Positions 1 to 23,128 of a stretch of DNA of 23,128 bases are shown in pieces. Numbering within the stretch: the stretch's first letter is position 1; each line of letters starts with the position of its first letter. The DNA is from a virus: IMG/VR virus record IMGVR_UViG_3300022602_000446, positions 1 to 23,128 of that record; one strand, written 5' to 3'. The notes under the pieces are model-generated. The model had not been told where the DNA came from and searched no databases. It saw only the letters and a list, made by a program, of their open reading frames with translations. The translations under genes were made by a program, and so were the position numbers.

Positions 1-582
1 GTGCCAAATAATATCCTGCCGTAAGTACCACCCAAAATCCTGCAACGCAAACGCTAACCGCCAAGGAATGCCAATTAAATCTTTCGCCTTCAATCCTTCG
101 GGAATAATCTTCGAATGTTTATGCTCCATGTTTCTTTCGTCATGCGCTTTACCTAGATTCCCTGCCGGTCCTTTACCGCTACCAGAGTAGCTATCGCCAA
201 TGTTGAGCCACAATGTTCCATCATCTTCTAGTATGTCCCACACGCAGGCAAAAACCTCTACCATAGCCTTTACAAAGTCTTGAGGGGATTCCTCTAGCCC
301 TAATTGCTTATCTTCCCTTATAGCCCCACATTTAGGGCATACAGATTTATATATCGCATCGCCTACTGTCAATTCCTTATTGGCATGACCTGTAATGGTT
401 TTATCTGAATACTTGCTATCACGCTTATGCGAGCAGGATTCATCGCCACCTATCCACTTGCCAGTGCCATAATCACGCAATCCAAAGTAAGGGGGGCTGG
501 TAATACAGGTTTGAACCTTGATACCTTCTCGTGCCATTTGTCGCATGGAATCCCTGCAATCTCCCCAATAAACCTTATTCAT
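1..582 (-). CDS. DNA methyltransferase (N6-adenine/N4-cytosine type), C-terminus beyond window
   Basis: Only the first 194 residues lie in the window; the frame is open to base 1. The family transfers a methyl group from AdoMet to an exocyclic amino group of DNA bases. The catalytic motif TSPPY (residues 28-32) is followed by FGLRDYG, the usual phage DNA methylase arrangement with motif IV near the N-terminus. WLNIGDSYSG (125-134) and GIPWRLAFALQDFGWYLRQD (171-190) are also family blocks. An insert carries C50/H52 and C82/C85 (CPKC), a possible zinc-binding knuckle. The AdoMet motif (FxGxG) should lie in the missing part. The ATG overlaps the stop of the upstream replication-type gene as ATGA, so the two are translationally coupled. 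Likely role is self-modification against host restriction; the target site cannot be read from this fragment. Confidence 0.9.
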   Translation of the reverse strand, partial: MNKVYWGDCRDSMRQMAREGIKVQTCITSPPYFGLRDYGTGKWIGGDESCSHKRDSKYSDKTITGHANKELTVGDAIYKSVCPKCGAIREDKQLGLEESPQDFVKAMVEVFACVWDILEDDGTLWLNIGDSYSGSGKGPAGNLGKAHDERNMEHKHSKIIPEGLKAKDLIGIPWRLAFALQDFGWYLRQDIIWH

Positions 583-1325
583 CCTCTTGCCCTTTTATCA
601 CGCTGATCAAGAATGAATTTCTTCATTTCAAAGTAGCTATTGAATCTAGCCTTAGCAGGATCTCCGCCACATTCAATACGATAGGCATCTTCTATCTGCT
701 TATCAGTGCCTAGGGGCAATTCTTTCGGTTTGGATTGATCAACCACAATGATTTCATCTTCCCACCCCCGATATTTAATCCATCGTTCAGGGTCTTTCCT
801 AAATTTCTTTTCTGTCGTTTGAGCATACTTTTTAGCCTGCTCTAAGACTGTTTTCAACAAAATATTGTCGATATTTGCTTTAGCCCACTCTTTTTGGGCA
901 TTTGGTTTGCCCACCTTTTTATCGTATACATTCCAAAAATCATCAAACCCAACAATCACACGAATATTCTTCTCTTTCTCTTTCTCTCTCTCTTTCTCTC
1001 TCTCTGGTATAGCATCATGCAATCTACTTGCTAGCATTGTGCTATCAAGATAAAAAAAATCATTATCTATCAAAGGTTTAAGTCCGCTTTCGATTTCCTT
1101 TTCAGTCATACGCAACCTGAAAGCTATTTCCTCAATAGACATATCAATTACGCCATCGTCAAACTCACTTGCTAGCAACCATAAGCAAGGTGCTATCGCT
1201 TTGCTAGCAATAGGCAATCGCATGAATTTCATGTCATCAAGAAGATTTCTGTATAGCTTTATCCAAGGTGGTCTACGATCTTTGTAGTGCTGAAAGACTG
1301 ACCAATTTTTAGGCGTTAACTTCAT
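579..1325 (-). CDS. Phage replisome-organiser-like protein
   Basis: 248 residues. Residues about 20-100 look like a winged-helix DNA-binding domain (PPWIKLYRNLLDD at 19-31, then MSIEEIAFRLRMTEKEIESG at 62-81). A charged Glu/Arg/Lys linker follows (108-119). The C-terminal part begins FDDFWNVYDKKVGK (127-140), a motif typical of phage replication proteins that act like lambda O or DnaT, binding an origin and recruiting helicase. This assignment is from motif style, not a search. The linker is encoded by a 39-nt pure pyrimidine tract (plus strand 967-1005), prone to slippage. The gene overlaps its neighbours by 4 nt on both sides (ATGA), placing it in one unit with the upstream 61-residue gene and the methyltransferase. 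Confidence 0.7.
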   Translation of the reverse strand: MKLTPKNWSVFQHYKDRRPPWIKLYRNLLDDMKFMRLPIASKAIAPCLWLLASEFDDGVIDMSIEEIAFRLRMTEKEIESGLKPLIDNDFFYLDSTMLASRLHDAIPEREKEREKEKEKNIRVIVGFDDFWNVYDKKVGKPNAQKEWAKANIDNILLKTVLEQAKKYAQTTEKKFRKDPERWIKYRGWEDEIIVVDQSKPKELPLGTDKQIEDAYRIECGGDPAKARFNSYFEMKKFILDQRDKRARG

Positions 1326-1507
1326 TTAATCGCCTTTCTGACAGCGTCAGCTTCGGCAATTAAATTGTCGGCATTTTTAATAATGGTGCGAAATTGACCA
1401 ATAGTTAAAATTACTAAATTTTCTTCTAGTCCTACGCTTTTAAAGCAAATAAAACCAGCATCCGACACATAGACTTGAATTTCTTCCTGAGCAGGAAAAG
1501 ACAGCAT
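1322..1507 (-). CDS. Small hypothetical protein (61 aa)
   Basis: No family recognised. The sequence (MLSFPAQEEIQVYVSDAGFI...) looks like a compact alpha/beta protein ending in a charged helix (LIAEADAVRKAIK). The ATG at 1507 is preferred over a TTG at 1525 because AAAGGGA lies 6 nt upstream of the ATG. Its stop overlaps the replication-type gene's start as ATGA, so it is probably translated in the same operon and coupled to it. Function unknown; position suggests an accessory early protein. Confidence 0.65.
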   Translation of the reverse strand: MLSFPAQEEIQVYVSDAGFICFKSVGLEENLVILTIGQFRTIIKNADNLIAEADAVRKAIK

Positions 1508-1549
1508 AAAAATCCCTTTTTCCAAAGTTAAAAAGCATCCGCTAAAACT

Positions 1550-1576
1550 AACCCCCTGAAATCCATCCAGAGGGTT
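1550..1576 (-). terminator. Hairpin downstream of the HTH gene; possible terminator or attenuator
   Basis: A 9-bp stem (AACCCTCTG with CAGGGGGTT on the minus strand, one G-T pair) with a 9-nt loop lies just after the HTH gene's stop. On the minus strand it is followed by AGTTTTAGC, only a short T run, so termination may be partial and let transcription continue into the genes at 1507-1. On the plus strand TTTT follows as well, so it could act in both directions. Confidence 0.45.
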
Positions 1577-1584
1577 TTAAAATA

Positions 1585-1794
1585 CTACTTCTTTTTTTCC
1601 TCAATGGGAAACAATAATTTATCAAGCGAGATTTCTCCGCCAGAGTATTTAATAATTTTTCTAGCTAAATCCACACTGGGTCTTTTTCTTTTGTTGCAGA
1701 TGTGTTTAAAGTATTCGTAACTTGTTCCGACTGCTTTGCACATTTCTTCGGCTTGCAATTTGCCGTTTTTTTGCCACCATTCATTTAAGTCCAT
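1585..1794 (-). CDS. Small helix-turn-helix DNA-binding regulator (Cro-like)
   Basis: 69 residues. A helix-turn-helix spans about 15-45: AEEMCKAVGTSYEYFKHICN then KRKRPSVDLARKI, the pattern of Cro/XRE-type or YdaS-like phage regulators, with a basic recognition end. A lysine-rich tail (EEKKK) follows. The ATG at 1794 is chosen over a GTG at 1842 because GGAAAG lies 9 nt upstream of it. A candidate promoter lies 40-70 nt upstream, and palindromes GTAATTAC (1816-1823) and GGTA-ATG-TACC (1830-1840) lie between the two, so autoregulation is likely. It is the only obvious DNA-binding regulator in the window and the best candidate to bind the TACC-N5-GGTA sites at 2025, 6429 and 6459. That link is inference. 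Confidence 0.75.
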   Translation of the reverse strand: MDLNEWWQKNGKLQAEEMCKAVGTSYEYFKHICNKRKRPSVDLARKIIKYSGGEISLDKLLFPIEEKKK

Positions 1795-1832
1795 TTTGTA
1801 TCGCTTTCCATTTTGGTAATTACTTTGGGGGT

Positions 1833-1862
1833 AATGTACCACACGCTTTTTACTCGTTGCAA
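1833..1862 (-). promoter_or_regulatory. Candidate leftward promoter for the HTH-regulator unit
   Basis: On the minus strand TTGCAA (1862-1857) and TACATT (1838-1833) are separated by 18 bp, an acceptable sigma70-like pair. The -10 box sits inside the inverted repeat GGTA-ATG-TACC (1830-1840), and the palindrome GTAATTAC (1816-1823) lies near the expected start, an arrangement suited to repression. Assigned by eye. Confidence 0.45.
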
Positions 1863-1923
1863 GGTTTTAAGGGTTTATAGGGGTTTATTAGTGCAGGGCA
1901 TGGCATAGGGTTACCAATGGCAG

Positions 1924-1958
1924 AAAGCCCCCAAAAAGCCCCAAAAAAAGCCCCAAAA
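1924..1958. repeat. Tandem A-tract/CCCC repeats (three copies)
   Basis: AAAGCCCCC, AAAGCCCC and AAAGCCCC recur with their G at 1927, 1938 and 1950, spaced 11 and 12 bp, so on one face of the helix. The minus strand has three matching G runs separated by T-rich segments. Related AGCCC/AGCCCC blocks occur at about 2002 and 2061. Possible iterons or a protein-binding array; no function can be assigned. Confidence 0.5.
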
Positions 1959-2024
1959 TGGCAAAAAACCAATATAGGGGCATCAATTTAGAGCCATTTT
2001 AAGCCCCTTTTTAGCCTTTTTCTA

Positions 2025-2039
2025 TTACCAATAGGGTAA
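2025..2039. promoter_or_regulatory. Operator-like inverted repeat TTACC-AATAG-GGTAA
   Basis: A perfect 5-bp inverted repeat with a 5-bp spacer. The identical core TACC-AATAG-GGTA recurs at 6430-6442 and a variant spacer (AAAAT) at 6460-6472. It occurs in non-coding DNA about 230 bp upstream of the HTH gene. Inferred to be a binding site for a dimeric phage regulator. Confidence 0.55.
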
Positions 2040-2046
2040 GGGTAGA

Positions 2047-2117
2047 CAATGCCCTAAAAAAGCCCTAAAAACCCCCAAAATCATCCCAAAAATAGGGGTT
2101 TTAAAATAAGGGCATTG
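2047..2117. repeat. Extended inverted repeat
   Basis: Outer arms CAATGCCCT (2047-2055) and AGGGCATTG (2109-2117) are perfect complements. Inside them AAAACCCCC and GGGGTTTT can also pair. The whole can form a long imperfect hairpin or cruciform of about 70 nt. It could be part of an origin, or a processing or termination structure for leftward transcription. Confidence 0.45.
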
Positions 2118-2157
2118 GCAGGGCATCACCTAGGAAAACCTAGGGTTTACCCTTAGA

Positions 2158-2613
2158 TCACCAGCTTGACCTGTAATAAAATTCCCATCGCTTTAAATCA
2201 ATGTCATTGAGCAGAGAATATAACTCGGTTACTGTTCGTTGAATATCTTCCCAAAACCATTCGTCAAATTCAGTAGAGCCAAAAAAGAATCCTTCACAAG
2301 TAGGAAGAACATCGGGTGCTTTCGCATGATCTTTAAGAATGGTTTCACAATCACTAACTAATTGCTTGAGGTTTTCAACTGATACATAATATTCATCGCA
2401 ATCATCCACACCGCTTTGACAATTTTTTACAAACCAATGATGAATTGCATTGGCTTTTCTCCAATACATGGCTTCGCATGAAATTTCTTTTACACGCATT
2501 CCATGATTACCAATAGGTAGTCCACCAATGGCTTTAGCAATCTTCGCATCATCGCCATCTTCAGGATATTGAAAAAGGTAACGCTTTGCTGTTAAGTACA
2601 TATCTAATCCCAT
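2158..2613 (-). CDS. Phage hypothetical protein, MGLDMYL family
   Basis: 151 residues. The N-terminus MGLDMYLTAKRYL recurs in hypothetical proteins of many unrelated phages, and no function is established that I can state. It is acidic and rich in aromatic residues (FDEWFWEDIQ, RWEFYYRSSW at the end), with no signal peptide or membrane segment, so probably cytoplasmic. Last gene of the leftward small-gene operon, joined to the gene upstream by a TAA-TC-ATG junction. A GAGGAA ribosome binding site lies within the end of the preceding gene. Confidence 0.75.
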   Translation of the reverse strand: MGLDMYLTAKRYLFQYPEDGDDAKIAKAIGGLPIGNHGMRVKEISCEAMYWRKANAIHHWFVKNCQSGVDDCDEYYVSVENLKQLVSDCETILKDHAKAPDVLPTCEGFFFGSTEFDEWFWEDIQRTVTELYSLLNDIDLKRWEFYYRSSW

Positions 2614-2615
2614 GA

Positions 2616-2912
2616 TTATTCCTCGCTTTCAATGTTTAATAAATGTTTAAGGTCATACCATTCGCCATTGTCATTTGCATAAACAAATGTTCCTGCATCA
2701 CTACGGGTAAAGCAATACATCCACTTCTTTTCGTCAAACCATACTGGAGCATAAGTTCCAAAAGTTACTCCGTTATCCATAAGAAAACGAGATAGCAATG
2801 TCGCTCTATCGTGTCCAGACTTTGGATTATCTCTTGAGGGCAATTCCAATTCAATCCAAACCAAATCCTTCGTGTCGGTTCGTTCTTTAAAACTGATTTT
2901 GTGCATAGTCAT
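2616..2912 (-). CDS. Hypothetical protein (98 aa)
   Basis: No family recognised. The sequence contains several short beta-prone stretches (LVWIELELPS, KKWMYCFTRSDAGTFVYAND) and an acidic C-terminus (NIESEE). No membrane segment. Start at 2912 is supported by GAAAGGAAA 6-7 nt upstream, and a second ATG two codons later is possible. The stop codon, two bases and the next ATG form TAATCATG, a junction shared with other genes of this operon. Confidence 0.65.
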   Translation of the reverse strand: MTMHKISFKERTDTKDLVWIELELPSRDNPKSGHDRATLLSRFLMDNGVTFGTYAPVWFDEKKWMYCFTRSDAGTFVYANDNGEWYDLKHLLNIESEE

Positions 2913-2931
2913 AATTATTTCCTTTCAATGA

Positions 2932-3045
2932 TTAAATTAAACGACCAGACTTCGCAACCGATACCCACGCATTAAAACTTAATGCTTGGATTCCCTGTTT
3001 AGCGCACCAATAAAGATACGCTGAATACTTTTCTTGCTTACTCAT
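2932..3045 (-). CDS. Very small hypothetical protein (37 aa)
   Basis: The reading frame encodes MSKQEKYSAYLYWCAKQGIQ followed by ALSFNAWVSVAKSGRLI. It is accepted because it fills an otherwise empty gap, has a good ribosome binding site (GAAAGGTAA before ATC-ATG), and its start region matches the start regions of the other genes in this operon. No homologous family is recognised. Probably cytoplasmic; function unknown. Confidence 0.55.
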   Translation of the reverse strand: MSKQEKYSAYLYWCAKQGIQALSFNAWVSVAKSGRLI

Positions 3046-3062
3046 GATTTACCTTTCAATGA

Positions 3063-3170
3063 TTAAATAGACAACGCAAACATACAACCAAACAAAATAC
3101 CAAAAAACAATACGCATAGCACTTCAATCCAAAATGGAATAGGTGCTTTATCTAAAAATATATTACGCAT
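3063..3170 (-). CDS. Very small single-span membrane protein (35 aa)
   Basis: Encodes MRNIFLDKAPIPFWIEVLCV then LFFGILFGCMFALSI. Residues about 12-34 form one hydrophobic helix after a short charged N-terminus, so an inner-membrane location is likely. Its ribosome binding site GAGGAAA sits in the end of the upstream gene, and the junction is TAA-TC-ATG. No family recognised. Small early phage membrane proteins can act in exclusion or host takeover, but nothing here shows which. Confidence 0.6.
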   Translation of the reverse strand: MRNIFLDKAPIPFWIEVLCVLFFGILFGCMFALSI

Positions 3171-3172
3171 GA

Positions 3173-3361
3173 TTAAATTTCCTCTTTAGCTGGTTCAAAT
3201 TTTGGTGTTGTGTATTCAGATAAAACAGGGCGAATTTTGAAACTAACAATTTCTTCATCATCGCTTAACTGTTCTTCAATCGCTTCATATATCCAATTAC
3301 GCTCAAGGATATATCCTTCGTCATCTAATTTGATTGTTAATTTAATTTCATATTCACGCAT
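3173..3361 (-). CDS. Hypothetical protein (62 aa)
   Basis: Small acidic protein with an alternating beta-strand start (MREYEIKLTIKLDDEGYILE) and an amphipathic helix (NWIYEAIEEQLSDDEEI). No family recognised. AAAAGGA lies upstream of the ATG, and both its ends use the TAATCATG junction of this operon. Confidence 0.6.
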   Translation of the reverse strand: MREYEIKLTIKLDDEGYILERNWIYEAIEEQLSDDEEIVSFKIRPVLSEYTTPKFEPAKEEI

Positions 3362-3363
3362 GA

Positions 3364-3795
3364 TTACATTCCTTTTAAGTGTTTAAATAATTCTTCGGGT
3401 GTGTCAAAACCAATTACTTGTGGATATTCAGTAAGCAACCTATCACGCTCTCGCTCTGCTTCAACTGGATTAGCCCAATGTATACGACTACGCAACTGCT
3501 CAATAGTCATCTTAGGTTCAACTGAATCACCATTAGCATCGCAACCTAATACCAGACCGCAACCAGCAAGCATTACATATTTGCTAAGATCACCGTTCTC
3601 GTGAGTTACATAAAAGAAGTCTTGGTTTTCTTTAAGCAAACCTTCGTCATCAACAAACACGCCATCATCATCGCCAGTAAGAGTTACTACTGTGAAGATG
3701 TCATAATTGCAAAGTTTATGGATGTCGTGATAATCACCTGAATAATCTATTTGCTCGATTGTTTTTGTTGTAGGGTTAATTAAATATGCTTTCAT
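3364..3795 (-). CDS. Hypothetical protein resembling DUF3846-type phage proteins
   Basis: 143 residues. The opening MKAYLINPTTKTIEQIDYSG, the strand-rich middle with VFVDDEGLLKENQDFF, and the glycine block GCGLVLGCDANGD resemble the small DUF3846 domain found in plasmid and phage proteins. This is recalled pattern similarity, not a search. The C-terminus is helical and charged (PVEAERERDRLL). No catalytic motif is seen. It starts after GAAAGCGAAC, and the flanking sequence TCGCTTTCAATGTTTA (plus strand 3803-3818) is repeated exactly at 2623-2638. Confidence 0.6.
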   Translation of the reverse strand: MKAYLINPTTKTIEQIDYSGDYHDIHKLCNYDIFTVVTLTGDDDGVFVDDEGLLKENQDFFYVTHENGDLSKYVMLAGCGLVLGCDANGDSVEPKMTIEQLRSRIHWANPVEAERERDRLLTEYPQVIGFDTPEELFKHLKGM

Positions 3796-3808
3796 GATTT
3801 GTTCGCTT

Positions 3809-4108
3809 TCAATGTTTAGTAATGTTTTTTAATGCTTGAATTGTTTCGGCTTTTGCTAAATCCATTTTGATAGGATCATCATCTTCGTCATCAATCATAT
3901 TAGAAAGTTTTTCTATCATTGTTTTGAGAACTTCTTTCTTTAAACTCTCGTGACTGGTTTCTATGACTTGAATTAAGTGCATCGGGTTACCCTGATGCGA
4001 GTGCCAGACCTCGTTACTGCCTTTCTTAACTGCAATCACAACAAATTCTTCCGAGTTGTGAAAGTCAGGTTCATCGTTAATTGCTTGTCGTAAAGACTTA
4101 GTAGTCAT
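3809..4108 (-). CDS. Hypothetical protein (99 aa)
   Basis: No family recognised. The N-terminal half (EEFVVIAVKKGSNEVWHSHQ) is beta-like and the C-terminal half is helical with an acidic patch (MIDDEDDDPIKMDLAKAETI). No membrane segment. GAAGGAG lies 7-8 nt upstream of the ATG, and the junction with the VWA-like gene upstream is TAA-TC-ATG. Its stop TGA lies inside the recurring CATTGAAAG motif. Confidence 0.6.
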   Translation of the reverse strand: MTTKSLRQAINDEPDFHNSEEFVVIAVKKGSNEVWHSHQGNPMHLIQVIETSHESLKKEVLKTMIEKLSNMIDDEDDDPIKMDLAKAETIQALKNITKH

Positions 4109-4110
4109 GA

Positions 4111-4989
4111 TTAAACTCCTTCAAATTGTTGTGGCTCGATCTGAGCCATTACTGAATCAATCCATGCTTCGGCAGATTGCTTGTCGTTTACTTCAGGTTG
4201 AACAAATGCGTTCTCGCTGATCGGCAACTTCTTGACACCCTCTACCATCACGCTAGTAGAGTTACTACCTAAACCATCACGACATTCCATGCCACGCAAA
4301 TCAGATTCACAAATCAAACCACCATGAAACTGAACACGCTTGTAAGCAGGCATCGCAATCAAACTAGCCAAGGCTGAAGTATCAAGCGGTTGATCTTCGG
4401 CTTTGATCTCAACAAACTGGGCAAGTGATACACCGCTAGTGTTTTTGCCAATATCATGAGAACCAGCACCACCGTAGATTGCTACGCTATAACCAGCTTC
4501 AGATAATGCTTCGGCTAACTTGAGAACCGATGCACCACGATAGAAAAGCTTACTAGCATTTTCACCAGCATTGCATGACAAGTTACAAACTAAAGCAACA
4601 GAACGGATACCGCCTGCTCTGCTTTGTCGTTTAGTCTTTGTCCAAGCCTTGGATAGATCACCACGATATACCGCATGGATGTCTAACTCATCACCTTGAT
4701 CTGCACGGATACGCTTTTTGCGTAAACTGGTTGGCTGGATTTCTTTGGTAGCAATCTCACGCAACTTGTCAACACCTTCGCCCCAACCAAACTTGAGCCG
4801 TTCTTCGTACTGAGCCTGACTATCAGCACCAAACCAACGCTGTGAATCATCTTGATCATAATGATGCCGTTTAGTTACTGAATTAAATAAGTGCTCATTA
4901 TCAGAATTAGAGAACTTAGGTGATGTTGTCGGTTCAAAAAGTGAATCGTACAAAACTACTGTAGATTTTTTATCGGCAATTCTTAACAT
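4111..4989 (-). CDS. VWA-like (CobT-like) partner of the AAA+ ATPase
   Basis: 292 residues. The region 129-175 (IRSVALVCNLSCNAGENA, RGASVLKLAEALSEAGYSVA, IYGG) matches the first Rossmann half of a von Willebrand A domain as in CobT/ViaA-type proteins that pair with MoxR/CobS ATPases. The usual metal-binding DxSxS is replaced by N136-L-S138-C-N140, so metal binding may be altered or lost. The N-terminal 120 residues are charged with a basic stretch (SLRKKRIRAD). It lies directly downstream of the ATPase gene with a 21-nt gap and an AGGAGAG ribosome binding site, supporting a two-component complex. Related phage proteins are often labelled CobT, but cobalt chelation is not implied. Substrate unknown. 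Confidence 0.65.
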   Translation of the reverse strand: MLRIADKKSTVVLYDSLFEPTTSPKFSNSDNEHLFNSVTKRHHYDQDDSQRWFGADSQAQYEERLKFGWGEGVDKLREIATKEIQPTSLRKKRIRADQGDELDIHAVYRGDLSKAWTKTKRQSRAGGIRSVALVCNLSCNAGENASKLFYRGASVLKLAEALSEAGYSVAIYGGAGSHDIGKNTSGVSLAQFVEIKAEDQPLDTSALASLIAMPAYKRVQFHGGLICESDLRGMECRDGLGSNSTSVMVEGVKKLPISENAFVQPEVNDKQSAEAWIDSVMAQIEPQQFEGV

Positions 4990-5010
4990 GATTAACTCTC
5001 CTATAAATGA

Positions 5011-6150
5011 TTAAGCAGAAACCTTGACACGCTCATCGTCTTTCCAGCCAATGAAATAAGTATCTTGAATATCCTGCAATGATTCGCCAGCTTGAATTAA
5101 CTTCGTTGCATCTAACATGAAACGAGTAGACATCACACGATTAAGTCTTGCTGATTCAATACGCTTACGAACATCTAAAGCCCAGCTAAATACTTCAGCA
5201 TCAACCGCTTGCTTTTCAAACTGAATGTCATAACCTAGTTTGACGATACCAGCACGAAAACGATCAAGGGTAGATTCATCTAAACGCTCACGACCTGAAT
5301 AAACCATGTTAGAACCTGTGCCGTATGTATTGGCAGCACCGATACAGATAAAGTCAGGATGACGCTTTACATAAGTAGCACCCTTACGCTGTGGAAGATT
5401 GAAACCGCCATTAGCAAGTGCTTGATTAACAAACAATAAAGTGTTCGGATCTGCCGCATCAATCTCGTCAAACAAGAACACACCACCAGTTTCGTACATC
5501 GTTACAAAATCAGATGGAACATATTCAAATGCACCGCCATCGCTTGGCAACAACCAACCTTGCAATGCACTCTCGCTCATTCCTGCTGTGCAAGATACTG
5601 AAGCAAACTGTCTACCCATCGCATCGGCTACTTGATGTGCTAGGTGTGTCTTACCGCATCCTGCTGGACCGACTAACAAAATATTGATACCGCATGAAGC
5701 TTTACGAAGGATTCCCTCAAACTCAGGGCGAACATAGCAATCCTTGATCGTATACTTGGAAAGATCAGGGCGATGAATAACAATCTCTCTCGGTGCTGCA
5801 TTGGATAACTCAGACTTGATAATCTTACGAACCGCATCTTCATCGACACCGCCCTTGCTATTTTTGAGAAGATCAAGCAAAGCCATCGCTTGCTCTAGGT
5901 CGCTGGACATCTTGGCTTGAGTTTGCTTTACCTCGGCAACATCATCGGCTTCCTCAAAGCCTAACTCGCCATCGGCAATCAAGGCATCAATAGCACCCTG
6001 AACAATCTCAGGGTAGAAATGCTCGGTAATGCTATCTAAGATTACCTTTTTGGTTTTCCTAGCGTAATCGCCTAGGGATACATCTAATTTCTTCGCTAAC
6101 AAGATCAAAGCTGATTTGTCTAAGTCGTTGATTGTGATTTGAATAGTCAT
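5011..6150 (-). CDS. MoxR/CobS-type AAA+ ATPase
   Basis: 379 residues. Residues 1-60 form a small helical N-terminal domain, followed by an acidic linker (61-110). The AAA+ core has Walker A GPAGCGKT (161-168), Walker B VFLFDEID (224-231), sensor-1 region GAANTYGTGS (271-280, Asn274), an arginine finger in DRFR (297-300) and a sensor-2-like STRFML (341-346). Length and motifs fit the CobS/MoxR branch, which remodels protein complexes with a VWA partner; that partner is the next gene. First gene of the leftward operon, with AGGAG 9 nt before the ATG. A long structured leader and an operator-flanked promoter lie upstream, so expression is probably early and repressible. Confidence 0.88.
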   Translation of the reverse strand: MTIQITINDLDKSALILLAKKLDVSLGDYARKTKKVILDSITEHFYPEIVQGAIDALIADGELGFEEADDVAEVKQTQAKMSSDLEQAMALLDLLKNSKGGVDEDAVRKIIKSELSNAAPREIVIHRPDLSKYTIKDCYVRPEFEGILRKASCGINILLVGPAGCGKTHLAHQVADAMGRQFASVSCTAGMSESALQGWLLPSDGGAFEYVPSDFVTMYETGGVFLFDEIDAADPNTLLFVNQALANGGFNLPQRKGATYVKRHPDFICIGAANTYGTGSNMVYSGRERLDESTLDRFRAGIVKLGYDIQFEKQAVDAEVFSWALDVRKRIESARLNRVMSTRFMLDATKLIQAGESLQDIQDTYFIGWKDDERVKVSA

Positions 6151-6183
6151 GATTTAAAACTCCTATGGGATGATTAAAAGAAT

Positions 6184-6296
6184 CGGTATTTATTAGATAC
6201 CGCATAAGGCTCGCTAAGTGAACCTTATGCGCTACCCACTAAAAAGTGAAATGCCAATAGCTACGCTACTGGACTTTGTAGTCTGCCGAGTTTCAC
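6184..6296 (-). promoter_or_regulatory. Structured 5' leader RNA of the leftward operon
   Basis: The leader predicted from the promoter at 6443 contains closely packed helices. They are CGGTAT/ATACCG (6184-6189/6197-6202), a 9-bp CGCATAAGG/CCTTATGCG stem (6201-6209/6223-6231), CACT/AGTG with an A4 loop (6237-6248), and a three-way junction closed by GTGAAA/TTTCAC (6246-6251/6291-6296) around TAGC/GCTA (6258-6268) and GACT/AGTC (6272-6283). The CACT/AGTG helix and the outer GTGAAA/TTTCAC helix share bases and exclude each other, a switch-like layout. A further GATTC/GAATC hairpin is at 6343-6360. It does not match a riboswitch class I know. No convincing ORF is present. Confidence 0.5.
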
Positions 6297-6428
6297 GACC
6301 CGTTGAGTAGAAATCCCTTGATTAAGTCTTTCGACACGCTTCGATTCGGAGTTCTGAATCTATCTCGGGGCTACTGCAACGCTTTAGGTATAGGCAATGG
6401 GTTTTTTGTACCGCTTACTTGTTTCCTG

Positions 6429-6443
6429 CTACCAATAGGGTAA
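6429..6443. promoter_or_regulatory. Operator-like repeat OL1: CTACC-AATAG-GGTAA
   Basis: Core TACC-AATAG-GGTA is identical to the site at 2026-2038. It covers the expected start point of the leftward promoter (-10 box at 6443-6448), a position at which a bound repressor would block initiation. Confidence 0.6.
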
Positions 6444-6448
6444 TTATA
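6443..6448 (-). promoter_or_regulatory. Leftward promoter -10 box (early operon)
   Basis: Perfect TATAAT on the minus strand; start expected near 6436, giving a leader of about 285 nt before the ATPase ATG at 6150. No good -35 hexamer is seen 16-18 bp upstream (TTACCA lies at 19 bp spacing), so the promoter may be weak alone or activated by a bound protein. The box sits between the two operator-like repeats. Confidence 0.5.
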
Positions 6449-6458
6449 CAGGGTAAAG

Positions 6459-6473
6459 CTACCAAAATGGTAA
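6459..6473. promoter_or_regulatory. Operator-like repeat OL2: CTACC-AAAAT-GGTAA
   Basis: Same TACC/GGTA arms with a different 5-bp spacer. Its centre is 30 bp from OL1, close to three helical turns, compatible with cooperative binding. It overlaps the -35 side of the leftward promoter. A half-site GGGTA (6452-6455 region) lies between the two. Confidence 0.6.
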
Positions 6474-6669
6474 TTTTAGGGGCATTTTTGCCACAGATTT
6501 AGAAAAAGTCTTTAAAATCAATGACTTACAGGGTTTTTTTAGGGGCTTAGGGGAGCTGACAGGTCAAAAGTGCCTATTTTTTAGGCAGAATACAGGGATT
6601 ATTAGGGTTTTCCCTATGTTTACCAGCAGGCAGGAATTTTGGGGGGATATTATCTCGGCTGGATTGATT
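6474..6669. other. Gene-free stretch with three small hairpins
   Basis: No gene is seen. Perfect small inverted repeats occur at 6481-6492 (GGCA/TGCC, T4 loop), 6571-6587 (TGCCTA/TAGGCA, T5 loop) and 6603-6616 (TAGGG/CCCTA, T4 loop). TACAGGG recurs at 6447, 6527 and 6591. Together with the large hairpin to the right it forms a repeat-dense control region. Confidence 0.4.
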
Positions 6670-6779
6670 AACAGTTTTAATTAACAGTTTATCTCTCGTT
6701 TTTATATCTTCTCTCTATTATATAGAGAGAAGATATAAAGTTACTTCAAACTGTTCGCAACTGTAAAGTTAAAACTGTT
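6670..6779. repeat. Perfect 18-bp hairpin flanked by AACAGTTT inverted clusters; candidate origin
   Basis: Arms 6701-6718 and 6722-6739 are perfect complements with a 3-nt loop. Left of it AACAGTTT occurs at 6670-6677 and 6683-6690. To the right the complement AAACTGTT occurs at 6748-6755 and 6772-6779, plus a partial AACTGTA at 6759-6765. The whole is roughly symmetrical about the hairpin and AT-rich. Such an arrangement suits an origin or multimeric protein-binding site in the divergent control region. Function is inference. Confidence 0.5.
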
Positions 6780-6834
6780 CACTATAAAGTTATTATTTAT
6801 TATCTGTTCTCGCTGTAGGTGAATATACCAATTC

Positions 6835-6862
6835 AATATTATTTTGATTATGAGATAATATT
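6835..6862 (+). promoter_or_regulatory. Inverted repeat just upstream of the PAPS-reductase-like gene
   Basis: AATATTAT (6835-6842) and ATAATATT (6855-6862) are perfect 8-bp complements with a 12-nt loop, ending 5 nt before the AAGGGAG ribosome binding site. It could modulate translation or bind a regulator; all A-T pairs, so a weak RNA hairpin. Confidence 0.3.
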
Positions 6863-6878
6863 AACTAAGGGAGATTGT

Positions 6879-7601
6879 ATGATTCATTTTGAAAGAGCAA
6901 AAAATTCTGAAGAAGTTATTCAGCAGATCAGAGGAGTAACCCCTGACACGCTACTAGCTTTTTCTTGCGGTAAGGATTCAATAGCATCATGGCTGGCAAT
7001 CAGAGATCACTTCGATACCATTGTTCCGTTCTATATGTATTTGATTCCCGGCAATTTATCATTCATTGAAGAATCGCTTCAATACTATGAAGATTTCTTT
7101 GATACCAAAATAGTAAGGATGCCACACGATTCCCTATACAGGATGCTCAATGGCATGACCTTCCAGCCACCTGAAAGACTTCGGTTTATGCAAAAGCTAG
7201 ACCTGCAAGAGCCAAACAGGGAAGACACGGCTTATGCCGTTGCTTATGACAATGATTTAGACCCTGATGTAGTCTTTACTGCAATCGGGGTTAGACAGAA
7301 CGATTCAATTCAACGCAGGTTAGCCATTCAAAAGCATGGGGCTATCAATACCACTCAAAGGCATTACTATCCCGTCTATGACTGGTCAAAGCAAAGGCTT
7401 ATTGATGAGATTAAAAAGGCAGGGGTAAAACTTCCAGTAGATTACAACCTATTCGGCAGAAGCTTTGACGGATTAGATTTAAGATTTATTTATCAGATTA
7501 AAAAGCATTACCCATTGGATTATCAAAAGATACTCGAATGGTTTCCATTAGTCGAAGTTGAAATATATAGATATGAATTTGCTATGAAAGGGCATACATA
7601 A
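6879..7601 (+). CDS. PAPS-reductase-like PP-loop protein
   Basis: 240 residues. The nucleotide-binding PP-loop is SCGKDS (29-34), with Cys in place of the usual Gly of SGGKDS. The downstream block GVRQNDSIQRR (137-147) and YYPVYDWS (163-170) fit the adenylyl-handling fold of the phosphoadenosine phosphosulfate reductase family, which includes DndC-like and many phage members. No C-terminal ECGLH-type reductase motif is visible, so sulfate reduction is doubtful and an adenylation or sulfur-transfer role is possible. The ATG at 6879 follows AAGGGAG; an upstream GTG at 6819 is in frame but lacks a ribosome binding site. It overlaps the next gene by one base (TAATG). Confidence 0.8.
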   Translation: MIHFERAKNSEEVIQQIRGVTPDTLLAFSCGKDSIASWLAIRDHFDTIVPFYMYLIPGNLSFIEESLQYYEDFFDTKIVRMPHDSLYRMLNGMTFQPPERLRFMQKLDLQEPNREDTAYAVAYDNDLDPDVVFTAIGVRQNDSIQRRLAIQKHGAINTTQRHYYPVYDWSKQRLIDEIKKAGVKLPVDYNLFGRSFDGLDLRFIYQIKKHYPLDYQKILEWFPLVEVEIYRYEFAMKGHT

Positions 7602-8047
7602 TGAGTATCAAGATCGGGTCAGGCACAGGGTCTGGCATTAAGCTTGGCGGTACAGGTGTAAGCCTATCCATTGGTGGTAAGCCATCTATTGGTGTAGGTG
7701 CAAAGCAAGGACATCCGTTTGATGTCATCGAATACACAGGCAATGATGAAATAGATGCCGAACAGGAATTCAATGAAGTCCAAAAGGGCTTTATGGAAAG
7801 AAACAGGGCAGAACAGGAAAGATTCCGCCTAGCTACAGATTCTGAATATTGGTGCTGTCTAGTATTTCAAAGCAGAGAACAGAAAGAACAATTCCTACAC
7901 GCCATGAAATGGATGGTGCATGGGGATAAATATATTGATGGCGTTAAAGTAGCAAAATCACTTAATGTTGAGTTAAACTCCGTAAAAGTACCGTACAACA
8001 CTTCTGAAGGTAAGTCGGTTACTCAGAATTTAAAAGACCTAACCTAA
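7601..8047 (+). CDS. Hypothetical phage protein with Gly-rich N-terminus
   Basis: 148 residues. The first about 35 residues are a Gly/Ser repeat-like segment (MSIKIGSGTGSGIKLGG, VSLSIGG), followed by an acidic helix (EIDAEQEFNEVQKGFMERNR) and a folded C-terminal part (EYWCCLVFQSREQKEQFL, GDKYIDGVKVAKSL). Proteins of this C-terminal style occur near terminase genes in other phages, but no function is known to me. Translation is coupled to the preceding PP-loop gene through TAATG, with AAAGGG upstream, so the two may work together. Confidence 0.7.
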   Translation: MSIKIGSGTGSGIKLGGTGVSLSIGGKPSIGVGAKQGHPFDVIEYTGNDEIDAEQEFNEVQKGFMERNRAEQERFRLATDSEYWCCLVFQSREQKEQFLHAMKWMVHGDKYIDGVKVAKSLNVELNSVKVPYNTSEGKSVTQNLKDLT

Positions 8048-8112
8048 AGTTAAGCCTTTTAAATGGGGATGGGAAACCATCGTTTATGAAGTAATTTTAC
8101 AGGAGAATTCCT

Positions 8113-8280
8113 ATGGCAGTCGCAAAAAAGAAAGTAGTGGCTAAAAAGAAGCCTAAAGTTGTAGCTAAGAAAGCAGCACCTAAGAAAAAGGGTGTTACTC
8201 GTGTTACAGGTAAGAAAGCAGCTAAGAAGCCAACAGCCCGTGCTAAGAGCGCAAGCAAAGCAAGAGCATCGGCAACCTAA
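8113..8280 (+). CDS. Histone-H1-like Lys/Ala-rich basic protein (55 aa)
   Basis: The frame encodes a protein starting MAVAKKKVVAKKKPKVVAKK, with more KKAAPKKK and GKKAAKKPTARAKS blocks, ending KARASAT. About a third of residues are Lys or Arg and there is no acidic residue, as in bacterial H1-like and AlgP-type C-terminal tails. It should be disordered and bind nucleic acid electrostatically. The start is well supported by AGGAG 7 nt upstream and the frame ends at TAA. It is followed by a strong hairpin terminator. A role in DNA condensation for packaging or in host nucleoid takeover is inference from composition and location just before terminase. Confidence 0.8.
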   Translation: MAVAKKKVVAKKKPKVVAKKAAPKKKGVTRVTGKKAAKKPTARAKSASKARASAT

Positions 8281-8282
8281 TT

Positions 8283-8347
8283 AGATGGGCAGTATCTTAT
8301 TACAGTTTCCCTTATAAGCTCTCGTAAGATACTAGCCCCATCTTTTT
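8283..8347 (+). terminator. Long-stem rho-independent terminator after the H1-like gene
   Basis: AGATGGG (8283-8289) pairs with CCCATCT (8337-8343), and AGTATCTTA (8291-8299) pairs with TAAGATACT (8325-8333). A small internal loop separates the two helices, the apical loop is 25 nt, and TTTTT ends the structure. It sits 2 nt after the stop codon and only 16 nt before the terminase small subunit ATG, so packaging genes need read-through or a promoter within this element. Confidence 0.75.
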
Positions 8348-8362
8348 ATTAGATAATGAATC

Positions 8363-8785
8363 ATGAGCGAAGAACACAATTCACCTACAGACAAAGAAGA
8401 ACCCGTCAATAAGACAGGAAGACCTGAGTTTGAAATTACTCAAGAGGTAATAGATCAGGCAGAGTTACTCGCATCACAGGGATTGACACAACAACAGATA
8501 GCTCTTGCATTGGGCATGGGTGAAACAACTCTTTACGAGAAAAAGAGGAATTTTCCGCAGTTTGCACAGGCTATAAAAGCTGGCAAGGCAAAAGGTGTCG
8601 CAATGGTCGCTGAGAAGCTCATGGAAAAAGCAATGGCAATGGATACCACTTCCATTCTGTTCTATTTGAAATGTCAGGGCGGATGGCGTGATACTCCAGA
8701 GCAGACATCAACTGACACGGGTACAATCAATATCAGGATTCATGGTGGTCCTGATTCCGACATCAAGGTAGAGCCTAAAGCCTAA
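8363..8785 (+). CDS. terS: Terminase small subunit
   Basis: 140 residues. A helix-turn-helix covers about 28-65 (QEVIDQAELLASQGLTQQQI then ALGMGETTLYEKKRNFPQF), the DNA-recognition fold of phage TerS proteins. The rest contains a helical segment (FAQAIKAGKAKGVAMVAEKL) likely used for oligomer formation, and a polar C-terminus. Known role: binds the packaging site and regulates the large subunit. It lies immediately before TerL, sharing one base (TAATG). No clear Shine-Dalgarno is seen before its ATG; the upstream sequence is TTAGATAATGAATC, so initiation may be weak. Confidence 0.88.
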   Translation: MSEEHNSPTDKEEPVNKTGRPEFEITQEVIDQAELLASQGLTQQQIALALGMGETTLYEKKRNFPQFAQAIKAGKAKGVAMVAEKLMEKAMAMDTTSILFYLKCQGGWRDTPEQTSTDTGTINIRIHGGPDSDIKVEPKA

Positions 8786-10077
8786 TGGATGCCTACGATT
8801 ATGAAATCTTCTTGCCAACATTCCACGAAGGGCAGAAGAAAGCATGGGATGGCAGAGGAAGATTCACCGCATTAAGAGCAGGCAGGCGTATGGGTAAGAC
8901 TGCTATGATGCAGGCTATCGCTTGCCGTAAGGTAGCAGAAGGAAAGAATGTCGGATGGTTTGCTCCTTCATTCAAACTGTTATCAGAAGCCTATACAGAG
9001 ATCAGCGAGATGATCGCTCCCATCATTAGCGGGCAGAGCAGAACGCAGGGCATTATCAGAACCAAGACTGGTGGTCGGATAGACTTTTGGTCATTGGAAA
9101 ATGAAAGGGCTGGTCGCTCTCGTAAATACCATGTGGTAATGCTCGATGAGGTAGCCTTTGCCAAGAACTCCAACATGATGAAGATATGGGACACGGCTAT
9201 CAAGCCTACGCTCCTAGACTATGTGGGTGAATGCTGGGCAGGAAGTACCCCAAATGGTATTGATCCTGAGAACTTCTTTTGGCGGATATGCAACGAGCCT
9301 GAGCATGAGTTTGTAGACTTCCACGCTCCATCGGCTATCAATCCATACCTTCCAGCTAGTGAATTAGAGAAGCTCCGCATTACAAGCCATCCATTAGTCT
9401 ATAAGCAAGAGTACCTCGCAGAGTTCATCGACTGGGGTGGCGAAGCCTTCTTTTCCATTGATAAACTCATGGTCGACAATAAACCTGTTGATTACCCTGA
9501 GAGATCCGATTATGTGTTTGCAGTCATGGACACTGCAATCAAAGGTGGGCAAGAGCATGACGGCACAGCTATCATTTATTTCAGCTATGACGACTTTGCA
9601 GACAAAGGTTATAAGCTCACGATTCTTGACTATGATGTGATTCAGGTAGACGGAGCATTGTTGGAAAGCTGGATGCCATCACAGTTTGAACTCGTTGATA
9701 AATATCACAAGCAATGTGGCGGAAGATATGACCCAATGGGTATTTGGATCGAAGATGCGTCTACTGGTTCTATTCTTTTGCAACAGGGTATGAACAAGGG
9801 ATGGAACACGCAGAAGATTGATTCAGGTCTTACCAGTGTAGGTAAAGACGAAAGAGCTATTTCTGTTTCTAGCTATTTTGAGCAGGGAATGATTAAAATA
9901 TCACAACACGCTTATGACAAGCTGGTAAATTTCAAAGGTGCTACTAGAAACCACTTGCTCTCGCAGGTAACTACCTTTAGGATTGGCGATAAGGATGCCC
10001 ATTCTAGGGCAGATGATTTGCTCGATTGCATGGTCTATGGTCTAGCGATAACTTGCGGTAATAGAGAAGGATATTAA
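8785..10077 (+). CDS. terL: Terminase large subunit (packaging ATPase and nuclease)
   Basis: 430 residues, normal for the family. ATPase domain: Walker A AGRRMGKT (32-39), Walker B VVMLDE (117-122) with catalytic E122, and coupling motif GST (153-155). Nuclease domain: FAVMDTAIKGG with D249, WIEDAS with E323/D324, and RADDLLDCMVYG with D410/D411/D414, the acidic cluster of the RNase H-like fold. It translocates DNA into the prohead and cuts the concatemer. Start overlaps the TerS stop. The portal gene follows 2 nt later, as usual. Confidence 0.95.
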   Translation: MDAYDYEIFLPTFHEGQKKAWDGRGRFTALRAGRRMGKTAMMQAIACRKVAEGKNVGWFAPSFKLLSEAYTEISEMIAPIISGQSRTQGIIRTKTGGRIDFWSLENERAGRSRKYHVVMLDEVAFAKNSNMMKIWDTAIKPTLLDYVGECWAGSTPNGIDPENFFWRICNEPEHEFVDFHAPSAINPYLPASELEKLRITSHPLVYKQEYLAEFIDWGGEAFFSIDKLMVDNKPVDYPERSDYVFAVMDTAIKGGQEHDGTAIIYFSYDDFADKGYKLTILDYDVIQVDGALLESWMPSQFELVDKYHKQCGGRYDPMGIWIEDASTGSILLQQGMNKGWNTQKIDSGLTSVGKDERAISVSSYFEQGMIKISQHAYDKLVNFKGATRNHLLSQVTTFRIGDKDAHSRADDLLDCMVYGLAITCGNREGY

Positions 10078-10079
10078 AG

Positions 10080-11495
10080 ATGTCTGATATAACAGTTAAT
10101 GGATCGCTAGTTCCGTCTTACCTTGTAAGCATTCTCAATTCTAATGTGCAACCGGGTTCGGATATTGGGTATGACCTTTGCAAAACCTTATGGCAATTCC
10201 ATCCATTGGCTGGAAAAATGGTCGAGAAGCCCGTCAGACTGGCATTGAGCAAACCTAGGGTTATCAATGTGGACATTCATCCGAAGGATATGCTCATCAA
10301 AGCATTCCAACGGGAATGGGATAGCTTGGGCGCAACAAACCATATTAGGGATGTGATGTATATCACTCGTGTATATGGCGCAGGGGCTATCGTTTTTGGT
10401 GCAGAAGGCATACCAACAGATCAACCGATTGACCCTTGGAAACTGCCAGACCTAAACCTATACTTTAATCAGTTAGATCCGCTTAACTTGGCTGGCTCGA
10501 TTGTTACCAATCAGAACCCTAATGCTCCCGATTTTCAAAAGCCATTGCCTTATGTAACGGCAGCAGGACAGGCTTATCATCCAAGCCGTAGTTGCGTGAT
10601 GTTCAATAACACACCAATCTACTTACGCTTTCAATCTTCATCTTTTGGCTTTACTGGTAGATCCATCTTCCAAAGATCGTTCTATCCAATGAAATCCTTT
10701 GTTCAATCCATGATTACGGATGACATGGTAACTGTAAAGGCTGGACTGTTAATTGCCAAAATGAAGCAATCGAACAGTATCGTCAATAAAGCCATGCAGA
10801 TTGCGGCTGGTGTTAAGAGAACCGCATTACAGTCTGGGGCTACCAATAATGTCCTATCTATTGATATTGAAGAAGAAATCTCGGCTATTGACCTGAATAA
10901 CACTTCAACGGCTATGACTACAGCCAGAGATAACATCATCGCCAATATCGCTGCGGCTTCAGATGTTCCAGCCATGTTGCTTAAAGATGAAGCATTGACT
11001 AGCGGATTCGGTGAAGGTACAGAAGATGCCAAAGCCATCATGCAATATATTGACGGCATTAGGGAAGATATGAGAACCCTATTTGAGTTTTTTGACAATA
11101 TCGTCATGCACAGGGCTTGGAATAAACAGTTTTATGAAGCCGTCAAAAATGCCTATCCTGATATGTACAGGGATAAGTCATACGAAGAAGCGTTTTATAT
11201 GTGGAAAGATGAATTCAAGCCTGAGTGGGAAAGCCTGCTCGATGAGCCTGATTCTGATAAAGCACAAGCTAATGATGTCCGATTAAAAGGATTAACTGAG
11301 ATTGCTAGAACCATTATGCCTAGCGTTGATCAGCAAAATAAAGCAAAGATTATCCAATGGATAGCAGATAATCTCAATGAAATGCCCGATGCGTTTGTAT
11401 CTGACCTAGAATTGGATTATGAAGAAATTGGGGCTTATGAACCGCCAGTAGTTCAACCTGAAGAAAATAAGATTCCAAAGCCAAGTGAATCATGA
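10080..11495 (+). CDS. Portal protein (DUF1073 type)
   Basis: 471 residues, typical for portal subunits. DUF1073-style landmarks are VYGAGAIVFG in the N-terminal third, a central long-helix region (TARDNIIANIAAASDVPAML), and SGFGEGTEDAKAIMQYIDGI, the variant of the conserved S-G-x-G-E/D block in these portals. The last 50 residues are acidic and proline-rich (PPVVQPEENKIPKPSES). It forms the dodecameric ring through which DNA enters, docking TerL. The position between TerL and the MuF-like gene confirms the call; its stop overlaps the next start as ATGA. Confidence 0.9.
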   Translation: MSDITVNGSLVPSYLVSILNSNVQPGSDIGYDLCKTLWQFHPLAGKMVEKPVRLALSKPRVINVDIHPKDMLIKAFQREWDSLGATNHIRDVMYITRVYGAGAIVFGAEGIPTDQPIDPWKLPDLNLYFNQLDPLNLAGSIVTNQNPNAPDFQKPLPYVTAAGQAYHPSRSCVMFNNTPIYLRFQSSSFGFTGRSIFQRSFYPMKSFVQSMITDDMVTVKAGLLIAKMKQSNSIVNKAMQIAAGVKRTALQSGATNNVLSIDIEEEISAIDLNNTSTAMTTARDNIIANIAAASDVPAMLLKDEALTSGFGEGTEDAKAIMQYIDGIREDMRTLFEFFDNIVMHRAWNKQFYEAVKNAYPDMYRDKSYEEAFYMWKDEFKPEWESLLDEPDSDKAQANDVRLKGLTEIARTIMPSVDQQNKAKIIQWIADNLNEMPDAFVSDLELDYEEIGAYEPPVVQPEENKIPKPSES

Positions 11496-12289
11496 CCTTT
11501 TATGAGGTAATTAACTCGGCTATTGCCGACTTTCTCAAACATGGGTTTGATGATGTCAACCGCCTAGATAAATGGCTTTTGCAAATCAAACTGTCCGCTC
11601 ATAATCATTTAATGAGTGAAAGAGAAATGCAGGCTAAGATGGAAAAATCTTTGCATAGTGCGTTTAATAGACTTGTTACCAAAAATGGATTAGTTAGCAA
11701 GGATGTCAGCAAGTACGATATTACTAAGCTATCAGGAAAGCTCAGGGCAGAACTAGACAGACGGATTATTGCTTCAGCTAATCTGATCAAATACGACAGA
11801 GAGCGTTCTATAAGCATGGTACTCCGCAGATTTGAAGGATGGGCAACCTCTATTCCTGCTGGCGGAACAAAGATTAAGCCAACCCCAAAAGAAAAAGCCA
11901 ACATTAAAAAAGGCATGAGTGATGTCGGATTTTGGCAAAGAAGAATTATTATTGATCAGACCCATAAGTTAATCGCCAACATTAACGATATTGTGGCTGT
12001 AGATAATGGAGCTATTGCGGCTCGGTGGCATAGTCATTGGAAACAGATAAACTATGATTACCGAAAAGATCATAAAGAGCGTGATAGTAAGATTTACGCC
12101 ATTAGAGATTCATGGGCTGTTAAAGAAGGTTACATAAATCCGATTAACGGATATACTGATGACATTACTTCTCCCGGTGAGGAAGTATTCTGTCGGTGCA
12201 ATTATGTTTATTTGTATAACTTGCGTCAGGTTAAAGATTTATTAACCAAAAAGGGTTTAATGGCGTTACAATCACCAAAAAATACTTAA
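11492..12289 (+). CDS. MuF/SPP1 gp7-like minor head (head morphogenesis) protein
   Basis: 265 residues. The C-terminal third has the family signature: DHKERDSKIYAIRDSW (193-208) and SPGEEVFCRC (227-236), where the paired cysteines end the MuF fold. The N-terminal half is helical and basic. Known relatives are minor capsid proteins bound to the portal and sometimes injected with DNA. ATGA coupling with the portal gene suggests stoichiometric assembly at the portal vertex. No toxin domain is attached, as MuF proteins sometimes carry. Confidence 0.85.
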   Translation: MTFYEVINSAIADFLKHGFDDVNRLDKWLLQIKLSAHNHLMSEREMQAKMEKSLHSAFNRLVTKNGLVSKDVSKYDITKLSGKLRAELDRRIIASANLIKYDRERSISMVLRRFEGWATSIPAGGTKIKPTPKEKANIKKGMSDVGFWQRRIIIDQTHKLIANINDIVAVDNGAIAARWHSHWKQINYDYRKDHKERDSKIYAIRDSWAVKEGYINPINGYTDDITSPGEEVFCRCNYVYLYNLRQVKDLLTKKGLMALQSPKNT

Positions 12290-12299
12290 GGTATTCCCT

Positions 12300-14093
12300 A
12301 TGCCATTTGAATCGGAAGCACAAAGACGAGCCATGTATGCCGCTGCGGCAGGTAAGTCCAATATTGGCATTCCCGAAAAAGTGGCTAAGAAATTCATTAA
12401 ACATTCCACAGATGACTGTGACGAAAACATTAAATGGCTTAATGAATTGATCCAAAATGAAATGTTGGCTAAACAAATCAAGGGTGACGAAATCCCTGAA
12501 GAACCAACACTCATGTCCACGCCTGACAACATCACAGTTCATAAGGGCGAACTGTCCCATGAACTGAAAAAGCTTCAAATCAAAGATATTGGTGAAAAGT
12601 TGCGTGAAGCGGCTAAACATATCGCAGAAATGAAGAATGATGAAGATGATGATCCTGTTCCTAGGTTTGGTACAGACGATTCTGAAGCTTGGCAGACCAA
12701 AGAAGGCAAAAATAAAAATGGTGGCTTGAATGAAAAAGGTCGTGAATCCTATAACAAGGAACATGGCGGTCATTTAAAAGCCCCACAGCCTGAAGGCGGT
12801 GCTAGGAAGAAGTCTTTTTGCGCCAGAATGAAGGGCATGAAGGCAAAACTGACTTCAGAAAAGACAGCCCACGATCCTAATTCCAGAATCAATAAGTCAT
12901 TGCGTAAATGGAAATGCGATGATGAAGCCCAAAGCTATTTGGAAGAAATGTGTGATGCTCTGATTGAGTACGCAGAAGCTATTCCTGATGATGATCCTTG
13001 CTGGTCAGGCTACGAACAGTACGGAATGAAGGAAAAAGATGGCAAAGAAGTGCCTAATTGCGTTCCTAAGTCCGATTCTGAATCTATTGAGCACAACATT
13101 GCGTTAGTTCCTGAGCCACCTAAAGATGTAAAGCCTGAAGATAATATGGGCGGAGCACAAGGCAGAGCTGCAGGAATTATGTTTATTACTGCTGATGAAG
13201 AAGTATTGATGATCCGTAGGGGTATGGGTGGCGGTGATTATCCCGGTACTTGGTGTATTCCCGGTGGACATCAAAAGGGTAATGAAACTCTTGAAGAAAC
13301 AGCCCGTAGAGAAACAGCAGAAGAAACTGGAATTGACTACAAGGGCAATTTAGAGCTTTTGTATGATGATGGACAGTTTGCTTACTATGTAGCTCGCAAT
13401 TTTGCCAAAGAGCCAATTACTTTAAATTATGAATCTTCAGGTTCTGATTGGTGTAGCCCTACTACTCCGCCATTACCATTACATCCCGGTCTTGAATCTG
13501 CGTTCAAAATTGCAATGGCTAAGACCGAAACCGATGTAGCTAAACTAATTTCTGAAGGACTTTTAGCTAGTCCGCAAATGTATGCCAATATTGCTTTATT
13601 AGCAATTCGTATCACAGGTACAGGTTTAGCTTTTAGATCATCTATTGGTGAGCATGTATGGCGTGATCCATCACTTTATCTCAATGATGAGTTTTTACAG
13701 CGTTGCAATGGTTTGATGGTCATCATGGATCATCCTGAAACGCAAGTATTGACAACCGAAGAATTTAAGAATCGTGCAGTTGGTTCAATCATGCTCCCCT
13801 ATATCAAAGGTGATGAAGTTTGGGGTATTGCTAAGATTTATGATCAATCTGCAATTGACGAAATATTGGAAGGAGAAGTATCGACTTCCCCAGCAGTTGT
13901 ATTTGACAATACTGCTGGTAACATTACACTTACAACCGAGAATGGGCAGCCACTCTTGATTGAGGGTGTGCCATTCCTACTGGATCACATAGCAATCGTT
14001 ACAAAAGCTAGAGGTTCAAAAGGAGTATGGGACAAAGGTGGCGATGCTGCTGGAGTTTTATTAACTAACAATGAGGTGTCTGAAAATGACTGA
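12300..14093 (+). CDS. Multi-domain capsid-maturation protein: DUF6321 + Nudix + DUF2213
   Basis: 597 residues, much longer than a plain DUF2213 protein. Modules: a SEAQRRAMYAAA motif (5-16); a helical linker (40-120); a DUF6321-like block (128-206: EAWQTKEGKNKNGGLNEKGR ... KKSFCARMKG ... SLRKWKC); a CWSGYEQYGMKEKDGKEVPN/CVPK motif (234-257); a Nudix domain (about 288-375) with an intact box, G323-x5-E329-x7-R337-E338-x2-E341-E342-x-G344-I345; and a DUF2213 domain (about 438-580: HVWRDPSLYL, MDHPE, GSIMLPYIKGDEVWGIAKIY, VSTSPAV). DUF2213 sits where the prohead protease/scaffold lies in this phage type; H478 and S528/S530 are candidate catalytic residues by analogy. The reading frame is uninterrupted, so the fusion is real. 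The Nudix substrate is unknown. Confidence 0.85.
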   Translation: MPFESEAQRRAMYAAAAGKSNIGIPEKVAKKFIKHSTDDCDENIKWLNELIQNEMLAKQIKGDEIPEEPTLMSTPDNITVHKGELSHELKKLQIKDIGEKLREAAKHIAEMKNDEDDDPVPRFGTDDSEAWQTKEGKNKNGGLNEKGRESYNKEHGGHLKAPQPEGGARKKSFCARMKGMKAKLTSEKTAHDPNSRINKSLRKWKCDDEAQSYLEEMCDALIEYAEAIPDDDPCWSGYEQYGMKEKDGKEVPNCVPKSDSESIEHNIALVPEPPKDVKPEDNMGGAQGRAAGIMFITADEEVLMIRRGMGGGDYPGTWCIPGGHQKGNETLEETARRETAEETGIDYKGNLELLYDDGQFAYYVARNFAKEPITLNYESSGSDWCSPTTPPLPLHPGLESAFKIAMAKTETDVAKLISEGLLASPQMYANIALLAIRITGTGLAFRSSIGEHVWRDPSLYLNDEFLQRCNGLMVIMDHPETQVLTTEEFKNRAVGSIMLPYIKGDEVWGIAKIYDQSAIDEILEGEVSTSPAVVFDNTAGNITLTTENGQPLLIEGVPFLLDHIAIVTKARGSKGVWDKGGDAAGVLLTNNEVSEND

Positions 14094-14913
14094 AAATAAG
14101 ATTGAGCCAAAGGCAGATGCCCAAGGCGATAAATTGGATGCCATTATGTCTTTATTGGGTAAAACAATTACCCGTTTAGATGAAATGGAAAAAAACCTTC
14201 CTGCGCCACCTTTGGTGACTGCTGCTGATAAAAAAGCTAAAGCCAAAAAAGATGATGACATGGAAGCTTGTGATGACGATGATGAAGAAGAAGAAGCCAA
14301 AAAGGATGATGACGATATGTCTGAAGCCAAGGCTAAGAAATTCATGATGCGTAAAGCTAAGAAGGATGCTGAAGGATCTGATCCTAAAGAACACGGTCCT
14401 GCTGGTGAAATCAAGCCTGATGATGAAGGCAAAATGGAAATGCCTGCTGGTCACATGGACTTCAAAAAAGATGATGATGACGAAGAAGAAGCTAAAAAAG
14501 CTGATGACGAAGAAGCCGCATACGCTGATTGTCAAGCTAAAGCTGATTCTGTTTATTCAGCATTTGGCAAATCTGCATCACGCCCATTACAAGGCGAAGG
14601 CTTAATGGCTTACCGCAAGCGTATGTTGCGTGGCTTACAAGCACATAGCGATGAAATGAAAAACATTGACATTAACAAAATTGCTGATGAAGCAATGCTC
14701 GCTGTAGTTGAAAAGCGTGTTTATGCCGATGCTCTTGCAGCTTCTCGTGGAGTTGGAGCAATTGCTAAAGGTCAATTGATCCCTCTTTATAAGAAAGACC
14801 AAGCTGGTCGTACCATCACTGAGTATCGTGGTGATATGGAAGCGTGGTTGGGCGACTTCAAACTCCCATCGTCACGGGTAGTGAAGTTTAATACTGAAAA
14901 TTTTAAGCGATAA
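14086..14913 (+). CDS. Acidic scaffold-like protein
   Basis: 275 residues from the ATG at 14086, with GAGGTG 8 nt upstream; an in-frame ATG at 14071 lies within the upstream gene and has a poorer site. After a short coiled segment (AIMSLLGKTITRLDEMEKNL) the middle (about 48-150) is low-complexity Asp/Glu/Lys with runs such as DDDDEEEEAKK. The C-terminal third is folded and helical (LMAYRKRMLRGLQAHSDEMK, IADEAMLAVVEKRVYADALA). Acidic, helical proteins between a maturation protease and the capsid protein are usually scaffolds; this is inferred from composition and order. It overlaps the DUF2213 gene by 8 nt. Confidence 0.65.
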   Translation: MTENKIEPKADAQGDKLDAIMSLLGKTITRLDEMEKNLPAPPLVTAADKKAKAKKDDDMEACDDDDEEEEAKKDDDDMSEAKAKKFMMRKAKKDAEGSDPKEHGPAGEIKPDDEGKMEMPAGHMDFKKDDDDEEEAKKADDEEAAYADCQAKADSVYSAFGKSASRPLQGEGLMAYRKRMLRGLQAHSDEMKNIDINKIADEAMLAVVEKRVYADALAASRGVGAIAKGQLIPLYKKDQAGRTITEYRGDMEAWLGDFKLPSSRVVKFNTENFKR

Positions 14914-14923
14914 GGAATAAGCC

Positions 14924-15583
14924 ATGACCGCACAAATTTCAATTCAACCAATGGTAACAACCAATGCTGCTGGCTTATTTAATGTCAACTCCAACGGTTA
15001 TACCCAAGGTGATGCTTTAGACGATCCAGCAGTTAAATTCTGGTTAGCTAGTGGCGTACTTTCATCTTCTGCTTCTTTGCCTTTATGGGGCGGAGTTCCA
15101 ATTGCTGAAACTATTCCAGTTGGTCAATCAGGTTATTACTCTGGTGATACTCAACCCGGCACAGATAGCCTTGGCGGAACAATTATCCAAGCTTCAACGG
15201 TTACTGCTCCAACAGGTATTTCTGTATTTAACCAAGCTTTCAACGGTATCACTACCCCACAAAGCACAGCACCTCTGTATTCACCCGGCATGACAGCTAA
15301 CTTCTACCGTTTTGGTTCAGGTGCTCGTATTCCATTGCCTTGTGATTCAAGCATTGTTGCTTTGGCTGGTTCTTCAATTGTTGAAACAGTTTATTGGGAC
15401 ACCACTAACTATCGTTTGACTACAACCGCAACTAGCAACTTTGCTGTTCCTGTTAAGATTTTGCGTATTAGCACAGCTAATAACAAGATTGTTAACTACA
15501 GTTCTGGTACTGGTAATGCTAACTGGTCTAATACAATCGTTGGCGGCTCTACTGCTGCTCCTGTTGCAGTAGTTCTACTATAA
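14924..15583 (+). CDS. Putative capsid cement/decoration protein
   Basis: 219 residues, rich in Ser, Thr, Gly and Ala with very few charged residues. Beta-prone stretches (GVPIAETIPVGQSGYYSG, TANFYRFGSGARIPLPCD, TSNFAVPVKILRIST) fit an all-beta virion protein. It lies directly before the major capsid gene, where cement or decoration proteins are coded in DUF2184-capsid phages. No signal peptide; no enzyme motif. AAGGA precedes its ATG. Confidence 0.55.
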   Translation: MTAQISIQPMVTTNAAGLFNVNSNGYTQGDALDDPAVKFWLASGVLSSSASLPLWGGVPIAETIPVGQSGYYSGDTQPGTDSLGGTIIQASTVTAPTGISVFNQAFNGITTPQSTAPLYSPGMTANFYRFGSGARIPLPCDSSIVALAGSSIVETVYWDTTNYRLTTTATSNFAVPVKILRISTANNKIVNYSSGTGNANWSNTIVGGSTAAPVAVVLL

Positions 15584-15597
15584 GAAAGGAATAGATC

Positions 15598-16623
15598 ATG
15601 TCTGGTTTCGCACCCTCGTATGTAACCGTAAACCCACACTTCATGATGCCTGAGTTGATTATGCAGTACAGCTTGGCTTCAGGTGCGTTTACAACTCTGG
15701 CAACAGAGAACCCAATGCCACGCCTTGGTGAAGCTGACCTTTATGTTTACGCTAAAAAGGTTCAGTTAACAACTCAAGTGCAGGCTAGTCAAGCTACTTC
15801 TAACCAATTGCCTTCAGCATCGGTTATTCCTAGCATGATTAGTACCGCTACTTATCGTTTGCAAACTCGTGCTCAATATGACAACTTTGATGAAGCCGCT
15901 ACTGGTGCTTGGGGCTATGCGCTCCCAGAAGCACTTCGTTTAGCTGCCCGTCAAGGTATTGCACAGCAGTTGCGTAATGCACTTCTCTATGGCTACAACC
16001 CAGCCAATGGTGAAGGCTTGCTCAATACTTCTGGCGCAACTCGTGTTAACTTGGGTTCAGATAGCAACGGCAACACTGGCTATAGCACATGGGATTCTGG
16101 TCAATTGGCTCAGTTCTTGTTGAACATGATTGGTAACTTGAAAACTACCACTCTCCAAATTGGTCAGCCATTGCGTTTAGTATTCTTAGCTCCACAGCGT
16201 TTCATTCAACAAATCTCTTACGGTGGTATCGTGTCCTTGACACAGTTCCAGCGTATTGGTGCTGGTGTTGAAACAGCCGCTGGACTTGTAGAAACTGTTG
16301 CTCAGTGGGCAGGTGGTGACGATGTAAGCTTTGCGGCTGATGATACTTTGATTGGTCAAGGTTACAACGGTACTGATGCAATTATTTTGATTGCTCCAGA
16401 ACTGAAGATTCCTAAAGCTAACTCTCGTATCAACACCAACATTTTTGCTGAGTTGACACCAAATACAACTGCAACTTCGTTGATGCTTTGCGATGTGGCT
16501 GCTCCTACAGAGATTCCTACTCCATTGCCTGATGGTGGTATTACTACCCTCTACACAATGCGTAGCACCTCTGGTTGGGGTATCCGCCCAGAAGCATTAA
16601 CAATTTTGTCAGCTTCTTATTAA
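15598..16623 (+). CDS. Major capsid protein (DUF2184-like)
   Basis: 341 residues. N-terminal region with YSLASGAFTTLATENPMPRL, then a helix-rich section (YALPEALRLAARQGIAQQLR), FLAPQRFIQQISYG, and a C-terminal ELKIPKANSRINTNIFAELT and TLYTMRSTSGWGIRPEALTI block. These match the style of DUF2184 major capsid proteins, an HK97-fold group usually found with DUF1073 portals and DUF2213 proteins, all three of which are present here in order. Starts with GAAAGGAA 6-7 nt upstream. A strong terminator follows 17 nt after the stop, consistent with setting high expression of this unit. Confidence 0.87.
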   Translation: MSGFAPSYVTVNPHFMMPELIMQYSLASGAFTTLATENPMPRLGEADLYVYAKKVQLTTQVQASQATSNQLPSASVIPSMISTATYRLQTRAQYDNFDEAATGAWGYALPEALRLAARQGIAQQLRNALLYGYNPANGEGLLNTSGATRVNLGSDSNGNTGYSTWDSGQLAQFLLNMIGNLKTTTLQIGQPLRLVFLAPQRFIQQISYGGIVSLTQFQRIGAGVETAAGLVETVAQWAGGDDVSFAADDTLIGQGYNGTDAIILIAPELKIPKANSRINTNIFAELTPNTTATSLMLCDVAAPTEIPTPLPDGGITTLYTMRSTSGWGIRPEALTILSASY

Positions 16624-16640
16624 AATCTCGTGAGGATTTT

Positions 16641-16664
16641 AACCACCCTTCGGGGTGGTTTTTT
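16641..16664 (+). terminator. Rho-independent terminator after major capsid gene
   Basis: Perfect 8-bp stem AACCACCC/GGGTGGTT closed by a TTCG tetraloop and followed by TTTT. Confidence 0.9.
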
Positions 16665-16706
16665 AACAGTTTTGAGAACCCAAGTGATGCTGGGAACTTT
16701 CTTTAT

Positions 16707-16750
16707 GGGGGACTGGGAAGCTCAAAAAGCTTCCGCATCATCAGTTCCCC
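16707..16750 (+). other. Structured 5' region with bulged 16-bp hairpin
   Basis: GGGGGACTG (16707-16715) pairs with CAGTTCCCC (16742-16750, one G-T), stacking on GGAAGCT/AGCTTCC (16716-16722/16728-16734) with a CAAAA loop. A one-sided 7-nt bulge GCATCAT separates the helices. TGATGC at 16685-16690 can alternatively pair with GCATCA (16735-16740). It ends 8 nt before the AGGGG ribosome binding site of the next gene. Could protect an RNA end or adjust translation. Confidence 0.5.
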
Positions 16751-16766
16751 ACCCATTAGGGGAAAT

Positions 16767-17279
16767 ATGATGTTAGATCTTTATATAGCAAATTGCAGTA
16801 AGCAAGATTTTTTGTTCACTTATATGCTTCCTGAGAATCAAAGACCGTTTTCGCACAAAATTCGGGCTGGATCACAAATTAAATTAACTCAGAGCGACAT
16901 TGAAGCAGACAATATCATTAAACAGCATGAACTGTATGGAATGATGGAAGTTGGAAAAGTCAAAAAAGGCTTTGGTGGTCTTTGTTATCGTATTGGAAAA
17001 CCTATTTCAGTAGAAGCTATTGAAGCTGGTATCAGCCAATCTGATGATGAAAACATCCGTAGAGCACAAGAAGCTCGTGAAATTACCGCTGCTGCTCAAG
17101 ACCAAATCATTTCTATGAAAGCTCAAGAAATGGGTATTAAGCAAAAAGGCGGTATTGAATTTGAGATTACTGAAGATAAGAAAAACGCAGCAGATCAAAG
17201 CGAGAAGTTTGACCAAAAGCTAGAAGTGATTCATGAAGGTGAAGCACCACGCAGAGGTCGCCCTAGAAAAGCAGCGTAA
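16767..17279 (+). CDS. Hypothetical protein with C-terminal AT-hook
   Basis: 170 residues from the first of two adjacent ATGs (16767/16770) after AGGGG; an open frame continues upstream into the capsid gene, but without a ribosome binding site and through the terminator. The N-terminal half is a small domain (LDLYIANCSKQDFLFTYMLP, KIRAGSQIKLTQSDIEADNI, FGGLCYRIGKPI). The second half is a long charged helix (NIRRAQEAREITAAAQDQII). The end, APRRGRPRKAA, is a canonical AT-hook (core RGRP) predicted to bind the minor groove of AT-rich DNA. The gene is isolated between two terminators, suggesting its own level of expression. Role unknown; a DNA-contacting head component is one option. Confidence 0.7.
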   Translation: MMLDLYIANCSKQDFLFTYMLPENQRPFSHKIRAGSQIKLTQSDIEADNIIKQHELYGMMEVGKVKKGFGGLCYRIGKPISVEAIEAGISQSDDENIRRAQEAREITAAAQDQIISMKAQEMGIKQKGGIEFEITEDKKNAADQSEKFDQKLEVIHEGEAPRRGRPRKAA

Positions 17280-17283
17280 AAAT

Positions 17284-17304
17284 AGCCCCTTCGGGGGCTT
17301 TTTT
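17284..17304 (+). terminator. Rho-independent terminator after AT-hook gene
   Basis: AGCCCC/GGGGCT stem with TTCG loop followed by six Ts, 4 nt after the stop codon. Confidence 0.9.
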
Positions 17305-17342
17305 GTTTTAGAATACAGAAAACAATTTACAGGGATGGTTTT

Positions 17343-17801
17343 ATGGCAGACCCCATAGTTTCCCCACCAACACTTTCAGGTTTTATTGCTTGGGCTTATG
17401 CAGTCATGGGCATTCCAACTACAGCCATGTCGCCAGATGATCCGGGCTGGAACTACGCATACACGGTAGCTTTAGACCTAGTGCCCACTGACTTTGTAGG
17501 AGTTTTGGATGATATTTACACTTTAACAGTTTACAACTACGCAGGTAGTCAACTGTTACAGTTTCAACAAGACTATGCAGGGCAGACATTTTTTACTGCT
17601 GCAAGACAAGCATACGGAATCAATAATTTTGTTGCTGGAGTAGTTACATCTGCTTCAGATGTATCCACAAGCGAAACTTTAGCTGTAGGACATGGTTTAC
17701 AAGACCTTGGATTGCTTGATTTGCAAAGAATTAAAGATCCATACGGCAGACAAGCTGTAGCATTTATGCAAACCCTTGGAACACTTTGGGGATTGAATTG
17801 A
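17343..17801 (+). CDS. Putative head-tail connector (adaptor) protein
   Basis: 152 residues. It looks mostly helical with aromatic positions (FIAWAYAVMGIPTTAM, VYNYAGSQLLQFQQDYAGQT, FFTAARQAYGINNFVAG). No catalytic motif, signal or membrane helix. Its place after the capsid genes and before a tail-completion-size gene is that of connector proteins; assignment rests on order and size. AGGGATGG 4-6 nt before the ATG is the ribosome binding site. It overlaps the next gene by 4 nt (TTGA). Confidence 0.5.
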   Translation: MADPIVSPPTLSGFIAWAYAVMGIPTTAMSPDDPGWNYAYTVALDLVPTDFVGVLDDIYTLTVYNYAGSQLLQFQQDYAGQTFFTAARQAYGINNFVAGVVTSASDVSTSETLAVGHGLQDLGLLDLQRIKDPYGRQAVAFMQTLGTLWGLN

Positions 17802-18235
17802 AAATAAAATTAGGTGTTATTGAAGTTCCAGAACCCAACGGCAATACTTCTTTTGGCGTTGGTAAGATTTTGGAAGAAAAATATACCCTTTTTTCATCTT
17901 ATGTAAATATGCACCAAAAGGATATTGAACATGAACTTACTCAAGCAATTGTTGGAGCGTTTGAAACTTTTCAAACAACAGGTCGTGCTCCTAAGCAACC
18001 CTTTGATGCAGCAGGTCAAGAACTTACTCTTGGGCTTAAAAAGTTTATTTATAACGAAGAATTAGCTGGAAAAGTAGCTGGAGTACCTACTCAAGCCGCA
18101 TTAGATGGTGTAACCACTAGGAAAGTCGGTAGGGGTAAAAAAGCCAAATTTAAAAGGACTGCAACAGGTATCCGTAGACCATCTTTTATTGATTCTGGAA
18201 TATTTGAAGCTTCAACCAAGGTTTGGATTGAATAA
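17798..18235 (+). CDS. Putative neck/tail completion protein
   Basis: 145 residues starting at a TTG that overlaps the previous stop as TTGA, with GGGGA 5-6 nt upstream; another in-frame TTG at 17786 lies in front of that site and is less likely. The protein (YVNMHQKDIEHELTQAIVGA, TLGLKKFIYNEELAG) has a basic C-terminal loop (TRKVGRGKKAKFKR) and resembles small neck proteins in size and position. No recognised domain. The next gene starts in its stop (TAATG). Confidence 0.5.
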   Translation: MKIKLGVIEVPEPNGNTSFGVGKILEEKYTLFSSYVNMHQKDIEHELTQAIVGAFETFQTTGRAPKQPFDAAGQELTLGLKKFIYNEELAGKVAGVPTQAALDGVTTRKVGRGKKAKFKRTATGIRRPSFIDSGIFEASTKVWIE

Positions 18236-19236
18236 TGGCTAGTATTGAAGAAACTATAGGCGCAAAACCCCAATTAGCTTCAGGATTGGCTCAAGGCGTA
18301 GAAACCTTATCAGGCAATGAAAAAGTAACTTTTACATTGTATGTAAAGATGGTTTTGCCTTTAGATGGCTATGTTTTTTGGGTAAATGCTAGTCTTTTAA
18401 GTGATTCTGCACTGTATAACGCATCACAATACAACAGACTGCTTTATAACAATTATCCAAATGGAGTTCCGCCAAAGCAAATTACTGCTACTGGATCATT
18501 CCATTTTAATCAAGAAATTCATCAATTAGCTGATAGAACAACAACTTACAACCATGTAATATTTACCTCTATTCAGCCAATTCAAGATTTAAATCTGACT
18601 AATCCTCAGTTTTTATATATAGCAAACTATCAAGAAAATAGATTTGCTTTTAGTCGTAGGGAAAACTACTACAAACAGGCTGATTTATACCATTATCGTG
18701 GCGATGCTTTGTATTCCATTATGGATACTCAAATCATTGATTCCATGACAGGATTTGATACTACTAGCGTAATTGTATCTAATAGCCTTCCAATTTGGCT
18801 TGGCTTGAACCAGTTTTTCCCTTTATACCCATCTTATTTAGTAGAGCAAAACTTACCACCAATTTATGCAACAGTAGACATAGATCCCAATCAAACTACG
18901 GCTTTGCAAGATGTCATGCTTTTAGATTCAGAATCCAATCCTTGGCAGTTAACAAAGGATATTGTCAAATTAGAAATTTTTGGCATTCGTAATCAAGAAG
19001 CATTAAATTTCGTGGAATATGTATTAGATTACATGAGAAATTATGACACTATGGGTTTAATGAATATGCCCATAATGCAAGATGCCAAAGTAACTCAGCC
19101 CGAAATGGGAATTATTGCTCAGAAAAAAGTAATTACTTTTGAAATAAGTTATTACCAAACTACAGTAAATAATATTGCAAGACAATTAATTGAAAGTGCG
19201 TTTATTACCCTTACAGAAGGTACTATTCCAAGTTAA
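18235..19236 (+). CDS. Structural protein of the neck/tail region, unknown family
   Basis: 333 residues, mixed beta-rich sequence with many Tyr, Asn and Gln (SQYNRLLYNNYPNG, VIFTSIQPIQDLNLTNPQFL, LPIWLGLNQFFPLYPSYL) and no signal peptide. I do not recognise the family. The placement between the connector-size genes and the sheath, and one-base translational coupling to the gene before, argue for a virion or tail-assembly component, possibly a tail terminator or neck protein despite its length. Confidence 0.55.
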   Translation: MASIEETIGAKPQLASGLAQGVETLSGNEKVTFTLYVKMVLPLDGYVFWVNASLLSDSALYNASQYNRLLYNNYPNGVPPKQITATGSFHFNQEIHQLADRTTTYNHVIFTSIQPIQDLNLTNPQFLYIANYQENRFAFSRRENYYKQADLYHYRGDALYSIMDTQIIDSMTGFDTTSVIVSNSLPIWLGLNQFFPLYPSYLVEQNLPPIYATVDIDPNQTTALQDVMLLDSESNPWQLTKDIVKLEIFGIRNQEALNFVEYVLDYMRNYDTMGLMNMPIMQDAKVTQPEMGIIAQKKVITFEISYYQTTVNNIARQLIESAFITLTEGTIPS

Positions 19237-19289
19237 AATTAAGTAGTAAGATGTAATTATCTCAACCTAGTGTAAATAAGGAGTTAAAA

Positions 19290-19604
19290 ATGGCTATTAC
19301 AGGAAATCCCTCAGTTCAAAATGGTGCTTTGATTACCGCTCAAGGTACAAAAACATTTTTTGATATTTCTTCTGCAACTGTAATTAAATCCGCTGCTGGT
19401 CGTATCGCTAAAGTTAGCGTTATCGTTGCTGGTTCTACTAATGGTGCAGTTTATGATGCTACTTCCACTTCTGGAAATACTGCTGCTAATCAATTAGCGG
19501 TTATTCCTGAAGCTGTGGGTACTTATTTAATTGATATGCCAGCATTTAACGGTATCGTTATTGCTCCCGGCACAAGCCAAGTTGTAACAGTTAGCTACCA
19601 ATAA
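19290..19604 (+). CDS. Small beta-rich putative virion protein
   Basis: 104 residues with few charged residues, rich in Ala, Thr, Ser and Val (RIAKVSVIVAGSTNGAVYDA, FNGIVIAPGTSQVVTVSYQ). The strand pattern suggests a single beta-sandwich domain, as in decoration or tail-surface proteins. AAGGAG precedes the ATG by 7 nt and the sheath gene starts 13 nt after the stop. No family recognised. Confidence 0.55.
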   Translation: MAITGNPSVQNGALITAQGTKTFFDISSATVIKSAAGRIAKVSVIVAGSTNGAVYDATSTSGNTAANQLAVIPEAVGTYLIDMPAFNGIVIAPGTSQVVTVSYQ

Positions 19605-19617
19605 TTAGGGGGCAATC

Positions 19618-20928
19618 ATGCCAAATATTGTAAATGTAGTTGTCACCCAACAGGTGGCAAGTGCGCCAAGTCAGCTACAACAAACTGGCGCATTTGTATC
19701 TCAAGGGGGAACAACTTTAAGCTCTGGATCAACTCAACTGTTGACCCAGCTTTCAGATTTAACTTCTATCCTTAGAAGTTCAAGTGCTATTGCTTCGGCA
19801 ACTTGGACAGGCGGAACTGTAACTGTAACTACTTCAACTGCTCACGGAGTTCCTTCTGGGGATACTATTCAAGGTATTATTGCAGGCGTTACTGTTAGCG
19901 GAAGCACTACTAACGGATATAATGGTACTTTTGCCATTACTTCTACTGGCACAAATACTCTGACTTATTCTGTTGTAAGCAATCCCGGTACTGCGGTAAC
20001 AACTTCAGCTTTCTTTACTGTTGAAGATGTTTCTGAATTAGTAGCAATGGCTACTACATTCTTTGCTCAAGGTTCTACTGTTCCAGTCTATGTATTGGAA
20101 TTGGGTGTTGATACTGTTACTAACGGTATTACCGCTTTAGAAACCTATATTGCTAACCCAACTATTAAGTTTTATAGCTACCTATTGCCTAAAGCATGGG
20201 ATGTTGCAGGCGCTCAAACAATGGCAAAAATGTACACAGGAACTACTGCACAAGTATATTTCTATGTATCTTCTACATTAGCAACTTATTCTGGCTGGGC
20301 TGGAATTAAATCTGCTCTTGTAACATTGCCAAGCCCTTCTGCTCCAACTACAGAGTTTAGCGCTGCCGCTATTTTCTGGGCATCTTTAGCCTATAACCCA
20401 AGTGTAAGTAATTTAGCTCATCCATTTGAATATACCTATGTTTATGCTGTAACTCCTTATGTTTTAACCAATGCTCAACAAACAACTTTGTTGGCTGCTG
20501 GTGTTAACTGGGTTGGTACAGGCGCACAAGGTGGTATTTCAAATACGCTAATTATGGGCGGTACTTTTATGGATTTAAATCCATTTAATTACTGGTATTG
20601 TGTAGATTGGTTATCTATTAATGTGGCGCAAGCATTATCAGCAGCAATCATTAATGGTTCTAATTTGCCTACAAATCCCCTGTACTATAACCAAGCTGGT
20701 ATTAATACTTTGCAAAAAGTAGCCCAAGCAACAGTTAATAATGGTATTTCGTTTGGATTGATTCTATCTCCAGCAACTGTAGCGGCTGTTCCGTTTACTA
20801 CTTATGTAGCGCAACACCCCGGAGATTACTCAACTGGAACTTATAACGGTTTAAGCCTGACATTTGTTCCATTGCGTGGATTCAGTTCCATTACTATCTA
20901 CTTAACTGCATCTAACATTCCAGTTTAA
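19618..20928 (+). CDS. Tail sheath protein (DUF3383-like) with inserted beta domain
   Basis: 436 residues. The N-terminus (MPNIVNVVVTQQVASAPSQL), the FTVEDVSELVAMATTFFAQG segment (133-152) and FYSYLLPKAWD fit DUF3383 sheath-like proteins. LSLTFVPLRGFSSITIYLTA near the C-terminus fits the strand exchange end of sheaths. Residues about 58-128 (ASATWTGGTVTVTTSTAHGV, GYNGTFAITSTGTNTLTYSV) form a Gly/Thr-rich beta insert of the type seen in many phage virion proteins, interrupting the sheath sequence. The gene order sheath-tube-chaperone-tape measure supports the call and indicates a contractile tail. GGGGG ribosome binding site lies upstream. Confidence 0.8.
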   Translation: MPNIVNVVVTQQVASAPSQLQQTGAFVSQGGTTLSSGSTQLLTQLSDLTSILRSSSAIASATWTGGTVTVTTSTAHGVPSGDTIQGIIAGVTVSGSTTNGYNGTFAITSTGTNTLTYSVVSNPGTAVTTSAFFTVEDVSELVAMATTFFAQGSTVPVYVLELGVDTVTNGITALETYIANPTIKFYSYLLPKAWDVAGAQTMAKMYTGTTAQVYFYVSSTLATYSGWAGIKSALVTLPSPSAPTTEFSAAAIFWASLAYNPSVSNLAHPFEYTYVYAVTPYVLTNAQQTTLLAAGVNWVGTGAQGGISNTLIMGGTFMDLNPFNYWYCVDWLSINVAQALSAAIINGSNLPTNPLYYNQAGINTLQKVAQATVNNGISFGLILSPATVAAVPFTTYVAQHPGDYSTGTYNGLSLTFVPLRGFSSITIYLTASNIPV

Positions 20929-20940
20929 GGAGAATAAATA

Positions 20941-21378
20941 ATGAGCAATCCGCAAATTCAACAAGGTACATTAAATAGGCTACTAGCCAGCGTAGTGTAT
21001 GCCAACTTTGCACAGTTAAATGTAACAGCAGGCTATCTTGCTAGAGAAGCAATTAGCTTGGCTTTTGATGGTGATACTTCCTTGCTTATACCAACTTTGA
21101 CAGGCGCAGTAACTAGCCCAGAGCCGTATATTTTTGGAACAGTTACTATGCACCTGCTAAGGACACAAGCTCTTGGCGCAGCTTATAAAAATCAAATTGA
21201 AACAAACACTACTTTAGGATCTGTAACAGTTTATCCAGATACTCAAGTATTGCCACCGTTCCAATTGAATAACTGTGTTTTGATGAGTATGCAAGAAACC
21301 ACATTTGATGGTAATCAAGCAGGTTTGATTATTAGATTGCGTGGCGTATACAACATTAACTCAACAATGTATGCTTAA
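20941..21378 (+). CDS. Tail tube protein
   Basis: 145 residues, normal for a myovirus tube subunit. Beta-rich sequence with NVTAGYLAREAISLAF, YIFGTVTMHLLRTQALGAAY and VLMSMQETTFDGNQAGLIIR. It immediately follows the sheath and precedes the chaperone, the invariant place of the tube gene. AAGGAG is 6-7 nt before the ATG. Assignment rests on size, fold style and order. Confidence 0.75.
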   Translation: MSNPQIQQGTLNRLLASVVYANFAQLNVTAGYLAREAISLAFDGDTSLLIPTLTGAVTSPEPYIFGTVTMHLLRTQALGAAYKNQIETNTTLGSVTVYPDTQVLPPFQLNNCVLMSMQETTFDGNQAGLIIRLRGVYNINSTMYA

Positions 21379-21391
21379 TTAAGGAAAAAAA

Positions 21392-21976
21392 TTGAAAATT
21401 GATCGGAATCTGTCCCTTGTGATGCAGGTGCAGACTGAAGAAAATGGTTTAGTTCACATTCATTCCACATCTATCAGTCGAGCAGTTTTTGAACAGTTTT
21501 ACCTAGAATTAGGAAAAGTGTTTAGTCAGTGTTTTGATAGCATTAACCAAGCGCATTTAGCTTTATCTGCCCCTCAACTAGCTTATCCTGCACTTAAATC
21601 AATTGCAATTAAACAGGGTAACTGGGAAGGGGTAGGTGGAGTTAAATTTGGTTTAATCAATGAAATCATTAGATTAACCAATGTAATAGTAAGTACCGAA
21701 AAAGGATGGGAAACCATTACTTTTGATACAGCAGTAAAAAAAGGCATTTTGAATGAAGATGAAGAAGCCGAAGCAATTAGCTCTTTAGTTTTTTTTACAG
21801 CAATCTCCAAGGTTGCTCCGAAGGATCTGAAAAATTCTTTCTTGGAGATGGCAGGGGCATTAAGAAGTTGGGATCTTACATCATTGGACTGTACGGCATA
21901 TATGAATGGTTTGCCGATATTGACCAAGACAGAAGATACTGGGAAGAAGGCAACGGCATCATCAATAGTGTCTTAG
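21392..21976 (+). CDS. Tail assembly chaperone, zero-frame product
   Basis: 194 residues starting at TTG, 7 nt after AAGGA. Helical sequence (AVFEQFYLELGKVFSQCFDS, GLINEIIRLTNVIVS). The place between tube and tape measure genes is that of lambda G/T-type chaperones that coat the tape measure protein before tube polymerisation. These genes usually make a minor longer product by -1 frameshifting, and such a second frame overlaps here. The C-terminal tail of this frame is polar and perhaps disordered (TKTEDTGKKATASSIVS). Confidence 0.7.
   Translation: MKIDRNLSLVMQVQTEENGLVHIHSTSISRAVFEQFYLELGKVFSQCFDSINQAHLALSAPQLAYPALKSIAIKQGNWEGVGGVKFGLINEIIRLTNVIVSTEKGWETITFDTAVKKGILNEDEEAEAISSLVFFTAISKVAPKDLKNSFLEMAGALRSWDLTSLDCTAYMNGLPILTKTEDTGKKATASSIVS
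21790..21796 (+). promoter_or_regulatory. Candidate -1 frameshift site T TTT TTT
   Basis: Zero-frame codons GTT TTT TTT ACA place T_TTT_TTT in the X_XXY_YYZ register within a run of eight Ts (21789-21796). The -1 frame has a TAG at 21778-21780 and is then open to 22098, so the T run is at the very start of the shared open region. A small AGCAA/TTGCT hairpin begins 2 nt downstream. G_AAA_AAT (21829-21835) is a weaker alternative. Confidence 0.5.
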
Positions 21977-22098
21977 ATGATTTAACTTACATAAATTTTG
22001 GTGAATTTATGAAAGAAATTGGTTTTAAATGGGAAGATGCTACAGAATATCGTCAAAGATATTTAATTAGGACTATTAAAAGCAAAAGTTTATTTTAA
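21796..22098 (+). CDS. -1 frame extension of the tail assembly chaperone
   Basis: If the ribosome slips at the T8 run, residues 1-135 of the chaperone join 100 residues of this frame, giving about 235 residues. The distal part (VLDDLTYINFGEFMKEIGFK and WEDATEYRQRYLIRTIK) looks like a genuine coding sequence, outlasts the zero-frame stop by 120 nt, and has no convincing independent start: the first candidate is a TTG at 21868 with a poor ribosome binding site. Its location before the tape measure gene matches the T domain of G-T proteins. The exact shift point is not proven, and slippage nearer to 21976 is possible. Confidence 0.6.
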   Translation, partial: YSNLQGCSEGSEKFFLGDGRGIKKLGSYIIGLYGIYEWFADIDQDRRYWEEGNGIINSVLDDLTYINFGEFMKEIGFKWEDATEYRQRYLIRTIKSKSLF

Positions 22099-22114
22099 TT
22101 ACTAGGAACAAAAA

Positions 22115-23128
22115 ATGGCAATTCAATCAGTAATTGAAATAGATGTTTTAGACGAAAAGTTTAAAGCTTTTGCCGCTTTATTTGAAAAATATAAAAAACA
22201 AGTAACAGATTCAAATAAAGACTGGAAAGAAACTAATAAACAATTAGCTGAAGCAGAAAAACGCCAAAAAGCTTTAGCAAAAGCTATTGCTGATAGTCAA
22301 ATCAATTTAAAAGAAGTTGCTTTAACTACTAAATCCATAGCATCAAATATGGCTTCTGCCGCTTTATCTGCGGCTAAATGGATGGCTTATGCCGCTGTTG
22401 GCGGTGGATTTGGTCTTGGCGGACTTGCCGCATCTGCAAGCAATATCCGTAGAGAAGCAACTGGTTATGGCATTAGTACAGGTCAATTAAGAGCCGCTAG
22501 AACTTATGGTGAACCATATTTAGGTGGCATTGAAAGTGTTTTAGGTAATATTCAAGACTTACAAACTACCCTTACTGAACAATATAAAGTTGGCATTTTA
22601 GGGGGAAGTTTAAATAAAAATGCTTATCAAAATCTTGTTCCTATATTACAAACATTAAGAAATTCAAAAGCCGCATCTGGTGGCATGGTGGATGTTGCCA
22701 TGAACACTATTCCCGGTTTAAAAGACGCTTTTTCTAAAGAGCAGGTTCAAACTGTTTGGAATATGTCACCAGATGAGTTTGCAAAAATGATTTCCTCTTT
22801 GCAAACTGGGGCAAATAATTTCAGTAAAGATGAAAGAAATTATCAAGCGTTTAGAGAATTTTGGGTTGAGTTAAAAAAAGCTGGCAATGTTATTGAAGAT
22901 ACTTTGGTTCAAAGATTGGCAAAAATTACGCCATCTTTAATTCATTTAACTGAAGCAATTAACAAAGCAATTAAACATTTTTTAGATAGTGGACAACTTG
23001 AAGCTTGGTTAGGAAAGCTTGAAAAAGGTATAGAAAAATTTGCAAATTACCTTGCTGATCCAAAATCAATGCAAGATTTTGATAAATTTATTACAGCTAT
23101 TGGCAATGTTGCTGATGGTTTAGTAAAT
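22115..23128 (+). CDS. Tape measure protein, N-terminal part
   Basis: Open to the window edge; 338 residues visible. Residues about 12-75 are a charged coiled coil (FEKYKKQVTDSNKDWKETNK, AEAEKRQKALAKAIADSQ). Then comes an Ala/Gly-rich hydrophobic stretch (ASAALSAAKWMAYAAVGGGF, GLGGLAASAS; about 78-108), followed by long helical sequence (GISTGQLRAARTYGEPYLGG and on). This is the usual tape measure layout: it sets tail length and passes through the tube. The gene follows the frameshifting chaperone, and AGGA lies 8-9 nt before the ATG. Confidence 0.85.
   Translation, partial: MAIQSVIEIDVLDEKFKAFAALFEKYKKQVTDSNKDWKETNKQLAEAEKRQKALAKAIADSQINLKEVALTTKSIASNMASAALSAAKWMAYAAVGGGFGLGGLAASASNIRREATGYGISTGQLRAARTYGEPYLGGIESVLGNIQDLQTTLTEQYKVGILGGSLNKNAYQNLVPILQTLRNSKAASGGMVDVAMNTIPGLKDAFSKEQVQTVWNMSPDEFAKMISSLQTGANNFSKDERNYQAFREFWVELKKAGNVIEDTLVQRLAKITPSLIHLTEAINKAIKHFLDSGQLEAWLGKLEKGIEKFANYLADPKSMQDFDKFITAIGNVADGLVN

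Follow-up and report, generated by a model that had tools for sequence, protein, structure and literature searches.

Phage DUF7192 proteins and their MoxR-type ATPase: a putative NorQ-NorD-like remodelling pair with a degenerate metal site

Introduction

A MoxR-type AAA+ ATPase and a DUF7192 protein, encoded by adjacent phage genes, probably constitute a remodelling motor resembling NorQ-NorD and CbbQ-CbbO, which would operate early in infection and grip its target without the metal of a MIDAS. Computational analysis shows the fold of the partner protein and its homology to NorD at profile level, as well as the near-obligate pairing of the two genes and the loss of the MIDAS throughout the family. 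Hundreds of sequenced phages, among them staphylococcal and Listeria phages in wide use, carry the pair under names that are not supported. In the literature searched we found no biochemistry on DUF7192 proteins and no paper that names DUF7192; the NorQ-NorD-like reading gives this family a fold as well as a testable mechanism.

Results

The analysed DNA, hereafter the window, is the whole stretch of 23,128 nucleotides from a virus record (Table 1). The ATPase and DUF7192 genes are both located on its minus strand, the DUF7192 gene downstream and separated by a gap of 21 bp, and they are the first genes of a leftward arm. Both here and in many relatives, this arm is divergent from the genes for terminase and structural proteins. 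An earlier note on this DNA, made from the sequence alone, had described the two genes as the first of a repressible early operon. Their position at the head of the leftward arm is borne out, whereas the attribute 'repressible' derives solely from an operator-like palindrome between the divergent arms. In a 68% relative (L002), the corresponding site holds a perfect 16-bp palindrome whose sequence is related. The last 310 nt of the leader preceding the ATPase gene (6151-6460) fold better than shuffled sequences (z -3.3), and for a hairpin at 6189-6243, comparison with L002 by eye (two sequences only) suggests conservation through compensatory changes. Rfam families gave no match in the window. 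Judging from these sequence features, regulation of the arm that carries the pair is plausible. As to the neighbouring genes, a DUF3846 gene (3364-3795) lies downstream of the pair, several relatives (7 loci) have a similar gene close to their pair, and a PAPS-reductase-like gene (phrog_2302; 6819-7601) is the first of the opposite arm.

Table 1. Positions of the ATPase-DUF7192 pair, its predicted functional elements and the upstream region in the window.
Feature	Position	Strand	Basis
Analysed DNA	IMGVR_UViG_3300022602_000446, positions 1 to 23,128		virus record
AAA+ ATPase, CbbQ/NorQ (MoxR-type), 379 aa, N-terminal helical extension residues 1-120	5011..6150	-	PF07728 4.6e-21; phrog_249 2.5e-55; AF2 pLDDT 85; Foldseek best CbbQ and NorQ
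Walker A GPAGCGKT, residues 161-168	5647..5670	-	sequence and conserved columns
Helix-2 insert (H2i), residues 194-215, G-W-L-L-P where NorQ has GRxLL/I; predicted finger contact	5506..5571	-	conserved columns; NorQ H2i motif (PMC13036017); model strands E199-202 and E208-211
Walker B FLFDE, residues 225-229	5464..5478	-	sequence and conserved columns
Arginine finger R297	5260..5262	-	invariant in 36 sequences
Sensor-2 R343	5122..5124	-	invariant in 36 sequences
DUF7192 protein, 292 aa, predicted NorD-type VWA adaptor without intact MIDAS	4111..4989	-	PF23822 97.6 bits; AF2 pLDDT 89.3; Foldseek NorD E 3.2e-6; hhalign to NorD E 6.9e-9
Predicted pore-inserting finger, residues 88-121, tip G99-x3-D103-x2-A106	4627..4728	-	aligns with NorD fingertip G-x3-D-x2-A
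MIDAS-equivalent motif N-L-S-C-N, residues 136-140	4570..4584	-	alignment and NorD profile comparison
Invariant K196 (51/51), aligned to invariant NorD lysine of V-K-x-F	4402..4404	-	alignment and profile comparison
R218 (49/51), aligned to NorD arginine following the MIDAS threonine	4336..4338	-	alignment and profile comparison
Long untranslated leader of ATPase gene	6151..6700	-	~550 nt, inferred for a transcription start close to the palindrome
Perfect 18-bp inverted repeat, 3-nt spacer, candidate operator between the divergent arms	6701..6739	.	sequence

The 292-aa protein matches PF23822 (DUF7192) with 97.6 bits as compared to a gathering cut-off of 27, and all members of our alignment (51/51) match this family; further matches are phrog_35469 and phrog_1909. 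The VWA models of Pfam match neither the protein nor any of 50 relatives, and comparison of DUF7192 profiles with PDB sequences yielded chance matches only; NorD was reached solely through comparison of folds and of profile with profile. Since no VWA profile matches, the VWA assignment in the earlier note went beyond the sequence-profile evidence, and it was right nonetheless. An AlphaFold2 model built on the 51-sequence alignment (mean pLDDT 89.3) is predicted to adopt a VWA/Rossmann fold with NorD as best match. In the PDB, the six top Foldseek matches are NorD chains of NorQ-NorD complexes (best E 3.2e-6, prob 1.0), followed by von Willebrand A1 domains, and among viral models DUF7192 proteins come first, followed by phage CobT and VWFA proteins. 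The TM-scores to NorD are low (0.25-0.32, rmsd >11 A), as the domain fold agrees and the relative placement of the parts does not.

Alignment of the DUF7192 profile with a NorD/CbbO-like profile (A7), composed of plasmid-encoded proteins, using hhalign gave E 7e-8 for the whole profiles and 6.9e-9 upon trimming, with a score of 61.8. Controls scored lower, with a maximum of 23.1 over 100 column shuffles, 14.8 upon profile reversal and 12.6-17.2 against AAA profiles. Taken separately, the finger scored 29.0 (shuffle maximum 17.7) and the VWA part 33.4 (shuffle maximum 18.2). The register sets V-C-N-L-S-C-N of the window protein on the NorD strand L-V-D-V-S-L-S, placing N136-L-S-C-N140 on the MIDAS strand D-V-S-L-S, precisely as read in the earlier note, which had pointed out N-x-S-x-N where DxSxS is expected. 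Alignment to phage CobT-like proteins was not significant (probability 2-5%); the short stretch obtained, itself not significant, sets the same DUF7192 strand on DASGS. Because the AlphaFold match to the NorD fold, the profile alignment and the finger motif agree as three independent tests, the 292-aa protein is, as far as model and sequence profiles can tell, a VWA/Rossmann protein of the NorD type.

The best conserved segment of DUF7192 is the finger block D-Q-G-D-E-L-D-I-H-A-V-Y-R-G, which sits ahead of the MIDAS-equivalent strand, as in NorD. At the fingertip of the NorD/CbbO-like proteins (A7) G-x3-D-x2-A is invariant, and DUF7192 conserves these residues in NorD register, with G99 present in 51/51, D103 in 47/51 and A106 in 30/51 sequences. 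In NorD, remodelling requires the finger preceding the MIDAS strand, which enters the NorQ pore and contacts the helix-2 inserts, whereas MIDAS mutants still bind NorQ and have lost activation of the target enzyme (PMC13036017, PMC9976466). By analogy, the parts retained in DUF7192 appear to be those that couple to the motor. In a NorD-like adaptor, a hydrophobic C-terminal tail would additionally be expected to touch the post-sensor-1 loop of the ATPase. A C-terminal -AA was considered as a docking tail of this kind and dropped; many close relatives end in -AA and distant ones do not.

The MIDAS of VWA domains consists of DxSxS-T-D, and the window protein has NLSCN in place of DxSxS; our comparison covers this first motif and the threonine position. 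The degenerate metal site described in the earlier note is real, but it is not peculiar to this phage and extends through the family of 51 relatives. At the first position of the motif, 25 of these proteins carry D and 21 carry N, position 3 is S/T in only 8 and mostly G, A or C, the threonine position is occupied by F/Y in 39/51, and a complete D-x-[ST]-x-[ST] occurs in 1/51. The DUF7192 protein of phage phiM5 retains D-V-T-S-S at the first motif. The full MIDAS motif is also missing from distant DUF7192 proteins of Staphylococcus, Listeria, Mycobacterium and crAss-like phages. As read from the alignments, MIDAS loss is a trait of the whole DUF7192 family and not of this phage alone. Some residual metal binding is possible, because half of the family carries D at position 136. 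In a second phage ATPase clade (L082-L099), the downstream partners of ~660-720 aa keep D-A-S-G-S or D-V-S-G-S. These large partners also share a conserved HEGSH (HExxH-like) motif in their N-terminal half.

The ATPase carries all catalytic motifs, as the earlier note had stated: Walker A and B, sensor-1 (N274), sensor-2 and the arginine finger are present, and residues G161, G164, G166, K167, D228, N274, R297 and R343 show no variation across 36 relatives. It matches Pfam AAA_5 (PF07728) with 4.6e-21. All 21 top Foldseek matches of its AlphaFold2 model are CbbQ or NorQ proteins, with CbbQ being best (6l1q, E 5e-15). With the H2 insert and the CbbQ/NorQ fold in addition to the catalytic residues, the sequence and fold features of NorQ/CbbQ-type AAA+ proteins are present. 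An N-terminal SAP-like domain had been suspected by appearance and finds no support from profiles. In Sinorhizobium phage phiM5, a second ORF in another frame lies within the ATPase gene (L015:1349-1546) and is annotated as detected in the particle proteome.

From the designation 'MoxR/CobS-type' given in the earlier note, MoxR-type can be kept, whereas CobS has to be replaced by CbbQ/NorQ-like. The ATPase reaches 20.7 bits with the CobS equivalog TIGR01650 as compared to a cut-off of 558.55, CobS is missing from the 50 best Foldseek matches, and identity with CobS was rejected on these grounds. Phage homologues of the ATPase are often annotated as 'CobS' or 'porphyrin biosynthesis', labels that are not supported for this family. 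Together with the published proposal that viral cobST hijack CobN (Liu et al. 2021, PMC8651126), these names would speak for a chelatase, in which the pair acts as CobS-CobT, joins host CobN, inserts cobalt and thereby raises cobalamin supply. Upregulation of Listeria cobalamin genes after infection by a P100-like phage would also fit, although the authors of that study favour a general stress response. However, apart from the poor score with the CobS model and the absence of CobS folds, the MIDAS (DASGS) of phage CobT-like partners is lost in DUF7192, to which the non-significant profile alignment adds, and CobN is absent from the window. Moreover, 236 staphylococcal phage records carry the pair, although staphylococci are not known to have a cobalamin pathway. 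A chelatase function is thus highly improbable.

Across 71 distinct loci, DUF7192 is found on the same strand beside the ATPase in 68, with a median gap of 1 bp. Eight of the 71 loci were fetched via DUF7192, and the unbiased count is 60/63. Two of the three unpaired loci end just past the ATPase gene, while in the remaining one (L076) the ATPase frame is fragmentary. Pairing of ATPase and DUF7192 is almost obligate. The MoxR-VWA pairing put forward in the earlier note is strongly supported, and neither of the two results that the note had named as refuting it, a predicted structure lacking a Rossmann-like VWA fold and homologues that never co-occur, was obtained. The ATPase is found in 236 staphylococcal, 70 Listeria and 82 Mycobacterium phage records among those deposited, and DUF7192 in 236, 70 and 88, respectively, an agreement by count. 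Pairing is not strictly 1:1, as Faith1-like mycobacteriophages carry a second DUF7192 gene. In Mycobacterium phage Faith1 itself, this gene (L126:7485-8336) is diverged and the stretch holds no second ATPase gene, possibly reflecting two adaptors for one motor. In Acinetobacter phages, among them Mithridates (L009:6860-7735), a reverse-strand ORF lies between the two genes. The DUF7192 proteins of two Planctomycetota MAG contigs (L101, L104) measure ~380 aa and have an N-terminal extension, which in L104 has C-x2-C pairs and a zinc-ribbon-like look. In a tree of the ATPases, all DUF7192-partnered members (38/38) fall on one side of a single branch (SH-aLRT 97), apart from ATPases with MIDAS-bearing CobT-like partners; some branches are long, which makes finer placement unsure, and halovirus HHTV-2 contributed its ATPase only.

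This distribution bears on a role in defence or anti-defence, suggested in the earlier note, in which case the motor would disarm a host immune complex or exclude other phages. The early position of the pair and its spread over unrelated phages are in line with such a role, as are the MoxR-vWA modules reported from bacterial conflict systems (PMC7159879). However, PADLOC returned generic P-loop similarity only, no other gene is constantly associated with the pair, and near-fixed presence in whole genera (236 staphylococcal and 70 Listeria records) would rather be expected of a core function than of a variable one. We consider a defence or anti-defence role conceivable but unlikely.

A third possibility is that the motor serves as a chaperone which helps to build capsid or tail, as has been proposed for the related MoxR-vWA pair of jumbo phages (PMC7824862). 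An LC-MS/MS list of fRuSau02 particles includes RS_048, a protein of 372 aa that is apparently the ATPase by length and gene order. However, ribonucleotide reductase and sigma factors also appear on this list, whose authors consider carry-over possible. A table for CsCl-purified Listeria phage has no unassigned entry at ~37 kDa, the size expected for the ATPase; gene numbers in this table are unmatched. Furthermore, in the window as in many relatives, the pair resides in the early/replication arm, which runs opposite to the terminase and structural genes. In crAss phage cr10_1 it sits among replication genes, and in Staphylococcus phage 515A1 it maps to 19.4-21.4 kb, outside the zone of 36-66 kb where most late promoters are located. 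Virion assembly is therefore an improbable task for the pair. From gene position, the pair is most likely expressed early. As its target we favour a complex of the host, or one that serves phage replication or transcription, over a virion part.

Discussion

Taken together, our data favour a NorQ-NorD-like remodelling motor. By analogy to NorQ-NorD, the ATPase would assemble into a hexameric ring, on which a single DUF7192 protein may be placed such that its finger (residues ~88-121) reaches into the pore and is gripped there by the helix-2 inserts. Turning and pulling of the finger would be driven by ATP hydrolysis and would carry the VWA body along. DUF7192 most likely holds its target through non-MIDAS surfaces, the N-terminal 75 residues being a candidate, and in this way ATP may be used to force open or dismantle a protein complex early in infection. 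Such a grip is likely because the MIDAS is lost family-wide, while the finger, K196, R218 and a G-L-G segment are kept.

Tentatively, DUF7192 could represent a phage-specific class of MIDAS-independent VWA adaptors, in which the metal grip has been lost or replaced and the ATP-driven finger is kept. The pair might then be a portable two-gene machine that dismantles or activates a conserved complex across Staphylococcus, Listeria, Mycobacterium and the hosts of gut phages. The family is a natural experiment that may tell the parts of MoxR-VWA systems serving force transmission (finger) from those serving target grip (MIDAS). Identification of the target would point to a complex whose remodelling is required by many unrelated phages.

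Comparison with known systems

NorQ-NorD of Paracoccus and Jhaorihella activates nitric oxide reductase, and machines of this kind open up enzymes so that metals can be inserted. The phage pair shares with it the ATPase fold, the VWA fold, a finger that bears G-x3-D-x2-A and precedes the MIDAS strand, the conserved lysine and arginine, and a gene order in which the ATPase gene is immediately upstream of the VWA gene. It differs in that the MIDAS is lost, that the partner measures 292 as compared to ~630 aa and is devoid of the long N-terminal domain and linker, and that the pair is phage-borne with no nitric oxide reductase context. The rubisco activase CbbQ-CbbO provides the best fold match of the phage ATPase (CbbQ, 6l1q), whereas the phage pair has no rubisco context and its partner no MIDAS; CbbO entered this comparison only within the NorD/CbbO-like profile. 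The CobS-CobT-like pairs of cyanophages, T4-like contigs and haloviruses likewise combine a MoxR-type ATPase with an adjacent VWA protein in tailed viruses. However, their partners of ~660-740 aa carry an intact DASGS or DWSGS, and their ATPases form a separate clade. RavA-ViaA, which is likened here from the literature, similarly joins a MoxR ATPase to a VWA cofactor.

Follow-up and report, generated by a model that had tools for sequence, protein, structure and literature searches.

Prohead maturation proteases are sequestered within proheads and commonly degrade themselves and the scaffold, and in lambda (C/Nu3) and the herpesviruses (UL26/UL26.5) the scaffold starts within the protease gene or at its end. 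To our knowledge, neither these proteins nor T4 gp21 carry a Nudix domain. Fusions of Nudix and head proteins have already been reported, together with the idea of their packaging: in the accessible text of PMC9503650, T4-like nudE proteins are described as fused to MuF, to portal, and to a capsid-processing serine peptidase, and such fusions are suggested to be possibly packaged and injected. Furthermore, NUDIX is noted together with DUF2213 in the available part of PMC8770471, and the corresponding parts of PMC5512222 (polyvalent proteins) and PMC7824862 supply a wider frame for multi-domain phage proteins. As far as the text of PMC5512222 seen goes, polyvalent proteins likewise join disparate domains and a peptidase in one phage polypeptide, but their peptidases and domains are others, whereas the peptidase of the protein described here is the prohead protease itself.

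Isolates of the Nudix-protease kind are described in the accessible portions of PMC9224151 and PMC12629751, the latter reporting RothD, which is able to lysogenize. Virion proteomics of a Nudix-protease protein was not found in the available text of the literature searched, these two papers included; in those portions, the term "mass spectrometry" is absent from both and "nudix" from PMC12629751. In Pantoea phage PdC23 (gene 4), Klebsiella phage Chronis (gp4), and Yersinia phage 29.18, Nudix, DUF2213, and scaffold are united in one phrog_6216-like gene, whose place within the head cluster is that of the gene studied here, and RothD is alike by match alone (residues 291-586). Over 291-586, this group, including RothD, is 39-43% identical to our protein; the PdC23, Chronis, and 29.18 genes differ in having no DUF6321 or CWxGYE match and in carrying the scaffold in frame. 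The DUF2213 of Actinobacillus phage pPE4 and Escherichia Rac-SA53 is about 59-60% identical to ours, and in pPE4 the scaffold is attached to DUF2213 and that protein has no Nudix. Some public names at these loci (L082, L084, L086) are doubtful: for Yersinia phages the Nudix-protease is annotated as "glycosyl transferase", for PdC23 the gene that follows it as "endosialidase", and for pPE4 the DUF2213-scaffold protein as "TolA protein".

Here, we describe such a protein in an IMG/VR virus fragment of 23,128 bases (the window, i.e., the whole stretch of DNA analyzed). It resembles the fusions of PMC9503650 in having a Nudix on a capsid protease and in the same proposed logic of packaging followed by injection; DUF6321, CWxGYE, and the scaffold start were not found in the accessible text of that paper. 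Our analysis adds a predicted gp21-like protease fold, conservation of the active site, a single-Nudix pattern, a removable slot with its modules, and a scaffold start, none of which was found in the available text of the literature searched.

Head Gene Cluster and Open Reading Frame

The genes are ordered as portal, MuF-like, Nudix-protease, scaffold-like, a 219-aa protein (phrog_6268), and capsid, with the large terminase further upstream. The main head genes are as follows:

10080..11495, plus strand: portal protein of DUF1073 type, context (Pfam Phage_portal_3, phrog_146)
11492..12289, plus strand: MuF-like head morphogenesis protein, context (phrog_324, E 8.8e-20; against Pfam Phage_Mu_F E 0.068 only, below cut-off)
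12300..14093, plus strand: Nudix/prohead-protease polyprotein, 597 aa (open frame, Pfam and PHROG matches, relatives)
14086..14913, plus strand: scaffold-like gene, a separate ORF (phrog_6216 positions 337-545; role suggested by position and composition)
15598..16623, plus strand: major capsid protein, context (phrog_264 major head protein, E 9.2e-11)

Within the polyprotein, the following modules are distinguished:

12300..12407, plus strand: N-terminal motif MPFxSExQRRAMYAAAxGxSNIGIPxxVAKKFIxHS, aa 1-36 (phrog_16759, E 2.8e-5)
12705..12911, plus strand: DUF6321, a basic Cys-containing module, aa 136-204 (Pfam E 5.8e-21)
12999..13070, plus strand: CWxGYE...PNCVPK motif, aa 234-257 (position checked; phrog_9737, 36547, 4359)
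13149..13499, plus strand: Nudix domain, aa ~284-400, Pfam core 288-372 (Pfam, profile, model, fold, conservation)
13266..13334, plus strand: Nudix box, aa 323-345, G323-x5-E329-x7-R337E338-x2-E341E342-x-G344 (residues checked)
13521..14081, plus strand: DUF2213 prohead protease domain, aa ~408-594, with candidate catalytic residues H478, S528/S530, and D562/H563

An earlier note, prepared from the letters alone, had proposed that one uninterrupted frame joins a DUF6321-like block, the CWxGYE...PNCVPK motif, a Nudix domain, and DUF2213. Translation of 12300-14093 indeed yields 597 aa without a stop, the motif is borne out at aa 234-257, and Pfam places DUF6321 (136-204, E 5.8e-21), NUDIX (288-372, E 5.5e-15), and DUF2213 (452-572, E 6.2e-8) in this single frame, each exceeding its cut-off (NUDIX, 56 bits against 21.1); the Nudix match expected by the note is thus present at 288-372. 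A whole-protein scan of viral contigs gave 271 relatives; in the best 80 of 271, Nudix and DUF2213 share one ORF at 80/80 loci, a count that leans toward fusion since the query was the whole protein. The seams are therefore sound, as the note had held, and the fusion recurs in the homologues collected. An assembly artefact or chance frame was ruled out by the open frame, the Pfam matches, and the fusion in relatives. The family phrog_6216 (545 aa, "unknown function") spans residues 290-592 and then runs on into the next ORF; the polyprotein continues functionally into the gene at 14086-14913.

The modules upstream of the Nudix are distributed variably. DUF6321 has no match in 21/80 of the best 80 of 271 relatives (among them L057, which ends at the contig end), its order relative to CWxGYE is reversed in some relatives, and it is found C-terminally in a cyanophage S-P4 structural protein and as a small ORF one gene past the capsid gene in HTVC115P; a literature search on DUF6321 returned no paper. 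The phrog_16759 motif recurs in L180 (E 2.3e-10), and an AQRR-like N-terminal motif stands before DUF2213 without Nudix in L180 and, by eye, in L181, while phage QDWS has the order N-terminal motif, Nudix, protease.

Several other genes of the window were also recorded. On the minus strand, an AAA_5 (dynein-related) ATPase (5011-6150) adjoins a DUF7192 protein (4111-4989; Pfam E 4.6e-21 and 1.1e-27, respectively), possibly forming an ATPase-partner pair, and an N6/N4 DNA methylase (1-582) runs off the record end. On the plus strand, the protein at 6819-7601 has an SCGKDS-type loop, which we take to resemble that of PAPS reductase/ATP-pyrophosphatases; it has no Pfam match at 1e-3 and no PADLOC match.

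Structure and Active Site of the Nudix Domain

Structure prediction, which the earlier note had recommended, yielded an AF2 model of the Nudix domain with pLDDT 80-92 in blocks 291-400; its top solved Nudix match is 3grn (Z 16.2, 2.1 A over 123 residues), and a profile search against solved structures retrieved plant NUDX1 (E about 1e-13). The Nudix box, called perfect in the note, fits at residues 323-345 except for a Thr at the U position of REU. Conservation was assessed in 77 distinct Nudix sequences, derived from 124 ORFs with both domains (twice-fetched contigs included). R337, E338, E341, E378, W384, and H395 are kept in 77/77, and E342 in 76/77, the exception being a Lys in L191; E378 is presumably the catalytic base, by analogy with MutT. 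The strict box pattern fits 63/77 sequences, the first box Glu is displaced by a one-residue insertion in 11/77, and L177, L179, and L191 deviate close to the end of the box; a PROSITE-like Nudix pattern matches just 31/77. Accordingly, of the G, E, and REUxEE residues whose loss in homologues the note had regarded as telling, RE and EE are retained (with the one exception), and the first box Glu is absent in 11/77. As a separate observation, L191 (an Erwinia genome contig; Lys at E342) and L195 (Kluyvera; gene in two frames) are possible decaying prophages.

In the window clade, median dN/dS, calculated only from pairs of moderate synonymous divergence, is 0.166 (N-terminal arm), 0.057 (DUF6321), 0.195 (CWxGYE), 0.158 (Nudix), 0.208 (linker), 0.086 (protease), and 0.205 (scaffold). 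Judged from these comparisons, the Nudix domain is under purifying selection with its predicted metal site intact, and for this reason the hydrolase is probably active. Matches by profile and structure spread over MutT, NudB, NudI, RppH, Ap4A hydrolases, Dcp2, and plant NUDX1, and the best NCBIfam matches are housekeeping enzymes of the MutT, NudB, NudI, and RppH types, all far under cut-offs. Assignment of a single substrate was dropped, the matches being scattered over many Nudix types, and RNA-cap hydrolysis may be one among many candidate activities left by the profile and fold comparisons. The PADLOC candidate defense family PDC-S07 weakly matches residues 296-348 (E 3.8e-6), likely owing to the shared Nudix only.

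The Prohead Protease and the Start of the Scaffold

The DUF2213 domain was modeled from a 47-row alignment with pLDDT 89.9, and T4 gp21 is its best structural match (Z 10.2, rmsd 2.8 over 131 residues), followed by herpesvirus proteases from Z 7.2 down to 5, the lower of these scores overlapping those of unrelated MCE-domain proteins (Z 5-6). A Foldseek search of the model against the PDB was weak (best E 2.9e-3, TM 0.36), matches among BFVD viral models include DUF2213 and annotated prohead proteases, and when DUF2213 was searched by sequence against solved structures, the single match was at chance level. In a model of the whole protein (38 rows), DUF2213 is poor, with every ten-residue block from 411 on below 65. 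All 47 aligned sequences share H478, S528, S530, D562, and H563. The catalytic order of assemblins is His-Ser-His, and H478, S528/S530, and D562/H563 are candidates for a catalytic triad, assigned by residue order rather than superposition. The model thus suggests a protease fold in common with T4 gp21 and herpesvirus UL26 assemblin, and the gene product would be a prohead maturation protease of this kind. The claim of the earlier note that a Nudix is built into a head-maturation protein is upheld by the gp21-like DUF2213 model, by the location of the gene between the MuF-like and the scaffold and capsid genes, and by retention of the metal-binding residues.

The scaffold-like ORF spans 14071-14913, and its likely start is the ATG at 14086, at the border with the protease:

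14073..14088, plus strand: ribosome-binding-like GAGGTG (14073-14078) and scaffold ATG (14086), overlapping the region of the polyprotein stop (14091-14093)

The placement of this ATG is like that of the scaffold starts in lambda C/Nu3 and UL26/UL26.5. In the best 80 of 271 relatives, scaffold and protease are in the same frame in 43/80 and split in 31/80, no scaffold being seen in 6/80, and the GAGGT...ATG at the border is conserved in both fused and split forms. The Glu codon of the EVS segment is GAG at all 21 distinct junctions found (15 fused, 6 split), whereas GAG makes up 18.6% of Glu codons overall in those junction ORFs; the codon of E592 is GAG in 54/54 distinct protease sequences. 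When six further invariant Glu columns are compared, the GAG share is 11-26% in five and 51/54 (94%) in one (E547), and because of this E547 column codon bias alone is not decisive for the scaffold start. In 9/13 ORFs taken from other clades, a start is preceded by a ribosome-site-like match, with none in L086, L120, L139, and L173. Since the GAG codon and start site are conserved at the border, we infer that fused and split forms alike initiate the scaffold at a start of its own; fused lineages would additionally make a protease-scaffold fusion.

Relatives With and Without Nudix

A second scan of viral contigs was performed with DUF2213, the first query row being the Nudix-free pPE4. In the best 80 among the matches listed, Nudix is in the ORF in 20 and absent in 60, several of the 20 being contigs already in the whole-protein scan; shares within such best-80 sets are not frequencies in nature. 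In bacterial genome contigs, Nudix precedes DUF2213 at 19/29 loci and is absent at 10/29, the frame-broken L195 being taken as Nudix-bearing, and among five fetched isolates PdC23, Chronis, YenM_29.18, and QDWS have the Nudix and pPE4 does not. In 66/72 Nudix-free ORFs, the DUF2213 match starts at residues 1-4. By Nudix profile, no Nudix was found elsewhere in the fetched stretches of Nudix-free loci, save the other half of L195, or anywhere in the pPE4 record, the only one of these searched whole.

A DUF2213 tree was built from 64 of 115 distinct sequences after 92% clustering (40 with Nudix, 24 without), L001, L175, L192, L195, and short matches having been left out beforehand. Presence of Nudix requires four changes on this tree, by loss or several gains; the main Nudix-free clade (20 rows) adjoins the window clade (23 rows, all with Nudix) with weak support (88/60), and L181, L183, L184, and L194 are on long branches. 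Judging from these comparisons, the Nudix is an accessory to the protease and scaffold, since a related clade has both and no Nudix in that protein. It sits in what appears as a removable slot, given that Nudix-free DUF2213 proteins start at the N-terminus, that the adjoining clade is without Nudix, and that L180 and L181 have the motif before DUF2213 without Nudix. With its related protease and scaffold, that clade has no Nudix in this protein, which makes a general requirement of Nudix for packaging or assembly unlikely.

Nudix at Other Head Positions

A Pfam NUDIX search of 21 phage records gave exactly one match in 20/21 and zero in pPE4, the single Nudix being on DUF2213 in 18, on the portal in one (Bcep781), and free in the head cluster in one (Bm1); the records were chosen for carrying such genes and some are fragments, so the informative part is the absence of a second Nudix. 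In Bcep781, the Nudix is the C-terminal portion of the portal (residues 572-678) and the protease has no Nudix match, and in Bcep1, Bcep43, and BcepNY3 the matches are in genes named portal or NUDIX hydrolase; a literature search on Bcep781 and Nudix found no paper. In Bm1, a free Nudix gene overlaps the end of the MuF-like gene, and the phrog_3778 protease begins downstream of the Nudix portion of this family. The proteases of Bm1 and Bcep781 have no match to the DUF2213 profile at E up to 1, and the Nudix thus recurs beside only distantly related protease families, the kinship of these proteases to that of the window being given by position and PHROG or record names only.

When four such Nudix domains served as queries, the best 80 ORFs among the matches listed comprised 24 with DUF2213, 15 other long ORFs, and 41 short ones. 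Ten of the 15 were tested: in seven, the Nudix precedes a head maturation protease (phrog_3778, 2229, 1961/530), in one it is fused to a portal, and in two no further known domain is seen. Two large ORFs, L224 3787-6579 (931 aa) and L265 5995-8628 (878 aa), carry a Nudix close to the C-terminus or at the N-terminus, with nothing else recognized by PHROG at 1e-5, and are possible further Nudix-bearing virion proteins. The Nudix profile, built without the Bcep781 and Bm1 sequences, scores the Bcep781 portal Nudix at 92.5 bits, Bm1 at 80.4, and T4 NudE at 45.7, whereas the fusions in PMC9503650 bear a T4-like nudE label. The best BLAST identity of T4 NudE to the Nudix is 32-33% over 99-102 residues, with a long branch and weak tree support, and by eye it is without the terminal W...PLHP segment. 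The PLHP ending was rejected as a mark of head Nudix domains as it is not specific, being present in 40/41 short stand-alone Nudix ORFs.

A Proposed Packaged Nudix Enzyme and Its Alternatives

The explanation that we favor, and hold about as probable as its negation, is that a Nudix enzyme is loaded into the prohead via the protease, freed, and perhaps ejected with the DNA. The prohead protease would bear an accessory N-terminal arm, the main part of which is the Nudix hydrolase, and would enter the prohead together with the scaffold encoded just downstream (many relatives would in addition supply the two as one fused protein), thereby carrying the arm inside. During maturation, the protease would cut the linkers and release the Nudix within the head, and the enzyme would be ejected with the DNA to hydrolyze an NDP-X type molecule early in infection; a defense signal, an NAD/ADP-ribose derivative, a capped RNA, or similar are candidate targets. 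The Bcep781 portal fusion is consistent with packaging because portal C-ends commonly face the head interior. On the other side, the arm may be destroyed during maturation, since prohead proteases commonly degrade themselves and the scaffold; no cleavage site was identified in the window protein. The 11/77 Nudix domains without the first box Glu, the three others that deviate, and the Bm1 Nudix, which is not covalently linked to a head protein, also weigh against packaging.

A more extended reading, which we regard as tentative and somewhat unlikely, would have the protease's N-terminal arm serve as a modular loading dock, on which the Nudix and short motifs (AQRRxMYAAA, DUF6321, CWxGYE) are shuffled. 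The only Nudix of the phage would have moved among protease, portal, and free gene; this cargo would ride in, be freed, and enter the next host for anti-defense or takeover, the virion-borne Nudix acting ahead of any phage gene expression.

Alternatively, the Nudix might act late in the infected cell, before or during assembly, in nucleotide clean-up or in alarmone or capped-RNA hydrolysis, the fusion merely tying its expression to the head operon. Being the sole Nudix match in 20/21 records, it could serve such a general need, and the free head-cluster gene of Bm1 and the housekeeping types among the best NCBIfam matches, far under cut-offs as they are, agree with this; however, co-expression by itself hardly accounts for fusion at more than one position of the head (protease N-end, portal C-end), sequestration of the protease within proheads is to be expected, and we consider the alternative unlikely. 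It is less probable still that the Nudix binds a ligand to regulate the protease or head, e.g., as a nucleotide sensor timing maturation, with catalysis secondary: a short conserved segment joins it directly to the protease and it recurs beside proteases of several PHROG families, but related proteases exist without it, in Bcep781 it is on the portal and not on the protease gene, and the catalytic Glu residues show little or no variation. That the arm is a purely structural, N-terminal protease-loading domain with its enzymatic role gone, as the missing first box Glu in 11/77 and the Lys at E342 in prophage L191 might suggest, is very improbable, retention of the metal site (R337, E338, E341, and E378 in 77/77) being unexpected for a structural role.

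Perspectives

For the packaged Nudix enzyme that we favor, usable material exists in PdC23-type isolates and in Bcep781, which has the Nudix at the other head position, and the Nudix-free relatives are natural controls. The conserved scaffold start at the border offers a tidy example of a single locus yielding protease as well as scaffold, whether the two are fused or split. If the Nudix is delivered by the virion, it would offer a handle on how tailed phages disarm nucleotide-based defenses before their own protein synthesis.
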